From positions 2,852,001 through 2,916,000 of the forward strand of contig NZ_CP053084.1 of NCBI RefSeq assembly GCF_013004065.1: 64,000 nt of DNA, given 5' to 3'. This DNA comes from Limnobacter sp. SAORIC-580. Its GTDB lineage: Bacteria > Pseudomonadota > Gammaproteobacteria > Burkholderiales > Burkholderiaceae_B. The notes beneath the pieces are model-generated. The model saw nothing but the letters and a program-made list of their open reading frames with translations, was not told the DNA's origin and did no database searches. Position 1 is the first letter of the stretch; every line of letters begins with the position of its first letter. Made by a program: the position numbers and the translations under genes. Shown one piece after another: positions 1 through 64,000 of the stretch.

Positions 1-1556
1 CCCAGGCTTGTCGACAAACGCAAGGGACCACCCACGGCCGCTGCCACGGGTTCAACTGCGCTGGGCGCCTTGGGTTCAATTCTGCGTTTGATCGGGGCTG
101 GCGTTTCCAGCACGGGCAACTGCGCTGCAGGTTGTTCCAGCTTGGCCACTTCACCGAACAACAACAAACGCGGGCGAATGGTCACCACCAGTTCGGTTTG
201 CTTGGTGCTCTCGGTGCGGCTGCGTGTGCCCAGCCCACTTTGAAAATCATCTTGGGCGCGCGAAACAGTAATACCACCCAGCAAAATAGTGTCGCCGGGG
301 CGACAACGCACTTGGGTTTTCAGTTCACGGTCGGCTACTTCAGGCAAATTCAAATCCACACCCAAGGCAGTAAAACGCTTGAGCGCCAGGAGCTCGGTGA
401 TTGAAATATTGATGCGTGTGTAAATGGTGGAATCGTGTGCCTCCCCTGTTAGCGACACTTCAAGGCCGGTGCGCAAATTCTGCGTGTCGGCGGTCGATTG
501 CGCCACTCCGTTCACAATTTGCGAACCCACACGCGACACAAATGTGGTGGACTGGCCCACACGAATATTGCCGTTGGTGCCATTCATTAAACCAATTTTT
601 GGTTGGCTCAATGTTTTGACATCGCCTTGCGACTTTAAAAAATCAATCAGAAAATTGGTCGAAAAATTTTCACCAAAAATCAGGGTTTCAATGCCCGTGG
701 CAGTGCGTGTCAACTGCGTGATTCGATCGGCTGTGCTTGAGGCGCCCGCAATGGAAGAATCTGGCGCGGTATTGATGCCATTGCCAGTTTTGTACAACTC
801 CCAGCGCACTCCCATGTTGTTGGAGTCATTCAGATCAACTTGCAGCACATTCATGTCGTACACGATCAGCGAACGCGTCGCCCGTGCACGCTCCAAATAA
901 TTTTGAATGTCATTCAAGGCCCTGCGGTTGGCGCGAAACACCAGTGATCGGTTAATGCGATCCAGGTACACATCGCGTGCGCCCAAGTACTGCATGGTGT
1001 TGGTAATGCCAGCCATGCTGTCCTCGTTCAGCACAGGCGGCATTGTGACGACAAACTGTTGCTCAGGCATGATCCTCAACACACCCGACTCAGTCACTGT
1101 CCAGAAAAACCCCATGATCTCGCCCAACTTGTTCATCACCTGCGGCAAAGTGCCACTGAGATTGTTCAGCGTAACCACCCCATAACGGGACGCTGCATCC
1201 GCCCCACCCTCAAAACTCAATGGCATGTTGGTGCTCGCGAAAATCAGCTGCAGCACATCGAACAAGCCGCGTTCGGTCACCGACAGGTTCTCGACCATGC
1301 GGTTTGGCAACTCGCCTTCGGAAATCTGTGGACGAACCCAAAAAGTATCGGAGGGCAAACGCTCAATCGGCAAAGTCACCTGAGGTGCGGCCTGACTGGC
1401 TCCGGTTATTTCCGGTGCTTTCAGTTTGGCCCGAAACTCATCTTCCTGCCCGAAGGGCCTTAATGACGAGCAAGCCACTGCGCTGAATGCGACAGCCGCG
1501 TAAACACCAATTTTGCTGACCGCCAAAGCGGTGTTTAATGCGGTGTTGGGTTTCAT
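1..1556 (-). CDS. Secretin-family outer-membrane lipoprotein (PilN/MshL-like), partial
   Basis: Reading the minus strand from the ATG at 1556 gives one open frame that runs off the left edge of the window. The N-terminus has a hydrophobic signal and a lipobox-like ...FSAVAC followed by SS, so a lipoprotein is likely. The middle part has the style of a short secretin N-domain, and the later part (…TSRV-GSQI, ...TGLEVSLTG, ...GDTILLGGI) resembles the secretin pore domain. Secretins form the outer-membrane channel of type II/III secretion and type IV pili; lipoprotein secretins of this size are typical of PilN/BfpB-like type IVb pili. An SD-like AAGG lies upstream, and an alternative in-frame ATG at 1568 would have it too close. 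Partner genes, if any, lie beyond position 1. Confidence 0.72.
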   Translation of the reverse strand, partial: MKPNTALNTALAVSKIGVYAAVAFSAVACSSLRPFGQEDEFRAKLKAPEITGASQAAPQVTLPIERLPSDTFWVRPQISEGELPNRMVENLSVTERGLFDVLQLIFASTNMPLSFEGGADAASRYGVVTLNNLSGTLPQVMNKLGEIMGFFWTVTESGVLRIMPEQQFVVTMPPVLNEDSMAGITNTMQYLGARDVYLDRINRSLVFRANRRALNDIQNYLERARATRSLIVYDMNVLQVDLNDSNNMGVRWELYKTGNGINTAPDSSIAGASSTADRITQLTRTATGIETLIFGENFSTNFLIDFLKSQGDVKTLSQPKIGLMNGTNGNIRVGQSTTFVSRVGSQIVNGVAQSTADTQNLRTGLEVSLTGEAHDSTIYTRINISITELLALKRFTALGVDLNLPEVADRELKTQVRCRPGDTILLGGITVSRAQDDFQSGLGTRSRTESTKQTELVVTIRPRLLLFGEVAKLEQPAAQLPVLETPAPIKRRIEPKAPSAVEPVAAAVGGPLRLSTSL

Positions 1557-1695
1557 ACTGTTGCTCATCCTTTTAAATCGGTACTGTTGAGTATCCCGAT
1601 GCAGGATGGGTTAAACATCCCTCTAAGGAGTCACCTCGCCGACCCCACCTTTTCGCGGGATAAGGCGGGGTTAACCGACATTGAAGGAGCAATTC

Positions 1696-2166
1696 ATGAG
1701 TTGGCTTATGATCAGAAATACCTTGGTAGCCTGCGCGGCAGGCTTGTTGATGACTAGCACGGTGTATGCGCAGGAATCTGCCCCTGTGAAGCGAATGACT
1801 ACACAGGACATTACCTCGAAGGTGGTGTATCACATTGACGGTGCCGAACAACCGCTCAAAGCCCTGCGCAATATTCGCAACCACCTGGATGTTTCACCGA
1901 GAACCACCATTATTGTGGTGACCCATGCCAATGGCGTGGACTTTTTAATGGAAGGTGCCAAGCATGCTGAAACGGGCACACAATACGCCCCACTGGTGAG
2001 CGCACTGACCGCCCGCGGCGTGGTGTTCGAGATTTGCGAAATTACCTTGAAAAACCGCAATTTAAAGAGAGACCAGTTTGTGCTCGATGCGACATTCACG
2101 CCATCAGGCGTGGTGCGTGTGGCCGACCTGCAAACCCAACAGGGTTTTGCCTACATCAAACCTTAA
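1696..2166 (+). CDS. Periplasmic DsrE/DsrF-like protein
   Basis: Small exported protein with an N-terminal signal sequence (ends near VYAQES) followed by a DsrE-like alpha/beta domain, recognisable from VVYHIDG near the start and TIIVVTHANGVDFLMEGA in the middle. Members of this periplasmic DsrE/F-like family are widespread in Proteobacteria and mostly uncharacterised; a role in sulfur handling is only implied by the fold. A frame opens at 1681 with TTG, but the AAGGAG at about 1684-1689 is a ribosome binding site correctly spaced for the ATG at 1696, so I place the start there. It is followed 12 bp later by an MFS gene on the same strand and may be co-transcribed with it. A GC-rich hairpin (about 1644-1674) lies just upstream. 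Confidence 0.7.
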   Translation: MSWLMIRNTLVACAAGLLMTSTVYAQESAPVKRMTTQDITSKVVYHIDGAEQPLKALRNIRNHLDVSPRTTIIVVTHANGVDFLMEGAKHAETGTQYAPLVSALTARGVVFEICEITLKNRNLKRDQFVLDATFTPSGVVRVADLQTQQGFAYIKP

Positions 2167-2178
2167 TACCCGCTTGCC

Positions 2179-3465
2179 ATGCAATTGAACACTCACAAGG
2201 CAGTATCCCCCCTCACCGTGTTGTGGTGCGGGGCATTCATCATGACCATCTCATTGGGCATACGCCACTCATTCGGGCTTTTTTTACAGCCTATGAGTTT
2301 GAGCAATGAGTGGGGGCGTGAAGTGTTTGCCTTTTCAATTGCCATGCAAAACCTGGTGTGGGGTGTGGCACAGCCATTTGTTGGAAGAATGGCTGATCGC
2401 CTGGGCTCAGCAATCACCATGATTCTTGGTGGTGCGCTATACACACTGGGTTTGTTTTTGATGGCCATGGCTGAAAGCCCGGGTATGCTGACCTTGAGCG
2501 CCGGTGTTTTGATTGGTCTGGGTTTAAGCGGCACCACCTTCCCTGTGGTGTTTGGCGCGGTCAGCCGTGCCATGCCCCCTGAAAAACGCAGCATGGCCAT
2601 GGGCATTTCCATGGCTTTGGGCTCACTGGGGCAGTTCGCGTTTTTGCCCGGTGGTTTGTTTTTGATCAACCAGGTGGGTTGGTCTTCAGCACTCACCATT
2701 CTGGCGTGTTTTGCCGTGATTATTCTGGTGTTGGCCTGGCAATTGATTGAACCCAAAGCCACGCCCCTGAAAACCGATGATGCACCCTGCAGTGCCGAGT
2801 GCCCGAACACCGCAGCCAGCCACCAGGAAGCACCTGCAGACAAAGAGCTCGGCATGTGGGCCTCGCTGGGGCAAGCCATACGGCATCGCGCCTTCCTCAT
2901 GCTGAGCGTGGGTTACTTTGTGTGCGGCTTTCAAATTCTGTTCATCAGCGTACACCTGCCCAGCTATCTTCAAGACAGCGGCATACCCGCCAGCGCGGGC
3001 AGCACAGCCTTGGCCTTGATTGGCCTGTTTAATATATTGGGAAGCTACCTGGCCGGTTTGTGGGGTGGCAAGTTCAGAAAACCCATGCTGCTGACTGGCA
3101 TTTATGGCCTGCGCGGTGTGCTGATTGTGGCTTTCATCCTGACTCCCTTGAGCACATGGAGTGTGTACTTGTTTGCAGCGGGCATGGGCGTGTTGTGGTT
3201 ATCCACCGTGCCTTTAACCACAGGCACCGTATCAGCCATGTTTGGTGTCAAAAACCTGTCCATGCTCGGTGGCTTGGTGTTTATGTTCCACCAAATTGGT
3301 GCCTTTGTAGGCGGCTGGCTAGGCGGCCTTTTGTTTGATGCCACTGGCAGCTACACAATGGTGTGGTGGATATGTGTGGCTTTAAGTGCAATTGCCGCTG
3401 CGGTAAACTGGCCTATTCAGGAACAAAGCGCAAGCCCGAATGAACCCACAGTACAAGCCGCCTGA
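2179..3465 (+). CDS. MFS transporter, monocarboxylate/oxalate-type
   Basis: A 428-aa integral inner-membrane protein with about 12 hydrophobic segments in two halves separated by a polar loop near residues 195-230. The loop between segments 2 and 3 carries the MFS signature (GRMADRLGSA). The opening RHSFGLFLQPMS...WGREVF is typical of the branch that includes oxalate/formate and monocarboxylate transporters; the substrate cannot be read from the sequence. The start ATG follows the DsrE-like gene by 12 bp. A possible small membrane protein overlaps its 3' end by 26 bp. The gene converges on lrgB. Confidence 0.85.
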   Translation: MQLNTHKAVSPLTVLWCGAFIMTISLGIRHSFGLFLQPMSLSNEWGREVFAFSIAMQNLVWGVAQPFVGRMADRLGSAITMILGGALYTLGLFLMAMAESPGMLTLSAGVLIGLGLSGTTFPVVFGAVSRAMPPEKRSMAMGISMALGSLGQFAFLPGGLFLINQVGWSSALTILACFAVIILVLAWQLIEPKATPLKTDDAPCSAECPNTAASHQEAPADKELGMWASLGQAIRHRAFLMLSVGYFVCGFQILFISVHLPSYLQDSGIPASAGSTALALIGLFNILGSYLAGLWGGKFRKPMLLTGIYGLRGVLIVAFILTPLSTWSVYLFAAGMGVLWLSTVPLTTGTVSAMFGVKNLSMLGGLVFMFHQIGAFVGGWLGGLLFDATGSYTMVWWICVALSAIAAAVNWPIQEQSASPNEPTVQAA

Positions 3466-3604
3466 AAACCAACAAACCAGTACACCACTGATGCCGAGCT
3501 GGGCCAAAGTGGTGCTGGTGGCGTTTGCATTGCTGGTGATGCTGGGCTATGCAAGCCCAGACATGCGGGCAGTGTATGTGGCTGCATGGGCAGCATGCTT
3601 TTGA
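3440..3604 (+). CDS. Possible 54-aa single-span membrane protein
   Basis: Short reading frame starting inside the 3' end of the MFS gene in a different frame and ending 12 bp before the lrgB stop. It encodes a polar N-terminus rich in Pro and Gln, then one hydrophobic segment (VVLVAFALLVMLGYA) and a short tail. The arrangement resembles translationally coupled small membrane proteins that follow transporters. There is no clear ribosome binding site and I do not recognise the family, so this is a candidate only. Confidence 0.35.
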   Translation: MNPQYKPPENQQTSTPLMPSWAKVVLVAFALLVMLGYASPDMRAVYVAAWAACF

Positions 3605-3616
3605 ATGCCCTGGCTT

Positions 3617-4366
3617 TTAGCTGAAAAAACCAAACACCCACGGTATTAAAAGCGCACCAAAAATGCCGTGCAAACCCATGCCCAAGCTGGCATAGCGCCC
3701 AGCCTCGGGGTGCACTGAAAATGCCCGGGCCGTGCCAATGCCATGCGCGGCAATCCCCATGGTAAAACCACGCACCCACCAACGCTTCATGCCCATGAAA
3801 TTAAACAGCCAGGTGCCCACCGCTGCCCCCAAAATTCCGGTGACGATCGCAAACAAAGCCGTGAGCGTGGGCGAGGCACCAATGCGTTCGCTCACCCCCA
3901 TAGCAATGGGTGCTGTCACCGATTTGGACCACAAGCTTTGAACAATATCCAAGTTGGCGCCCAACAGATGAGCAGTACCCAGAGCGCTGCCGATCGACAA
4001 AGCACCACCCACCAACAAAGCTGCACTCAGCAACACCAAAGTACGAATGGTTTGCCCCTTGACCGCAGTAAGCCCCTGGTAAATAGGCACCGCCAATGCC
4101 ACGGTGGCTGTGCCCAATAAAAAGTGGACAAACTGGGCACCTTCAAAATACTGCTGGTAACTTAAACCCGTGATTTGCAAGAATGCAGCCAACAACAACA
4201 CCGCAATCATGACCGGGTTGGTGAACGGATGCTGCCCACTTTTTCTGTAACACCAAAGGCCAATTTGATATGCCAGCAAGGTGAGAAACAAGGCGCTGAG
4301 TGGATTACCACTGAGGTAAACCCAAATTTCAGGAAGCTCCAGCACGCGGCGGGCAGACTCATTCAT
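3617..4366 (-). CDS. lrgB: LrgB/CidB family protein
   Basis: Hydrophobic protein of about 249 aa with the typical LrgB pattern (SGNPLSALFLTLLAYQIG, then TVALAVPIYQGL, and a late segment GFTMGIAAHGIGTARAF). LrgA/LrgB pairs are holin/antiholin-like membrane proteins affecting murein hydrolase activity, or in other bacteria and plants export of small organic acids such as glycolate or pyruvate. A GTG at 4375 opens the frame, but a GAGGG ribosome binding site is spaced for the ATG at 4366, which also overlaps the lrgA stop (ATGAATGA). That overlap indicates translational coupling with lrgA. Confidence 0.88.
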   Translation of the reverse strand: MNESARRVLELPEIWVYLSGNPLSALFLTLLAYQIGLWCYRKSGQHPFTNPVMIAVLLLAAFLQITGLSYQQYFEGAQFVHFLLGTATVALAVPIYQGLTAVKGQTIRTLVLLSAALLVGGALSIGSALGTAHLLGANLDIVQSLWSKSVTAPIAMGVSERIGASPTLTALFAIVTGILGAAVGTWLFNFMGMKRWWVRGFTMGIAAHGIGTARAFSVHPEAGRYASLGMGLHGIFGALLIPWVFGFFS

Positions 4367-4733
4367 TTTTGCCACCCTCGCTCACTTCACCCGGCATGAA
4401 GCGGGCAGCCAGTTTGTCCAGCAACCAGGCAGTGCCCACCAAAGTCACCACCACGCTGACCAGCAAGGTCATCAAGATCACCAAACCAAATTCAGCCAGC
4501 ACAGGCCAAAACACGACAACACCCACCGCCGCAGGCACAAACAGCAAACCTAGATTTGCTGTGAACACATTGGCGGTCGATTGAATATCGGCGGGTACAC
4601 CACCCTTGATGAAGAAAAACACCAACAAGGCGATCAAACCCAGCACGGGACCGGGAATGGATGGGAACAGGGCAAAACTGAGCAACTCGCCCAAGGCTTG
4701 AAAAGCAAGAAGTATCGTCAATGATTTAAGCAT
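4359..4733 (-). CDS. lrgA: LrgA/CidA family protein
   Basis: Small protein of about 124 aa with four hydrophobic segments and the family's signature FPSIPGPVLGLIALLVFFF. It is the partner of LrgB, encoded immediately downstream with an 8-bp overlap. The frame can be extended to an ATG at 4751, but homologues typically begin MLK..LLxFQ, matching the ATG at 4733, and the only good promoter (-35 at 4763-4768, -10 at 4739-4744) would start the transcript at or next to this ATG. The mRNA may therefore be leaderless. Confidence 0.85.
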   Translation of the reverse strand: MLKSLTILLAFQALGELLSFALFPSIPGPVLGLIALLVFFFIKGGVPADIQSTANVFTANLGLLFVPAAVGVVVFWPVLAEFGLVILMTLLVSVVVTLVGTAWLLDKLAARFMPGEVSEGGKNE

Positions 4734-4738
4734 GTGGC

Positions 4739-4768
4739 AGTGTAGCGCCATGAAATTTTTATAGTCAA
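4739..4768 (-). promoter_or_regulatory. Predicted sigma-70 promoter of lrgAB (leaderless)
   Basis: On the minus strand TTGACT (4763-4768) and TACACT (4739-4744) are separated by 18 bp. The -10 box ends 5 bp before the lrgA ATG at 4733, so transcription should begin at or very near the start codon. Confidence 0.5.
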
Positions 4769-4839
4769 CCTGTAAAACGGTGAGGCGTTAGAATGAAACT
4801 GACAGCAATTGATTCAGAACAAAACCCAAGGAATACACC

Positions 4840-5508
4840 ATGAACAAATTCAAACTTTCAGCAATCGCCCTTACTTTGTTTGCCGCAGGCTGTGCCAGCA
4901 ACGGCGGCGGCATATTTCAGCAACCGCAAGCCCCACAACAGCCCGCCCCCGGGTCGCCCGTGGCCGTAGCCGGTTGCCCGGTTGCCCCTGAGCGCAAAGT
5001 AGACAACACCAAAACTGCAATTGGTACCGCAGTGGGCGCCATCGGCGGCGCTATTGTGGGCAACAGCATTGACGGCAAAGACACCGTGCGCGGTGCGGCC
5101 TTGGGTGGCCTGTTCGGCTACCTGGTGGGCAGCCAGATCGCCGTGCGTGAGCAACGCGATGGTTCTGTGATGCTGGACATTCCTGGTGCCGCCTTGTTTG
5201 ACACCAACAAAACAGCAATCAAATCGCAATTTGCCGGTACATTGGACCAAATTGCAGCCACACTGCGCGACAACCCCAACACCATTGTGTGCGTGATTGG
5301 CTACACCGACAGCACTGGCAGCGACCAGTACAACCAGGACCTTTCCGTGCGCCGTGCACAATCGGTGACCAGCTTCCTGACTGGCAAGGGTATCGATGGT
5401 GGTCGCTTGACAGCTGCGGGCTTGGGCGAACGCTTTCCGGTAGCCACCAACGACACCGAAGCAGGCCGCACTCAAAACCGTCGCGTTGAGATGTACGTAC
5501 GCAACTAA
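4840..5508 (+). CDS. OmpA-family lipoprotein with glycine-zipper segment (YiaD-like)
   Basis: 222-aa outer-membrane lipoprotein: signal peptide with lipobox ending FAAGC (Cys near residue 18), a Pro/Gln-rich linker, a glycine-zipper segment (GTAVGAIGGAIVGNS ... GAALGGLFGYLVG, about residues 60-100), and a C-terminal OmpA-like peptidoglycan-binding domain with GYTDSTGSDQYNQDLSVRRA and the closing NRRVEMYV. It should tether the outer membrane to the cell wall. The ATG has an AAGGAA ribosome binding site. It is a single-gene unit closed by a strong terminator at 5551-5575. Confidence 0.9.
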   Translation: MNKFKLSAIALTLFAAGCASNGGGIFQQPQAPQQPAPGSPVAVAGCPVAPERKVDNTKTAIGTAVGAIGGAIVGNSIDGKDTVRGAALGGLFGYLVGSQIAVREQRDGSVMLDIPGAALFDTNKTAIKSQFAGTLDQIAATLRDNPNTIVCVIGYTDSTGSDQYNQDLSVRRAQSVTSFLTGKGIDGGRLTAAGLGERFPVATNDTEAGRTQNRRVEMYVRN

Positions 5509-5543
5509 ATCTGATCCAGCTGCCTTTGGCAGGCTGCGGTAAT

Positions 5544-5576
5544 AAAAAAAGCCACCTGAGAAGGTGGCTTTTTTTA
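5544..5576. terminator. Bidirectional intrinsic terminator
   Basis: GCCACCT (5551-5557) pairs with AGGTGGC (5562-5568) around a 4-nt loop. A-run on the left and T-run on the right let it act for the OmpA-type gene on the plus strand and the fadD gene on the minus strand. Confidence 0.92.
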
Positions 5577-5590
5577 TTGAACTCACTGAT

Positions 5591-7360
5591 TTACGCAGTC
5601 TCTTTCGGCTTGTCGCGCAGTTCACGGCGCAGAATCTTGCCCACTGGGGTTTTGGGCAAGTCGTCGCGGAACTCAACAAATGAAGGAATTTTGTAACCGG
5701 TCAGGTTTTGGCGGCAGTGTGCAATCAAGTCTTCCTTGGTCACGCTCTGGTCTTTCTTCACCACAACCAGTTTCACTTTCTCACCAGTCACTGGGTCGGG
5801 TACACCAACCACGCCACATTCCAGCACGCCTGGGTGCTGGGCAACCACGTCTTCAATTTCGTTGGGGAACACGTTGAAGCCGCTTACGATAATCATGTCT
5901 TTCTTGCGGTCTACAATTTTCACGAAGCCTTGCTCGTCCATGGTGCCAATGTCACCTGTGGCCAGCCACCCGTCTTTGTCGATTGTTTTGGCGGTTTCTT
6001 CAGGGCGGTTCAAGTAACCCAGCATCACTTGTGGACCACGCACACAAATTTCACCAGGTTCATTCAAACCAGCCCACAGGCCATCGTCACGCTTCAAACG
6101 CACTTCGGTGCCCGGAATAGGCAAACCCACGTTGCCGCGGAATGCAGGGCGCTCGCCGCCATGCAGCGGGGGTACTGTAACCACTGGCGAAGTTTCTGTC
6201 ATGCCGAAGCCTTCAGAAATTGCGCAACCGGTTACTTTGTACCAACGCTCAGCGATAGGCTGTTGCAAAGCCATACCGCCGCTCATTGCAAACTTCATGT
6301 CGGAGAAATCACGTTTGCAGAATTCTTCGTTGTTCAGGAAAGCATTGAACAAGGTATTCACCGCAGTGATTACATGGAATTTTTCTTTGCGCAGCACCTT
6401 CATCACAGTGCCCACATCACGTGGGTTGGCAATCAGAATGTTGCGCGCACCAAAAGTCATGAACAACATGCAGTTCACCGCCAGTGCGTAGATGTGATAA
6501 AGCGGCAGCATGGTGACCACACAAATCGGGTCTTTGCCAATGGCTTCGCTCATCCAGGCCAAGCCCTGCTCCATGTTGCTCATCAGGTTGCGCTGAGTCA
6601 GCATGGCGCCTTTGGAAACGCCAGTGGTACCACCCGTGTATTGCAGCAAAGCCACATCGTCCAGCTTGGGGCTGGGCTTGGGATAAGAAACACCTTTGCC
6701 AGCAGCCAAGGCCTTCTTGATCGGCACCGCTTGTGGCAGGTTGTAAGCAGGTACCATTTTCTTGACCTTGCGCATCACAAAGTTCACGATCAGGCCCTTC
6801 AAGCCACCCAGCAAATCGCCCAGCTGCGTGATCACAATGTTCTTGACCTTGGTACCCTCGAGCGACTGCTGCAAGGTATTGGCAAAGTTCTCGAACACCA
6901 CAATGGTGGTTGCGCCAGAGTCTTTCAACTGGTGATTCAGTTCACGCACGGTGTACAGGGGGTTGACGTTGGTCAGAGTACAACCCAGCTTCATGGCACC
7001 CACAAAGCACACAGGGAACTGTACACAGTTGGGCAACATAATGGCCACAACATCGCCTGCTTGAACACCAATCGATTTCAGGTAGCCCGCAAACTGGTCC
7101 GACATATCGTCGACTTGCTTGTAAGAGAACTCCGTGCCCGCAGACACAAACGCGGGGCGGTCTGCATACTTCTTCAGGCATTCGGCCACCAGTTCCAGCA
7201 TGCTGGTGTATCGCAATGGGGGCATATCGCCACTGACGCCTGGAGGGTAGCTTTTGGTCCAGTAATGAGACTCAAAAAGCTCCTGCGCTTCTTTGCTGAC
7301 AAAACCATTGAATTGATCGGGCGACACCTTAGGGGCGGCCTCGTCGGGACGTGCTGACAT
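5591..7360 (-). CDS. fadD: Long-chain acyl-CoA synthetase
   Basis: 589-aa adenylate-forming enzyme that activates fatty acids to acyl-CoA using ATP and CoA at the inner face of the inner membrane. The AMP-binding motif YTGGTTGVSKGAML lies near residue 215, followed by GFGMTETSP, and the C-terminal hinge and lysine region (GDIGTMDEQGF, DRKKDMIIVSGFNVFPNEIE, TPVGKILRREL) is complete. A longer frame starts at 7396, but AGGAGA is well spaced for the ATG at 7360. It is the last gene of the fatty-acid block and is set apart by about 245 bp, so it likely has its own promoter. Confidence 0.93.
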   Translation of the reverse strand: MSARPDEAAPKVSPDQFNGFVSKEAQELFESHYWTKSYPPGVSGDMPPLRYTSMLELVAECLKKYADRPAFVSAGTEFSYKQVDDMSDQFAGYLKSIGVQAGDVVAIMLPNCVQFPVCFVGAMKLGCTLTNVNPLYTVRELNHQLKDSGATTIVVFENFANTLQQSLEGTKVKNIVITQLGDLLGGLKGLIVNFVMRKVKKMVPAYNLPQAVPIKKALAAGKGVSYPKPSPKLDDVALLQYTGGTTGVSKGAMLTQRNLMSNMEQGLAWMSEAIGKDPICVVTMLPLYHIYALAVNCMLFMTFGARNILIANPRDVGTVMKVLRKEKFHVITAVNTLFNAFLNNEEFCKRDFSDMKFAMSGGMALQQPIAERWYKVTGCAISEGFGMTETSPVVTVPPLHGGERPAFRGNVGLPIPGTEVRLKRDDGLWAGLNEPGEICVRGPQVMLGYLNRPEETAKTIDKDGWLATGDIGTMDEQGFVKIVDRKKDMIIVSGFNVFPNEIEDVVAQHPGVLECGVVGVPDPVTGEKVKLVVVKKDQSVTKEDLIAHCRQNLTGYKIPSFVEFRDDLPKTPVGKILRRELRDKPKETA

Positions 7361-7604
7361 GTACTGATCTCCTGTAAACCGAGCGAATGCGGCCAAGGAG
7401 GGCCACTGTGGGTGGCTTTTTATGTCTCCCCGGCTGAGCCTGCGTGGGCTCGGTTTTTATAAGTGTTGTATAAGACTTCCGGCAAATTCAACAATACCAT
7501 TCTTCCCGCGATTTTGGTAAGAATCGCGTAAGTTAACCCAAAGAATTCAGGATTTTAGACGCAGTACTCGATTTACCGGCGCAACTTTCCCATCCGAAAA
7601 AACA

Positions 7605-8606
7605 TCAAATGCGCAGCAAATTTCTCTGCTTGATTTCGGCTCGGGTCAGGACAGGGGTAATGCAGGCATCCACATTGCCAAACACCTGCTCCCAATGTGC
7701 AAGGGGTTGGGATGCAATCAGCGCCTTCATGTCGGCCAGCATTTGAACCGCCGGGGGAGTACCGGGCATGGCACCTCGACTCCAGTGAATATTCACCCAC
7801 TCGGGCTTGCCCATGGCTTCGCAAGCCACTTTCCAGAACTTGTGCTCCAGTGAACCTACCGCCAAATGACGCTGGTCTGCAGTTTTGTACACGTTGTAAC
7901 AGGCCAGGCCGCCGCTCAGCAAATCGTCTTGATGCTTGGCGGGCTTGCCGCTGAGCATGATCCACATTTGTTCCATGCTCTCGGGCATGATGTTTTGCTT
8001 CCACAGGTTGTGGGTCATGGACACATCCACAAAGGTGCCCTGCCCTGTACGCTGCGCTTTCAACAGGGCGGCCAAAATACCTTGCACGGCGGCCGACGTA
8101 CCACCGAACAAATCACCAAACTGCACCGCAGGCACCGGGATGTCGCCGTCGGCTGTTTGCAAGCCATCAAGTACTCCACTGAGCGCCATGTAATTGATGT
8201 CGTGGCCAGCCTTTTCAGCCAATGTGCCTTTCTGGCCATAACCGGTGATGCAACACATCACCAATTTCGGATTCAGTGCTTTCAAAGTGTCGTAGCCACA
8301 ACCCATGTCGGCCATCACGCCGGGGCGGAAGCCGTCAATCAACACATCCGCTTTGGCTGCGTGATCTTTCATTGCCTGAATGCCCTCGGGCGTGCGAAAG
8401 TCCGCAGTCACAATCTGTTTGCTGCTGTTCAAAGCGGCATACAACATGGGCATGCTTTTGGCGTCATCCCCGTGGGGTGGTTCCATCTTGATGACCGTGG
8501 CACCCATTTGCTGCAAGATCAGTGACGTCGCAGGCCCGGGCAAATTGCGCGACAAATCGAGCACGGTGATGCCTTCGAGCAAGGTGGGGTCTTGAATGGG
8601 TGACAT
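7605..8606 (-). CDS. CaiB/BaiF-type CoA transferase
   Basis: 333-aa family III CoA-transferase-like protein. It opens with LLEGITVLDLSRNLPGPATSLILQQMGA and has KADVLIDGFRPGVMADMG (the region of the catalytic Asp) and a GGTSAAVQGILAALL segment. Relatives include carnitine CoA transferase, formyl-CoA transferase and alpha-methylacyl-CoA racemase; the last activity would fit a neighbourhood of beta-oxidation genes by admitting branched acyl-CoAs. The frame opens at 8768, but the conserved domain begins right after the ATG at 8606. It is somewhat short for the family, chiefly at the C-terminus. Confidence 0.82.
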   Translation of the reverse strand: MSPIQDPTLLEGITVLDLSRNLPGPATSLILQQMGATVIKMEPPHGDDAKSMPMLYAALNSSKQIVTADFRTPEGIQAMKDHAAKADVLIDGFRPGVMADMGCGYDTLKALNPKLVMCCITGYGQKGTLAEKAGHDINYMALSGVLDGLQTADGDIPVPAVQFGDLFGGTSAAVQGILAALLKAQRTGQGTFVDVSMTHNLWKQNIMPESMEQMWIMLSGKPAKHQDDLLSGGLACYNVYKTADQRHLAVGSLEHKFWKVACEAMGKPEWVNIHWSRGAMPGTPPAVQMLADMKALIASQPLAHWEQVFGNVDACITPVLTRAEIKQRNLLRI

Positions 8607-8685
8607 GAGTAATGGCCTCGGTGATTGATTGTGAATAACTTTGTTGATTTGGACCGGATCGACCCTAGCCTGGCTTGAGGCACCA

Positions 8686-8837
8686 TTCGCTTCGCCCTGA
8701 GCAAGGTTTCTCGATCCGGCTTGATGCTTCTGGCTTGGGGCATGCGAAACGCCACAGCGTCTTCGCATCGATTGCTTTCAGCAATCGCCCCGCGCTGCGA
8801 ATCCGCCGGGAAACCTTGCAAAATCGGGCGAAGCGAA
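8686..8837. repeat. Large multi-branched inverted repeat in intergenic region
   Basis: An imperfect 27-bp stem encloses two further hairpins. Outer arms: 8686-8697 with 8826-8837 (12 bp perfect), 8701-8710 with 8810-8819 (10 bp perfect), and 8716-8720 with 8805-8809 (5 bp). Inside are hairpin 1 (8743-8752 with 8757-8767, one bulge, loop CACA) and hairpin 2 (8769-8776 with 8780-8787, 3-nt loop). It lies between the fadE-like stop and the caiB-like start, and both genes are on the minus strand, so it should be transcribed. There is no T-run, so it is not a standard terminator. Confidence 0.75.
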
Positions 8838-8882
8838 CAGTACCCCTAGCCAAGCCGGGGCGCTGTTCACATGAACGCCACG

Positions 8883-11228
8883 TTAAGAGTTCACAACCCT
8901 CAAGCGCTCACCTTGTACCGCTGCGCCATGGCTTACATTGGGCACATTGGCACATTCAAAGCCGGGTGCGTAAGTTACCGAGTTGTCACCGAAGAATTCC
9001 TGCGGTGTGAACTCGTCAACCATGATGGCTTCCAGGCTGATGCGGTTGGCACGGTCCAGCAACTTTTTGTCGGCTGCTGTAATAATGCCCTTGGCCAATG
9101 CGGCTTCTGCCATTTCCTGCACAGAACCCTTGTCCACCAGCTTGGAACGGCGCGCCTGAATCACTTTCATTTGCACCACTTCGGCTTCCTGTACGGCCTG
9201 GAAGGCCGCCATCAAACGCTTCACGCCTGTGGTTTGTGCCAGCACTTCATCGCTGTCCATGTCGGCCAGGTTGAACTTGGGCATGTACAAATCACCTGTG
9301 ATACGGCCCAGTTGGGCACCGCTCTTGGTGATTGTTTTGGCCACGGTAGGCACCAAACGATCAAGGCCTGAACCCACCAAGGGGTTTACGCGCAAACTGA
9401 AGTAACCCACGGTGCGCAGCAAGAAGCCCACTGCATTGTTGCCGAAGTTGGCGTAAATGGATTCAAACGCTTTTTGAACTTTCGCCAAGGCGTATTCGCA
9501 AGCGTACTGCACCAGTGGCAAGTCTTCCTTGATTTCACCTTCAGCCACATAGCGGCGAATGGTAGAAATGGCCAACAGCTGCCAACCCAATGCATCGGCA
9601 AAATGACCTGTCAGTTGCTGGCGTGCTTTCAGCTTGCCACCCACGGTAATCAAGGCCATGTCGGTGAGGAATGAGTAGCGTGAAGACGCCCAAGCAAGCT
9701 TGCGCATGTAGGGTGTTACGCCATCAATTTTTGGTGTGCTGGCCAGGTAACCACGAGTCAGCGTTAAGCCAAGCAAGCGGCTGGTGTTCACCACCATGTG
9801 ACCAATCCAGCCTTTCAAGGCGCTGCTGAATGTGGGCAGGTCGTTGGCTTCCAGCGCATTCGCAATTTTGAAAGCGTAAGGGTGGCAACGTACAGCGCCT
9901 TGACCAAAGGTAATCAGCGAACGGGTCATGATGTTCGCGCCTTCAACAGTAATGGCAACCGGGGCTGAACAGTAGCCACGGCCAATGACGTTGTTGGGGC
10001 CTTGCATTACACCGGCACCCGCCATCACGTCCATGGCATTCTTCGCCTGTTCACGTGAAAGCTCGGTGAGGTAGGCTTTCCACACAGCAGAAACAACCGG
10101 GGGCTGCTCATTGTTGTCCAGTGCGCTCACTGCATACACGCGTGCCGCTTCACTGAGGTAAGCCATGGCTGCAATTTCGGCCAGCTTTTCCTGAATGCCT
10201 TCCATTTCAGCAATCGGCATGCCGAACTGTTGGCGAACACGGGCGTATGCGCCTGAAGCAGCCGCTGCTGCACGCACGCCACCCACCGCACCAGCAGGCA
10301 ATGAAACTGCGCGACCACCGGCCAGCTGTTCCATCAACATGCGCCAGCCCTGGCCGGCACATTCAGTACCACCAATAATTTCGTCGGCGTCAATGACTAC
10401 ATCGCGGCCAATAATCGGGCCGTTGTAGAACGCATCACCAATCGGCTGGTGGTGCTTGCCCATTTCCAGACCAGGAATGCCACGGTGAACCAGGCCCACT
10501 GTAATGCCAGGCTCAGCGCCTTTGCCCAACAGGTTATCCGGGTCGTGCAGTTTGAAGGCCAAAGAAATGAGGTTGGCCACAGGTGCCAAAGTGATGTAGC
10601 GCTTGCGAAAGTTCAGTTTGATTTGAACCTTGCCTTCTGCGTTTTTAAACACCACACCACGCGCCAGAATTGAAGCAGCGTCTGAACCTGCAGTGGGTTC
10701 GGTCAAACCGAAACAGGGCAGGTATTCACCAGTGGCCAGGCGTGGCAAGTAATGTTCTTTCTGCGCTTGTGTGCCGTAGTGCTTGATCAATTCGGCTGCG
10801 CCCAAGCTGTTGGGAATCACCACCAAGGTCGACAGCAATGGGCTGTGCGACGTGATCATCGCCATGATGGTTGAAATGGCGTTGGCCGAAAATTCCAGAC
10901 CACCAAACTTTTGGGGAATCAGGAAGGAATAAAAACCGGCAGATGCCAAAAAGTCGACTGCTTTTTTCGGAATGATGCGTGTGGTCGCAATTTCATGCGG
11001 GTCGCACATTTCGCACAGTTGCTGCACTGGGCCGTCGATGAACTCGCGCTCACGCTGGCTCAGTTTTGAATAGGGCTCGGCAAACATTTTTGCAAAGTCG
11101 GGCTTGCCGGAAAAAACCTGGCCGTCGATCCACACCGTGCCTGCTTCAAGCGCCTGGCGCTCGGTCGGCGAAATTTGCGGCATGGCTTTGGCTTTGATCA
11201 AGCCATTCATGATTGCTTTGAATACCAT
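8883..11228 (-). CDS. fadE: Acyl-CoA dehydrogenase, FadE-like
   Basis: 781-aa FAD enzyme of the long FadE type (first, dehydrogenating step of beta-oxidation, delivering electrons to ETF). N-terminal helical domain, central acyl-CoA dehydrogenase core (CFGLTEPTAGSDAASI near residue 165; GAVGGVRAAAAASGAYARVRQQFG later), and a C-terminal extension of about 300 aa as in FadE. The frame can extend to 11273, but AGGAGC is well placed for the ATG at 11228. It is preceded by the fadB-like gene (73 bp) and followed by the structured intergenic element at 8686-8837. Confidence 0.9.
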   Translation of the reverse strand: MVFKAIMNGLIKAKAMPQISPTERQALEAGTVWIDGQVFSGKPDFAKMFAEPYSKLSQREREFIDGPVQQLCEMCDPHEIATTRIIPKKAVDFLASAGFYSFLIPQKFGGLEFSANAISTIMAMITSHSPLLSTLVVIPNSLGAAELIKHYGTQAQKEHYLPRLATGEYLPCFGLTEPTAGSDAASILARGVVFKNAEGKVQIKLNFRKRYITLAPVANLISLAFKLHDPDNLLGKGAEPGITVGLVHRGIPGLEMGKHHQPIGDAFYNGPIIGRDVVIDADEIIGGTECAGQGWRMLMEQLAGGRAVSLPAGAVGGVRAAAAASGAYARVRQQFGMPIAEMEGIQEKLAEIAAMAYLSEAARVYAVSALDNNEQPPVVSAVWKAYLTELSREQAKNAMDVMAGAGVMQGPNNVIGRGYCSAPVAITVEGANIMTRSLITFGQGAVRCHPYAFKIANALEANDLPTFSSALKGWIGHMVVNTSRLLGLTLTRGYLASTPKIDGVTPYMRKLAWASSRYSFLTDMALITVGGKLKARQQLTGHFADALGWQLLAISTIRRYVAEGEIKEDLPLVQYACEYALAKVQKAFESIYANFGNNAVGFLLRTVGYFSLRVNPLVGSGLDRLVPTVAKTITKSGAQLGRITGDLYMPKFNLADMDSDEVLAQTTGVKRLMAAFQAVQEAEVVQMKVIQARRSKLVDKGSVQEMAEAALAKGIITAADKKLLDRANRISLEAIMVDEFTPQEFFGDNSVTYAPGFECANVPNVSHGAAVQGERLRVVNS

Positions 11229-11300
11229 GGTTACTGCTCCTGTTTTCGTCAAACAATGCGGGGCCATCTGCACAAAGCAAACGGCCCCACCGGGTAAAAA

Positions 11301-13445
11301 TTACGCCAGATTGTCTTCCAGCTTTTTGCCTTGTGCGGCCATTTCCACCAGCATGCTGGCGGGCTTGAAACGCTCGCCATACTGGGCAGCCAATTCTTCA
11401 CAACGCTTTACAAACTCGGGCAAGCCCTTGGCGTTGATGAACTGCAACATACCGCCTGTGAATGGCGCGAAGCCCAAACCGAAAATGGAACCGATGTTGC
11501 CATCCGCCACGGAACGCAGCACTTTTTCCTGCAGGCAGCGTGCGGCTTCATTGGCCTGGATATACATGAGACGGTCTTGAATTTCCAGTGAACTTGGCTG
11601 CTCTTTGGCCAGCGGGAATTCTTCGCTCAAACCCTTCCACAAAGTTTTGCCTGCGGGGGTGTAGTCATAGAAGCCCTTGCCGTCTTTCTTGCCGATACGG
11701 CCATGCTTTTCAGCCACAGTAATCAGTGTTTTGTAACCTGGGTGATCGGGGAAAGTTTGGCCCGCGGCTTCCATGTCTTTTTTGGTTTGCTTCATGATCA
11801 GTAAGCTCAAGCTGAGTGACACTTCGTCGTACAAAGCCAAAGGTGGCATGGGCATGCCGGCTTCCAGACCTGCCATTTCGATGGAACGCGGGTGAACACC
11901 CTCGCCCACCATGGCGGCTGCTTCCATCAGGAAGGTGCCAAACACACGGCTGGTGAAGAAGCCGCGACTGTCGTTCACCACAATCGGTGTTTTGCCGATT
12001 TGCTGAACATAGTCAAAGCCCTTGGCCAGTGTTTCATCGTCGGTTTTTGCACCCATGATGATTTCAACCAGCGGCATTTTGTCCACGGGGCTAAAGAAGT
12101 GCAAACCGATGAACTGGTTGGGGCGCTTGGATGCTTCGGCCAAGCCAGTAATTGGCAAGGTCGATGTGTTGGACGCATACACGGCTGTTGCTGGAATAAC
12201 CGCTTCAGCTTTGGCAGTGACATCGGCCTTCACGGCGCGGTCTTCGAACACAGCTTCAATCACCAAATCCGCACCTTCCAATTTGGAGTAGTCGGTGGTG
12301 GCAGTAATCAGGTTCAGCAACGCTTCTTTCTTTTCTGGGGTGCTGCGCTTTTTGGCAATGGCTTTGTCCAGCAGGTTGGTGCTGTAGGCCTTGCCCTTGT
12401 CTGCACCTTCCTGAGTGGCGTCGATCAACACCACCTCAATGCCCACTTTCGCAGACACATAGGCAATGCCCGCACCCATCATGCCTGCACCGAGCACGCC
12501 AATTTTCTTGACCTTGCTTTTCGCAGGTGCGCTTGGGCGGCTCTGGCCTTTTTTGATGCTGTTGAGCTGATACCACAGCGTGTTCATCATGTTCTTGCTT
12601 TCTTGCGACAACACGCAGGCAGCAAAGTAACGGCTTTCCACTTTCAAGCCAGTGTCGATATCGGTGATACCGCCTTCGAACACGCAGCTTGCAATGTGAG
12701 TCAGCGCGGGGTAGTTGCCGAATGCCTTGGCGTTGGCCATGCTCGGTGCAATTGCCCAAATTTGCGCAATGGCTGGGTGCTTGGAATCGCCACCGGGGAA
12801 TTTGAAGCCCTTCACATCCCAAGGCTGCAAGGCCTTGGGGTTGGCGATGGCCCAGGCTTTGGCCTTGGCAATCATTTCCTCAACTGAATCTGCTGTGTCT
12901 TGAATAATGCCCTTCTTCACCGCCTGCTCTACGCGCAGCTCGGTGCCCTGGGTCATCATTTCCAGTGCGCCCTGAATGCCAATCATGCGGGGCAAACGCT
13001 GCGTGCCGCCACCGCCGGGCAACAAGCCCAACTTCACTTCGGGCAAACCGAATTTGGCTTTGGGGTTGTTCAGCGCGATGCGGTGGTTACAAGCCATGGC
13101 CAGTTCAAGGCCTCCACCCAGTGCGGTGCCGTTCAAGGCGCACACAATGGGCTTCTCGCACTTTTCCATGCGACGCAACAGGGTTTTGAAGGCTTCTGCC
13201 AAATCAAAAGCCTGCTGTGGATCGGTGATCTTGTAAACCGTGTCCAGGTCGGCACCGGCCAGAAATTCTGGCTTGCCAGAAGTCAGCACCACACCCTTCA
13301 CAGCCGCATCGGTTTCAATGCGGGTCAGGGCTTCCGCAAACGGGCCCATCAATTCTTCGTTCAATACGTTCATGGAACGGCCGGGCATGTCGAGTGTGAC
13401 TACCGCGATGCCATCCTGACCGAGTTCAAATTTCACTGCACTCAT
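11301..13445 (-). CDS. fadB: Multifunctional 3-hydroxyacyl-CoA dehydrogenase/enoyl-CoA hydratase
   Basis: 714-aa bifunctional beta-oxidation enzyme. Residues 1 to about 190 form a crotonase domain (GTALGGGLELAMACNHRIA, LPEVKLGLLPGGGGTQRLPR). A Rossmann domain follows (GVLGAGMMGAGIAYVSAKVG near residue 305), then the 3-hydroxyacyl-CoA dehydrogenase domains with IGLHFFSPVDKMPLVEII. It carries out hydration and oxidation of enoyl-CoA and works with the thiolase encoded just upstream. AAGGAGA is spaced for the ATG at 13445. The family includes FadB and FadJ; I cannot separate them with certainty. Confidence 0.92.
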   Translation of the reverse strand: MSAVKFELGQDGIAVVTLDMPGRSMNVLNEELMGPFAEALTRIETDAAVKGVVLTSGKPEFLAGADLDTVYKITDPQQAFDLAEAFKTLLRRMEKCEKPIVCALNGTALGGGLELAMACNHRIALNNPKAKFGLPEVKLGLLPGGGGTQRLPRMIGIQGALEMMTQGTELRVEQAVKKGIIQDTADSVEEMIAKAKAWAIANPKALQPWDVKGFKFPGGDSKHPAIAQIWAIAPSMANAKAFGNYPALTHIASCVFEGGITDIDTGLKVESRYFAACVLSQESKNMMNTLWYQLNSIKKGQSRPSAPAKSKVKKIGVLGAGMMGAGIAYVSAKVGIEVVLIDATQEGADKGKAYSTNLLDKAIAKKRSTPEKKEALLNLITATTDYSKLEGADLVIEAVFEDRAVKADVTAKAEAVIPATAVYASNTSTLPITGLAEASKRPNQFIGLHFFSPVDKMPLVEIIMGAKTDDETLAKGFDYVQQIGKTPIVVNDSRGFFTSRVFGTFLMEAAAMVGEGVHPRSIEMAGLEAGMPMPPLALYDEVSLSLSLLIMKQTKKDMEAAGQTFPDHPGYKTLITVAEKHGRIGKKDGKGFYDYTPAGKTLWKGLSEEFPLAKEQPSSLEIQDRLMYIQANEAARCLQEKVLRSVADGNIGSIFGLGFAPFTGGMLQFINAKGLPEFVKRCEELAAQYGERFKPASMLVEMAAQGKKLEDNLA

Positions 13446-13466
13446 TGTTGTTTCTCCTTCGGCCAA

Positions 13467-14672
13467 TTAAATGCGTTCGATGATGGTGGCAATACCCATG
13501 CCGCCGCCCACACACAGTGTGGCCAGGCCCAGGGTTTTGTCTTGCCGCTCAAGTTCATCGAGCAAAGTGCCCAAAATAATTGCGCCAGTTGCGCCCAGTG
13601 GGTGGCCCATGGCGATCGATCCGCCGTTCACGTTCACGCGGTCCAGGCTGATACCCAGGTTGCGTGCGGTTTGCATGGGTACCACAGCGAATGCCTCGTT
13701 GATTTCCCACAAATCGATGTCAGAAGCTTTCAAGCCTGCTTTTTGCAGAGCCTTCAAACAGGCTGGCGTTGGGCCAGTCAACATGATGGTGGGCTCGGAA
13801 CCGATTACTGCGGCAGCGCGAATGCGTGCGCGTGGCTTCAAGCCAGCCTTGCGTCCGGCTTCCTCGCTACCAACCAATACCAAAGCAGCGCCATCTACGA
13901 TGCCGGAAGAATTGCCCGCATGGTGAATGTGGTTGATGCTTTCAACGGTGGTGTACTTGCGCAGGGCGGTTGCGTTGAAACCCATGCTGCCCATCATTGC
14001 AAATGAGGGCTGCAAAGTGGCCAGGCTTTCCACGGTGGCATTGCCACGAATGAATTCGTCGTGGTCGAGCATGATCAAACCATTCAGGTCCTTCACAGGC
14101 ACACGGCTTTTGTTGAAACGGCCTTCGGCTTGGGCCTTGGCAGCACGGCGCTGGCTTTCCACGGCGTACGTGTCTACATCGGTGCGGCTAAAGCCTTCCA
14201 GCGTACCGATCAGGTCGGCAGAAATGCCTTGGGGAATAAAGCCAAGTTTGTCGTTGATGCGGGGGTCCATGAACCAGGCACCGCCATCGCTGCCCATGGT
14301 CCAGCGGCTCATGCTTTCTACGCCACCCGCAACCACCATGTCTTCCAGACCGCTGCCTACCTTGGCTGCTGCCAGGTTCACTGACTCAAGGCCTGAAGCG
14401 CAGAAGCGTGACTGGGTTACACCCGCAACAGTTTCAGCCCAACCTGCATCCAGAACAGCTGTGCGTGCAATGTCAGCGCCCTGCTCGCCCACTGGGGTTA
14501 CACAACCCAGCACCAAGTCATCGACGAGGCTGGTGTCGAGATCATTGCGCTGTTGCAAAGCGGTCAGCAGGTTGTTCAGCAACCAAACTGGTGTGGCCTG
14601 GTGCAGGCTGCCGTCTTTCTTACCTTTGCCCCGTGGGGTTCTTACTGCGTCAAATATCAGTGCCGATGGCAT
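13467..14672 (-). CDS. fadA: Acetyl-CoA C-acyltransferase (thiolase)
   Basis: 401-aa thiolase that cleaves 3-ketoacyl-CoA with CoA in the last step of beta-oxidation. The acylated catalytic Cys sits in QSRFCASGLESVNLAA near residue 90, the second half has NVNGGSIAMGHPLGATGA with its catalytic His, and the C-terminal CVGGGMG contains the second Cys. AGGAGG directly precedes the ATG. It heads the fadA-fadB-fadE-caiB operon; the 21-bp gap to fadB implies one transcript. Two palindromes lie in its upstream region. Confidence 0.93.
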   Translation of the reverse strand: MPSALIFDAVRTPRGKGKKDGSLHQATPVWLLNNLLTALQQRNDLDTSLVDDLVLGCVTPVGEQGADIARTAVLDAGWAETVAGVTQSRFCASGLESVNLAAAKVGSGLEDMVVAGGVESMSRWTMGSDGGAWFMDPRINDKLGFIPQGISADLIGTLEGFSRTDVDTYAVESQRRAAKAQAEGRFNKSRVPVKDLNGLIMLDHDEFIRGNATVESLATLQPSFAMMGSMGFNATALRKYTTVESINHIHHAGNSSGIVDGAALVLVGSEEAGRKAGLKPRARIRAAAVIGSEPTIMLTGPTPACLKALQKAGLKASDIDLWEINEAFAVVPMQTARNLGISLDRVNVNGGSIAMGHPLGATGAIILGTLLDELERQDKTLGLATLCVGGGMGIATIIERI

Positions 14673-14697
14673 CTGTGCCTCCTGGATTTTCTGGATT

Positions 14698-14737
14698 CGG
14701 TAATGAAAATTACCGAAGGTATCGTGAATTCTTCACG
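14698..14737 (-). promoter_or_regulatory. Two operator-like palindromes upstream of the fad operon
   Basis: CGGTAAT (14698-14704) and ATTACCG (14709-14715) form a perfect 7-bp inverted repeat with a GAAA spacer. CGTGAA (14723-14728) and TTCACG (14732-14737) form a second one with a 3-bp spacer. Both sit within 70 bp upstream of the thiolase start, a position expected for a repressor responding to fatty acids or acyl-CoA. The regulator is not known. Confidence 0.45.
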
Positions 14738-14819
14738 GTCCAGAATGGCGATGTGCAAACGCACAATCAACCCAAGAAGTTACTTTAGAGTGTCACCTCT
14801 ATGCATATGGTAATTTGGC

Positions 14820-15254
14820 TTACCGTTTTTCATCCCCTGTGTAGCGGCGCGCTGAATCATGCATGAAAAACCGGTCTTGAATCGGCGGCTGCAAGCCCAA
14901 TTCCTTTACGACGCGCAACAACGGCATGTCGCGAGTCCACAGCGTAGTTCCCGGCGACAACAGCACGGAGGCCAACAGGTGCGTGTCCACATAACCCAAG
15001 CCCTGTGCATGCAATTTGCGCAATTCGATCAGTTCAAGCACCTCGGCTGGCGAAGCAGGCACTGAGGGCTGCAAATCGGCCAGCCAATTCAGAATGCGAT
15101 CACGGTCTTGAAGGTTGGCCAGTGCCATTTCACCCAGCACAAAAGGATGACCCAACACACAGCCCTCGTTCAGCAGGCGAACCAGTTGGGGTTCGGACTG
15201 ATGAAAATGATCCACCCACACGGTGGTGTCGACGAGTACCTTCACAACTGCCAC
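14820..15254 (-). CDS. vapC: PIN-domain toxin, VapC-like
   Basis: 144-aa PIN-domain ribonuclease: VLVDTTVWVDHF at the N-terminus carries the first acidic residue, an LGEMALA segment the second, and GLGYVDTHLLAS plus LWTRDMPL the later ones. VapC toxins cleave structured RNA such as tRNA or rRNA and are neutralised by VapB. The start is probably the GTG at 15254 (a second GTG lies three codons on). It overlaps the antitoxin gene by 13 bp, the normal coupled arrangement of type II pairs. Confidence 0.85.
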   Translation of the reverse strand: MAVVKVLVDTTVWVDHFHQSEPQLVRLLNEGCVLGHPFVLGEMALANLQDRDRILNWLADLQPSVPASPAEVLELIELRKLHAQGLGYVDTHLLASVLLSPGTTLWTRDMPLLRVVKELGLQPPIQDRFFMHDSARRYTGDEKR

Positions 15255-15436
15255 TGCCTGCGAGGAATGTTTTGTAATTCGGGTTGGGTGCCCCCCAACA
15301 AGGCCAGCCTGCGGGCGCTTTCCCGCTGTATCAGTGCGCGCAGGGCTTCGCGCAGCAGTTCATTTCGCTCGCCAAGACCGGAAAGCTGCTGGGCTTTGGT
15401 TAATAATTCATCATCAAGGTTAACGGTTGTTCTCAT
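15242..15436 (-). CDS. vapB: Ribbon-helix-helix antitoxin, VapB-like
   Basis: 64-aa protein opening MRTTVNLDDELLTKAQQLSG, the standard beta-strand and first helix of a VapB ribbon-helix-helix domain, followed by a polar C-terminal tail that would wrap around the toxin. It should repress its own promoter together with VapC. It is encoded immediately before and overlapping vapC. Confidence 0.85.
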   Translation of the reverse strand: MRTTVNLDDELLTKAQQLSGLGERNELLREALRALIQRESARRLALLGGTQPELQNIPRRQWQL

Positions 15437-15534
15437 GGTGTTGGGTGCTTGTGGTTGACCGCACCAACATTAGCACCAGATGATTCGCCTTTTGATTCAC
15501 CCCATTGAACCCCCGGCAAGTGGGTCCGGTCACT

Positions 15535-16161
15535 ATGAACGCAAGCGCAAGCAACAACAAAGTCGATGTGAATGCCAACCCCGCCAACATGCGAAAGGCC
15601 ACGCTGGACCGCATAGAAAATGCAGTGCTGGAGCTGTTTACCAACCATGACTTCAACAGCGTGCCTTTAATTGAGGTGGCCCGCACCGCCAATGTCTCAC
15701 TGCAAACCATTTACAAATACTTTGGCAGCAAGGAACAATTGGTGGCCTATGTGCTGGACGCCACATTGAGCAGGTTGGCCAACCGCATGATCGACCACCT
15801 TGAAGGCATTGAAGACTACCGGGAACGCCTGCGCAAAACCCTGTGGGTGATGCTGGACTACTTTGACAAGCACCCCAAAGTGATATTGCTGTTGACCGTA
15901 TCAATCCCGGCCAGCCGCTACCAGGACTTGCCCGTGTATGAAAGCCCGGAGTTGATGGGGGCTTTTCTGGGCATGCTGAAAGAAGGTCAGCACAAGGGCG
16001 TATTTAACGACACCGTTTCAAGCAAAATGCTGCTGGACGTGTTCATGGGCGTATTCGGGCGCGTGGCTCAAATGCACTTTTTGCGCAAGGAAAGCCACAA
16101 ACTGATTGACCAGTTTGACGACCTGTTTGGAATTTTATGGGGTGCATTGAAAGCGAACTGA
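15535..16161 (+). CDS. TetR-family transcriptional regulator
   Basis: 208-aa regulator. The N-terminal DNA-binding domain is complete: ATLDRIENAVLELFTNHDF, then the helix-turn-helix VPLIEVARTANVSLQTIYKYFGSKEQL. The C-terminal ligand domain is divergent, as usual. A TTG at 15505 opens the frame, but the ATG at 15535 precedes the domain by a sensible 25 residues. It is divergent from vapBC and about 0.9 kb from the fad operon, which is a possible target; this link is inference only. Confidence 0.85.
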   Translation: MNASASNNKVDVNANPANMRKATLDRIENAVLELFTNHDFNSVPLIEVARTANVSLQTIYKYFGSKEQLVAYVLDATLSRLANRMIDHLEGIEDYRERLRKTLWVMLDYFDKHPKVILLLTVSIPASRYQDLPVYESPELMGAFLGMLKEGQHKGVFNDTVSSKMLLDVFMGVFGRVAQMHFLRKESHKLIDQFDDLFGILWGALKAN

Positions 16162-16229
16162 AGGCGAACTGACATGGAACCTTGATCACTGATTGGGCAC
16201 ACAATACAAATCAAGCCACCACAATCTGC

Positions 16230-17489
16230 ATGTCGAGTTCTGTTGAAGGTTTCACTGCCGCGGGCTGGAGTCAGCTTGCTGCGCAGGCTGCAAAAACCAT
16301 GCACACTGATGCGGGTGGCATCGACTTGCCCGCAATTGCACCAAACGGTGCAGCCTGGGCAGCTTTCAAGCAATCTCCCGAATTACGCGCAGCCTACACT
16401 GCGCAACTGAACACCACCATCAAGAATATTCAGCAGTTTGTGGGGCAACACGCAAGTACGGGTGCACAACGGCAAAAAGCAATTGGTAATTTGAATCACT
16501 TTCTTCAAACCCGGGTCAATTGCAATGCCGACAAGCTTTCACCGTTGGTCGTCAACGAAAGCCGGCGCAACCTGAACCTGTTTGCACAACAACTGAACAA
16601 CCCGAACATTCCAGCAGACAAAAAACTGTCTTGCGCACTGGCCTTGGCAGAGGGGCTGGGCGTGTGCAATGAAGGCGAAACGCTGAACATTCTTGAAAAC
16701 ACCAGAGACCTGTGCAGCCAGCAAACAGGCTTGGCCGGGGTGTTGACCCGCGCCAAAAACAACCTTATCGAGCAACACCTTCAACAATTGGTAAGGCATG
16801 AAGACAAGCCACGTTTAAATGACAAACTTGCCCTGCAGCTTGAAATTCACCATATTCAAGCCCTGAAGAATCATGTGGCAGGGCAATGGGGATTGGAAGT
16901 AGTTGAGGACCGGTACGCCACACAGGCTTACCAAAACCAGGCGGGCCCGATGGCTGAAGAATTACTTCGGCAAACCATTACACCCGCCGTGCTGGCCAAT
17001 ACAGTTGCCGAACAAATTGCCCAAACGTTTTGCAACCACACCCACAGTAAATTAAGTACCGGCATCCCGACTGAACAACTGAAAACCGAGCCTTTGCGCC
17101 GGGCCATTCAGGCCGAATTCGGATCGGAAATTGAACTGGAAAACTGCCTTGAATTCAATGCCGACTACACCCAGGTGAAATTAAAGCCATTGGCCGAAAT
17201 TTCACTGCATGTCATTGAAAAATGCCAAGACCTGGGCTTGATAAACCCACATGCCAATCCCGTTGGTGTGCTGAAACAAAGCACCCCCGATCTTCAAGCG
17301 TGCATCAAGCAGGTGGGCTTCCTGCGCGGCGCACCTGCCAACAACCCTGCGCATTCGCCCATGTTGTGTAACTTCTGGGCAGGCTACACAAAAACTGTGG
17401 TGTCCGATTCCGAGAAAAAACGACATCAGAAGGAGAACTCTTCCGCCGACGTGGTCCGCATTCTGAGAAAGCTTGATATCCAGACCTGA
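16230..17489 (+). CDS. Unrecognised soluble protein, 419 aa
   Basis: I do not recognise this family. The protein is predicted to be soluble and mostly helical, Gln/Asn/Leu-rich, with scattered Cys residues and no signal peptide or membrane span. A central stretch (KLSCALALAEGLGVCNEGETLNI interrupted by polar residues) and a long helical region after it are the most ordered-looking parts; the C-terminus is basic and polar. The frame can begin at a TTG at 16182, but that site may be the -35 of a promoter (TTGATC at 16182), so I prefer the ATG at 16230. It stands between the TetR gene and amtB, and its codon use looks like its neighbours. An effector-like or regulatory role is possible but not shown. 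Confidence 0.6.
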   Translation: MSSSVEGFTAAGWSQLAAQAAKTMHTDAGGIDLPAIAPNGAAWAAFKQSPELRAAYTAQLNTTIKNIQQFVGQHASTGAQRQKAIGNLNHFLQTRVNCNADKLSPLVVNESRRNLNLFAQQLNNPNIPADKKLSCALALAEGLGVCNEGETLNILENTRDLCSQQTGLAGVLTRAKNNLIEQHLQQLVRHEDKPRLNDKLALQLEIHHIQALKNHVAGQWGLEVVEDRYATQAYQNQAGPMAEELLRQTITPAVLANTVAEQIAQTFCNHTHSKLSTGIPTEQLKTEPLRRAIQAEFGSEIELENCLEFNADYTQVKLKPLAEISLHVIEKCQDLGLINPHANPVGVLKQSTPDLQACIKQVGFLRGAPANNPAHSPMLCNFWAGYTKTVVSDSEKKRHQKENSSADVVRILRKLDIQT

Positions 17490-17497
17490 TTGAATTC

Positions 17498-17512
17498 GCA
17501 CCAGTACGGTGC
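17498..17512 (+). promoter_or_regulatory. NtrC binding site upstream of amtB
   Basis: GCACCAGTACGGTGC is a perfect match to the NtrC consensus GCACC-N5-GGTGC. It lies about 50 bp upstream of the predicted sigma-54 transcription start and 78 bp from the amtB ATG. Confidence 0.8.
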
Positions 17513-17530
17513 AAAAATTGCCTAAAAAGC

Positions 17531-17546
17531 GGGCATTGTTTTTGCA
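17531..17546 (+). promoter_or_regulatory. Sigma-54 promoter of amtB
   Basis: GGGCATTGTTTTTGCA matches the -24/-12 consensus TGGCAC-N5-TTGCA, with the invariant GG (17532-17533) and GC (17544-17545) exactly 10 bp apart. With the NtrC site just upstream this marks amtB as nitrogen-regulated. Confidence 0.8.
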
Positions 17547-17589
17547 ACTAATGCCCCACTTTTAACCAAAAACCTCAAAATTCACCAAA

Positions 17590-18795
17590 ATGGAACAAAT
17601 TACTCTCGCACTGGACACTCTTTTTGTGCTTCTAGGCGCCATCATGGTGCTTGCAATGCACGCCGGTTTTGCATTTCTGGAAGTGGGCACGGTGCGCCAC
17701 AAGAACCAGGTCAATGCCCTTGTCAAAATTCTGGCTGATTTTTCAGTCAGCACCATCAGCTACTTCTTCATCGGTTATGCCATTGCTTATGGCGTGGGTT
17801 TTTACGAACCAGCCACCGTGCTTAATGAAGGCAACGGCTATTCGCTGGTGAAGTTTTTCTTCCTGCTCACCTTCGCGGCCGCCATTCCTGCCATTGTGTC
17901 GGGTGGCATTGCCGAGCGCGCGCGCTTTGTGCCCCAATTGGTGGCCACCGCGGCTTTGGTGGGTTTGGTTTACCCCGTGTTTGAAGGCATGGTGTGGAAC
18001 GGCAACTATGGCTTTCAGGAATGGCTGACTGCCAGCTTTGGCGCCCCCTTTATGGACTTCGCAGGCAGCGTGGTGGTTCACGCTGTGGGTGGCTGGATCG
18101 CTTTGGCCGCCGTGTTGCTGCTGGGCTCACGTCGTGGCCGCTATACCAAAGACGGGCGCATCAGCTCGCACCCGCCCTCATCCATCCCCTTCCTGGCGCT
18201 GGGCAGTTGGGTGCTGGCAGTGGGTTGGTTCGGTTTTAACGTGATGAGCGCCCAGAAAATTGAAGGCATTTCAGGCTTGGTGGCCGTAAACAGCCTGATG
18301 GCTATGGTGGGCGGCACCCTGGGTGCCTTGGCTGCGGGCCGCAACGACCCAGGCTTTGCCTACAACGGCCCATTGGCCGGTTTGGTGGCCGTGTGTGCGG
18401 GCAGCAATATCATGCACCCGCTGGGGTCGCTGGCTGTGGGCTCCATCGCAGGCGTGCTGTTTGTATACATGTTCACTTTCACGCAAAACCGCTTGAAGGT
18501 TGACGATGTATTGGGTGTGTGGCCATTGCATGGCATTTGCGGCGCCTTTGGTGGTATTGCAGCAGGCGTATTTGGCCAGCAAGCCTTGGGCGGCATGGGC
18601 GGAGTGTCGTTCATGAGCCAGTTGATCGGCACTGTGGCTGGCGTGGCATTCGCTTTGCTGGGTGGCTTCGTGGTGTATGGCCTATTGAAAATGACTGTGG
18701 GTATTCGCCTGAATGACGAAGAGGAATTCAACGGTGCCGACCTGACCATTCACAAGGTCAGCGCCAGCCCCGAACGCGAAACCAGCAGCTGGTAA
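17590..18795 (+). CDS. amtB: Ammonium transporter
   Basis: 401-aa Amt/Mep/Rh channel of the inner membrane with 11 hydrophobic segments. The twin pore histidines are in VVHAVGGW (near residue 160) and PLHGICGAFGG (near residue 312), and the Amt signatures DFAGS and GFNVMSAQ are present. The C-terminal tail (TVGIRLNDEEEFNGADLTIH) is the region that interacts with PII protein. No glnK gene is adjacent, unlike the common glnK-amtB order. Expression should depend on NtrC and sigma-54 (sites at 17498 and 17531). It converges with the DUF599 gene. Confidence 0.95.
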   Translation: MEQITLALDTLFVLLGAIMVLAMHAGFAFLEVGTVRHKNQVNALVKILADFSVSTISYFFIGYAIAYGVGFYEPATVLNEGNGYSLVKFFFLLTFAAAIPAIVSGGIAERARFVPQLVATAALVGLVYPVFEGMVWNGNYGFQEWLTASFGAPFMDFAGSVVVHAVGGWIALAAVLLLGSRRGRYTKDGRISSHPPSSIPFLALGSWVLAVGWFGFNVMSAQKIEGISGLVAVNSLMAMVGGTLGALAAGRNDPGFAYNGPLAGLVAVCAGSNIMHPLGSLAVGSIAGVLFVYMFTFTQNRLKVDDVLGVWPLHGICGAFGGIAAGVFGQQALGGMGGVSFMSQLIGTVAGVAFALLGGFVVYGLLKMTVGIRLNDEEEFNGADLTIHKVSASPERETSSW

Positions 18796-18810
18796 TTCAC
18801 GATTGGTTTT

Positions 18811-19512
18811 TTATCTCGACATGATCTCCAGGGCTTCTGAATAGAAGTCCCTGCGGATCAACACAAACACAATCAGTGCGCTAAAGGCCATCAACAAACC
18901 TGGATGAATCATCCAGGTGACCGAGGCAATACCGAAATAATAACTGCGCAAGCCTCGGTTGAATTCATCACCGGCCAGGCTGTTGATGCGCGCCATGCGC
19001 GACACATAGGCTTCGTTGTAATCCTTGTCCGGATTACCGTCGGGTGCAGCACCTACCAAAATGGTCAGCAGGTTGAATTGGCGCAAACTCCAGGTGAATT
19101 TAAAGTAAGCCACCACAAACACGGTGAGCACCAACAGCACCTTGATTTCCATCAAACCACGGCTAACCTCCCGGCTAAACGGCAAGTCGCTGGTAATGTT
19201 GACCAACTGATCGAGCGTACCCAACAGGGCGAACAAACCGGCAATGATGTAAATCGTTGTGTTGGCATAAAAAGTAACACTGTTGACCAGGTTACCGATC
19301 AACGCGGTGTCGCCCACGCGGTTGCTGCGAGAAAGCATTTCACGCGCCCACAGTTTGCGGAACTCATGCGTTTTTTGCGCCAATCCATGGCGACCAAAGC
19401 GGCTGCGACCATCGAACACGTAGTTGTAACCCCGAAAGCAAATCACAAAAAATGCAACCGCGATCCAGTCGAATACGGTGAGCAGGGAAATTGCGGTTTG
19501 AACAGCAGTCAT
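18811..19512 (-). CDS. DUF599 family membrane protein
   Basis: 233-aa inner-membrane protein with about four hydrophobic segments. The motif pattern (FDWIAVAFFVICFRGYNYV near the start, NVxLNSVTF-like ALIGNLVNSVTFYANTTIYI in the middle) fits the uncharacterised DUF599 family. The ATG at 19512 overlaps the glycosyltransferase stop (ATGA), so the two are translationally coupled. The frame can be read from 19548, but that would lie inside the upstream gene. Last gene of the tamA-tamB-glycosyltransferase operon. Confidence 0.8.
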   Translation of the reverse strand: MTAVQTAISLLTVFDWIAVAFFVICFRGYNYVFDGRSRFGRHGLAQKTHEFRKLWAREMLSRSNRVGDTALIGNLVNSVTFYANTTIYIIAGLFALLGTLDQLVNITSDLPFSREVSRGLMEIKVLLVLTVFVVAYFKFTWSLRQFNLLTILVGAAPDGNPDKDYNEAYVSRMARINSLAGDEFNRGLRSYYFGIASVTWMIHPGLLMAFSALIVFVLIRRDFYSEALEIMSR

Positions 19513-22500
19513 GACGACACTCCAACAACTGAGAACAATTGACGCCAATTGTGCGCCGCTTCGGCGTGGCTGAAACGGTTCGCGGAAGCAAAAGCCTTTT
19601 TGCTTAAGCCTTCATGAAATTCGTAACTATCAAAAACAGAAAGTATGTGATCCGCGAGCGCATCTGTATCCCCAAATGGCGCTAGCAAACCAGTTTCACC
19701 GTGCACAATCAAATGCGAGGGTCCATACGGCACGTCAAAAGCAATTGCAGGGCATGCGTGGCAAATACTTTCCATAATGGCCAGTGAGTAAGCCTCGGCC
19801 TGGCTGGTCAACAGCGACAAACCTGCACGCATGTAATGGGCCGCAGGATCATCTGTCCAGTCATTCAAACCAACATGGTTCTGCAAGCCCAACGATTCAA
19901 GCTGTGTCTTCAAATCAGACAAGAGGGAACTACCCGCCACTGCAAAACCGTAAAAATCAAGACGCGCCTCGGGATACCTCTTCACCACTTTGGCGAAAGC
20001 TGCGATTGCCAGGTGATGATTTTTCTCGGGGCTGTATCTGGCCATGGAGACAATTCGAAATCTGTCCCGAGTCTTGAAATCCGGGATGGAGTCCTTTAAT
20101 TCGCACGAATGGCCAATGGGAAACATTTGCCCTGCCCCGTAGCGTGCAGAGATGTCATTCATTTGTTGATCGGTCAGTGTAATGACTGCATCCGGACGCT
20201 TGATGTCGTGCAAGATATCCCTGAAATTGGAGTTGGTCGGACTCGTGGCCATATCTGCCACGGTGTGTGTATGGAGAGCGTGAATAACAGGCACCACTGC
20301 CACCTGCCCAGGCGATTCCCGATGCAAGTGATCACGCGCAGTCACCGCAGGCAAGTACCAATACCGATTTTTGTCCACGATGAGCACGTGTTTACCGCCC
20401 TGCTTTTTCAACATGGAAACCAAAGCATAAGTCAGCCATTCCGATTCACTGTGCAAACAGGCCACGAGCGCCCCGGTTGAATTGTGTAGGCGAATATCCG
20501 ACAGCAGTTGTTTTTTGTCAATTCGCTTGTAAAGCTTGGCAATGGCCAATGTGCCATCGGGGCGCAAGTAGTGTTCATGGTTCACCGCGCCATCTGAATC
20601 CAGGTACTGCATGCAACTTAAAAATCCACGGCAATCGTAATAATCCTTTCTGAACTTCACTCCGCCAGAAAAATGATTGATGTGAATCAGCATGTCGTTC
20701 ACAGGATTGCGAACCACGTACATCAGCAGTTGTCCTTGCGGGCTCGTTACGCGAATATCCCGCCTGCCGGCGACCATCTGGCTGCAGAGCATTGGATTCT
20801 CAAAGAGCGACTGACCAGTGTTCAGTTGAGTTGAAACGAGCTCTGCATCCTGAAAATAATCGTGAACTGACCGGCACACTGAAGACTCGGGCAAAGCCTT
20901 GTTGGCCACCAACTTCTCGATTGACTCATGCAATCGTGGGTTATAGCGACAGGTCAACAACACTGGTCGCACATGCATCTCTTGCTCAAAAACCCGATAT
21001 CGAAGCAAAGCTGCATTCTCAACGCCCGAACGCTGAAAACCAAAGTTCTGGTTCAGAAACCAAAAATTGGTCTCTTGAACTTTGGCGTTCAATGCCTTGT
21101 TTGGCTTGGCCGGTTCCAGATTCTGAGACAAGGCACCCTGCACCAAAAACTTCCGGTAAGCCACCAAACCCGATACATAGTGCTCTACATCATCAATACG
21201 CACCCGGTAAGCATGATGCCGAATAAAAAACGAACCGTTCAGCGTGTCGGGTTTCGCAAAATACATGGCCCATTCAGGCCAAAAATAACCGGTTGTCAAA
21301 TAATTGGCGCGCCAGTGCAGGGCTCGATAAAACTTCTCGGTGTCCACCTGTGCATACAGGTCGGCAAACTCAGGCATGGTTTGCAAACGAGAGAGCATTT
21401 GTTCGGCGGCCATCATCAGCTCGAGCAAGGTCGGGAAAGTGGTGATGCGTGTCAGCACGAAATCCAGGTGATTTGCGAAATTGCGAATTCCGAACTCAAA
21501 GTACTCTCGCTTGGGTCGGTACTGGGTAAGCTCGTTCACGCAGTAGCTCATCCAGTGATCATTCGCTTTCCAGTGACGGGCTTCAATAAAATATTCAAAA
21601 GCCAACTCCACCGCTTGAAGCCACCTTGCCCTGCGGGTGATTTTGTACAAACGCATGAGGGCGAATGCGGCTTCACCATCGTAATAAATAATCCTGAATT
21701 GTTCTTTGATGGAAAGATCAGGATAGTTAAGCACATGCACAAAGCGGCGAGTGCTCGGATTAAGCATGGCAACCAGGCCTTGGGCCAGTTGCTCCATCAA
21801 TTCAATGTATTCCGTGGTGCCGGTCAGTTCGGTGTACTTGGCCAACGCGAGAATACACACCGCATTGCCACCCAGCTTGATTTCATTGCCGGTGTCGACC
21901 AAAAAGGCCGCCTGAATTCCACCGCTTAATTCAACCCGCTTGATCAACTCCTGCGTCAAGCAAAGTAGCGAACGTTCAATCGCCGACTTCAAAAAAGCGC
22001 TTTGTGTGACTTCCCATGCCTCAATCATGGCGTAGGTAGAACTTGCATGGCGAAGGGTGTTGTAGGTTGGAATTTCCTTGTTGAAGCATGGAAACAATCC
22101 ATACACGAACTGGCCGCTGTCCTTGACTTGCCGGGCCAGAAATTCGCTGGCATTGAACACCAGCTGCCGGCAGGAATCTGCATCCAGATCGGGGAGCGTG
22201 CGACGCCCTACAGCCACACCGTGAGGCTCCAGGCCGTGCACGGTTTCATCCTTACCGATGTAAGCACCTTGCGTCAAAAACAGATACACCGGCTGATCAT
22301 CATCATGATTCAACACGAATGGTTGACCATATTTCTTTCTGGCGTACTTTTCGAAATTTATAACATGGAGCTTCGCGAACTCTTCCTCTGAGCCGCCGTA
22401 CAACATGGCGTTGCCGTTGAGCTCGCCCCACAAAAAAGAATGTTTGAACTGCGGATCCAGGGCGATTCCATAACCGAAGTAATTTCGTTTTGTTGTTGAC

Positions 22501-22781
22501 AGCAGCGCCTTTAGCTCCGCCCAGCTTGTTGTTTGAATTTCGCTAACCCGATCTACGCGTACATGCTCAAAATCGAGCAATGTTTTGCGAAAGGAAGTGC
22601 ACGCATGGGAACTTAGCGCATTCCAGCTGGCTGCAAACGACTGACCCACAAATGTTTCTACGCTTGCGCGCTCAAGCCCATTGGAAGTAGACAACATCAA
22701 GACGCAGGGTTCGTGGTCGCGGACCGAGCTCACACCGGCAAACCAACTACCCAGTTTTTCAAGTCTGACAGGATTGATCAT
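19509..22781 (-). CDS. Two-part glycosyltransferase: helical-barrel-like N-terminal half, GtfA/SdgB/TarM-like GT4 C-terminal half
   Basis: 1090-aa protein, soluble, no signal peptide. Residues about 200-540 look like an alpha/alpha-barrel (repeated helices with YYDGEAAFALMRLY and similar), the fold of glycan-binding or six-hairpin enzymes. From about residue 575 it follows the plan of Gram-positive GtfA, SdgA/SdgB and TarM: an opening NFGFQRSGVENAALLRYRVF, a beta-rich insert (FRKDYYDCRGFLS near 707, then a HYLRPDGTLAI stretch), and a GT-B donor domain with RIVSMARYSPEKNHHLA near 907, the EAYSLAIME E-x7-E motif near 994 and AFDVPYGPSHLI. Members of that group add sugars to Ser-rich or Ser-Asp repeat proteins or to wall polymers. 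It starts 12 bp after tamB with SD AGGA, so it is in the tam operon and faces the Ser-Asp repeat gene at 29156. The target is inferred. Confidence 0.8.
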   Translation of the reverse strand: MINPVRLEKLGSWFAGVSSVRDHEPCVLMLSTSNGLERASVETFVGQSFAASWNALSSHACTSFRKTLLDFEHVRVDRVSEIQTTSWAELKALLSTTKRNYFGYGIALDPQFKHSFLWGELNGNAMLYGGSEEEFAKLHVINFEKYARKKYGQPFVLNHDDDQPVYLFLTQGAYIGKDETVHGLEPHGVAVGRRTLPDLDADSCRQLVFNASEFLARQVKDSGQFVYGLFPCFNKEIPTYNTLRHASSTYAMIEAWEVTQSAFLKSAIERSLLCLTQELIKRVELSGGIQAAFLVDTGNEIKLGGNAVCILALAKYTELTGTTEYIELMEQLAQGLVAMLNPSTRRFVHVLNYPDLSIKEQFRIIYYDGEAAFALMRLYKITRRARWLQAVELAFEYFIEARHWKANDHWMSYCVNELTQYRPKREYFEFGIRNFANHLDFVLTRITTFPTLLELMMAAEQMLSRLQTMPEFADLYAQVDTEKFYRALHWRANYLTTGYFWPEWAMYFAKPDTLNGSFFIRHHAYRVRIDDVEHYVSGLVAYRKFLVQGALSQNLEPAKPNKALNAKVQETNFWFLNQNFGFQRSGVENAALLRYRVFEQEMHVRPVLLTCRYNPRLHESIEKLVANKALPESSVCRSVHDYFQDAELVSTQLNTGQSLFENPMLCSQMVAGRRDIRVTSPQGQLLMYVVRNPVNDMLIHINHFSGGVKFRKDYYDCRGFLSCMQYLDSDGAVNHEHYLRPDGTLAIAKLYKRIDKKQLLSDIRLHNSTGALVACLHSESEWLTYALVSMLKKQGGKHVLIVDKNRYWYLPAVTARDHLHRESPGQVAVVPVIHALHTHTVADMATSPTNSNFRDILHDIKRPDAVITLTDQQMNDISARYGAGQMFPIGHSCELKDSIPDFKTRDRFRIVSMARYSPEKNHHLAIAAFAKVVKRYPEARLDFYGFAVAGSSLLSDLKTQLESLGLQNHVGLNDWTDDPAAHYMRAGLSLLTSQAEAYSLAIMESICHACPAIAFDVPYGPSHLIVHGETGLLAPFGDTDALADHILSVFDSYEFHEGLSKKAFASANRFSHAEAAHNWRQLFSVVGVSS

Positions 22782-22793
22782 GGTGTCCTGCGA

Positions 22794-25700
22794 TCAGTCA
22801 AAAGAGAATTGATAAAGCACATCCACTGCATTGTCCGCACCGGCTCGTGCGATGAAACTCAACTTGCGAGAGTATTGATAGTTCAATTTCAGAATACTGG
22901 CAGCCGTTGTTACAGATTGATCAAAACTCAGGTAAACACGATCGCTGAATCGCTTTCCCAGCGACACAATACGCTGGGAGAGCAAGGGGTCGTCCGATCC
23001 AATCACGTTTGCAGAGGCATCTGCACCGGGCGCAATAGCCACCTTGCTGCCCACTGCGCGGGAATCCGCTGCAGTCAGGGAACCAGTACTTAAACTCAAA
23101 TCATCAATCCCGATTGATTTCGCAATTTTGCGCGTGGTGCTTTCGTCTTCATCACCAAAAATTGCCGCAGCTGCTGTCAGCAACAAAGTGGAATCACGAT
23201 CTGCTGAACCACTGCCGCGCCCAAGGATCATCCACGACAGCTTTTCAGAATCAGGGACTGCCGGTTCACTCACCAGACTAACCTTGGGTCGCTGCGCCGT
23301 ACCAGTCACTTCAACACCCGCTTCAACTGCAACGCCTTTGCGCACCGCACGAACATTCAGTCCAGGGTTGTCCAGAGGGCCCTGGAAATTAACCACGCCG
23401 CGCTCGATTGACAGGTCTTGCCCGTATGCACGGTAGGTACCACTCACTGTTTGAATGGTGCCAGTTGCGCTCAAACGCCGGCCTGATCGGCGCTGCCCAC
23501 TGCCACCTACCCCTTCAAGCATCACCAAACGCAAACCACCCTCAAGTCGACTTCGCAAGCCCTCAGCATTCACGTAAAAGCGTTCGCCCAGATTGGCGCG
23601 CAACTGCAGATCAATTGGCAAACCCTGCCCGGCCAGTTCACTGCGCCCCTGAATAAACACATCGTCGCCCAAGGTTTGTGGACCACTTTCGGGCATCTCA
23701 AAATATGCGCCAAGGGTATCCACTTCCCCCCGAATTTTTAAGGGTTGGCCCTCGACACTGGGTTGCTGCACAGTGACAGTCGAGTTCACCATCATCCATC
23801 GGTCAGGGCGCTGCAACAAGGGAACCCTGTCCATGGACAGTCTTATTTCACCATTCAGACCTGTCAAATTCCAGACACCCTCTGCCTTCACTTTCCCGTT
23901 GCCCTGGATGAGAGGACCCAACTCCTCGATGTAGCGCCGAGGCGGGCGACGGTTGTATACCGTGAATTCAAATGTGTCGATACTGGCCTTGTCGGTGGTG
24001 AAGTCAACCACCACGTTACCGTCTTCAAAGCGTACCCCTTGATCCAGCTGAAACACATCCAGATCCATTGCAAACAAACGCCCCTGCACATCCGGGTTGT
24101 TTGCAGTACCTGCAATCGCCATGGCAACCTGGCCTGCACCGCTGGTTCTAACCCCACCGCTGATCATGGGCCCAAGCCAGTTAAGCTCTGTAAAGCCGGC
24201 TGCCACAGAGCCCTGCATGGCTTGATCACCAGCAATTTCCCAAGCTTTGGTTTGCGGATTCTGCTGAACCGGCAATTTCAAGTTTGCAGTCACCGCACCG
24301 AAATCGTCAGCAAGAATGTTCAAATCCACACTGGCCGCCTCTCGGTTAAAGTCAAGATTTGCAGTCAGGGTTCGAATATCCACGTCCACTTGTGAATCCT
24401 CCAGAATCTGCAAACCACCTGACACATGCCGGATATTCACACGACCATCCACCTTGTTGGGATTGGCCAGGTAGGTCCAGTTCACTTTCGCGATCAGGTC
24501 TTTGGGCTCTACCGTCAATTGCTTGCGCAATATTGGGGACATGCGTGGGAAATAAAACTGGGGCATTTCACCCTCAACCCGAATCTCCCTGTTCGCAATG
24601 CGAAGAATTCTGTTGTTCAACACCGAGGTGTCTTCACCTTTGAGAACAAAATCTGCAAGTTCGACATACCCCGGTGCAAGAACAAGTGGTGCCGGTGCCT
24701 GAAGTGAAAAGCTGCGGGCAGGCAACCACATTCCCTCCACTTTCAGTTGGGTAAGCTGTCCTTTCCAGCCTGAAACCGATTTCGATGTGCGCAAAACACC
24801 GATCCCACCCGCAAAAGCAAACTCGCCTTTCAATTGACGCAAGCGGCTAAATGGCTGCAAGCCACTGGAAAACACACCCCGTAACTCATGCTGATTGCGA
24901 ATGCCTCGAAGCGTCAGTTTTAATTCATTCAAGGTGTTGGTTGCCGCGCCAGGCACCTTCACTTGGCTCGCCACAATGTCACCAACCCAAGGTGAATCTG
25001 GCGCCGAACCAAGGTTGAACTGTCCGGACACTGTCTCGATTTGAATGGTGTCATCCAGTTTCAATTGGCGAACGTCGACATTGCCTTCACCCGAGAAGTT
25101 TCCGTCAAATCCACGCAGCTTTCCTTTCAATCGCGCCGTTCCCGAAAGTGGCATTTGAATCAGTTTTCCGAGGCGCGGCAGCTCATCCAGGTTCACATCC
25201 AAATCCACGAAATCAGACTGTGTTCCGTAACTCCCTTGGGCTTTCACTGTGTTGCCCACCACGTCCAGGTCCAGCAACACATTGCTTAAGCGCGACACGC
25301 CGCCAGTGGCTTTTGCAACCAGTGTAAGTGGGGCATTGGCCAAACGGGAATTCACCAAATCAAGATTGAAGTCACCCAAAGGATCAATCGTTCCAGCCTG
25401 TCCGCCCTGAACCAGAACGCCCCTGAAAGAGGCCTTCCCGTTCAAGTCACCTTGCAAGAAAGGACTGGCATCCGGAACGTAGTTGGCCGGGTTGATCTTC
25501 ATCAATTCAATCTGAACGTCAGTTGGCATTTTCCCAAGCAAATCCACATGCAACTTCCCGCGAAGCTCAGCTTGCCGGTCGCGAACCAAAAGGCGATCTA
25601 CCCGCAACTGCGTACCGTTTTTAGTGCCTTGAATAGAGGATGTCAATGCGAGTCGTTGAGGCAAAGTGGCAAACACTGACGCATCTACATTGCTTGTCTT

Positions 25701-26846
25701 GACATCAAAATTCACGTCTCCGGCCAATACATCAAGCGTGGGCACTTGATCAACCGGCTGCTTGGGCGCGCGCCATTGCATGACAGCGCTCGCATTGCCA
25801 GCCTGACGTTTTCCATCGGCCAACTGAAGCTGATCCACCCACAAATCGAGTTGTTCGGGAAGTTGATTTTGTAGAACCAACTTGAAACGGGTTTGCATGA
25901 AAGCCAGTGGCAAACCCCCAGACTGAACAGTTGAAGGCTGCGCATTCCGAACCGAGAAATTACCAATACTTTCGGAGAAATCTTCATTGGGCTCAACGGT
26001 TGCAACAATCGCTAGCGAGGCGCGCGGTGCCCCATCCAGCCAATTGGATGGATCAAAATTTTCCGCGTTTATACGCACAGTTTCAAATGGGGTTGAACCC
26101 CACAACGTAAGCACCGCATTGGCTTGCACACCCTGGGTTTGATCTGCCCTTTCTGGGTTTTCCCCTTTGGCATCCAGGGCAAGCTCCAAGCGCTCCAGGG
26201 AACCTGTTGCCGCCAGCGTGGCATTCAGTAACACATCCTCCAAATTGCGCTGTGCATTCATAGACCCAGTGATTTGATAAGGCTTTGCCAAAGTCATTTC
26301 GAGTGTGGAATCGACCTGTGTGTCACGCACACTCAAGGAAAAATTATGAACGCTTAGCTGTTCCGATTGAACCGAAACCTTCACATACACCTGCTTCAAT
26401 TCTTCACCATTCACCAACAATTGCCGCATGCTGAAATTCTGCAAATCCAGATCAACTGGCAGGCTGATTTTTTCCGGCAATACCAAAGGTGTATCGTCTT
26501 CAGAAGGCGGTGAATCGACGCGCACAACCTGTGCAGACAAATTGGTGATTCGAATCAATCGATTCAAGGCACCCGACCAGTCAATTACCAGCTGAATTTG
26601 CTCAGCTTCAACCTTGGTGTCCTCTTGCTGCCATCGAATAAACTCCAGGTCAAACCCTTGCCACAACGTGCCCTGAATGCGGCCAAACTCAAGTTGTTGG
26701 TCCGTATTGGCATTCACCCAGTCCTGCGCTTGAGCAACAGTAAACCGAAGGCCTTGTTCCGAGTGAACCACCCACAAAATTCCGGCTGTAGCAGCCACCA
26801 TGGCCGCCAGCAGCAATGTACAAAAGGCAAAGAAACCGCGCTTCAA
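22794..26846 (-). CDS. tamB: Translocation and assembly module subunit TamB
   Basis: 1350-aa protein with one N-terminal membrane anchor (FFAFCTLLLAAMVAATAGILWVV) and a long beta-rich periplasmic body, typical of TamB/AsmA-like proteins. The conserved TamB C-terminal domain (DUF490) ends in YQYSRKLSFIARAG...YQFSFD with a terminal aromatic. TamB spans the periplasm and partners TamA in inserting some outer-membrane or surface proteins; related proteins move phospholipids. Its ATG overlaps the tamA stop by 4 bp, and the glycosyltransferase gene follows after 12 bp. Confidence 0.93.
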   Translation of the reverse strand: MKRGFFAFCTLLLAAMVAATAGILWVVHSEQGLRFTVAQAQDWVNANTDQQLEFGRIQGTLWQGFDLEFIRWQQEDTKVEAEQIQLVIDWSGALNRLIRITNLSAQVVRVDSPPSEDDTPLVLPEKISLPVDLDLQNFSMRQLLVNGEELKQVYVKVSVQSEQLSVHNFSLSVRDTQVDSTLEMTLAKPYQITGSMNAQRNLEDVLLNATLAATGSLERLELALDAKGENPERADQTQGVQANAVLTLWGSTPFETVRINAENFDPSNWLDGAPRASLAIVATVEPNEDFSESIGNFSVRNAQPSTVQSGGLPLAFMQTRFKLVLQNQLPEQLDLWVDQLQLADGKRQAGNASAVMQWRAPKQPVDQVPTLDVLAGDVNFDVKTSNVDASVFATLPQRLALTSSIQGTKNGTQLRVDRLLVRDRQAELRGKLHVDLLGKMPTDVQIELMKINPANYVPDASPFLQGDLNGKASFRGVLVQGGQAGTIDPLGDFNLDLVNSRLANAPLTLVAKATGGVSRLSNVLLDLDVVGNTVKAQGSYGTQSDFVDLDVNLDELPRLGKLIQMPLSGTARLKGKLRGFDGNFSGEGNVDVRQLKLDDTIQIETVSGQFNLGSAPDSPWVGDIVASQVKVPGAATNTLNELKLTLRGIRNQHELRGVFSSGLQPFSRLRQLKGEFAFAGGIGVLRTSKSVSGWKGQLTQLKVEGMWLPARSFSLQAPAPLVLAPGYVELADFVLKGEDTSVLNNRILRIANREIRVEGEMPQFYFPRMSPILRKQLTVEPKDLIAKVNWTYLANPNKVDGRVNIRHVSGGLQILEDSQVDVDIRTLTANLDFNREAASVDLNILADDFGAVTANLKLPVQQNPQTKAWEIAGDQAMQGSVAAGFTELNWLGPMISGGVRTSGAGQVAMAIAGTANNPDVQGRLFAMDLDVFQLDQGVRFEDGNVVVDFTTDKASIDTFEFTVYNRRPPRRYIEELGPLIQGNGKVKAEGVWNLTGLNGEIRLSMDRVPLLQRPDRWMMVNSTVTVQQPSVEGQPLKIRGEVDTLGAYFEMPESGPQTLGDDVFIQGRSELAGQGLPIDLQLRANLGERFYVNAEGLRSRLEGGLRLVMLEGVGGSGQRRSGRRLSATGTIQTVSGTYRAYGQDLSIERGVVNFQGPLDNPGLNVRAVRKGVAVEAGVEVTGTAQRPKVSLVSEPAVPDSEKLSWMILGRGSGSADRDSTLLLTAAAAIFGDEDESTTRKIAKSIGIDDLSLSTGSLTAADSRAVGSKVAIAPGADASANVIGSDDPLLSQRIVSLGKRFSDRVYLSFDQSVTTAASILKLNYQYSRKLSFIARAGADNAVDVLYQFSFD

Positions 26847-28639
26847 AATGCCACCCCCAGCGCGAAGTGAATTCTTAAATTGTCCTGGTCAGCGGCTTTG
26901 GCCACATCGAAAGCAATAGGACCGGCAGGCGTTTTGTATCGAACCCCCACGCCAATTGCTGGTTTGGGATCAAAGTCGCTCCAGTTGTCTGATACATCAC
27001 CCACGTCCGTAAAAACTGCGGCGCCAAGCGGCCCCCCATCAAACCAGCGTGTGTACTCCAGGCTACCGATCATCACGCGACGACCGCCCACCAAAACCCC
27101 CTGATCAATAACACCTAGGTCAAGAAAGTCGAATCCGCGCAGGCTGTTGGTGCCCCCGGCGCGAAAGAGGTAATCCTGTGGAATATCCCGGCGTGCACTG
27201 GCCACCACCGTACCAGCCTCGAATCGGGCAGAAAATAAATTCTCCCGGGACGGTGACCAAAATTTTTGTACTCGCCCGTACAAACGCACAAAATCCTGAT
27301 CGGAGGCAAACTGTTCTGCAGCAACAGCCAGTTGACCAAAGGCAATATATCCTTCAGAGGGATTCAATCGGTCGTCAACAGCATTTCTTGTCCAGGATGA
27401 ACTTGCAACCAGCGCCTGGGTTTGTCCAAAATTGATGCCAAGCGCCCTTCGCTCTTCCAGCTGAAAATTCAGACCCAAACGGTAATCATTGATGCCTTTG
27501 TTGAACTCCCTGATCACGCCCACAGAAGAGCGATCCACTTCAAGGTTCGATATTTCCTGATGATCAATTGCAACCCCAACCGAATCGGTAATGCCGCGGG
27601 TTGACGGGGGAAGAAATACATCGGCATAAGCCGATTGACGCTTTTGCTCAACCCGAACACCAGTGACAAGTGAATAAGCCCGATCAAACAAGTTATTGAA
27701 TTGATAAGTAGCCTCGGTCCGAAACCCGGTGTTGGAGCTGTAACCTGCACCCAACCCCAGACGCTTGCTGTCACTTTCCATCACCGTGACTTCGATTGGA
27801 ACATTCACGGGCTGTCGGTCATCTGCGTCAATTTTCACGTCCACAGCTGAGAAGTAGGTTGTTCCTTGAAGATCCGCCAGCAAAGTCAACAGCCGTTCCT
27901 GTTCATATCGATCGCCAGGACGAATGGTGTTGTAACGTGAAACCAGGTCTTTGGGGTATTTGTTCAGGCCTTCTATTTGCAACTCGCCAAAAGTAAACAC
28001 AGGGCCACTGTCGTAAACCACGCGCAATGCAACTGTGTTTTTCTCGGGGTCGACATCGGCAACGCTTTCTGAAAGAGTTGCCGCAGCGAAATCTTTGGCC
28101 AGCATGTCTCGCAAAAGACTGTCTTTGCTGGCACTCCAATCCGCTTGATTAAAGGGTTGACCAACCCCCAACAGCCACAAGGTTTTCAGCCGCTCACGGC
28201 GCTGCGCAAATTCATCCTGGTTGATTTCGCCATCGAATTCAATATCCACCGAGACAATTTTACTTTGCACCCCCGGCTCGATTTTGATGTTCAGCGGTGG
28301 CGCCACATCCTCAGGAACTGTTTCATCAACAATTCGCTGAATGGAGGGGGAAAAATAACCTTCAGTACCCAAGGCATCTCGAATGGCGGGCCGCAATCTC
28401 CTGAAGAGTTGCCATGCATCCCCGTTGTCATTCACCTGTGCAGTCAAGCGAATTTGTCGCGTGGACTGCTCAATCAAATCGTTGAACTCAGAAGCAGTTT
28501 GATAATTCACAATCGGTGGATCAAACTCGGTCACCGTGTCTTGAGCGTAAACCAAGCCAATGGGTAGGCCTATTGCACAGCAAGTGGCACAAAGCCAGCG
28601 AACAGCCCTGCTTTTGTGGTTAGCCAAAAACTTCTTCAT
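26843..28639 (-). CDS. tamA: Translocation and assembly module subunit TamA (Omp85 family)
   Basis: 598-aa outer-membrane protein. A signal peptide (cleavage near LVYAQD) is followed by POTRA domains to about residue 275 (FGELQIEGLNKYP in the last one) and a 16-strand Omp85 barrel with the lid-loop motif RAGGTNSLRGF near residue 490 and a final FDVAKAADQDNLRIHFALGVAF ending in Phe. TamA works with TamB in assembling outer-membrane proteins. AGGAAAGC precedes the ATG. First gene of the operon; the divergent Ser-Asp repeat gene begins 517 bp away. Confidence 0.93.
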   Translation of the reverse strand: MKKFLANHKSRAVRWLCATCCAIGLPIGLVYAQDTVTEFDPPIVNYQTASEFNDLIEQSTRQIRLTAQVNDNGDAWQLFRRLRPAIRDALGTEGYFSPSIQRIVDETVPEDVAPPLNIKIEPGVQSKIVSVDIEFDGEINQDEFAQRRERLKTLWLLGVGQPFNQADWSASKDSLLRDMLAKDFAAATLSESVADVDPEKNTVALRVVYDSGPVFTFGELQIEGLNKYPKDLVSRYNTIRPGDRYEQERLLTLLADLQGTTYFSAVDVKIDADDRQPVNVPIEVTVMESDSKRLGLGAGYSSNTGFRTEATYQFNNLFDRAYSLVTGVRVEQKRQSAYADVFLPPSTRGITDSVGVAIDHQEISNLEVDRSSVGVIREFNKGINDYRLGLNFQLEERRALGINFGQTQALVASSSWTRNAVDDRLNPSEGYIAFGQLAVAAEQFASDQDFVRLYGRVQKFWSPSRENLFSARFEAGTVVASARRDIPQDYLFRAGGTNSLRGFDFLDLGVIDQGVLVGGRRVMIGSLEYTRWFDGGPLGAAVFTDVGDVSDNWSDFDPKPAIGVGVRYKTPAGPIAFDVAKAADQDNLRIHFALGVAF

Positions 28640-29155
28640 GCTTTCCTGAATGGATTAATCGATTCTCCCTAGATTGACACTTTGACACCCCGGCAAGACA
28701 TCGTGAATTGGTCAAGCCCAAATTGCCAATAAAAATACACAAATTTACCCTGAGGCCGACTCAATCTCATTGAAAGTCAGGCGGGGGTTCAAAAACTACA
28801 ATCTCTCATCCGAATATTTACGGGGAACCCCCCACCAAAATGGGTCCCCCAAGGAGACAAGCGCAAGGAAAAAAATCTCTGTTATATGACATGAATTTGA
28901 CATCCAGCAACTGCAAACCAAGGCAATACATTGGACCAATTATTGCAATAAACAACCACAGAACCATCGCCAATAAACAATCAATTCTCAATTATTTAAT
29001 TTCTATTTAACAATTGTATTTGTCTTTCCCGGCGAACGAAAATTAATCATGCAGATATTTGTATTTTCCTGAATCCGATTGAATCGGCTGTGAGTAAAAC
29101 GCTTATAGCAGTGGATTTGCCTACGAAACTCTCTAGCCCCAAGGAAATGTGAATC
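28640..29155. promoter_or_regulatory. 516-bp divergent intergenic region between tamA and the Ser-Asp repeat gene
   Basis: Mostly AT-rich and without a convincing gene. It holds an inverted repeat GGGGGTTC (28783-28790) with GAACCCCC (28825-28832), overlapping alternative pairings with downstream C-runs, two copies of CAATAAACAA (28946-28955 and 28971-28980), a strongly AT-rich stretch (about 28980-29060), and the palindrome and promoter candidate at 29075-29108. A 39-codon frame (28891-29010) lacks a placed ribosome binding site and is not called. Confidence 0.6.
29075..29108 (+). promoter_or_regulatory. Candidate promoter and palindromic operator of the Ser-Asp repeat gene
   Basis: CCGATTGAATCGG (29075-29087) is a perfect palindrome with a 1-bp centre. 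It overlaps a possible -35 TTGAAT (29079-29084), followed 18 bp later by TTATAG (29103-29108). A regulator bound to the palindrome would block or assist this promoter. The RBS AAGGAAA lies at 29139-29145. Confidence 0.4.
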
Positions 29156-32100
29156 ATGGAAAACGCCAACCCCGACGTGGGAATAATTAAATCGCCAGCC
29201 GGTCTTCAGGTAGAACGCGGCGGCAAGATCGTTGAGCTAAGTCAGGGCGATGCCTTGAAGTGGAATGACGTTGTAACCAACACTGGCACCCAGACCGTAG
29301 AAGTATTAATGCCTGCGGTGTCCGCCGGACATGGTGACACGCTGCTGCAACTTGCACCCAACGCGTCAGCCAAGCTGGAACAGATTACTTCCACCGTTGC
29401 GGATGGTGCAACCCGAACAGAGGTTGTCGCGCTGAGCGAAGGCGTGGAGTTGTACGACATTGACAATGATGTCAGTTCAGCAATCCTGACCCCATACGAA
29501 GGGACAATGTCAGGCTTGGTTGGTGCCGGTCTGTTGGCCGGCGGTAGCGCTGGCGCCGGTGTAGGCGCAGCTATTGGTGGCGCCGCCCTCGGTGCAATCG
29601 CGCTAAGCGACGACGGTGACGACACAGTAACTACAGTTGACCCAAGCGACGACAGCGATTCCGACTCCGACAGCGATTCCGACTCCGACAGCGATTCCGA
29701 CTCTGACAGCGATTCTGATTCCGACTCTGACAGCGATTCCGACTCCGACAGCGATTCTGACTCCGACAGCGATTCCGACTCCGACAGCGATTCCGACTCC
29801 GACAGCGATTCCGACTCCGACAGCGATTCTGACTCCGACAGCGATTCCGACTCCGACAGCGATTCTGACTCCGACAGCGATTCCGACTCCGACAGCGATT
29901 CCGACTCCGACAGCGATTCTGACTCCGACAGCGATTCTGACTCCGACAGCGATTCTGACTCCGACAGCGATTCTGACTCCGACAGCGATGCAGAAGGCGA
30001 CACCTCTGGCCTGATCGGCGGTATCGAGTCACTGAACGATGGCTTGGAACAAACTCCGCTTGCGCCAATCACTGCCGTGACAGGCGCGGTGGCTGATGGT
30101 CTTGCCACAGTATCGGATGGCATCGCGGGTGTGTCTGACCAAGACCCCACCGGCGTCGCCAACCTGCTGGCTGAAACAGTGGGCCAACCGCAAGAAGGCT
30201 ACACCAACGAGCAGGAAGGCCTTGCCGGTACGGTAAGCAACCTTTCTCAAGGTTTGGCTGAAGGCGCAGAGCCAACACCACTGGATCCACTTGTTGATCC
30301 CTTGGCGCAAACTTTGGGCTACAGCGAGAACGAGCCCGCCGCGCAGGAAGGTGTAATTTCGGCAGCAGCAGCTAACCCACGTGCTAGAAACAAAGGGGAA
30401 GTGGACGGCGTAGCCAAAGGCTTGACGAAAGCTGGTAACGTCCTCGCATCAGACGAGAGCCCATTGAGCCCATTGACTGCGGGCATCTTGGCTCCAGTCG
30501 TAGGCACCAAGGAAGACAACACCGGCTCACCCGGCGTACCTGGTACCTTGCAAGATGTGGCTGAAGGTCTGACTGACCTGACCAACCCGAACGGCGCATT
30601 CGCTCCTTTGGCACCACTGACAAGTGGCCTGGCCTTTGTAGTTGCAGGCGGTGAAGACCCAACGGGTGGACAGCTTCCTGAGCAACTCACAGGCGGACTC
30701 GCCGGTGGTGTGGCTCTTCTAGGCGAGCAAATAACCGACAATGCCGCAACGGCGGGCCCAGGTGAACCACTGGTTGAAACTGTGGGCAACCTGCTCGGTG
30801 GCGAGCGCGCAGAAGATGACGGCGGCGAACCCGGTGAAGGTGAGGAACCCGGAGAAGGCGGCACAACTGGCACTCCACTGGACGTGATCCTTGATCCGAT
30901 CGCTGAAGCAATTGGCGGCGGTGCTCCATCACTGCCGGGCTTGCCTGGCGGCGGTGAAGGTGGCATTCCAGAAACACCACTATCACCCCTGACAGACGCG
31001 TTGATGGAAAATGCGGACCCCGCTGTTTTTGCTGAGAACTTGGCAGGTGTGATCGAAGACATCGGCACCAACACACCTCTTGAGGCGGTGACCGAGCCTT
31101 TGGTTGAAGCACTACGTTCGGGTGGTCTTCCAGACATGGGTGGTGGTGACGACGGCGAAGAGCCAGAAGAACCGAACCCAACAGCTGGTCCGATCGAAAG
31201 CGCCGCTCGCCAATTTGTGGATGCAGCGCCGATCGAGATGATTCCGGCAATTGGTCAGCCAATTGAAGATGGCATCATCACTGGCGCCATGACACTGGAC
31301 GGCCTGCTGGCCGGTGGTATCCCCGGCGCACCTGCACTCCCAGGCTTGCCTGGCGGTGACGAAGGCGAACCAGGCGAAGGCCCAACCGGAACACCTCTGG
31401 ATGCAGTATTGGCTCCATTGGCCGACTTGGCTGGTGGCGGTTTGCCAGAAATCCCAGGTTTGCCTGGCGGTGACGAAGGCGAACCAGGCGAAGGCCCAAC
31501 CGGAACACCTCTAGATGCAGTATTGGCTCCATTGGCCGACTTGGCTGGCGGCGGTTTGCCAGAAATCCCAGGTTTGCCTGGCGGTGACACCGGTGGCGAG
31601 ACACCAGCACCTAATCCAGAAGCCGGTCCGATTGAAAGCGCAGCCCAGCAGTTCGTGGACGTTGCTCCAATCGAGATGATCCCAACCATTGGTCAGCCAA
31701 TTGAAGATGGCATCATCACTGGTGCTGCTGCACTGGACGGCCTGCTGGCTGGCGGAATCCCCGGCGCACCTGCACTCCCAGGCTTGCCTGGTGGTGGCGA
31801 AGGCGAACCAGGCGAAGGCCCAACCGGAACACCTCTGGATGCAGTATTGGCTCCATTGGCCGACTTGGCTGGTGGCGGTTTGCCAGAAATCCCAGGCTTG
31901 CCTGGCGGTGACACCGGTGGCGAGACACCAGCACCTAATCCAGAAGCCGGTCCGATTGAAAGCGCAGCCCAGCAGTTCGTGGACGTTGCTCCAATCGAGA
32001 TGATCCCAACCATTGGTCAGCCAATTGAAGATGGCATCATCACTGGTGCTGCTGCACTGGACGGCCTGCTGGCTGGCGGAATCCCGGGCGGTGACGCAGG

Positions 32101-32221
32101 TCTGCCTATCCCGACGGATCCGTCTGCACTGACAGATCTGTTGGGTGGCACAGGCTCTCCATTGGGCTCACTGCCCGGTGCAGACGATCTGCCAACAATC
32201 CCTGGTCTGCCCACTGCATAA
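29156..32221 (+). CDS. Ser-Asp repeat protein with LapA/FecR-like N-terminal module and Gly/Pro-rich repeats
   Basis: 1021-aa very acidic protein. Residues 1-125 resemble the retention-type module of LapA/BapA adhesins and FecR-like domains ([19 protein letters not shown], then VEVLMPA and [15 protein letters not shown]). A Gly/Ala-rich hydrophobic stretch follows ([20 protein letters not shown], about 121-145). Residues 167-278 are 56 uninterrupted Ser-Asp dipeptides. The rest is built of related modules with [19 protein letters not shown] and IPGLPGG, including 108-aa units that are almost identical. There is no Sec signal peptide, no RTX repeats and no LPXTG. The neighbouring TamAB and GtfA/SdgB-like genes suggest a glycosylated surface or biofilm protein. 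I infer this; no close family is recognised. Confidence 0.8.
29654..29989 (+). repeat. 18-bp minisatellite encoding (Ser-Asp)56
   Basis: 336 bp made of about 18.7 copies of an 18-bp unit (AGCGATTCCGACTCCGAC and TCT/TCC variants), each coding for three Ser-Asp dipeptides. Because the unit is a multiple of three, slippage changes stalk length without breaking the frame. All other frames are open here too, which creates false reading frames on both strands. Confidence 0.95.
31183..32095 (+). repeat. Long in-frame tandem repeats in the C-terminal half of the Ser-Asp repeat protein
   Basis: Three units begin at about 31183, 31621 and 31945. The second and third are spaced 324 bp (108 aa) apart and are nearly identical at DNA level. 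The first is 438 bp long because it contains an extra copy of a 114-bp sub-unit coding for [20 protein letters not shown] and its continuation. The near-identity suggests recent duplication or gene conversion. Confidence 0.85.
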
Positions 32222-32240
32222 TCTGCAATGACCCAAGAAA

Positions 32241-32264
32241 AACCCCTCCTCGGAGGGGTTTTTT
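32241..32264 (+). terminator. Intrinsic terminator after the Ser-Asp repeat gene
   Basis: AACCCCTCC (32241-32249) pairs with GGAGGGGTT (32252-32260) and runs into a T-tract. It separates the two paralogous genes into different transcription units, at least in part. Confidence 0.9.
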
Positions 32265-32335
32265 ATTTGAATCCAAATCCCGGTTCAGTGCAGTAAAAAT
32301 AATAACTTTACCGACAACCCAACGGATATCACCTT

Positions 32336-33175
32336 ATGAGCACGGCACCTCAAATCGGCACCATTGCCTCAAAAACCGACAAGCTATTGGTTCAGCGCCA
32401 AGGCGAGCAACTCACCTTGCGTCAAGGCGATGCAATTTTGGCCGGCGATGTTTTACAGAACAAAGATCTGGTCGCCGTGGACATTGAACTACCAGGGCAG
32501 GCCGCCGGCCAAGCCGACTCACTGGTGACCTTGGCGCCGGAATCAGCTGCTCAAATCGCCACAAACTCAGCCGCCGAAGGCGGCATGATTGAAGTGACCT
32601 CCTTGACAGAAGGCGTTGAACTTTTTGCGGTCAGTGAAGGCACTGATGGTGCCATCTTGCTCGCTGATGCCGGCACAGGCTTTAGTGGACTGGTTGGTGC
32701 AGGTCTGCTTTCCGCCGGCACTGCCGGTGGGGCCAGCGGAATTGCCACTGCGATCGGTGGCGGCGTGGGTGTGGCTGCACTTGCCGCCTCATCTGGCGAC
32801 GACACCAACGTAGAAGGTTCAGCCTTTACCGATGTACGCGTGGACAACGGCGATGAAACAACAGAACCTGTTGACGATCCCGAGAATCCCGACGAAAGCG
32901 AAAATCCCGAAGATCCGGAGAATCCGGAAGACCCTGAAGATCCAGTCGACAACCCGGAAGAACCCGAAGAACCAACAGATCCCGTAGACGAAGGAACCAC
33001 TGGCACGCCACTGGATGCTGTACTCGACCCCTTGGCCGATGCACTCGGAGGCACCCCCTTGTCGGTGATTTCCGATCCCTTGTTTGATGCCTTGGGGTCC
33101 CTCCCAATCGGCTCAGCACCCAACCCTGCAGATTCATTGCCACTGGACGCCGTCACAGGCAACTTGCCAATCTGA
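32336..33175 (+). CDS. Paralogue of the Ser-Asp repeat protein with a Glu/Pro/Asp-rich stalk
   Basis: 279-aa acidic protein with the same plan as the upstream gene product. LapA/FecR-like N-terminal module (LLVQRQGEQLTLRQGDAILAG, SLVTLAPESAAQIA), Gly/Ala-rich hydrophobic stretch (LVGAGLLSAGTAGGASGIA), then instead of Ser-Asp a stalk of Glu/Pro/Asp/Asn repeats (ENPEDPENPEDPEDP, about residues 183-222), and a C-terminal module [18 protein letters not shown] shared with the larger protein. No signal peptide is visible. Weak ribosome binding site. It has its own terminators on both sides, so it may be expressed separately. Function unknown; probably the same location or pathway as its paralogue. 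Confidence 0.78.
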   Translation: MSTAPQIGTIASKTDKLLVQRQGEQLTLRQGDAILAGDVLQNKDLVAVDIELPGQAAGQADSLVTLAPESAAQIATNSAAEGGMIEVTSLTEGVELFAVSEGTDGAILLADAGTGFSGLVGAGLLSAGTAGGASGIATAIGGGVGVAALAASSGDDTNVEGSAFTDVRVDNGDETTEPVDDPENPDESENPEDPENPEDPEDPVDNPEEPEEPTDPVDEGTTGTPLDAVLDPLADALGGTPLSVISDPLFDALGSLPIGSAPNPADSLPLDAVTGNLPI

Positions 33176-33192
33176 GTAAGAGTTTCTGACAT

Positions 33193-33221
33193 AAAAAAGG
33201 CCACCGAGGGTGGCCTTTTTT
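33193..33221. terminator. Bidirectional intrinsic terminator
   Basis: GGCCACC (33199-33205) pairs with GGTGGCC (33209-33215) around GAG, with an A-run before and a T-run after. It serves the repeat-protein paralogue on the plus strand and the ferredoxin reductase on the minus strand. Confidence 0.92.
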
Positions 33222-33258
33222 TATTCAATCCAAGCGAATCACCAATAACCTGTGCCAC

Positions 33259-34332
33259 TCATTCAAATTTGTCGTAACGAATGTTCTCAGCCTTCACACC
33301 CAACTTCGAAAACTTGGCAATTGCTGCATCAATCATCGCGGGCGGCCCACACAAGTAGGCCTGAACCTGCGGCCAATCCAACTCTAGCTTGTCCAGCTCA
33401 TCTGTCACGTAGCCACGCGCACCGTTCCAGCTTGAATTGGCGGGTTCCTCTGACAACACCTGCTTGAAGTTCAGTGAGCCTCGCCAGCCTTGCTGAATTC
33501 GACCTATTTCCTCATCGGCATACAAGTCGCGCTGGGTACGGGCACCAAACAGATAAACTGCGTCTCGAGTTTCGCCAGCCCACTTGGCCTGCTCCAGCAA
33601 ACTCAAAATAGGCGCCATGCCACTGCCACCGGCAACACACACAATCGGCGCTGGCTTCTCACCCTCAGCTGGGCGCAAATAAAAATCACCAAACGGCCCG
33701 CTCATGCTCAGCCGGGTTTCTCGCCGGTTGGCAGCAAACAGCCATTCAGTGAACTTGCCGCCGGGCACCTTTCGAACATGGAAAACAAGTTCATCGGCTT
33801 CCTGGCCTTTGGGTGCCATCGCAAAACTGTAGTTGCGCGACAAGCTGAATTCTTCAAGTCGAATTTCAGCATATTGACCCGCCTTGAATGGCATGGGGTC
33901 ATCCAGCGCCACACGCAATTCCACAATGTCGTGTGTCAAATCTTTTTGACCCACGATTGTTCCGCGGGTTTCCACCAAGCGGTCACCGCCAGAGGTTAAT
34001 TCCACTTCAATTTCAAGGTCGGTTTCCGGAATTGACTGACAGGCCAGAATCATCCCGGCTTTCAAGTCCTCGGCGCTCAGCACATAACTTGAATCAGTCA
34101 GTTCGCGCACTTTGCCGCTTTTCAGTTTGCACTTGCATTGGGTGCAACTGCCCACTCGGCAATTGTGCGGAAAACCCAAACCAGCGGACAAGGCCGAATT
34201 CAAAATGACTTTGCGGCCTTTCTCCACCTCGAAGCTTTGCCCACCCGGGGCCACACTCACCTTGTGCGTTACCTTGCCTTTTTTGCCAGCCGCTGCGCCA
34301 CCCTGCAATCCAAACCATTCAAGCAATTTCAT
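33259..34332 (-). CDS. Ferredoxin-NAD(P)H reductase with N-terminal 2Fe-2S domain (XylA/VanB-type)
   Basis: 357-aa electron-transfer protein. The N-terminal plant-type ferredoxin domain has the cluster cysteines in HNCRVGSCTQCKCKL (near residues 58-66) and LACQS (near 105). The FAD domain has RNYSFAMAP, and the pyridine-nucleotide domain VAGGSGMAPILSLLEQA. It should pass electrons from NAD(P)H through FAD and the iron-sulfur cluster to the hydroxylase encoded 12 bp upstream. That is the XylA arrangement of xylene monooxygenase rather than the rubredoxin chain usual for AlkB. AAGGGAG precedes the ATG. Confidence 0.9.
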   Translation of the reverse strand: MKLLEWFGLQGGAAAGKKGKVTHKVSVAPGGQSFEVEKGRKVILNSALSAGLGFPHNCRVGSCTQCKCKLKSGKVRELTDSSYVLSAEDLKAGMILACQSIPETDLEIEVELTSGGDRLVETRGTIVGQKDLTHDIVELRVALDDPMPFKAGQYAEIRLEEFSLSRNYSFAMAPKGQEADELVFHVRKVPGGKFTEWLFAANRRETRLSMSGPFGDFYLRPAEGEKPAPIVCVAGGSGMAPILSLLEQAKWAGETRDAVYLFGARTQRDLYADEEIGRIQQGWRGSLNFKQVLSEEPANSSWNGARGYVTDELDKLELDWPQVQAYLCGPPAMIDAAIAKFSKLGVKAENIRYDKFE

Positions 34333-34344
34333 GGTTATCTCCCT

Positions 34345-35547
34345 TTACGCAGCAGCGCGATTCAATTGTTGGCCAGTCTGCTGCCCCAACTGGGCAGATT
34401 TCAAACCTTTCATGCCGCTCTTCACGCTGGCCTCAATCGCCAGTTTTTTCTCTTCCGGCGTGGCAAAGGTTTCATCCCAATGGTTCAACAAAGGCGTCAT
34501 CACCTTCTTGTAAAGCGGGGGCACCAGGGCCAGCAAAATAGTGCCCAAATAGCCAGTTGGCAGCATGGGTGCATGGCGATAGCTGCGCAGGTTCCAGTAT
34601 TCCTGATCTGCCTCAGCATGGTGGTGCGAGTGGCGGGTCAGCGCGTACAACAAAGCAGTCGACACCGAAGCATTCGTGTTCCAGCTGTGGCGAGGTTCCA
34701 CCTTGTCTTCCGGACGACGAACAATGCCGTAATGCTCCATGTAGTTCACGATTTCAAGCAAGGTTTTACCACCCGCACTCATGATCCAGAACATCACCAC
34801 ACCCGCCCAGCCACCAATGTAGAACGAAGCAGCAAACAAGCTCAAGCTCATCAAATTGCCACGCATCATGCGACTGTGGATTGGGTTCCAGACTGACTGG
34901 TTGAACTTGGCCAAGCGCTGCTTCTCCAGCTTCCAGGCCGACTTGTAACCGCCAATGGTGCTTTTCAACACAAAGCCATACACATTCTCACCGCGCTGTG
35001 CAGTGGCAGGATCGGCTGGGGTACCCAGGTTTTTGTGATGCCCATACACATGCTCAATCGCAAAAGAAGCATCACAAGTAAACGCCAGCATCCAGCGACC
35101 CAAAATCATGTCGCGCATGCTGTAGGTGCGGTGGGTCAGTTCATGGCCCACGTTGGTGCCACCAGCACCAAACAAAAACGCACCAGCCACAGCACCCACA
35201 AACCATTGGTACCAGGTGGTATCCGCTTGCAACTGAAGGCGGTCATAGCCAAATGTGTTCAACATAAAAGCATCAATGCCCAAAACATCCACAGGGGCCA
35301 CCGCCCAGGTAAAGCAAAGTGTTACCCACATCAAAATGGGCAAAGTCAGCCACAGCATCAGGTTCAGAAAAAACTCGCCTTCCATGCGGGGCTCACTGCG
35401 ATCATCAGGCAGCAAAACATCGCCCAATGCCACAACAAGCACCAAAGCAGCAATGCCGGTGTACATCCATGCCCCGCCCTGCATCATGGCGTGCATCACA
35501 CCAATGGCAATCAGCGGAAAAGTGGTGAATTTAAGGTAATGCAACAT
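34345..35547 (-). CDS. alkB: AlkB-type membrane di-iron hydroxylase (alkane 1-monooxygenase family)
   Basis: 400-aa inner-membrane protein with about six hydrophobic segments and all the histidine boxes of the family: GHELTHRTYSMRD (near residue 135), EHVYGHHKNLGTP (near 168), NYMEHYGIVRR (near 268) and LTRHSHHHAEADQEYWNLR with SYRHAPMLPTGY (near 310). These ligate two irons that hydroxylate the terminal carbon of alkanes or related hydrocarbons. It is co-transcribed with the reductase gene and has a strong promoter whose spacer is an operator palindrome. Substrate range cannot be read; membrane-lipid-related or hydrocarbon substrates are both possible. Confidence 0.92.
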   Translation of the reverse strand: MLHYLKFTTFPLIAIGVMHAMMQGGAWMYTGIAALVLVVALGDVLLPDDRSEPRMEGEFFLNLMLWLTLPILMWVTLCFTWAVAPVDVLGIDAFMLNTFGYDRLQLQADTTWYQWFVGAVAGAFLFGAGGTNVGHELTHRTYSMRDMILGRWMLAFTCDASFAIEHVYGHHKNLGTPADPATAQRGENVYGFVLKSTIGGYKSAWKLEKQRLAKFNQSVWNPIHSRMMRGNLMSLSLFAASFYIGGWAGVVMFWIMSAGGKTLLEIVNYMEHYGIVRRPEDKVEPRHSWNTNASVSTALLYALTRHSHHHAEADQEYWNLRSYRHAPMLPTGYLGTILLALVPPLYKKVMTPLLNHWDETFATPEEKKLAIEASVKSGMKGLKSAQLGQQTGQQLNRAAA

Positions 35548-35616
35548 AGGTGGTCTCCCATTGATGAATGCCCAATAATTGTTATTGGAAGGGCAAGGTC
35601 TATCCCGATGAAAATC

Positions 35617-35645
35617 ATGTTAACAATTGTAAACATACTCGTCAA
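35617..35645 (-). promoter_or_regulatory. alkB promoter with overlapping palindromic operator
   Basis: On the minus strand TTGACG (35640-35645) and TAACAT (35617-35622) are spaced by exactly 17 bp. The -10 box and most of the spacer form a 20-bp near-perfect palindrome, ATGTTAACAATTGTAAACAT on the plus strand (35617-35636; only the A/A pair at positions 6 and 15 breaks it). It is well placed for repression by the divergent FabR-like regulator. Confidence 0.75.
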
Positions 35646-35713
35646 TACCCATCGCCCTAAATTTGGATAAAACTTCCAAATCAAGGATTCATAACAGATG
35701 TTCGGGTTTTCGC

Positions 35714-35719
35714 TATAAT
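35714..35719 (+). promoter_or_regulatory. -10 box of the FabR-like regulator gene
   Basis: Perfect TATAAT ending 9 bp before the ATG at 35729, so the transcript has almost no leader. No good -35 is visible (ATAACA at 35691-35696 would have 17-bp spacing), which suggests a weak or activated promoter. Confidence 0.45.
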
Positions 35720-35728
35720 CGTTGGCTT

Positions 35729-36370
35729 ATGACCACCAACGCATCAACCATCCACGGCCGCACCCGGCTTATTGAAGCTGCATTGAACCTGAGCTATCAC
35801 CGGCGAAGTTTCTCCAGCCTCGGCATTCGCGAAATAACGCGCGAAGCGAAACTGTCTGCGCCCGCGTTTTACAGGCACTTTGAAGACCTGGCCGACCTTG
35901 GCACCGCAGTTATTCTCGAAGTAGAAAAAGCAGTGCTCGACGCCTTCACCGAGGTTCGAATCAGTACTGCCAAAGAGGCCGACCTCGACATTCGCCCCAT
36001 GCTAGTCAAACGGTTTTTTGACTGGGCGGCCGAGAATCCAAAACCAGTCGTGGTGGGTGCCTCCGAGGCTTTCGGTGCCCTGGAACGCATGCGCGACGGT
36101 CTGAAAAAAACCATTCGGGCGATCAGTGAAGACATTTGCAGCGACAACCGCATTGCCGCCCTGCTACCCGGTTTGCCCAAAGAAGAAATGATCGAGGTAC
36201 TGGAAGTGCTTGCTCAAAATGTGCTCTTCATGGCAGTTGAGTACGTCGAGAAACCCGATCAGCGGCAGGCCATCTACGACAAAGCGCTTCGCATTGTGGC
36301 TGTTATTTTTGCAGGCGCGCACGCCACACATGCCATGAAACTGGAGCAGGAAAACAACCAAGCCCCATGA
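35729..36370 (+). CDS. TetR-family regulator, FabR-like
   Basis: 213-aa repressor. The DNA-binding domain reads FSSLGIREITREAKLSAPAFYRHFEDLADLGTAVI, close in style to FabR, which senses the acyl-CoA/acyl-ACP pool and controls unsaturated fatty-acid genes. It is divergent from alkB, separated by 181 bp containing the palindrome at 35617-35636, so it probably represses alkB and the reductase in response to a lipid signal. A start at 35663 is possible but would put the -10 box inside the gene; the ATG at 35729 fits better. Confidence 0.88.
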   Translation: MTTNASTIHGRTRLIEAALNLSYHRRSFSSLGIREITREAKLSAPAFYRHFEDLADLGTAVILEVEKAVLDAFTEVRISTAKEADLDIRPMLVKRFFDWAAENPKPVVVGASEAFGALERMRDGLKKTIRAISEDICSDNRIAALLPGLPKEEMIEVLEVLAQNVLFMAVEYVEKPDQRQAIYDKALRIVAVIFAGAHATHAMKLEQENNQAP

Positions 36371-36501
36371 TTGATAAATTGAACAACACTTCAATTTAAC
36401 AAAAAAGCAACATTGTGTTTCCTGCCCTGTTTAAAGGATTAAACTGTCAACACACAAATTAACATTGTGGTAACAAAAATTCCGAAACAGGAGCCACACC
36501 C

Positions 36502-37245
36502 ATGCGCATCGCCATTCTTGAAGACGACCTGACACAAAGCGAAATGCTGCGCTGGGTGCTTGAATCGGTTAACCACAAATGCCATTGCTTTGCCACATTC
36601 AAAAGCTTTCAAACCGCCCTGTACCGCGACAGCTTTGATTTGGTACTGCTCGATTGGGTATTGCCCGACAGCTCTGGCCCCAAGGTGATGCACTGGATTC
36701 GTGAAACCCTGCACATCAAAGTGCCCGTGTTGTTCATCACTTCAAAAACCGACGAAGAAAACATTGTCGAAGCGCTGAATGCCGGTGCTGACGACTACAT
36801 GATCAAGCCCATACGTCGTGGCGAACTGATCGCCCGTGTCAATGCACTGCTGCGTCGCGCGTATCCCGAATTAACAGCTCCGGAGGTGTTTGAAATCACC
36901 GACCTGGAATTTCACCCCAAGTTCTCCACCATCGTACGACACACCAAACGCGTGGTCATGACCCAGAAAGAATTTGATTTGGCCCTTTTGCTGTTTCGCA
37001 ACCTGGGCAAGCCCCTGTCACGGTCACACATTCAGGAAAGCGTGTGGGGACGCGACACCGATTTGCCCTCGCGAACCATGGACACCCACATCTCCCGCGT
37101 ACGCTCCAAGCTGGCTTTGCGGCCAGAGCAAGGCTTCCGTTTAACCCCTGTGTATGGCTTTGGTTACAAACTGGAACAGGTGGACCATGAAGGCAAATCC
37201 ACAGATCTGGCAAAAATCAAACGCCAACTCGCCGAGAACGATTGA
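36502..37245 (+). CDS. OmpR-type response regulator (orphan)
   Basis: 247-aa two-component regulator. Receiver domain with acidic pair ILEDDL (residues 8-9), phosphoacceptor D51 in LVLLDWVLPD, and conserved Lys in MIKPI near residue 103. The C-terminal winged helix has LSRSHIQESVWG, SRTMDTHISRVRSKL and FRLTPVYGFGYKLE. No histidine kinase gene lies next to it, so its partner must be elsewhere. It is followed after 54 bp by hemA on the same strand. ATG preceded by AGGAG. Confidence 0.9.
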   Translation: MRIAILEDDLTQSEMLRWVLESVNHKCHCFATFKSFQTALYRDSFDLVLLDWVLPDSSGPKVMHWIRETLHIKVPVLFITSKTDEENIVEALNAGADDYMIKPIRRGELIARVNALLRRAYPELTAPEVFEITDLEFHPKFSTIVRHTKRVVMTQKEFDLALLLFRNLGKPLSRSHIQESVWGRDTDLPSRTMDTHISRVRSKLALRPEQGFRLTPVYGFGYKLEQVDHEGKSTDLAKIKRQLAEND

Positions 37246-37267
37246 GGGCGTATCCGCCATAGCGGGT

Positions 37268-37273
37268 TATAAT
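37268..37273 (+). promoter_or_regulatory. Possible -10 box of hemA
   Basis: TATAAT 26 bp before the hemA ATG, just after a small hairpin (CCGC/GCGG). No matching -35 at normal spacing is visible, so support is limited. Confidence 0.35.
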
Positions 37274-37299
37274 GAAGGGTTTTCCGCCCAGTAGGTATT

Positions 37300-38568
37300 A
37301 TGGAGCTTTTCGCAGTCGGCCTGAATTATCAATCCGCACCGCTCGCACTTCGCGAGCGTTTGGCGTTTCCGGCCGAGCAATTGCAAGAGGCCCTGCGTGC
37401 GCTGGCGCAGCGCGTACAAGCCCCTGAAGCAGCCATTCTCTCAACCTGCAACCGCACAGAAGTATATTGCGCAGCCAGCAATATTGAGCAGCTCAAAACC
37501 GACTTGCTTGAATGGCTGGCAGTCAACCGCAACATTCCAACCACCGAACTAGGCCCCCACCTGTACATTCTTCCCCAACAGGAAGTGGTACGTCATGCAT
37601 TCCGCGTGGCCAGCGGGCTGGATTCCATGGTGCTGGGCGAAGCCCAAATTCTGGGCCAAATGAAGCAAGCCGCCCGCACCGCTGAAGAAGCAGGTACGCT
37701 GGGTCAAATGTTGCATCAGCTGTTTCAGCGCACCTTCTCGGTCGCCAAAGAAGTGCGCTCGCACACAGAAATCGGCGCCCACTCAGTTTCAATGGCGTCA
37801 GCCGCCGTGAAACTGGCCAGCCGAATTTTTGGAGACCTCAGCAAGCGCCATGTACTGTTTATTGGTGCCGGTGAAATGATCCAGCTATGCGCCACGCACT
37901 TCGCCGCGCAAAACCCGAAAAGCATCACCATTGCCAACCGCAGCGCAGATCGCGCCAACCAATTGGCTCAAACCCATGGCGCCAGCGTCATCGGCCTGGC
38001 GCAGGTGCCCGAGCAACTCGCAAAATCCGACATTGTGATTTCATGCACGGCCAGTACACTGCCCATCATTGGTTTAGGCATGGTTGAAGCTGCCTGCAAG
38101 AAACGCAAGCACGAACCCATTTTCATGCTCGACCTTGCGGTACCCCGCGACATAGAAGCGCAAGTCAGCAAGCTCGACGACGTATTCCTATATTCGGTTG
38201 ATGACCTTAGCCAAATTGTGCAGGAAGGCCGTGAGCAACGCGCCGCCGCCGTGGAACAAGCCGAGGCCATTATTGAATCGCAAGTGCAAGGCTTCATGCG
38301 CTGGATGAGCGAACGTTCGCTGGTCCCCACCATTCAGGAAATTCACCAGAAAGCCGACGACATTGCCCAGCTTGAACTTGATCACGCCCGCAAGCAACTG
38401 GCCAAAGGCACACCCGCCGACGACGTACTACAGCTGATGGCCCACCGCATGAGCGCAAAATTCATGCACGGCCCCATGCAAGCGCTTCACCACGCAAGCC
38501 CGGCCGAACGGGAAGCCCTGTTAAAGTGGCTACCTCAGCTATTCAACATTAAAAACACCGACAAATAG
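37300..38568 (+). CDS. hemA: Glutamyl-tRNA reductase
   Basis: 422-aa enzyme that reduces Glu-tRNA(Glu) to glutamate-1-semialdehyde with NADPH, the first committed step of heme synthesis by the C5 pathway. The N-terminal catalytic domain has GLNYQSAPLALRERLAF and the active-site Cys in ILSTCNRTEVY (near residue 50). LDSMVLGEAQILGQMKQA follows, then the NADPH domain with VLFIGAGEMIQL and a C-terminal dimerisation helix. prfA begins directly after the stop codon, the classical hemA-prfA-prmC order. Confidence 0.97.
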   Translation: MELFAVGLNYQSAPLALRERLAFPAEQLQEALRALAQRVQAPEAAILSTCNRTEVYCAASNIEQLKTDLLEWLAVNRNIPTTELGPHLYILPQQEVVRHAFRVASGLDSMVLGEAQILGQMKQAARTAEEAGTLGQMLHQLFQRTFSVAKEVRSHTEIGAHSVSMASAAVKLASRIFGDLSKRHVLFIGAGEMIQLCATHFAAQNPKSITIANRSADRANQLAQTHGASVIGLAQVPEQLAKSDIVISCTASTLPIIGLGMVEAACKKRKHEPIFMLDLAVPRDIEAQVSKLDDVFLYSVDDLSQIVQEGREQRAAAVEQAEAIIESQVQGFMRWMSERSLVPTIQEIHQKADDIAQLELDHARKQLAKGTPADDVLQLMAHRMSAKFMHGPMQALHHASPAEREALLKWLPQLFNIKNTDK

Positions 38569-39651
38569 ATGAAAGACAGCATGCGGAACCGGCTAACGCG
38601 CCTTGCCGAGCGCCTTGCCGACCTTGAAGAATTCTTGTCGTCCCAAAACGCCGCCAACGACATGGCGCAGTTCAAGGCCATCACGCGTGAGCGCTCTGAA
38701 TTACTGCCCGCCACTGAACGCTTTGCTGAATATCAAAGCATTGAAGCCGACCTGAACACCGCGCAGGAATGGCTTTCCGACCCCGACATGCGCGACATGG
38801 CCCGCGAAGAAATTGCACAAAACGAAGCGAAACTTGCGCAACTCGAAGCCGACCTTCAACGCCTGCTGCTGCCCAAAGACCCCAATGATCACCGCAATGC
38901 CATGCTTGAAATTCGCGCAGGCACCGGCGGCGATGAATCTGCATTGTTCGCAGGCGACCTGTTTCGCATGTACACCCGCTACGCCGAACGCCAGGGTTGG
39001 CAAATCGAGGTCATGAGCGCCAGTGAATCGGAACTGGGTGGCTACAAAGAAGTGATCATTCGCCTTGCCGGTGACAATGTATACAAGCACCTGAAGTTTG
39101 AATCAGGAGGCCACCGTGTTCAGCGCGTGCCCGCCACCGAATCACAAGGGCGTATTCACACCTCCGCCTGCACTGTGGCTGTGATGGCCGAACCCGACGA
39201 GGCAGAAACCGTTGAAATCAACCCCGCTGATTTGCGAATCGACACCTACCGCGCCAGTGGTGCGGGTGGCCAGCACATCAACAAAACCGATTCCGCTGTG
39301 CGAATTACCCACTTGCCCACAGGCCTGGTAGTGGAGTGCCAGGACGAACGCAGCCAGCACAAAAACAAAGCCAAGGCCATGAAGGTGTTGAATGTTCGCC
39401 TTCAGGACAAAATTGACCGCGAACGCCAAGCCGCTGAAGCCAGCGAACGCCGCAGCCTGGTGGGCTCCGGCGACCGGTCCGAGCGCATACGCACCTACAA
39501 CTTCCCGCAAGGGCGGATGACCGACCACCGAATCAACTTGACCCTGTACAAACTCGACTACATCATGGACGGCGACTTAAACGACCTGATGAACGGCCTG
39601 ACTGCATTTCACGAAGCTGAACTGCTGGCCGAAATCACCGCCAAAGAATGA
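38569..39651 (+). CDS. prfA: Peptide chain release factor 1
   Basis: 360-aa class I release factor recognising UAG and UAA. The peptidyl-transferase-centre GGQ motif is in [21 protein letters not shown] (near residue 233), and the stop-codon recognition region lies just before it ([24 protein letters not shown]). GGQ is methylated by PrmC, encoded next and overlapping by 4 bp. Starts immediately after the hemA stop. Confidence 0.97.
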
Positions 39652-40511
39652 GCACACTGCCCAAACCCACCATTGAATCGGTGTTGCAGCAAACACGCGA
39701 AGAAACCGGGCTTGCGCCCAGCGAGCTGCGTATCCTGATGACCCACATCACCGGGTTTGACCGGGTCAATCTGGTGACAAAGGGCAACCGGGAACTGCCC
39801 ATGGACCAACTCAGCGCGTTCAAATCATTGGCCGCCAAAAGGCAGCAAGGCGAACCCATTGCTTATTTGGTACAACAAAAGGAATTCTATTCACGCCCGT
39901 TTTTTGTCGACTCCCGGGTGCTGATACCCCGCCCGGAAACCGAAGAACTGGTAGAACATGCCCTTGGTTTTTTGCAAAGCAAATCGACTGAAAATCTGCT
40001 GACCCGAGTGCTCGATATCGGTTGCGGCAGTGGTGCCATTGCGGTGTCACTGGCGCTTGAAAACCCGATACTTGAGGTAACCGCCAGCGATATTTCAGCT
40101 GACGCCCTGTGGGTTGCCCAATTCAACGCCAATGAGCTGGGTGCGAAAAATATCCGTTTCGTTCAATCTGATCTCTTCGAGAATTTGCTGAACCAAACAC
40201 CACCCTTGGCATTCGACCTCATTTGCAGCAACCCGCCCTACATTGAACTGGGGGACGAACATCTTTCACAAGGCGATCTGCGTTTCGAGCCCCAACAAGC
40301 CTTGACGGATGGCGGCGATGGCCTGCGCTTTTACCGTGAAATTGCCCAACACAGCCCAAGCCTGTTGCGCGCAGGTGGTGGCGTGCTGGTTGAACACGGC
40401 CACCTTCAACAGGCAGCCGTGAAAGCCCTGTTTTCAAAGGCGCCCTATGTGCATGTTCAAGGCCTGCCCGACCTGGCCGGTACCCCGCGCTTCGTGTTTG
40501 CCCACATCTAG
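39648..40511 (+). CDS. prmC: Release factor glutamine methyltransferase
   Basis: 287-aa SAM-dependent enzyme that methylates the Gln of the GGQ motif in release factors. N-terminal helical domain, then the Rossmann core with [17 protein letters not shown] and the substrate-binding SNPPYIE motif, which is diagnostic. Its start overlaps the prfA stop (ATGA), so it is made together with its substrate. Confidence 0.96.
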
Positions 40512-40591
40512 GCATTGAAAACGAGCGTTTTATACCCACATCCATTACACTACAGGGTTGTAGCAATTCATCCAATTGAAAGGAAGTTTTT

Positions 40592-40924
40592 ATGAGCGCT
40601 CGCGATTCCATTCACGAAACCGTCACCAGCCACCCCGTGGTTTTGTTCATGAAAGGAACAGCCCAGTTCCCCATGTGCGGGTTTTCTGGTCGCGCCATTC
40701 AAATCCTGAAAGCCTGCGAAGCTGAAAAAGTAGTCACAGTGAACGTGCTGGACGACCCCGAAATTCGCCAAGGCATCAAAGAATACGCCAACTGGCCCAC
40801 CATTCCACAACTCTATGTGAATGGCGAATTTTTGGGCGGCTGTGACATCATGACCGAGATGTACCAAAGTGGCGAATTGCAGGCACTGATTGCCGCTGCC
40901 AATGCGTCGACCAAGTCTGAGTAA
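40592..40924 (+). CDS. grxD: Monothiol glutaredoxin, Grx4-type
   Basis: 110-aa CGFS glutaredoxin with the active site FPMCGFSGRAIQILK (Cys29) and glutathione-binding WPTIPQLYVNGEFLGGCDI. These proteins bind a 2Fe-2S cluster with glutathione and act in iron-sulfur cluster transfer, often together with BolA proteins such as IbaG, encoded at 59234. AAAGGAAG precedes the ATG. Confidence 0.95.
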   Translation: MSARDSIHETVTSHPVVLFMKGTAQFPMCGFSGRAIQILKACEAEKVVTVNVLDDPEIRQGIKEYANWPTIPQLYVNGEFLGGCDIMTEMYQSGELQALIAAANASTKSE

Positions 40925-40927
40925 ATC

Positions 40928-40981
40928 ATGAAACCGGCCGCACCAATCGCCCTGCGGCCACTTCCAGGCACCCCATCTTGA
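40928..40981 (+). other. Possible 17-codon leader frame before ubiX
   Basis: ATG at 40928 reads MKPAAPIALRPLPGTPS and stops at TGA 40979-40981, overlapping the ubiX TTG. A hairpin (GGCCGCA 40936-40942 with TGCGGCC 40953-40959) lies inside it. It may serve translational coupling or be chance. Confidence 0.3.
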
Positions 40982-41580
40982 GCAGCACCCTTCCCCCCCA
41001 ATTCAAACAGTCCATCACTGTTGCCATTACCGGTGCCAGCGGTGCTTTGTACGGTTTGAAAATTCTCGACTTGCTGCGTGCTCGCGGCGACACGGAAATT
41101 CACCTGGTGGTGTCGTCTTCAGGCTGGCTCACCCTTGCCAGTGAATGCGACCTGAGCAAGGAAGAAATTGAAGCGAAAGCCCATGTGGTGCACTCGCCCA
41201 AACAAGTGGGCAACTGCATTGCCAGTGGTTCTTATCCCTCCATGGGCATGGTCATTGCGCCCTGCTCCATGCACACCTTGGCTGCTGTGGCACATGGATT
41301 GTCAAATAACCTGATCACCCGTGCAGCCGATGTGGTGCTGAAAGAGCGACGCCGCCTGGTGTTGCTGCCTCGAGAAACTCCGCTGAATTTGGCTCATCTT
41401 CGCAACATGGTCAGCGTGACAGAAATGGGTGGCATTGTGATGCCACCAGTGCCCGCGCTATACCAGCGCCCTGCCAGCATCGATGCCATGGTCACCGACA
41501 CCGCCCAGCACGCCCTGCAACTGCTGGGACTACCCAATGTACAGCGCAATGAATGGCAGGGGCTCAAAAGCAACAGCTAA
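40978..41580 (+). CDS. ubiX: Flavin prenyltransferase UbiX
   Basis: 200-aa enzyme that makes prenylated FMN, the cofactor of UbiD decarboxylase in ubiquinone synthesis. The N-terminal FMN-binding ITGASGALYGLKIL is intact, followed by VVSSSGWLTL, the PCSMHTLAAVAHGLSNNLITRAADVVLKERR region and LVLLPRETPLNLAHLRNM. The only suitable start is the TTG at 40978, without a clear ribosome binding site. It overlaps the stop of a 17-codon frame that starts at 40928, which may couple translation. Confidence 0.92.
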   Translation: MSSTLPPQFKQSITVAITGASGALYGLKILDLLRARGDTEIHLVVSSSGWLTLASECDLSKEEIEAKAHVVHSPKQVGNCIASGSYPSMGMVIAPCSMHTLAAVAHGLSNNLITRAADVVLKERRRLVLLPRETPLNLAHLRNMVSVTEMGGIVMPPVPALYQRPASIDAMVTDTAQHALQLLGLPNVQRNEWQGLKSNS

Positions 41581-41597
41581 CTGATTGCGCTTTGCCC

Positions 41598-41665
41598 GCA
41601 CCATCTTGTGGGTGCTTATTCAACGCCTCGAGCCAGCCCTGTCCGCTTCAGGGATCTAGGCTGGC
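41598..41665. terminator. Hairpins between convergent ubiX and methyltransferase genes
   Basis: GCACC (41598-41602) with GGTGC (41611-41615), then GCCAGCC (41632-41638) with GGCTGGC (41659-41665), the latter with inner CCCTG/CAGGG pairing. Position between convergent genes suggests termination, but the T-runs are poor and the second hairpin overlaps the methyltransferase stop codon. Confidence 0.4.
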
Positions 41666-42522
41666 ACGTGAAAGCGCTGCTGCAAGCCCTCTTCACCATC
41701 CAGCCCTAACTCCACCAACATGTCGCGTAATCGCTGCGCGGCCTTTGGGTTCGATCGCTGGTGCTTCTTCGCAATAATCAACTCATTTTTCATCGAATGC
41801 TCCCAACCCACCAACTCAGTCACAGTCACCTGGTAACCATGCGCCTCCAGTTGCAGGCAACGCAACACATTCGTTAGCTGGCTCCCAAATTCACGGGTAT
41901 GAAGTGGATGGCGCCACATTTCCACCAAACTGCTTTTACCCAGCTGGCTGGCTTTGCTCTTGCGCAAGTGCGTAGCCACCTCAGCCTGGCAACACGGCAC
42001 CAAAGCCATGAACTTCGCCTGTTTTTTCAAGCCAAATGAAATCGCATCGTCAGTGGCCGTGTTACACGCATGCAGCGCAGTGACAATATCGACAGTTTCA
42101 GGCAAATCAGGGTGCTCCGTGGCCTGCGCCACCGGCAAATTAATAAACTGCATACCCGCATCAAAACCAAGCTGTTTCGCCAGGGTATTCGACTTGTCCA
42201 CCAACTCCTGTCGGGTTTCCACGCCTGCCACTACAGCCCCATCAGGGTTTTGTTTCAAGTAGAGGTCGTACAAAATAAACCCAAGATACGACTTGCCTGC
42301 ACCATGATCCACCAAGTACAAACCGCCGTCATTGGCTTTGCGCACCTCATCAATCAACGGTTCAATAAATTGGGTCAAGTGGTACACCTGCTTCAACTTC
42401 CTTCGGCTGTCCTGGTTAATGCCACCTTCTCGCGTCACGATGTGCAACGCCTTCAACAATTCGATTGACTGACCTGGCTTTAGCTCAAGTGTATCTAGGG
42501 GGTTTCTTTTGGGTTTGGGCAT
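41656..42522 (-). CDS. Class I SAM-dependent methyltransferase (Methyltransf_32-like)
   Basis: 288-aa protein. The SAM-binding core begins YLVDHGAGKSYLGFILYDLYL, followed by AGVETRQELVDKS and a VTALHACNTATDDAI motif, then FMALVPCCQAEVATHLR. This Cys-pair and His arrangement resembles the Methyltransf_32 group, some of which modify tRNA or rRNA; the substrate here is unknown. The open frame extends to 42996, but the extension is non-coding in character; the ATG at 42522 starts the conserved protein (MPKPKRN). Confidence 0.8.
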   Translation of the reverse strand: MPKPKRNPLDTLELKPGQSIELLKALHIVTREGGINQDSRRKLKQVYHLTQFIEPLIDEVRKANDGGLYLVDHGAGKSYLGFILYDLYLKQNPDGAVVAGVETRQELVDKSNTLAKQLGFDAGMQFINLPVAQATEHPDLPETVDIVTALHACNTATDDAISFGLKKQAKFMALVPCCQAEVATHLRKSKASQLGKSSLVEMWRHPLHTREFGSQLTNVLRCLQLEAHGYQVTVTELVGWEHSMKNELIIAKKHQRSNPKAAQRLRDMLVELGLDGEEGLQQRFHVPA

Positions 42523-42576
42523 CGCTGTGGGTTGCTGCGGTGAATACAATGCGCACAGTGTAAAGGGTTTGAGCGC

Positions 42577-42644
42577 AATTGGCGTGGGTCCAGATCTCTC
42601 GCAACCTCTTAATCGCCCAATTGGCTTGGGTTTCAATCTCTCGC
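42577..42644 (-). repeat. Two 26-bp imperfect direct repeats
   Basis: 42577-42602 and 42619-42644 match at 21 of 26 positions (AATTGGC, TGGGT and ATCTCTCGC conserved) with a 42-bp period. They lie 55 bp upstream of the methyltransferase ATG, so could be a duplicated regulatory site. Confidence 0.6.
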
Positions 42645-42684
42645 CAGAAAACCTGTACTCCCCTTGCTGAGCCTCGCGATGCCT

Positions 42685-42723
42685 GAGAACGGCCCTCCAA
42701 AAAAGCGGGTCGGGTCCGTTCTC
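42685..42723 (-). repeat. Hairpin A: 8-bp stem with conserved 23-nt loop
   Basis: GAGAACGG (42685-42692) pairs perfectly with CCGTTCTC (42716-42723). Read on the minus strand the loop begins ACCCGACC and ends TTTTGGAGGG; the CCC and GGG inside it can extend the stem past a bulged A. Confidence 0.75.
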
Positions 42724-43015
42724 TGTCGCCCATGCTGGGCAACACCGGCCCTGCTCGGCACGCAAGGGCAGGTTTTCTTGAAGGCGAGGCGATCGAAACA
42801 CCGTCGCCGATTGGGCGATGAAATCAGCCGTGAGTTGCGTGGTGAGGGAGATTCGCCAGTGCAGATTGACCATTGAACACCGCCGTGAGTCGCTCGGAGG
42901 TGGCGAAGCGCTGCACGGGAGTGCGGGGAGCTGAACTTGCAATGGGTCACACGATGACCAGTCAGAAAACTTGCCGGCTTGGCGCGCAGAGACCAACGAT
43001 CGCGCCCTGGCGCGA

Positions 43016-43054
43016 AAGCCAAGACCCGACCGTTACTTTTGGAGGGCTTGGCTT
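43016..43054 (+). repeat. Hairpin B: different 8-bp stem, same 23-nt loop type
   Basis: AAGCCAAG (43016-43023) pairs perfectly with CTTGGCTT (43047-43054). The plus-strand loop also begins ACCCGACC and ends TTTTGGAGGG, 18 of 23 positions identical with hairpin A, with only the 5 central bases different. The stems share no sequence. Confidence 0.75.
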
Positions 43055-43248
43055 AGTGCAGGCTCAAGTCGACAAGCCGAAATGCCAAGTTTTCGGGCAG
43101 CGGTGACCCTTCAAGTTCAGCTCTCAATTCGCCAGCAAGTGCGACACAAGCAACCCACGTCGAATTGGCAATAGACGCCAGCGCAAGACGCATCTCGCGT
43201 GTTCGACAGAAAAAATTTGGATGATTTCCCGAGAAACCGGGAGAAGAA

Positions 43249-43324
43249 TGGTGCCGCTTGTCGGATTCGAACTGACGACCTACCGCTTACAAGGCGGTTG
43301 CTCTACCAACTGAGCTAAAGCGGC
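43249..43324 (-). tRNA. tRNA-Thr (anticodon TGT)
   Basis: Minus-strand cloverleaf of 76 nt including an encoded CCA (43249-43251). Acceptor GCCGCTT/AAGCGGC, D-arm GCTCAGTTGGTAGAGC, anticodon stem CCGCC/GGCGG with loop CTTGTAA (anticodon TGT), T-arm with GTTCGAATC. A short CCCG/CGGG hairpin at about 43228-43245 and a T-run further on may end the transcript. Confidence 0.97.
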
Positions 43325-43338
43325 ACTTAAGAGAAGCG

Positions 43339-43881
43339 CTATTTTACTCGAGTCAGATGATTTTTTTTCTTCTGCCCGGGTTTTTTTGGTGTTTTTTCAT
43401 CAGATTTATCTGATTTAGCCACAGACAAAGGCTGCGGGTCATCAGAGGCGCCCGAAACTGAACGTAACCCAGCTGGCTTGTCATCAGGATCGGTTGAAAC
43501 GGGCTCATCCTCTTCATCAAGAATGAATTGCACCGCCTCGTTTCCGTCACCCTCAATTTCTGCCAATGGCTTCGATACTTCAAAAGCCATGCCATGCCCA
43601 TTCTCACGCGCATAAATCGCACTGATTTGTTCAATTGGCACAAAAATTTCGCGAACTATCCCGCCAAATCGGGCTTCAAATTCAATCGCCGTATTGCCAA
43701 GGCTTAATTTGTTGGTGGCCAAGGGAGACGTGTTCAGCACAATCTCCCCGGCTTTTACAAATTCTTTCGGCACTTGAGTTTTCTCATTCACAGCCACGGC
43801 GAGGTAAGGCGTGTAGCCATTGTCGACACACCATTCGTGAATGGCTCGAATCAAATAAGGCTTTGTAGATACTTCAGTCAC
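43339..43881 (-). CDS. sspB: Stringent starvation protein B, ClpXP adaptor
   Basis: 180-aa adaptor that delivers ssrA-tagged peptides to ClpXP. The conserved N-terminal domain has KPYLIRAIHEWCVDNGYTPYL, LNTSPLATNKLSLGN and FEARFGGIVREIFVPI, with the tail rich in Asp/Glu/Lys. The extreme C-terminus (KKNHLTRVK) is the ClpX-docking tail. It follows sspA by 46 bp in the usual sspAB order. Confidence 0.93.
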   Translation of the reverse strand: MTEVSTKPYLIRAIHEWCVDNGYTPYLAVAVNEKTQVPKEFVKAGEIVLNTSPLATNKLSLGNTAIEFEARFGGIVREIFVPIEQISAIYARENGHGMAFEVSKPLAEIEGDGNEAVQFILDEEDEPVSTDPDDKPAGLRSVSGASDDPQPLSVAKSDKSDEKTPKKPGQKKKNHLTRVK

Positions 43882-43927
43882 TGCTTTTTCCTCGACGTGT
43901 CCGGATGGCTACTCAGTGAGTATCCAA

Positions 43928-44530
43928 TTAACGACGCATTACCTTTTCTGAAGGTGTCAATGCATCAATAAATGCAGGCTTCGCGAAAATACGTTCGGCA
44001 TACTTCATCAATGGCGCAGCAGACTTGGGCAGTTCAATACCATAGTGCTCCAAACGCCACAGCAAGGGTGCCAAAGCAACATCAAGCATCGAGAACTCTT
44101 CGCCCAGCATGTATTTGCTTTTCACAAACACCGGGGCCAGTTGGGTGAGCTGCTCACGAATTGCCGACTTGGCTTTGTCCATGGCCTTGGGGTTACCTGC
44201 TTTTTCCAACACGCTCACATGTTGAAACAGTTCACGCTCAAAATTGAACAGGAACAAGCGAGTACGTGCACGCATCACCGGGTCTGCTGGCATCAATTGG
44301 GGATGAGGAAAACGCTCATCAATGTACTCGTTGATAATATTTGACTCGTACAAAATCAAATCGCGTTCAACCAGAATTGGCACCTGGCTGTAGGGGTTCA
44401 TCACACTGATGTCATCAGGCCGATTGAACAAGTCAATGTCCTTGATCTCGAAATCCATGCCTTTTTCATGCAAAACAAACCGGCAACGCTGAGAAAACGG
44501 GCAGGTTGTTCCAGAGTAAAGAACCATCAT
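43928..44530 (-). CDS. sspA: Stringent starvation protein A (glutathione S-transferase fold)
   Basis: 200-aa RNA-polymerase-associated protein with a GST fold. It begins MMVLYSGTTCPFSQRCRFVLHEKGMDFEI; the thioredoxin-like domain and the helical domain are both complete. In E. coli SspA acts on RNA polymerase during starvation. The frame could be extended to 44575, but homologues start at the double Met, preceded by GGATGA. Co-transcribed with sspB. Confidence 0.92.
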   Translation of the reverse strand: MMVLYSGTTCPFSQRCRFVLHEKGMDFEIKDIDLFNRPDDISVMNPYSQVPILVERDLILYESNIINEYIDERFPHPQLMPADPVMRARTRLFLFNFERELFQHVSVLEKAGNPKAMDKAKSAIREQLTQLAPVFVKSKYMLGEEFSMLDVALAPLLWRLEHYGIELPKSAAPLMKYAERIFAKPAFIDALTPSEKVMRR

Positions 44531-44605
44531 AATGTTGTCATCCCAAAACAAAAAATGGCCGGGGCGAGCAAACACCCCAGCCTGTACATGATTAAGCCAA
44601 AAAGC

Positions 44606-45364
44606 TTACTTGATGTCTTTCCAGTAAGCAGCGTTCAAGCGCCACGCAAAAATGGTAAACACGCCAAAGAACAACAACACGATTACGCCCAACTTGAAGC
44701 GGTCTTCGCGCACCGGCTCTGCCATGAACACCAGGAAACTGGTGAGATCGGCCATGGCCTGATCGTATTCCACCTGGGTCATGGTGCCTGGCTTGGTCAA
44801 CTCAAAGCCAACAAACTGCTGAACCGTACCTTCCTTGCCATAACCGGCAGGCACTTCTTCGTACTTGGCTACTTGCTCACCCTGTAGTTCCCACAACACA
44901 TGGGGCATGCCCACGTTTGGGAAGGCCATGTTGTTCCAGCCAGTTGGCTTGGAGGGGTCACGGTAATAAGTACGCAGGTAGGTGTAAATGTAATCAGCAC
45001 CAGGACCATTCGCAGAAGCACGTGAACGTGCAATCAGCGACAGGTCAGGCGGTGCAGCACCAAACCATTTCTTGGCATCTTTTGGATCCATCGAAATATT
45101 CATGGTGTCGCCCACGTTGTCGGTGGCAAACATCAGGTTTTCCTTGATCTGCTCATCGGTCAAACCAATGTCGCGCAAGCGGTTGTAACGCATGCTTTCA
45201 GCAGAGTGGCAATTCAAACAGTAATTGGAAAACAACTTGGCACCGCGTTGAAGCGCGGCCAGGTCGTTCGTCAAGTCAGGCGCTGTGTCCAGTGGGTAAT
45301 TACTGCCCGCACCGAAAACCAGTGAGGGAACAAGCGCCAACAAAGCCAGTAGTTTTTTCATCAT
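44606..45364 (-). CDS. petC: Cytochrome c1 of the bc1 complex
   Basis: 252-aa c-type cytochrome. Signal peptide (MKKLLALLALVPSLVFGAG), haem-binding CLNCH at residues 49-53, and a C-terminal membrane anchor (LGVIVLLFFGVFTIFAWRL) ending in WKDIK. It accepts electrons from the Rieske protein and passes them to soluble cytochrome c. Last gene of petABC. Confidence 0.96.
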   Translation of the reverse strand: MMKKLLALLALVPSLVFGAGSNYPLDTAPDLTNDLAALQRGAKLFSNYCLNCHSAESMRYNRLRDIGLTDEQIKENLMFATDNVGDTMNISMDPKDAKKWFGAAPPDLSLIARSRASANGPGADYIYTYLRTYYRDPSKPTGWNNMAFPNVGMPHVLWELQGEQVAKYEEVPAGYGKEGTVQQFVGFELTKPGTMTQVEYDQAMADLTSFLVFMAEPVREDRFKLGVIVLLFFGVFTIFAWRLNAAYWKDIK

Positions 45365-45413
45365 TTAATCCTATCTTCTCCAGTTCGTCGTCCAGTCAGC
45401 TTGGTGCGCATGC

Positions 45414-46679
45414 TTAGTGCGGTTGAAACACAACACGGTCAGGCACAGGCTTGAAGGTGCCCAGCTTTGACCACCAAGGCATCGCCAGGAAGAACAGGAA
45501 GTAGTACAGGGTACCAATCTGGGAAACGATTTGGCCAATGTCTGATGGTGGCTTCACACCCAGATAGCCCAACACGATGAAGTTGATTACGAACACCGCG
45601 TATATCCACTTGTGCAGCGCTGGGCGATAACGGATCGACTTCACCTTGCTCTTGTCCAGCCATGGCAGGAAGAACAGGATAACAACCGCGCCACCCATGG
45701 CCACTACACCCCAGAACTTCGCATCCAGACCCAGGAACGGGAATGTGATGGCACGAAGAATGGAATAGAACGGTGTGAAGTACCAAACGGGAGCGATGTG
45801 CGCTGGTGTTTTCAACGGGTCAGCTGGAATGAAGTTGTTGTATTCCAGGAAGTAACCACCCATTTCAGGCGCGAAAAACACAATGGCAGAAAACACCATC
45901 AGGAACACGCCCACACCCAAAATGTCATGCACGGTGTAGTAAGGGTGGAAAGGAATGCCGTCCAGAGGCTTGCCGTTGGCATCCTTCTTTTCCTTGATTT
46001 CAACGCCGTCAGGATTGTTGGAACCCACTTCGTGCAAAGCCACCAAGTGCGCAGCCACCAGACCCAGCAACACCAGTGGAATGGCGATCACGTGGAAGGA
46101 GAAGAAACGGTTCAGGGTGGCATCGGAAACCACATAGTCACCGCGAATCCAGATGGCCAGATCAGGACCAATCACCGGAATTGCAGAGAACAGGTTCACG
46201 ATCACCTGTGCACCCCAGTAGCTCATTTGGCCCCATGGCAACAAGTAACCAAAGAAAGCCTCAGCCATCAGACACAGGAAAATTGCAACACCAAAAATCC
46301 AGATCAGCTCACGGGGCTTGCGATAAGAACCATACAACAGGCCACGCATCATGTGCAGGTAAACCACCACGAAGAACATGGAAGCGCCGGTGGAATGCAT
46401 GTAACGCACCAGCCAGCCCCACGGTACATCGCGCATGATGTACTCAACGGACTGGAAAGCTTTTGCCGCATCTGGTTTGTAGTGCATGACCAGGAAAATA
46501 CCGGTCACTATCTGGATGACCAACACCAGCAAGGCCAGTGAGCCAAAAAAGTACCAGAAGTTGAAGTTTTTGGGCGCATAGTACTCGGACAAATGCGCTT
46601 TGTAGGTCGAGGTCAGGGGGAAACGCTGGTCAATCCAGCCCAACACGCCTGTTGTTTCGACTTTTTTGTCTGCCGCCAT
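45414..46679 (-). CDS. petB: Cytochrome b of the bc1 complex
   Basis: 421-aa multi-span inner-membrane protein with the four haem-ligand histidines in segments around WLVRYMHSTGASMFF and FSFHVIAIPLVLLGLVAAHLVALHE, and the quinol-site PEW-region equivalent WYFTPFYSILRAI. It oxidises ubiquinol at one site and reduces ubiquinone at the other, driving proton translocation. Central gene of the petABC operon. Confidence 0.96.
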   Translation of the reverse strand: MAADKKVETTGVLGWIDQRFPLTSTYKAHLSEYYAPKNFNFWYFFGSLALLVLVIQIVTGIFLVMHYKPDAAKAFQSVEYIMRDVPWGWLVRYMHSTGASMFFVVVYLHMMRGLLYGSYRKPRELIWIFGVAIFLCLMAEAFFGYLLPWGQMSYWGAQVIVNLFSAIPVIGPDLAIWIRGDYVVSDATLNRFFSFHVIAIPLVLLGLVAAHLVALHEVGSNNPDGVEIKEKKDANGKPLDGIPFHPYYTVHDILGVGVFLMVFSAIVFFAPEMGGYFLEYNNFIPADPLKTPAHIAPVWYFTPFYSILRAITFPFLGLDAKFWGVVAMGGAVVILFFLPWLDKSKVKSIRYRPALHKWIYAVFVINFIVLGYLGVKPPSDIGQIVSQIGTLYYFLFFLAMPWWSKLGTFKPVPDRVVFQPH

Positions 46680-46704
46680 AATTACTACTCCTCGCTCTCA
46701 GATG

Positions 46705-47307
46705 TCAGGCGTTGTTCTCGTCTACACCGATCAACAACTTGGTGTCTGACAAATATTTGTGGGGTGGCACTTCCAGGTTGTCCGGTGCAGGTTTTCCAGC
46801 GTAAACGCGGCCAGCCAGATCAAACGTTGAACCGTGACAAGGGCAGAAGAAGCCGCCTTGCCAGTCATCGGGCAGGCTTGGCTGGGGACCGGGTTCAAAA
46901 CGGGCGGAAGGCGAGCAGCCCAAGTGAGAGCAAATGCCCACTGCAACCAGATATTCTGGCTTGATGGAGCGGTGGGGATTGCGTGCGTACTCGGGGGTCA
47001 ACTGGTCGGGGCTGCGCTCGGAATTCGGGTCAGCCAACTGGTCATCCAGCTTTGGCAGTGCTTCCACCACGGCTGGGTCGCGACGAACAACCCAAACTGG
47101 CTTTCCACGCCATTCGACAGTTTTCATGTCGCCTGGCTGCATGCCAGAAATATCAAGCTCAACTGGCGCACCGGCTGCTTTCGCGCGCTCGGAGGGTGCC
47201 ATTGAAGTCAGAAACGCGCCACCAGTTGCCGCAGCCGCTACACCACCCGCTGCGCCGCAAGCGATCATCCATACGCGACGTTCTTTGTCTACAGGTTGAT
47301 TATTGCT
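46705..47307 (-). CDS. petA: Rieske iron-sulfur protein of the bc1 complex
   Basis: 200-aa protein with an N-terminal RR-containing signal-anchor (KERRVWMIACGAAGGVAAAATGG), consistent with Tat export (tatABC lies 2-3 kb away). The Rieske 2Fe-2S site is CSHLGCSP and CPCHGSTFD. It carries electrons from ubiquinol to cytochrome c1. The start at 47307 matches homologues (MSNNQPVDKERR); the frame continues to 47370 without support. Confidence 0.95.
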   Translation of the reverse strand, partial: SNNQPVDKERRVWMIACGAAGGVAAAATGGAFLTSMAPSERAKAAGAPVELDISGMQPGDMKTVEWRGKPVWVVRRDPAVVEALPKLDDQLADPNSERSPDQLTPEYARNPHRSIKPEYLVAVGICSHLGCSPSARFEPGPQPSLPDDWQGGFFCPCHGSTFDLAGRVYAGKPAPDNLEVPPHKYLSDTKLLIGVDENNA

Positions 47308-47355
47308 CATCAAAATAACCCCGAAAGTAAAATCCAGTGATCCATGCAACCGGAG

Positions 47356-47361
47356 ATTGTA
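47356..47361 (-). promoter_or_regulatory. Possible -10 box of petABC
   Basis: TACAAT on the minus strand about 49 bp upstream of the petA ATG. No good -35 at standard spacing, so low support. Confidence 0.3.
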
Positions 47362-47455
47362 CCCCACCAAGCTTAAAACAAGGAACAGTTTTGGGGAGAA
47401 TTTCCATCAAATGCTGAGTGGACAGAAACATTTGCGGCCATACATTAGAAAACAT

Positions 47456-48208
47456 CTAAACCGCAACGAACAAATCACGGAAAATCACTTCAATACCATA
47501 GCGTTGTGCAATCCATTCGCCCAGGGCCTTTACACCGCAACGTTCCGTGGCATGGTGACCGGCACCCAGCAAGCTGACATTGCATTCACGGGCCACATGC
47601 ACGGCAGGCTCGGACAACTCACCAGTCAAGTACAAATCGGCGCCCTGCAAAGCCGCCTCCTCCACATAACCGGGTGCCCCGCCAGTGCACCAGGCCACGG
47701 TCGTCACCGTGCGCTCAGGGTCGCTGTTCCCTTCCACTTGAACATGGTGGCCCAATACACTGCTTACCTGCTGAACCAGTTCACTCAGAGGCTGAGGCTT
47801 CGAGAGCACACTCAAGTGAACCAAACCCTTGTCGCCCACCACACGGGTGCTGGGCCAACCCAACATTTTGCCCAATTGGGCGTTGTTGCCCAGCTCTGGG
47901 TGTTTGTCCAGCGGCAAGTGGTAAGCAAAAACGTTCAAATCATGGCCAAGTGCCAATTGCAGACGCTCCTTTCGAAACCCGGTCACCACCTGGGGGTCGC
48001 CTTTCCACATCAGGCCATGGTGTACCAAAATCGCATCGGCATTCAATTCAACCGCCAGCTCAATCAGCGCCCTGGATGCGGTGACACCCGTCAACAGCCG
48101 TTGAATACGGGGCCTGCCTTCCAACTGCAGCCCATTTGGGCAATAATCTGACATGCGAGCCTGATCCAGCAATTCCCGCAAATCATGTTCCAGCACATTC
48201 CGATCCAC
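47456..48208 (-). CDS. Nif3-like dinuclear metal-centre hexameric protein
   Basis: About 250 aa. Metal-binding histidines in ILVHHGLMWKG near the N-terminus and a late GAGHHATERCGVKALGEW segment are typical of the Nif3/YbgI (GTP cyclohydrolase 1 type 2) family, whose true substrate is uncertain. The frame is open to 48295, but that would overlap the divergent degQ-like gene by 55 bp. Homologues begin with a sequence like the one after the GTG at 48208 (DRNVLEHDL), so I place the start there. Confidence 0.85.
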   Translation of the reverse strand: MDRNVLEHDLRELLDQARMSDYCPNGLQLEGRPRIQRLLTGVTASRALIELAVELNADAILVHHGLMWKGDPQVVTGFRKERLQLALGHDLNVFAYHLPLDKHPELGNNAQLGKMLGWPSTRVVGDKGLVHLSVLSKPQPLSELVQQVSSVLGHHVQVEGNSDPERTVTTVAWCTGGAPGYVEEAALQGADLYLTGELSEPAVHVARECNVSLLGAGHHATERCGVKALGEWIAQRYGIEVIFRDLFVAV

Positions 48209-48240
48209 TGAAGCCAACGGCGCACCCCTGCATTCTTGAT

Positions 48241-49395
48241 ATGTTGAAAAAACTCTGGCTGACCTTTGCTCAGGCCTTAACCGTACTTCTTGCATTGTAT
48301 TTCATCACCGAAGTACTACGCCCAGAGTGGGTACCCAACTGGCTGCAAAAGCCGGCTTATCAAACAGCCCAGCCCGAAGGTGTGGCTGGCTACCGCCATG
48401 CCGTGGACACCGCCATGCCGGCCGTGGTGAATATTTTTACCAGCAAACGCGCAAACAACTTGCCCAAGCACCCATTTTTCGAAGACCCGGAAATTCGTAA
48501 ATTTTTCGGCGATGAACTAGAGGAACAGTTTGAGCAAGAAGAGCAAGCCTCTAGCCTGGGCTCGGGCGTCATTGTGAACAGCGACGGTTTGATTGTGACC
48601 AACCAGCACGTGGTTGAAGCAGCTGATGAAATTGAAGTCAGTCTGAACGACGGAAGAACAACCAAAGCTGAGCTGGTGGGAACTGACCCTGAAACCGATC
48701 TTGCCGTGCTTCGAATCAAACTCGATAACCTACCCAGCCTGAAATTTGCCGCCGATGAAACAGTGCGGGTGGGCGATGTGGTGCTGGCCATGGGCAACCC
48801 CTTCGGCGTGGGCCAAACCGTGACCATGGGCATTGTGAGTGCGCTGGGTCGAAACCACGTCGGCATTAACACGTTCGAGAACTTCATTCAAACCGATGCA
48901 GCCATTAACCCCGGCAACTCCGGCGGAGCGCTTGTGGATACCGCAGGCAATCTGCTGGGGATCAACACGGCCATTTACAGTCGCTCGGGAGGCTCATTGG
49001 GTATTGGCTTTGCCATCCCGGCCAAAACCGTTCAAGGGGTGTTGAACCAGATTGTGCGCACCGGCACGGTGACTCGCGGTTACATTGGTGTAGAGCAACA
49101 AAACATCACCGAAGAACTGGCCTCGGCATTTGATTTACCGCAAAAAGACGGTGTGATTATTGCGGGTATTGTGAAAGATGGCCCCGCGGACAAGGCTGGC
49201 CTGAAAGTGGGCGATATTCTGCTGAAGCTGGACGACAAAAAAATTACTGACACCACACAGATGTTGAACCAGATTGCGGCTTACGCACCAGGTGACAAAA
49301 AATCAGTGGAATTGTTGCGCGACGGCAAAACCGAGACCGTCATGATTGAGATTGGCGTGCGCCCAAAGCCTGGTGACTTTTTGAAACGGCCTTGA
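48241..49395 (+). CDS. Trypsin-like periplasmic serine protease, DegS/DegQ type with one PDZ domain
   Basis: 384-aa protease with an N-terminal membrane anchor (LTFAQALTVLLALYFITEVL). Catalytic triad His in VTNQHVVEAA, Asp in ETDLAVLRI and Ser in NPGNSGGALVD. One PDZ domain follows (GYIGVEQQNI ... DGVIIAGIVKDGPADKAGLKVGDILL), then the C-terminus. One PDZ and a membrane anchor point to DegS-like architecture, so a role in envelope quality control or stress signalling is likely. The start MLKKLWL is chosen because the anchor begins there; the frame opens at 48136 without a signal. Confidence 0.9.
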   Translation: MLKKLWLTFAQALTVLLALYFITEVLRPEWVPNWLQKPAYQTAQPEGVAGYRHAVDTAMPAVVNIFTSKRANNLPKHPFFEDPEIRKFFGDELEEQFEQEEQASSLGSGVIVNSDGLIVTNQHVVEAADEIEVSLNDGRTTKAELVGTDPETDLAVLRIKLDNLPSLKFAADETVRVGDVVLAMGNPFGVGQTVTMGIVSALGRNHVGINTFENFIQTDAAINPGNSGGALVDTAGNLLGINTAIYSRSGGSLGIGFAIPAKTVQGVLNQIVRTGTVTRGYIGVEQQNITEELASAFDLPQKDGVIIAGIVKDGPADKAGLKVGDILLKLDDKKITDTTQMLNQIAAYAPGDKKSVELLRDGKTETVMIEIGVRPKPGDFLKRP

Positions 49396-49434
49396 TACAT
49401 CATCAAGGCCAACCCGCCTGGCTTATGCTCTGAT

Positions 49435-50172
49435 TTATTCCAGAATTTGCTGACGTTGTTTGCCGATAATTTTGGCAAACAGAATACCCACCTCGTACAA
49501 AATACAAATGGGAATGGCAAGAAACAGCTGTGACATCACATCGGGCGGTGTCACGATGGCAGCAATTACAAAAGCCGCCACAATCACATACCCACGAATT
49601 TCCACCAGTTTTTCTACGGTAACCACACCCAGGTACACCAACACCACCACCACAATGGGCACCTCGAAGGTCATGCCGAAAGCCATGAACATGGTCAGCA
49701 CGAAGCTCATGTAGGCTTCAATGTCCGGTGCTGGCGTGATGCTTTGCGGGGCGAAATCGTTGATGAAGGCAAACACCTTGCCAAACACAATGAAATGACA
49801 AAAAGCAATGCCCACGAGAAACAGCACTGTGCTGGAAAAAATAATGGGCAAAGCCATTTTTTTCTCGTGTTGATACAAACCAGGCGCGATGAAGGCCCAG
49901 GCTTGATACAACAAGATGGGCAGAGAAATGACAAAGGCCACCATGGCAGTCAATTTCACGGGCACCATGAAGGGTGTGATCACGCCCGTGGCAATCATCT
50001 TGGTGCCTTCGGGCAGAGCGCTTTGAATGGGCAAGGCCAACAAATCAAAAATGTAGGCAGCGCCCGGGTAGGCCATCAAGGCCACAAACACAATCAAAAA
50101 ACCAACCACTGCGCGCAACAAACGATCGCGCAGTTCGACCAGGTGACTGACAAAATTTTCTTGCTGACTCAT
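49435..50172 (-). CDS. tatC: Sec-independent protein translocase TatC
   Basis: 245-aa inner-membrane protein with six hydrophobic segments. The conserved N-terminal VSHLVELRDRLLRA and the periplasmic loop with the AFIAPGLYQHEKK pattern are signal-peptide receptor features of TatC. It recognises twin-arginine signal peptides; the Rieske protein encoded at 46705 is a likely local substrate. Downstream of tatB with 15 bp between. Confidence 0.96.
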   Translation of the reverse strand: MSQQENFVSHLVELRDRLLRAVVGFLIVFVALMAYPGAAYIFDLLALPIQSALPEGTKMIATGVITPFMVPVKLTAMVAFVISLPILLYQAWAFIAPGLYQHEKKMALPIIFSSTVLFLVGIAFCHFIVFGKVFAFINDFAPQSITPAPDIEAYMSFVLTMFMAFGMTFEVPIVVVVLVYLGVVTVEKLVEIRGYVIVAAFVIAAIVTPPDVMSQLFLAIPICILYEVGILFAKIIGKQRQQILE

Positions 50173-50187
50173 TACCCATGCACCTTG

Positions 50188-50613
50188 TTATTTGGCCTCT
50201 ACCTTGGGGGCAGGCCCCACGGGTTGCGCTGGCGCTGGCTCTTCCGCCTTTGGCGGAGATTGTGTGTTTGAATTGACGGTAGCCACGGCGGCCGGCTTGC
50301 TACTCTCAAGCTCCGCAATGTCATCTTCGATTGATTTCACGGATTTGTTCAAATCCGCCTCAGTGTCTCGCAAGGTGGTTTGAACGTCACCCTCAACCTT
50401 ACGGGCAGCAGTCTGCATTTCTGCCTGCAGCTTGCGCAACTCGTCGATTTCCATTTCCCGATTGATCTCGGACTTCACGTCACTGACGTAACGTTGGGCC
50501 TTGCCCAACAAATGACCAACCGTTTTGGCCACCTTGGGCAGTTTTTCAGGACCTATCACCAGCAGCGCGATCACTGCGATGATAAGCATTTCCGAGAAAG
50601 CAATGTCGAACAT
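50188..50613 (-). CDS. tatB: Sec-independent protein translocase TatB
   Basis: 141-aa protein: a short N-terminal membrane helix ([26 protein letters not shown]) with the Phe-Glu region and GPEKLP hinge, followed by an amphipathic helix and a charged Pro/Ala-rich tail. Receptor partner of TatC. Confidence 0.94.
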
Positions 50614-50637
50614 GCTGCGCGCCGCAAAAAGGGGAAA

Positions 50638-50874
50638 TTAACTGGAAGATTTCTCTTTGGCTTCGACGTCGATCGTGTCCGACTTCTTGCTGCTGTCGTC
50701 GGCCAATTTGGCGGCATTTTGCTCACCTTCCGAACCACCCTCTTTCATGCCATCCTTGAAACCTTTCACTGCACCACCCAGATCGGAACCGATGTTGCGC
50801 AATTTCTTGGTGCCAAACACCAACATCACGATGACCAGCACTATCACCCAGTGCCAAATGCTAAATGAACCCAT
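50638..50874 (-). CDS. tatA: Sec-independent protein translocase TatA
   Basis: 78-aa pore-forming subunit of the Tat system: N-terminal helix ([23 protein letters not shown]), the [24 protein letters not shown] amphipathic helix and an acidic tail. First gene of tatABC. Confidence 0.95.
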
Positions 50875-50910
50875 GACTTACTCCTGATATGTTTTTCGTG
50901 TCTCGTTGCG

Positions 50911-51267
50911 TTACAAGGCAGGCATGCCGAGCATAACGCCCAATGGTTTATCACCACCAAGTATGTGCACATGAACATGATACACCTCTTGGCAACCTAC
51001 CCTTCCAGTGTTCACGATGGTTCTAAAACCGTCATGACACCCTTCTTGCCTGGCCAATTGACCCGCAATGGTCATTATTTTTCCCATCACGGGAATGTCT
51101 TCTTCGGTGGCATCGGCCAGCGTGGGAATGTGCTTTTTCGGAATAATCAGAAAGTGCACTGGCGCAGCGGGCTTGATGTCGTGAAACGCGAGGATATCCT
51201 CGTCTTCGTATACTTTTCTGCTAGGGATTTCCCCAGCGACAATTTTGCAGAAAATGCAGTCTGACAT
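50911..51267 (-). CDS. hinT: HIT-family nucleotide hydrolase (HinT)
   Basis: 118-aa protein opening MSDCIFCKIVAGEIPS with the family's closing catalytic triad VYHVHVHILGG. It hydrolyses adenosine phosphoramidates. AAGGAACAAG precedes the ATG at 51267; the upstream frame to 51360 overlaps hisE. Confidence 0.94.
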   Translation of the reverse strand: MSDCIFCKIVAGEIPSRKVYEDEDILAFHDIKPAAPVHFLIIPKKHIPTLADATEEDIPVMGKIMTIAGQLARQEGCHDGFRTIVNTGRVGCQEVYHVHVHILGGDKPLGVMLGMPAL

Positions 51268-51289
51268 TTCTTGTTCCTTTCGCGTGAAT

Positions 51290-51628
51290 TTACTGGGGCC
51301 GATTGGCCTTCTCAACCAAACCAGACAAACCCATGCGACGGTCCAGTTCGGCCAGCACATCGGCAGCAGTCAAACCGTGCCAACCCAGCAAGACCAGGCT
51401 GTGGAACCACAAATCGGCTGTTTCAGCGATCACTTTGGCGGGGTCTTGATCTTTAGACGCCATCACCAGTTCGCAAGACTCCTCACCGATCTTTTTCAGG
51501 ATCGCGTCCTGCCCCTTGTGGTGCAACTTGGCCACATAAGATTGCTCAGGACTGGCTTGCTTGCGTTCTTCAAGAACTTTCGTCAAACGCTCGAGCAAAT
51601 CTCCAGACGCTTTTTCAAGGTCAGCCAT
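51290..51628 (-). CDS. hisE: Phosphoribosyl-ATP pyrophosphatase
   Basis: 112-aa enzyme (second step of histidine synthesis). The MazG-like helical fold is seen in [19 protein letters not shown] and [14 protein letters not shown], with acidic metal ligands. It is separate from hisI here, unlike the fused hisIE of enterobacteria. Near the 3' end of the his operon. Confidence 0.95.
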
Positions 51629-51641
51629 GCGTGTTCATTCC

Positions 51642-52067
51642 TTATTTTTTGCCGTACATGTCGGAAGGGTTTTTCAGCACAGGGTCTTTGGCAACCCAAC
51701 CGGGCTTTTCACCCGGCACACCTTCCAGCGCATAGTAAAAGCAGCTTTCACGGCCTGTGTGGCAAGCAATACCGCCTACCTGTTCCACCATCAGCACCAG
51801 CACATCGCCATCACAGTCCAGGCGAATTTCCTTGACCTTCTGCTGGTTGCCCGATTCCTCACCTTTGTGCCACAGTTTACCGCGCGAACGTGAAAAATAC
51901 GTTGCAAAACCAGTGCTGGCTGTAATTTCGAGTGCCTCGCGGTTCATCCAGGCGACCATCAACACGCGTTTGCTGATGTGGTCTTGTGCAACCACGTTCA
52001 CCAAGCCCTTGTCATCAAAGCTGACGCTGTCCAGCCAGTTCCCGGTGATTACGACATCCTTGCTCAT
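51642..52067 (-). CDS. hisI: Phosphoribosyl-AMP cyclohydrolase
   Basis: 141-aa enzyme (third step). Zn-binding Cys and Asp residues are in [45 protein letters not shown] is the family signature. Follows hisF by 13 bp. Confidence 0.95.
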
Positions 52068-52080
52068 TGAGAACGCTCCT

Positions 52081-52845
52081 TTACAAGCGAACTGTAATGC
52101 CGGCCTTGGCCATGTGGGCCTTGGCCTGCTGCACGGTGTACTCGCCGTAGTGAAATATGCTGGCTGCCAGCACAGCGCTGGCTTTGCCTTTGATCACACC
52201 ATCCACCAAATGGTCGAGATTGCCCACACCACCGCTGGCGATCACGGGAATGGAAACGGCATCTGACACAGCTCGGGTTAATTCCAGATTGAAACCAATT
52301 TTGGTACCGTCGCGGTCCATGCTGGTCAACAGCAATTCGCCAGCACCCAAGGCCTGCATTTTGCGCGCCCATTCAACAGCATCAAGCCCCGTGGGCTTTC
52401 GACCGCCGTGGGTATACACCTCCCAGCCTGGCTCGCCATTGCTTTTCGCCTTGGCATCGATGGCCACGACAATGCACTGGGAACCATACTTGGTGGCAGC
52501 TTCACCGACCAATTCGGGATTGGTGACTGCCGAGGTGTTGATACTGATTTTGTCAGCACCTGCGTTTAGAAGCCTGCGCACGTCTTCCACCTTGCGCACA
52601 CCGCCGCCCACAGTCAAGGGAATAAACACCTGACTGGCCACCGCCTCTATCACATGCAGAATCAGGTCACGGTCATCGGACGATGCCGTGATGTCCAGAA
52701 AGGTCAGTTCGTCTGCGCCTTGTTCATCGTAACGACGAGCAATTTCTACGGGGTCACCCGCATCGCGCAGTTCCACAAAGTTGACGCCTTTGACCACCCG
52801 ACCTGCGGTTACATCCAGGCAGGGAATGATACGGCTTGCAAGCAT
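52081..52845 (-). CDS. hisF: Imidazole glycerol phosphate synthase, cyclase subunit
   Basis: 254-aa beta/alpha barrel. It begins [19 protein letters not shown], where Asp11 is catalytic; [11 protein letters not shown] carries the second catalytic Asp. It uses ammonia from HisH to make IGP and AICAR. Its ATG overlaps the hisA stop by one base. Confidence 0.96.
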
Positions 52846-53594
52846 TAGTAGGACTTTCCGTTCAATTCATCGGCCAGGGACTGGCCCTTGGCGAAATCAA
52901 GCGTACCTTCGTAGATGGAGCGGCCACAAATGGCACCCATCACACCCTCGTGCTCAACCGCACACAGCTGCTTCACATCGTCCAGATTGGTAATGCCACC
53001 CGAGGCGATCACCGGAATGGTCAGGGCATTGGCCAGGCGAACCGTGGCTTCAATGTTGACACCGCCCAACATGCCGTCACGGCCAATGTCGGTGTAAATG
53101 ATGGCCTCTACGCCATAGCCTTCATATTTCTTGGCCAGATCAACCACATCATGACCGGAAATTTTGCTCCAGCCGTCGGTGGCCACTTTGCCTTCCTTGG
53201 CATCCAGACCAACGATAATCTGGCCGGGAAATGCGCCGCAGGCATCGTGGAGAAAACCGGGATTCTTTACGGCCGCCGTACCAATAATGACGTAGCTCAG
53301 GCCATCGTCCAGGTAACGCTCAATCGTATCGAGGTCACGAATACCACCACCCAACTGCACCGGAATGGCACCACCCACAGCATCCAGAATGTCAATAATG
53401 ACACCCTCGTTCACGGGTTTGCCCGCAATCGCGCCATTCAAATCGACCAGGTGCAAGCGGCGCGCGCCACTTTCAACCCATTTCATGGCCATTTCGACCG
53501 GATCTGCCGAGAAAATGGTGGCATCGTCCATATTGCCTTGCTTCAGGCGAACACACTGACCGTCTTTCAGGTCGATTGCTGGAATGAGTAACAT
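52845..53594 (-). CDS. hisA: ProFAR isomerase (1-(5-phosphoribosyl)-5-amino... imidazole-4-carboxamide isomerase)
   Basis: 249-aa barrel: [20 protein letters not shown] carries the first catalytic Asp (AIDL) and [13 protein letters not shown] the second. Converts ProFAR to PRFAR. It shares ancestry with hisF and is followed directly by it. Confidence 0.96.
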
Positions 53595-53646
53595 GAGACT
53601 GTGTTGTTAACTATTCAAGTGAGTGGAAAAAATAATCGGTAAAAAC

Positions 53647-54279
53647 TCAGGGGTTCCATCTTAAAAAGTTGGAGTACAGCCTTAAGCCGTCCTCAGCACT
53701 TTTTTCAGGATGAAACTGTGTTGCAAAGATGTTATCCCGTGCGATGGCGCAGGTAAAGCGAACGCCGTAGTCTGTTTCACCCGCAACATGGTCCGGATTG
53801 ACGGGGTTGACATGATAGCTGTGCACAAAATAGAACCATGCACCGTCTTCAATGCCGGCCCACATGGGGTGCTGGGTGCGCTGGTTCACCTGGTTCCAGC
53901 CCATGTGCGGCACCTTCAGGCCACATTCCACAGTCAGGCGGGGATCAAACTTCACAACATCACCCGGAAACAGGGAAAGGCATTCAGCAGGCCCTTCAGC
54001 GCTGCGCTCCATCATCATTTGCTCGCCAACACACACACCAAACAAGGGCTTTGATTCGGCAGCGCGGTACACGGCTTCCATCAAGCCCGATTCCCGAAGT
54101 GCTTTCATGCAGTCTGGCATGGCACCCTGCCCAGGCAGCACAACCCGGCTGGCCCGGTCAATCAAGGCAGGGTCGTCGGTAATCTGGATTTCCTGATTTT
54201 CGAGCTTTACATGTTGCAAGGCCTGGGCCACCGAACGCAGGTTGCCCATGCCGTAATCAACAACGGCAACTAGACTCAC
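53647..54279 (-). CDS. hisH: Imidazole glycerol phosphate synthase, glutamine amidotransferase subunit
   Basis: 210-aa class I amidotransferase with the nucleophile Cys in [12 protein letters not shown] and the His/Glu pair in [10 protein letters not shown]. It supplies ammonia to HisF. The ATG overlaps the hisB stop by 4 bp. A 52-bp gap separates it from hisA. Confidence 0.96.
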
Positions 54280-54863
54280 AAAGCACCTTTGGTACTGGGA
54301 ATGGCACCCTGTTGACGTTCATCAATTGCAACTGCCATGCGCAAAGCACGGCCAAACGCCTTGAACACGGTTTCACACTGGTGGTGTGAGTTCACACCCT
54401 TCAGGTTGTCAATGTGCAAGGTGCACAGGGCATGGTTTACAAAACCCTGGAAAAACTCAAACACCAAATCGACATCAAATGCGCCAATGCTGGCACGTGT
54501 GAACGGAATATCCTGATGCAGACCGGGGCGCCCCGAGAGGTCAATCACCACGCGCGACAGGGCTTCGTCCAGCGGCACATAGCTGTGGCCGTAACGCACG
54601 ATTCCTTTTTTGTCGCCCAGGGCTTTCGTGAATGCCATACCCAAGGTAATGCCCGTGTCTTCCACGGTGTGGTGAGCATCAATGTGCAGGTCACCCTTGG
54701 CCACGATGTGAAGGTCGAACAGGCCGTGGCGCGAGATTTGTTCCAGCATGTGGTCCAAAAATGGCACGCCCGTGTCGAGGTGGCGTTCGCCTGTACCGTC
54801 CAGATTGATTTTCACGGTGATCTGGGTTTCCAGGGTATTGCGGGTAACTTCTGCGGTTCTCAT
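54276..54863 (-). CDS. hisB: Imidazoleglycerol-phosphate dehydratase
   Basis: 195-aa monofunctional dehydratase with metal-binding histidines in [23 protein letters not shown] and [17 protein letters not shown]. There is no histidinol-phosphatase domain, so that step must be encoded elsewhere. AGGC-rich spacing to hisC is 14 bp. Confidence 0.96.
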
Positions 54864-54877
54864 GATTGTCTAAAAAG

Positions 54878-55978
54878 TTATGCGGCTTTTGTGGCCACTT
54901 CGTCGATGGATTGTTGAACAGCCACCAAAAACTGCTGATTCTCTTGCTCAGTGCTCACGGTAACGCGCAAGCAGTTTTGCAACAAGGGGTGGGCTTTGCC
55001 CACGTATTTCACCAAGATACCCTTGTTTTTCAGGGCATCAAAGACCTCAAGCGCATTCGGGATACGGAAAAGTACGAAATTGGCGTAAGAATCAAACACT
55101 TCAACGTCGCCATTGGGTGTTTTCAGGTTTTTCAGTGACTCGGTCAGCACATCGCGCTGTTCGCGCAGCAGTTTGGCTTGCGCCTCAAAAGCATCGAAAT
55201 GCTCAAGTGCAAACTGCACCGCAATCCGCGTGAGCACGTTCACATTGTAGGGCGGGCGTACTTTGTCGATTTGTTCCACCCAGGCGGGGCTGGCCACGGC
55301 GTAGCCCAAACGGGCACCGGCAAGGCCAAGCTTGGAGAAAGTGCGCAGCACCAATACGTTTGGAAATTCAAGCACCCGGGCCATGAACGACGCATCGGCG
55401 AAAGCTTCATACGCTTCATCCACCACCACCAGGCCAGGCGTGGCCTCAATGATTTGAACAATTTCGGCTTCGCGCAGCGCCACACCTGTGGGGTTGTTCG
55501 GGTAGGCCAAAAACACCACTTTGGGCTGATTTGTGGAAATGGCTTTTAACATGGCGGGCATGTTCAAGGTGAAGTCGGGGTTCAGGTCGACTCCCACAAA
55601 ACGGGCGTGGCTCCATTGGCTGTACACGGCATACATCACGAAGGTGGGCACGGGCGAAAGCACCGCATCACCAGGCATGCAGCAGGCACGAATAATCAGA
55701 TCGATCAGTTCATCCGAGCCATTTCCAAACAACACATGCGCCGCTTTGGGAATGGCCGTGCAGGCGCGCAAGGCTGCTTCCAGCTCCAGTGCTTTGGGCG
55801 CGGGGTATCGGTTCAACTCCGCAGTTTTTAATTGCTGCGCAAGCTTATCCAGCAAAGCTGCAGGCATGCCCTGGGGGTTCTCCATGGCATCCAGCTTCAA
55901 CATGCCGGCCGAAGGAGCCACCACGTAAGCATTGGTGGCCTGCACATCAGCACGAATTGTTTTTTGAAGTAGGCTCAT
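54878..55978 (-). CDS. hisC: Histidinol-phosphate aminotransferase
   Basis: 366-aa PLP enzyme. LDAMENPQG near the start, LFGNGSDELIDLIIRA, YPNNPTGVALREAEI, VVDEAYEAFAD, and the PLP-lysine region LRTFSKLGLAGARLGYAVA. The ATG at 55978 starts 8 bp after the hisD stop; a longer frame to 56059 overlaps hisD and is not used. Confidence 0.95.
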   Translation of the reverse strand: MSLLQKTIRADVQATNAYVVAPSAGMLKLDAMENPQGMPAALLDKLAQQLKTAELNRYPAPKALELEAALRACTAIPKAAHVLFGNGSDELIDLIIRACCMPGDAVLSPVPTFVMYAVYSQWSHARFVGVDLNPDFTLNMPAMLKAISTNQPKVVFLAYPNNPTGVALREAEIVQIIEATPGLVVVDEAYEAFADASFMARVLEFPNVLVLRTFSKLGLAGARLGYAVASPAWVEQIDKVRPPYNVNVLTRIAVQFALEHFDAFEAQAKLLREQRDVLTESLKNLKTPNGDVEVFDSYANFVLFRIPNALEVFDALKNKGILVKYVGKAHPLLQNCLRVTVSTEQENQQFLVAVQQSIDEVATKAA

Positions 55979-55985
55979 GGTGCGC

Positions 55986-57308
55986 TCAGTCTGCCTTTCT
56001 GAATTTCGGACCAACGCGATACTCTGCAGAGCGCGCGTGGGCTGGCAGGCCTTCACCATAGGCCAGTTCTGCGGCTACTTCGCCCAGTGTACTGGCACCT
56101 TCACGGCTGGCAAAAATAATGCTGCTGCGCTTCTGAAAGTCGTACACACCCAAGGGTGAGCTGAACCGTGCCGTGCCCGCAGTGGGCAACACGTGGTTGG
56201 GGCCTGCGCAATAATCGCCCAGCGATTCGCTGCTGTAAGGCCCCATGAAAATGGCACCGGCGTGGCGTAACTTTCCGACCCAGGCGTCCGGGTCTTGCAC
56301 ACTCAATTCCAGGTGTTCGGGTGCAATCTGATTGCTCAGCTCGCAGGCTTCGTCCATGTCTCGCACTTGTATCAAGGCACCGCGATTCTTCAGCGATGTA
56401 GCGATCACGGTGGCACGCGGCATGGTGTCCATGAGGCGTTTGATACTGGCCTGAACATTGTCGAGAAATTCCTTGCTGGGGCTCAGCAGAATGGACTGTG
56501 CCATTTCGTCGTGTTCAGCCTGGCTAAACAGGTCCATGGCGATCCAGTCCGCATTGGTGCTGCCGTCGCAAATCACGAGAATTTCAGAGGGACCAGCAAT
56601 CATGTCGATGCCGACTGCACCAAACACGCGGCGCTTTGCTTCGGCCACATAGGCATTGCCCGGGCCCACAATTTTGTCCACACGCGGCACGGTTTGCGTG
56701 CCATAGGCCAATGCAGCCACCGCCTGCGCCCCACCAATGGTGAATACGCGGTCAACACCAGCCAAGTGCGCAGCGGCCAACACCATTTGGTTTTTTACGC
56801 CACTGGGTGTGGGCACCACCATGATCACTTCTTTTACGCCAGCCACTTTGGCGGGTACGGCATTCATCAGCACGGAAGACGGGTACGCCGCCTTGCCACC
56901 GGGCACATACAAACCGGCGCGATCAAGCGGCGTGACACGTTGCCCCAGGCGGGTGCCGTCGGCCTCGGTGAATTCCCAGCTTTCTGCCACCTGGCGCTCG
57001 TGAAATGCACGCACGCGTTGGGCAGCCACTTTCAAAGCCTCGCGCTGGGCAGAATCGAGGGTATCGAAGGCTTGCTTCAATTCGGCTTGCCCAATTTCAA
57101 GCTCAGCTGCGCTATTCGCCTTCACTCGATCAAACTTCTCGGTGAACTCAAGCAAGGCTTCATCGCCACGTTTTCGCACTGCATGAATAATGTCTGCCAC
57201 CGCACCTTCTACATGCGGATCGCGTTGTTCTTCATAGGCGAGCAATGCACGAAACTGCTCGGCAAAGTTGGCATCTTCTGTAGACAATCGACGAATTTGG
57301 GAAGACAT
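55986..57308 (-). CDS. hisD: Histidinol dehydrogenase
   Basis: 440-aa Zn enzyme that oxidises histidinol to histidine in two steps. The signature region [16 protein letters not shown] and the catalytic Glu-His segment [10 protein letters not shown] are present, as is [27 protein letters not shown] with Zn ligands. Between hisG and hisC. Confidence 0.96.
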
Positions 57309-57328
57309 TGTTTACTACCTTTAAAATT

Positions 57329-57964
57329 TCACGCTACTGCTTGGGTGAACACATCCAGAATCGGCTGCAAAGCCTCGTACTTCATTTTCAATGCCGCCTG
57401 GTTGACCACCAAACGGGAAGATATTTCACAAATTTCCTCAACCTCGACCAGCTTGTTGGCGCGCAAGGTTGAACCGGTGCTGACCAAATCCACGATGGCA
57501 TCGGCCAGGCCCACCAGTGGCGCCAGTTCCATGGAGCCATACAACTTGATCAAGTCCACATGCACACCGCGATTGGCGAAGTGCTCGCGGGCACTGTTGA
57601 CATACTTGGTGGCGATGCGCAAACGCGCACCCTGCTTGACTGCGCTGGCATAGTCAAAGCCTTCAGGCGCCGCTACACACAAGCGGCATTTGGCAATGTT
57701 CAAATCGAGCGGTTGATACAAGCCCGCACCGGAATGTTCAATCAGCACGTCTTTTCCGGCCACGCCCAAATCGGCGGCCCCGTGCTGCACATAGGTGGGT
57801 ACATCGGTTGCGCGCACGATGATGATTTGCACATCGGCACGGTTGGTACCAATAATGAGCTTGCGCGATTTTTCAGGGTCCTCGGACGGCACAATGCCCG
57901 CTTTCTCCAGCAGGGGCAGCGTTTCCTCAAAAATGCGTCCCTTGGACAGGGCCAGTGTAATCAT
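57329..57964 (-). CDS. hisG: ATP phosphoribosyltransferase, short form
   Basis: 211-aa short HisG (first step of histidine synthesis), lacking the C-terminal regulatory domain, so it needs HisZ, which is not in this window. It begins [18 protein letters not shown] and has [20 protein letters not shown] (PRPP site). The ATG overlaps the murA stop by 4 bp, placing the his genes downstream of murA in one transcription unit. Confidence 0.95.
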
Positions 57965-59217
57965 TGGGCTACTCTCGTCACATCTGCGCCCAGTTTGCGC
58001 AGCTTCTCTTCCATTCTGTCATACCCGCGATCCAGGTGATAAATGCGGTCAATTCGCGTTTCATCGCCGGCAGCCAAACCAGCAATCACCAGGCCAGCAG
58101 AGGCGCGCAGGTCGGTGGCCATCACTGTGGCACCATCCAGCCGCTCAACGCCTTTGATAATCGCCGTGTGGCCTTCAATTTCAATATTGGCACCCAATCG
58201 CACCATTTCCTGAACGTGCATGAAGCGGTTCTCAAAAATGGTTTCATTGACCACTGCGGTGCCATCAGCCACACAGTTCACCGCCATTAACTGGGCCTGC
58301 ATGTCGGTTGCAAAGCCGGGAAATGGCGCTGTGCGCGCGCCCACAGCCTTGGGGCGCGTATTCATGCTGGCGTGAATTTTTGTGCCGTCCACTTCAATGC
58401 TCACACCCGCCGTGCGCAGCTTTTCAATGGTTGCGTCCATGCTGTCTGCGTCGGTGTTGTTCAAGGTAATGTTGCCACCGCAGGCTGCCACCGCACACAG
58501 AAAGGTGCCCGCCTCAATTCGATCAGGCATCACTTGGTATTCGCAACCATGCAGCTTTTCAACGCCATGAACGGTAATGGTGTCTGTGCCAATACCTTCA
58601 ATTTTTGCACCCATTTTTACCAGCATCTTGGCCAGATCCACCACTTCGGGCTCGCGGGCGGCGTTTTCGATAATGGTAGTGCCTTCTGCCAAAGCGGCTG
58701 CCATCATCAGGTTCTCGGTCCCGGTCACAGTCACCATGTCGGTCACAATGCGCGCGCCCTTCAAACGCTTGGCCTTGGCGTGAATGTAGCCCTTTTCAAT
58801 GGTAATTTCGGCACCCATGGCCTGAAGACCCTTGATGTGTTGATCGACAGGGCGCTGGCCGATGGCGCAACCACCCGGCAAACTGACGCTGGCCTCACCG
58901 AAACGGGCCACCAAGGGGCCCAGCACCAGAATACTGGCGCGCATGGTTTTCACCAGATCGTAACTGGCGATGGGCTCAGAAATTTCTTCTGCACGCAAGG
59001 CCAGTTGGTTTTCACCATGCCAAAAACACTGAACACCCATGGAGCCCAGCAAGCGCAGGCAGGTGTTGATGTCGCGAAGACGCGGCACATTGGTAATGGT
59101 GACCGGTTCGGCGGTCAGCAAACTTGCGCACAAAATGGGCAAGGCCGCATTCTTCGCGCCAGAAATCGACACTTCTCCGTGAAGCGGCTTTCCGCCACGA
59201 ACCAAAAATGAATCCAT
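57961..59217 (-). CDS. murA: UDP-N-acetylglucosamine 1-carboxyvinyltransferase
   Basis: 418-aa enzyme, first committed step of peptidoglycan synthesis (transfer of enolpyruvate from PEP to UDP-GlcNAc); target of fosfomycin. The active-site Cys is in [24 protein letters not shown] (residue about 116), so the fosfomycin-sensitive residue is present. [10 protein letters not shown] is near the N-terminus. Downstream of ibaG in the conserved order. Confidence 0.97.
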
Positions 59218-59233
59218 TGAAGGGCAGTCCTTT

Positions 59234-59476
59234 TTACACTTGTTGTTGAGCCCATTCCGCGGGCGTCAATGTTTTCATCGACAGGGCGTGAATCTCTGCA
59301 CGCATTCTGTCACCCAGTACTGCATACACTTTTTGATGGCGCTGAATGGCACGCAGTCCTTCAAACGCACTGGCCACGATGACCGCCTCAAAATGCTGAC
59401 CGTCACCAGACACGGTGAGGTGCTCACATTCCAAGCCCTGCGCAATATAGCCGCGAACGGTTTCAGGCAACAACAT
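59234..59476 (-). CDS. ibaG: BolA-family protein IbaG
   Basis: 80-aa BolA-type protein with the fold's signature [24 protein letters not shown] and a conserved His near the end of [12 protein letters not shown]. IbaG works with monothiol glutaredoxin (GrxD, encoded at 40592) in iron-sulfur/acid stress. Upstream of murA as in E. coli. Confidence 0.93.
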
Positions 59477-59509
59477 GATTTTTCCTATCCTTTTGATTCA
59501 ACAGCACTA

Positions 59510-60265
59510 TTATCCCCTCAATTTGTAACCAGAGGTCACCATGCGCATCGCAATCACAGTCAAAACAGCCCAGGCAGACAAGCCAATGGCCAGGCTGAAC
59601 CAAGGACTAACATCGCTTACCCCAAAAAAACCATAGCGAAAACCGTCGATGAGGTAGAAAAACGGATTGAAATGCGACACGGTTTGCCACACAGCGGGCA
59701 AGGAGTGGATGGAATAAAACACACCCGACAAAAAAGTGGCCGGCATGATAATGAAATTCTGGAAGGCCGCCAACTGGTCAAATTTTTCAGCCCAAATACC
59801 GGCAATTACACCCATGGTGCCCAGCAAGGCTGAACCTACCAATGCATGCACGAGAATCCACACCGGGTTGGACACATGCAGGCCGACAAACGCCACCGTG
59901 ACCAGCAAAACCCCCAAGCCAACAGCAATGCCACGGGCCATGGAGGCCAGAACATACGCCGAGAAAAACTCGAGATGGGACAATGGCGGCAACAACACAA
60001 ACACCAGGTTGCCAGTAATTTTTGATTGAATGAGGCTGGAGGATGAGTTCGCAAACGCATTCTGAAGCACCGACATCATGACCAGGCCGGGCACCAGAAA
60101 GGCTGCGTAACTGACGCCGGGGTAAGGTTCTACCTTGCCATCCAGTACATGCGAGAAAATCATGAGGTACAGCAAGGCTGTAACCACCGGGGCCAGCACA
60201 GTTTGAAAGCTGACTTTCCAGAAGCGCAGAATTTCTTTCTTGAACAGGGTTTGCCAACCAGTCAT
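59510..60265 (-). CDS. ABC-2 type exporter permease (YadH-like)
   Basis: 251-aa permease with six hydrophobic segments; the conserved loop ATFLSGVFYSIHSLPAVWQTVSHFNPFFYLIDGFRYGFFG is typical of ABC-2 transporters of the YadH branch. Its start overlaps the ATPase gene by 4 bp. Substrate unknown. Confidence 0.92.
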   Translation of the reverse strand: MTGWQTLFKKEILRFWKVSFQTVLAPVVTALLYLMIFSHVLDGKVEPYPGVSYAAFLVPGLVMMSVLQNAFANSSSSLIQSKITGNLVFVLLPPLSHLEFFSAYVLASMARGIAVGLGVLLVTVAFVGLHVSNPVWILVHALVGSALLGTMGVIAGIWAEKFDQLAAFQNFIIMPATFLSGVFYSIHSLPAVWQTVSHFNPFFYLIDGFRYGFFGVSDVSPWFSLAIGLSAWAVLTVIAMRMVTSGYKLRG

Positions 60266-61170
60266 TTGGCACCCCCGCTCATCAGTTGCACAAATACCTC
60301 TTCAAGATCTGGCTTTTCGATGCTGCACTCCAATACGTCCAAGTGGTCTTTGCGGCATTGAGCCAGTATTTGCTCGATTTCGGCAGGGCCATTCAATGCC
60401 AGCGTATAACGCCCCTCGCTCACATTGGCTTTCAATACCTTGGCTTGCAGGCTGGCGGGCAGTACACCATTCAACTGCATGTTCAGGGTTTGATTGGCAT
60501 GCTTTTTCAGCAGGTTGGGCGTGGTGTCCACAGTCAGTACCTCGCCCTTTTTCAACATGGCGATGCGGTTGCACAAGGTTTCTGCCTCCTCAAGGTAATG
60601 CGTGGTCAGCAGAATTGTGTGTCCCTTTTGGTTCAGGCCAGCAATGAATTTCCAAAGCGTTTGACGCAGTTCCACATCAACACCTGCAGTAGGCTCGTCC
60701 AGCACAATCACCGGCGGCTTGTGAACCAGGGCCTGGGCAACCATCACACGGCGCTTCATGCCACCCGACAAGGTGCGCATGTTGTTGTCGGCCTTGTCCA
60801 TCAGGCTCAGCGAATGCAATAGTTCGTCAATCCAGTCGTCGTTCTTTTTCAAGCCAAAGTAGCCTGACTGAAAACGCAAGGTTTCCCGCACCGAAAAAAA
60901 CGGGTCAAAAACCAGTTCCTGGGGCACGATGCCAATGCTTCGGCGCGCATCGCGAAACTGATCCACCACGTCAAAACCCATGACCTTGGCTGCGCCCGCA
61001 CTGGCCCGGCTTAGACCCGCAATAATATTAATCAGTGTGGTTTTGCCGGCGCCATTGGGGCCGAGCAAGGCGAAAAATTCCCCTTCCTGAACTGTGAGCG
61101 ACACATTGTTCAAGGAACGGAATTCACCAAAATATTTGGATACCGAGCTTAGCTCTAGTGCAAACGACAT
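60262..61170 (-). CDS. ABC transporter ATP-binding protein (YadG-like)
   Basis: 302-aa ATPase with Walker A LLGPNGAGKTTLINII, signature LSGGMKRRVMVAQALV, Walker B VIVLDEPTAGVD and the switch His in ILLTTHYLEEAE. It pairs with the permease encoded next. The start is the ATG at 61170 (MSFALEL); GAGAAG serves as ribosome binding site. Inserted between mlaB and ibaG, as in many Burkholderiales. Confidence 0.93.
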   Translation of the reverse strand: MSFALELSSVSKYFGEFRSLNNVSLTVQEGEFFALLGPNGAGKTTLINIIAGLSRASAGAAKVMGFDVVDQFRDARRSIGIVPQELVFDPFFSVRETLRFQSGYFGLKKNDDWIDELLHSLSLMDKADNNMRTLSGGMKRRVMVAQALVHKPPVIVLDEPTAGVDVELRQTLWKFIAGLNQKGHTILLTTHYLEEAETLCNRIAMLKKGEVLTVDTTPNLLKKHANQTLNMQLNGVLPASLQAKVLKANVSEGRYTLALNGPAEIEQILAQCRKDHLDVLECSIEKPDLEEVFVQLMSGGAK

Positions 61171-61203
61171 GACTTCTCGCACCCATGAAAGGTGCTACAG
61201 GTT

Positions 61204-61455
61204 TTAGGAGAAGAGAGATTGTACTCCGTAGGCAGCAATCAAACTGTTCAGCTGCGCAGGAGGATGTTGGAGTTCAAGGGTTTTGTCTGATTTAAGCACT
61301 CGCTTGGCCGCGAGAATAACGGCCAATGCGGTGGAGTCCACGTGCCTGACTGCTGAAAAGTCGATGACATGGTCGCCCAAGGCGAATGCCTTGGCGACCT
61401 CGGCGATCACTTGGTCTCCGTTGCGAACGGTAATTTGATCAGCCGACACCTTCAT
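61204..61455 (-). CDS. mlaB: STAS-domain protein MlaB
   Basis: 83-aa STAS protein (HVIDFSAVRHVDSTALAVILAAKRVL) that in E. coli binds and stabilises the MlaF ATPase. It follows mlaC by 1 bp. Confidence 0.9.
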   Translation of the reverse strand: MKVSADQITVRNGDQVIAEVAKAFALGDHVIDFSAVRHVDSTALAVILAAKRVLKSDKTLELQHPPAQLNSLIAAYGVQSLFS

Positions 61456-61456
61456 A

Positions 61457-62080
61457 TCAACCCTTCGCGTTCAGGGTTTTCAAGGTTTGAATCAAACCAT
61501 CTACCCCTGAGTTGGAAAGCACAGTGCCGAACTGGGCTTTGTAGGAATCAACCAACCACAGACCCAACACACTCAGGTCATAAATCAGCCATTTGCCGTC
61601 TTTCTTTTCGACACGGTAAGCCAAATCCACTGGCGGAGCGCCTTTCTGAATAACACGGCTATTCACGATCACATCCGTGTCTTCCGGGCGAGCTCGCAGA
61701 CGGTCTACCTGCAGGGTTTGATCACCCACCTGCGCCAAAGCGCCGGAATAGGTTTTCACCAGAAGGGTGCGAAACTCTTTGGTAATTTGCTCGCGCTGCT
61801 CTGGCGTGGCTTCGCGCCAAGGCCGACCCACCACCAACTGGGTCATTTTCCGAAAGTTCACGTTGGGCATCACTTTCTGGTCAATCAGGGCATCCAGCTT
61901 TTTGGGGTCAGCCAACAGTTCCTGCTTGCGTGCCTTGATCTCAGCCAGCACTTCATTGCTGAACTTTTCAACAAACTCATTGGCAGGCATGTCCTGCGCC
62001 ATGGCTGGCTGGGCAATCAGGCCAAAACCCAAAGCTGCGGCCGCAACCCATTGAAATAACTTGTTCACTGCAATATTCAT
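61457..62080 (-). CDS. mlaC: Periplasmic phospholipid shuttle MlaC
   Basis: 207-aa periplasmic protein with signal peptide (cleavage near QPAMAQD) and the MlaC fold (FVEKFSNEVLAEIKARK, KFRTL-like region TKEFRTLLVKTYSGAL, WLIYDLSVLGLWLVDSY). It carries phospholipid between MlaA in the outer membrane and MlaFEDB in the inner membrane. Confidence 0.94.
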   Translation of the reverse strand: MNIAVNKLFQWVAAAALGFGLIAQPAMAQDMPANEFVEKFSNEVLAEIKARKQELLADPKKLDALIDQKVMPNVNFRKMTQLVVGRPWREATPEQREQITKEFRTLLVKTYSGALAQVGDQTLQVDRLRARPEDTDVIVNSRVIQKGAPPVDLAYRVEKKDGKWLIYDLSVLGLWLVDSYKAQFGTVLSNSGVDGLIQTLKTLNAKG

Positions 62081-62152
62081 GATTCTTCCAAAATGCTTGT
62101 GGTTAGTCTAAAAACGCAATACCTACCCAAGGGTTGACCACCCCAAAGCCAA

Positions 62153-63043
62153 TCAGTTCAACAAACCCAAGCCAGACTTGGCCCGCTCGCTTTGCTGCAG
62201 GTCGATTGGCAAGCCAATGGGTGAATTTGAGTCGGGCTGTGCATTCGAAGCCGCACTGCTTGGTTCAATCTGCATCAACGCAGCCTTGAAGGGTGGAAAG
62301 GACTCGGGAATGTGGCTACGCGACTCTTCCTCGAAATCCTCGTAGCCTTGCTCGTCGGGGTCAGGGGCACCATCTCGCACCAAACTGGCACGGCGCTTCA
62401 AGTAGGCGTCGCGCACAAAAGCGTATTGGTCCAGTGCCACGCGTTCTACCAGGTCAGTAGCTGGCAACAGTCGCGCACGGGTGTTCACCACGTTCACAAC
62501 CAGCAAACTGTTACGCACCCTGACGTCGTCATAGTGATAAAGCGGATCAAGCGGCGCATCGACAAGCCGGGCAGGTGCGTCACGCAAGGTGCTGGGCCCC
62601 AAGAGAGGCAACACCAGGTAAGGGCCTGAACCCACACCCCACACGCCCAAGGTTTGACCAAAATCCTCGTCGTTTTTCTGGAATCCCAGTTCTGTGGCCA
62701 CGTCGGCCAAACCCACAATTCCGATGGTTGTATTCAGGGCAAAACGCGTGATGTCGCTGCCTGCTGCCTTGGGCTTGCCTTGCAGCAAGTTGTTGACCGC
62801 GACGCTGATGTCATCGAGATTGGAAAAGAAATTTCCGATCACAGTTTTGATTTCTGGCGGCGTTACCTTGTCGTAACCCTGCGCCAGTGGCTTCACCACC
62901 GCCTTGTCAACCACTTGGTTAAATCCGTCAACAGAACGGTTGAATCCTTCCAAGGGGTCTGACTCAGAAGGGGCGCGCATGCTGGTGCATGCGCTGGACA
63001 AGCCAAGCACGCCTAGCAGCAAAATCACTTTTCGAATGGACAT
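62153..63043 (-). CDS. mlaA: Outer-membrane lipoprotein MlaA
   Basis: 296-aa lipoprotein: lipobox LSSAC near residue 18, then DPLEGFNRSVDGFNQVVDKAV, the family signature, and GVWGVGSGPYLVLPLLGPSTLRDA. The C-terminus is an unusual Ser/Glu/Pro-rich tail of about 60 aa (SRSHIPESF onward). It removes misplaced phospholipid from the outer leaflet. In this operon it lies between mlaD and mlaC rather than elsewhere on the chromosome as in E. coli. A GTG 6 bp upstream is an alternative start. Confidence 0.93.
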   Translation of the reverse strand: MSIRKVILLLGVLGLSSACTSMRAPSESDPLEGFNRSVDGFNQVVDKAVVKPLAQGYDKVTPPEIKTVIGNFFSNLDDISVAVNNLLQGKPKAAGSDITRFALNTTIGIVGLADVATELGFQKNDEDFGQTLGVWGVGSGPYLVLPLLGPSTLRDAPARLVDAPLDPLYHYDDVRVRNSLLVVNVVNTRARLLPATDLVERVALDQYAFVRDAYLKRRASLVRDGAPDPDEQGYEDFEEESRSHIPESFPPFKAALMQIEPSSAASNAQPDSNSPIGLPIDLQQSERAKSGLGLLN

Positions 63044-63064
63044 TAACACTTCAAATCCCCTTCA

Positions 63065-63538
63065 TCACTTTTCGGAGTCGCCTTCCGAGGCTTTGCTAAA
63101 CAGAAACTGGCTAATCAGGTTTTCGAGTACCACGGCAGACTGGGTACGCGCAAACTTCTCGCCGCTGGCTAGATTCTCGAGATCTCCACCGGCCTCAATA
63201 CCCACATATTGCTCGCCCAGCAAGCCTGAAGTGAGAATTCTAGCTGAAGAGTCCTTGGGAAACTCGAAGCCCTCCTCCAAATCCAGGGACACGACTGCTC
63301 GGAATGTGACTGGATCAAGATTGATGTTGGCCACGCGCCCCACGGTAACGCCCGCACTTTTGACCGGCGCACGGGGCTTCAGACCACCGATATTGTCAAA
63401 TTCAGCTGTCACCCGGTATTGGTCACCTGTGGTGAAAGAACTCAGGTTGCCTGCCTTCAAGGCGAGAAATACCAGAGCAAGTGCACCAATCAGCACAAAC
63501 AGGCCCACCCAAAAATCCACTGCCGTGTTCTTTTTCAT
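63065..63538 (-). CDS. mlaD: MCE-domain protein MlaD
   Basis: 157-aa inner-membrane-anchored protein: N-terminal helix (VGLFVLIGALALVFLAL), MCE domain with FDNIGGLKPRAPVKSAGVTVGRV and LLGEQYVGIEAGG. Forms the hexameric ring of the MlaFEDB transporter. Confidence 0.95.
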   Translation of the reverse strand: MKKNTAVDFWVGLFVLIGALALVFLALKAGNLSSFTTGDQYRVTAEFDNIGGLKPRAPVKSAGVTVGRVANINLDPVTFRAVVSLDLEEGFEFPKDSSARILTSGLLGEQYVGIEAGGDLENLASGEKFARTQSAVVLENLISQFLFSKASEGDSEK

Positions 63539-63550
63539 ACCTTCAATCCG

Positions 63551-64000
63551 TTAAATACTGAACATGAGTGCTGTAAGCACGAAATCGAGACCCAAAATGG
63601 TCAGGGAAGAAATCACCACTGTTCGGGTAGTCGCCCTGGAAACACCCTCAGGCGTGGGCTGGCAGGCGTAGCCCTGAAACAGGGCAATTGAGCTTACAGC
63701 CACACCAAACACCACGCTTTTGATCACGCCGTTGAGAATGTCATCGCGTACATCGACGCCCGCCTGCATTTGAGACCAGAATGCACCAGCATCCACGCCA
63801 ATCAGCAGCACACCCACCACATAACCACCAAAAATACCCACGGCACTGAACAAACCCGCCAGCAGCGGCAGGGAAATGAGGCCCGCGATCCAGCGAGGCG
63901 AGACAATACGCGCCTTCGGATCAACTGCCATCATTTCCATGGCAGTCAGCTGCTCCCCTGCTTTCATCAGACCAATTTCAGCAGTTAGCGACGTACCAGC
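63551..64000 (-). CDS. mlaE: Lipid ABC permease MlaE, partial at the right edge
   Basis: C-terminal 149 aa of the MlaE permease; the frame stays open to position 64000. Visible family marks: [23 protein letters not shown], then the last three hydrophobic segments ([20 protein letters not shown]) and [22 protein letters not shown]. The rest of mlaE, and presumably mlaF, lie beyond the window. An internal Met at 63967 is not the start. Confidence 0.94.

What the first reader, a model, noticed from the sequence alone, without database searches (positions are those of the whole stretch)
18811..33175. Candidate Gram-negative Ser-Asp-repeat glycoprotein system linked to TamAB
Seen: tamA, tamB, a 1090-aa protein and a DUF599 gene form one tight minus-strand operon (4-bp overlap, 12-bp gap, 4-bp overlap). 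Divergent from it is a gene for a protein with 56 uninterrupted Ser-Asp dipeptides, followed by a paralogue. The C-terminal half of the 1090-aa protein follows the plan of GtfA/SdgA/SdgB/TarM (RSGVENA opening, DYYDCRGF insert, E-x7-E, FDVPYGP). Known: SdgA/SdgB glycosylate Ser-Asp repeats of staphylococcal Sdr/Clf proteins, and GtfA/B glycosylate streptococcal serine-rich repeat adhesins. Inferred: here the glycosyltransferase modifies the Ser-Asp stalk and TamAB helps assemble or export the product. Such a system in a betaproteobacterium would be new to me.
Basis: partly seen in the sequence, partly recalled or inferred. Interest (0 to 1): 0.9.

Follow-up and report, generated by a model that had tools for sequence, protein, structure and literature searches.

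The report
Glycosylation machinery for serine-aspartate surface stalks
A Limnobacter gene probably encodes an enzyme that attaches sugars to a neighbouring surface protein's long serine-aspartate stalk, and in related systems of other bacteria the type of modifying enzyme tends to change together with the two-letter repeat of the stalk.

Summary
In detail: tamA-tamB-P0003-DUF599, divergent from a 1021-aa protein with 56 perfect Ser-Asp repeats and its paralogue. The glycosyltransferase call holds (SdgB profile 1.5e-61; 10 of 14 mapped donor/catalytic residues identical). The overlooked key is P0003's first 560 residues (NTD), a family with no significant Pfam or NCBIfam match (predicted (alpha/alpha)6 barrel plus a smaller domain). 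Its relatives often sit beside Asp-X dipeptide-stalk adhesins, in Proteobacteria and in Staphylococcus, Listeria and Enterococcus, with interchangeable enzymes. In the 61 cases classifiable, SdgB-like transferases go with (DS)n in 13 of 13, Mur ligases with (DA)n in 46 of 48. Within Limnobacter the adhesin has a DS stalk with SdgB (8 of 8), a DA stalk with Mur (4 of 4), and GT or NT stalks where the NTD is absent (3 of 3 visible; GT41 transferase genes beside two). The staphylococcal member is very probably GtfC, shown by others, with GtfD, to glycosylate Ser-Asp repeats of Pls. Best reading: P0003 is a GtfC-GtfD-like fusion that O-glycosylates the stalk. The TamAB linkage was seen only in Limnobacter; elsewhere type I secretion genes usually accompany the system. 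Limits: few independent switches (sign test p 0.25), no biochemistry, Mur-ligase chemistry inferred.

The parts
19509..22781 (-). P0003, 1090 aa, fusion of the NTD module (GtfC-like) and an SdgB/GtfD-like GT4 glycosyltransferase; proposed stalk O-glycosyltransferase
21102..22781 (-). NTD module, residues 1-560 of P0003; residues 197-553 modelled as (alpha/alpha)6 barrel like cellobiose 2-epimerase / GH76; residues 1-196 a separate alpha/beta domain, weakly AMMECR1-like
   Evidence: no significant Pfam or NCBIfam match
19509..21071 (-). SdgB-like GT4 domain, residues 571-1090 of P0003, with stop codon
   Evidence: NCBIfam SdgB 1.5e-61; PDB 7ec1 8.1e-51; residue mapping
29156..32221 (+). P0001, 1021 aa stalk protein: N-terminal prefix domain, Gly/Ala-rich hydrophobic segment, (Ser-Asp)56, Pro/Gly/acidic repeats; proposed substrate
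29651..29986 (+). (Ser-Asp)56 array, residues 166-277
   Evidence: TRF
32336..33175 (+). P0002, 279 aa paralogue with the same prefix domain but no Asp-X dipeptide array
26843..28639 (-). tamA
22794..26846 (-). tamB
18811..19512 (-). DUF599 membrane protein gene (ATG start at 19512; the ORF listing starts at 19548)

Best explanation
P0003 is a cytoplasmic, stalk-dedicated O-glycosyltransferase: its SdgB/GtfD-like half transfers a sugar (GlcNAc or another HexNAc most likely) to the serines of the (Ser-Asp)56 stalk of P0001, and its N-terminal half (the GtfC-like NTD module) helps, by extending or processing the sugar or by engaging the Asp-X repeat. The product would be a stiff, protected surface stalk that serves attachment. 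It is one version of a wider modular system in which the NTD module is joined to, or encoded beside, an enzyme suited to the repeat: SdgB-like transferase for Asp-Ser, Mur ligase for Asp-Ala. Shown by sequence: homologies, residue conservation, and the paired occurrence of enzyme and repeat. Shown by others in staphylococci: glycosylation of Ser-Asp repeats by SdgB/SdgA and by GtfC/GtfD. Inferred: that this pair does the same in Limnobacter, the place, the sugar, the NTD chemistry, the stalk's physical role and the export route.
For: SdgB profile 1.5e-61 over residues 573-1084; PDB 7ec1 8.1e-51. Of 14 donor/catalytic positions of SdgB mapped, 10 are identical (G15, H246, R329, K334, Y358, E406, S409, L410, A411, E414), and of 14 groove/dimer-domain positions 6 (D99, R101, Y111, N126, F128, K134) (residue roles from PMC8561734, passages and section 18). 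Limnobacter: DS stalk in 8 of 8 loci with NTD-SdgB; DA in 4 of 4 cases with NTD-Mur, one of them (L053) at the same operon position; no Asp-X repeat in 3 of 3 NTD-less species with a visible adhesin. Over all classified NTDs (61 of 112 in the tree): SdgB/DS 13, SdgB/DA 0, Mur/DA 46, Mur/DS 2. SdgB cases outside Limnobacter: another family of the same order (L182), K. aerogenes and E. coli records (L293, L296) and S. epidermidis, in one case directly after sdrF (L297, L298); their GT domains are about 25% identical to the window's and keep H834, R915, K920, E996, E1004. S. aureus GtfC (538 aa, directly after pls, convergent with 503-aa GtfD), the arrangement of L298, glycosylates Pls Ser-Asp repeats together with GtfD (PMC5230774, section 10).
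Against: Only 3 independent effector contrasts on supported branches (5 on all), sign test median p 0.25. Two Methylobacter loci (L011, L012) pair Mur ligase with DS; DS arrays also occur with NTD-CapA (L204, DS110) and NTD-methyltransferase (L010, DA130 and DS80), and the SdgB-like gene of L231 has no Asp-X adhesin in the 38 kb fetched. P0003 scores far below NCBI's cut-off for SdgB (208.6 vs 800 bits). Only 2 of 8 mapped acceptor-domain residues (G10, Y227) are identical, and 8 of 14 groove/dimer-domain ones differ. In K. aerogenes the SdgB match covers model positions 156-493 only and the groove residues are not kept. Of 99 NTD genes 36 had no Asp-X adhesin in the region fetched. GtfC itself was not compared letter by letter. 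No biochemical data for Limnobacter.
Confidence: 0.8

Rival explanations
1. P0003 makes a cell-surface polysaccharide or modifies a lipid or cell-wall polymer; its neighbourhood with the stalk gene is historical.
For: GT4 enzymes are mostly polysaccharide enzymes (general knowledge); the NTD barrel resembles sugar epimerases and GH76; NTD relatives are often fused to CapA-like and Mur-ligase domains that also serve polymer synthesis; 36 of 99 NTD genes showed no Asp-X adhesin in the region fetched.
Against: Its closest solved relatives are Ser-Asp repeat O-glycosyltransferases; enzyme type and stalk dipeptide differ together, even at one orthologous locus; 63 of 99 NTD genes lie near, or in two Limnobacter cases share a genome with, an Asp-X stalk gene.
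Confidence: 0.1
2. The pairing of enzyme and repeat is an accident of ancestry: a few lineages happened to have both.
For: Only five inferred effector changes; sign test p 0.25; Methylobacter exceptions; quick trees with long branches.
Against: SdgB/DS pairs occur in Limnobacter, L182, enterobacteria and S. epidermidis, and no independent contrast went the other way; one Limnobacter genome (G005) holds both pairs, NTD-SdgB with DS and, elsewhere, NTD-Mur with DA; NTD-less Limnobacter with GT/NT stalks have GT41-type genes at the locus in two of three cases.
Confidence: 0.12
3. TamAB is the dedicated exporter or assembly factor of the glycosylated stalk protein.
For: In Limnobacter the stalk gene is divergent from tamA in the window, L002-L008, L053 and L175-L179 (with a GT41 gene in between in L176 and L177), and tamA, tamB and the enzyme are tightly packed in most.
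Against: tamAB persists in species whose enzyme lies elsewhere or is absent (L175-L179); the second stalk gene of G005 (L056) has no tamAB in its 20 kb; no adhesin was seen in the 2.3 kb before tamA of L180; no tamB in the regions of 87 non-Limnobacter NTD genes, while 37 of the 51 with an Asp-X adhesin have type I secretion ABC and HlyD genes there; the own genome has three HlyD-type loci elsewhere.
Confidence: 0.2

Closest known systems
GtfC/GtfD and Pls of Staphylococcus aureus (PMC5230774; section 10 and passages read)
   Same: A 538-aa protein not classed as a glycosyltransferase by CAZy plus an about 500-aa transferase beside a Ser-Asp repeat surface protein; both needed for full glycosylation of Pls, HexNAc on serines, more biofilm. 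NTD relatives of 538 aa in staphylococci show the same arrangement (L298).
   Different: In Limnobacter the two parts are fused in one protein in the order GtfC-GtfD; the substrate is not an LPXTG protein; tamAB is in the operon.
SdgA/SdgB and Sdr/Clf proteins of staphylococci (PMC3794999, PMC8561734; passages and one section read)
   Same: Transferase of the same family with the same main catalytic residues and a partly conserved Ser-Asp groove; Ser-Asp stalk substrate.
   Different: About 25-28% identical to the staphylococcal SdgB-like proteins compared, below the NCBI cut-off; no second transferase gene beside it at the locus; different adhesin type; extra NTD.
BapA of Paracoccus denitrificans (891 Asp-Ala repeats; PMC5588039) and beta-type BAPs of Acinetobacter (SD or SA dipeptides; PMC4647330); passages read
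   Same: Gram-negative surface adhesins with long dipeptide stalks; many NTD-Mur systems found here accompany (DA)n adhesins with BapA-type prefix and type I secretion.
   Different: P0001 has no BapA_N match at the thresholds used and no type I secretion locus beside it; the passages read report no modifying enzyme (the Paracoccus authors could not exclude a modification).
Cellobiose/N-acylglucosamine 2-epimerase superfamily and GH76
   Different: 11% identity; active-site equivalence not tested; extra N-terminal domain.

Membership tests
SdgB/SdgA/GtfD Ser-Asp repeat O-glycosyltransferases | Full-length match including the inserted DUF1975/EBD domain | tested here: met
   NCBIfam SdgB residues 573-1084 vs model 2-494; 7ec1 4-494; the Pfam model of the GtfA insert alone is only weak (E 0.14)
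SdgB/SdgA/GtfD Ser-Asp repeat O-glycosyltransferases | Catalytic/donor residues H246, R329, K334, E406, E414 | tested here: met
   H834, R915, K920, E996, E1004; also kept in the four other SdgB-like sequences aligned
SdgB/SdgA/GtfD Ser-Asp repeat O-glycosyltransferases | Acceptor and Ser-Asp groove residues | tested here: inconclusive
   6 of 14 groove/dimer-domain and 2 of 8 acceptor-domain residues identical
SdgB/SdgA/GtfD Ser-Asp repeat O-glycosyltransferases | NCBI curated score cut-off for SdgB (800 bits) | tested here: not met
   208.6 bits; so a relative, not SdgB proper
SdgB/SdgA/GtfD Ser-Asp repeat O-glycosyltransferases | Encoded with a Ser-Asp repeat protein | tested here: met
   8 of 8 Limnobacter NTD-SdgB loci
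SdgB/SdgA/GtfD Ser-Asp repeat O-glycosyltransferases | Transfers GlcNAc to Ser of (SD)n | not testable with these tools
   -
GtfC (Pls-modifying protein) family | Homology of the NTD to staphylococcal 538-aa proteins beside Ser-Asp or Asp-Ala adhesins | tested here: met
   37-40% identity over 84-87% of the NTD in 14 of 15 staphylococcal records, 70% in one; contexts L295, L297, L298
GtfC (Pls-modifying protein) family | Direct alignment with S. aureus COL GtfC (SACOL0051) | not tested
   Sequence not at hand; identification rests on length, position, partner and similarity described in PMC5230774
Sdr/Clf MSCRAMM | LPXTG anchor and SdrD-B/Ig-like domains | tested here: not met
   No Pfam match in P0001; NCBIfam Sdr/Clf matches centre on the SD array
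BapA/LapA-type type I secreted adhesin | BapA_N prefix or retention-module match | tested here: inconclusive
   No match of P0001; same layout prefix - hydrophobic Gly/Ala segment - Asp-X array as in adhesins such as L018 and L027, by eye; L182 adhesin matches BapA_N
BapA/LapA-type type I secreted adhesin | Type I secretion genes beside the adhesin | tested here: not met
   No HlyD match near the stalk gene in the Limnobacter loci fetched; three HlyD-type loci elsewhere in the genome
Cellobiose/N-acylglucosamine 2-epimerase | (alpha/alpha)6 barrel fold | tested here: met
Cellobiose/N-acylglucosamine 2-epimerase | Catalytic His pair (recalled) | not tested
   Residue-level structural alignment not available
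AMMECR1 | Fold of residues 1-202 | tested here: inconclusive

The most novel reading that the evidence does not exclude
Bacteria of the Proteobacteria and Bacillota share one modular system for chemically modifying dipeptide stalks of surface adhesins. A constant module (the NTD, proposed here to be the GtfC family) is combined with exchangeable enzymes, and enzyme and repeat form a code: Asp-Ser with SdgB-type O-glycosyltransferases; Asp-Ala, which has no hydroxyl group, with MurF-like ligases that would attach amino acids to the Asp side chains (cyanophycin-like), sometimes with D,D-carboxypeptidase or CapA/MslH-like domains; other versions use methyltransferase, ATP-grasp or Fic domains. 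Side-chain amidation of a poly(Asp-Ala) protein stalk would be a new protein modification.
Probability: 0.5. Interest if true: 0.93.

Novelty: new variant of a known kind. Interest (0 to 1): 0.82.

Why it matters
Glycosylated Ser-Asp stalks are known from staphylococci, where they bear on biofilm and immune recognition. This locus ties the same chemistry to Gram-negative bacteria, suggests a fold for the puzzling GtfC protein (538 aa, not classed by CAZy), and gives a testable rule (enzyme matches repeat) that predicts an undescribed modification of Asp-Ala stalks such as that of Paracoccus BapA, whose unusual gel mobility its authors could not fully explain.

Tried and rejected

Sampling: regions were fetched for 20 of the 41 places listed for Microbulbifer, 26 of the more than 100 listed for Variovorax (20, 6) and 14 of the 16 listed for the family of G415 (the other two were already held). 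Extension regions were fetched for a chosen part of these.

Literature: searches listed no paper whose title points to the enzyme/repeat pairing or to Mur ligases acting on Asp-Ala repeats; only the best of each search are listed, and the library lacks most subscription journals and preprints. Papers seen in part: PMC8561734 (section 18, passages), PMC5230774 (section 10, passages), PMC4647330, PMC5588039, PMC3794999, PMC7029136, PMC13235738 (passages only). Family names such as VanY (PF02557) and ATP-grasp (PF14398) for domains given as accessions are recalled.
Full report
Observation. tamA and tamB overlap by 4 bp, 12 bp separate tamB from the 1090-aa gene (P0003), and DUF599 overlaps it by 4 bp from its ATG. 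The divergent gene P0001 holds 56 uninterrupted Ser-Asp pairs (residues 166-277) spelled with five codons, so the peptide and not only the DNA repeats. P0002 shares its N-terminal domain. No other Asp-containing dipeptide array was found in the rest of the window or in three other 20-kb stretches of the genome.

The glycosyltransferase half. Residues 573-1084 match the SdgB profile (1.5e-61), SdgA (1.2e-50) and GtfA (5e-22) and the solved SdgB chains (8.1e-51). From the printed alignment and the residue roles in PMC8561734 (passages and section 18), 10 of 14 donor/catalytic residues are identical (L386, L389, G407 and F408 differ); of 14 groove/dimer-domain residues D99, R101, Y111, N126, F128 and K134 are identical, R137 is Lys, and S97, Y103, F108, Y124, R132, R150 and Y265 differ; of 8 acceptor-domain residues only G10 and Y227 are identical. 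It scores 208.6 bits against a cut-off of 800, so it is a relative of SdgB and not SdgB itself.

What the NTD is joined to. Among the relatives, after the NTD, come a Mur ligase (commonest in the 120 listed), CapA plus Mur ligase, CapA plus GT4, GT4, GT2, a methyltransferase, Fic, S11 or VanY carboxypeptidase, or ATP-grasp; others are single-domain. The Mur half of the protein named Limnobacter parvus is closest to MurF (2.6e-33; cyanophycin synthase 0.0025). The CapA-like part of L231 matches the MslH peptide-epimerase model (2.1e-24, 85.7 bits, far below its cut-off of 700).

Neighbourhoods. I annotated 99 different NTD genes in fetched regions (sampling under Tried and rejected). 63 have an Asp-X dipeptide-repeat ORF in the fetched regions, 36 do not; many of the 36 are Variovorax loci or contig ends. 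For Limnobacter G012 and G015 the adhesin and NTD gene are in one genome but not side by side. Of 51 non-Limnobacter genes with such an adhesin, 37 also have type I secretion ABC and HlyD genes in the region; tamB is in the region of none of 87.

Limnobacter as natural experiment. 10 of 16 genomes have the NTD. In 8 of 8 NTD-SdgB loci (window, L002-L008; in L007 with a CapA domain between) the stalk is (DS)n, from 10 to 59 units, cut by the contig end in L003 and L006. Three NTD-less species whose adhesin was visible have (GT)42, (GT)27 and (NT)11 stalks; G003 and G011 have a TPR-GT41 (O-GlcNAc transferase family) gene between adhesin and tamA, and G003 also a GlcNAc-transferase/FkbM gene between tamB and DUF599; none was recognised for G002. 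G007 and G008 (contig ends) and G013 (no TamB match, not fetched) could not be judged.

Other lineages. L182 (another family of the same order) has a (DS)540 BapA_N adhesin, type I secretion genes, a single-domain NTD and a single-domain SdgB-like gene in one row. A Klebsiella aerogenes record and 3 of 5426 E. coli genomes (plasmids) carry an NTD-SdgB fusion; in the two examined (L293, L296) type I secretion genes and DS-repeat ORFs lie beside it; the K. aerogenes GT matches SdgB over model positions 156-493 only. Among plasmid-collection records the NTD matches 54 of 72,556, including Staphylococcus 15, Enterococcus 6, Acinetobacter 4 and Listeria 2 (some of these records are very large and may be chromosomes). 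In S. epidermidis it follows sdrF (DS arrays of 159 units) or another DS adhesin (233) and faces an SdgB-like gene; in S. simulans it lies between an adhesin with (AD)454 and a Mur ligase; in Listeria it follows an (AD)n LPXTG protein; in S. lugdunensis the stalk is mixed SD/DA and the Mur ligase is in two ORFs; three other staphylococcal records (L290, L291, L302) have NTD and Mur but no adhesin seen, and Acinetobacter L299 no Asp-X array in the ORFs read. Divergent single-domain NTDs in the family of G415 (Agrobacterium) sit by (DG)n proteins.

Counting. With 112 NTDs in the tree, 61 have both a classified enzyme (fused or adjacent) and a DS or DA stalk: SdgB/DS 13, SdgB/DA 0, Mur/DA 46, Mur/DS 2 (Methylobacter L011 and L012). 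The tree implies 5 enzyme and 6 dipeptide changes; 3 independent contrasts lie on supported branches (5 on all), on average 2.8 agree and none oppose; so few cannot be significant (p 0.25). Fisher's p of 1.6e-11 ignores kinship. DS arrays with other partners (L204, L010) are outside this table.

Link to experiment. PMC5230774 (section 10 and passages) shows that gtfC and gtfD after pls mediate glycosylation of Pls, at serines of the Ser-Asp repeats and with HexNAc, that GtfD suffices for weak glycosylation with the genes of one strain and both are required with those of another, and that glycosylation promotes biofilm. GtfC is 538 aa, not classed by CAZy, follows the adhesin gene and converges with GtfD; this is the arrangement of L298, whose NTD is also 538 aa, and staphylococcal NTD relatives bear the name poly(glycerol-phosphate) alpha-glucosyltransferase that the paper gives for GtfC's best matches. 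I could not align GtfC itself, so the identity is a strong inference. PMC5588039 (passages) describes Paracoccus BapA with 891 Asp-Ala repeats, needed for biofilm, running oddly in gels; PMC4647330 (passages) describes Acinetobacter BAPs with SD or SA stalks.

Mechanism proposed. P0003 (no secretion signal evident by eye) acts in the cytoplasm on P0001 before export, putting HexNAc on the stalk serines through its SdgB-like half; the NTD, common to DS, DA and DG systems, most likely handles the Asp-X chain or a step common to all, its chemistry being unknown. Export may use one of three type I secretion-like loci elsewhere in the genome or a TamAB-aided path; the tools cannot decide.

Verdict. 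The glycosylation reading is well supported by comparison and by published work on staphylococcal relatives; the TamAB part is not. The wider finding, a modular stalk-modification system with matched enzyme and repeat, is the more important result and predicts a modification of Asp-Ala stalks that I did not find described.

Noticed in passing
L005:4981-9034 (also L048): tamB of this Limnobacter contig is split over two overlapping ORFs, a frameshift or an assembly error.
   Followed up: no
L240:5933-8923, L241:5786-8956, L242:11003-13771: Proteins with (DG)n arrays that end in a beta-strand-like sequence (GLRIKW/GLRIRW), as outer-membrane barrel proteins do, beside divergent single-domain NTD genes.
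   Followed up: partly
L231:404-4375: CapA-like domain fused to an SdgB-like GT near a single-domain NTD; its CapA part matches the MslH lasso-peptide epimerase model below cut-off, hinting at epimerisation. No Asp-X adhesin in the 38 kb fetched; a gene reading like Hcp (type VI secretion, by eye) lies nearby.
   Followed up: partly
L010:4837-6738: LapD-type receptor gene upstream of a Methylobacter adhesin with TSP, DA and DS arrays beside an NTD-methyltransferase gene.
   Followed up: no
L176:15480-17453 and L177:2951-4924: TPR-GT41 (O-GlcNAc transferase family) genes between adhesin and tamA in NTD-less Limnobacter with GT or NT stalks.
   Followed up: partly
L209-L225, L243-L247: Variovorax genomes carry several NTD genes (often CapA-Mur fusions) without an Asp-X adhesin in the fetched region; their substrate is unknown.
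   Followed up: partly
L301:11426-12298: Mur ligase beside the S. lugdunensis plasmid NTD is present as two ORFs; the neighbouring adhesin has a mixed SD/DA stalk.
   Followed up: no
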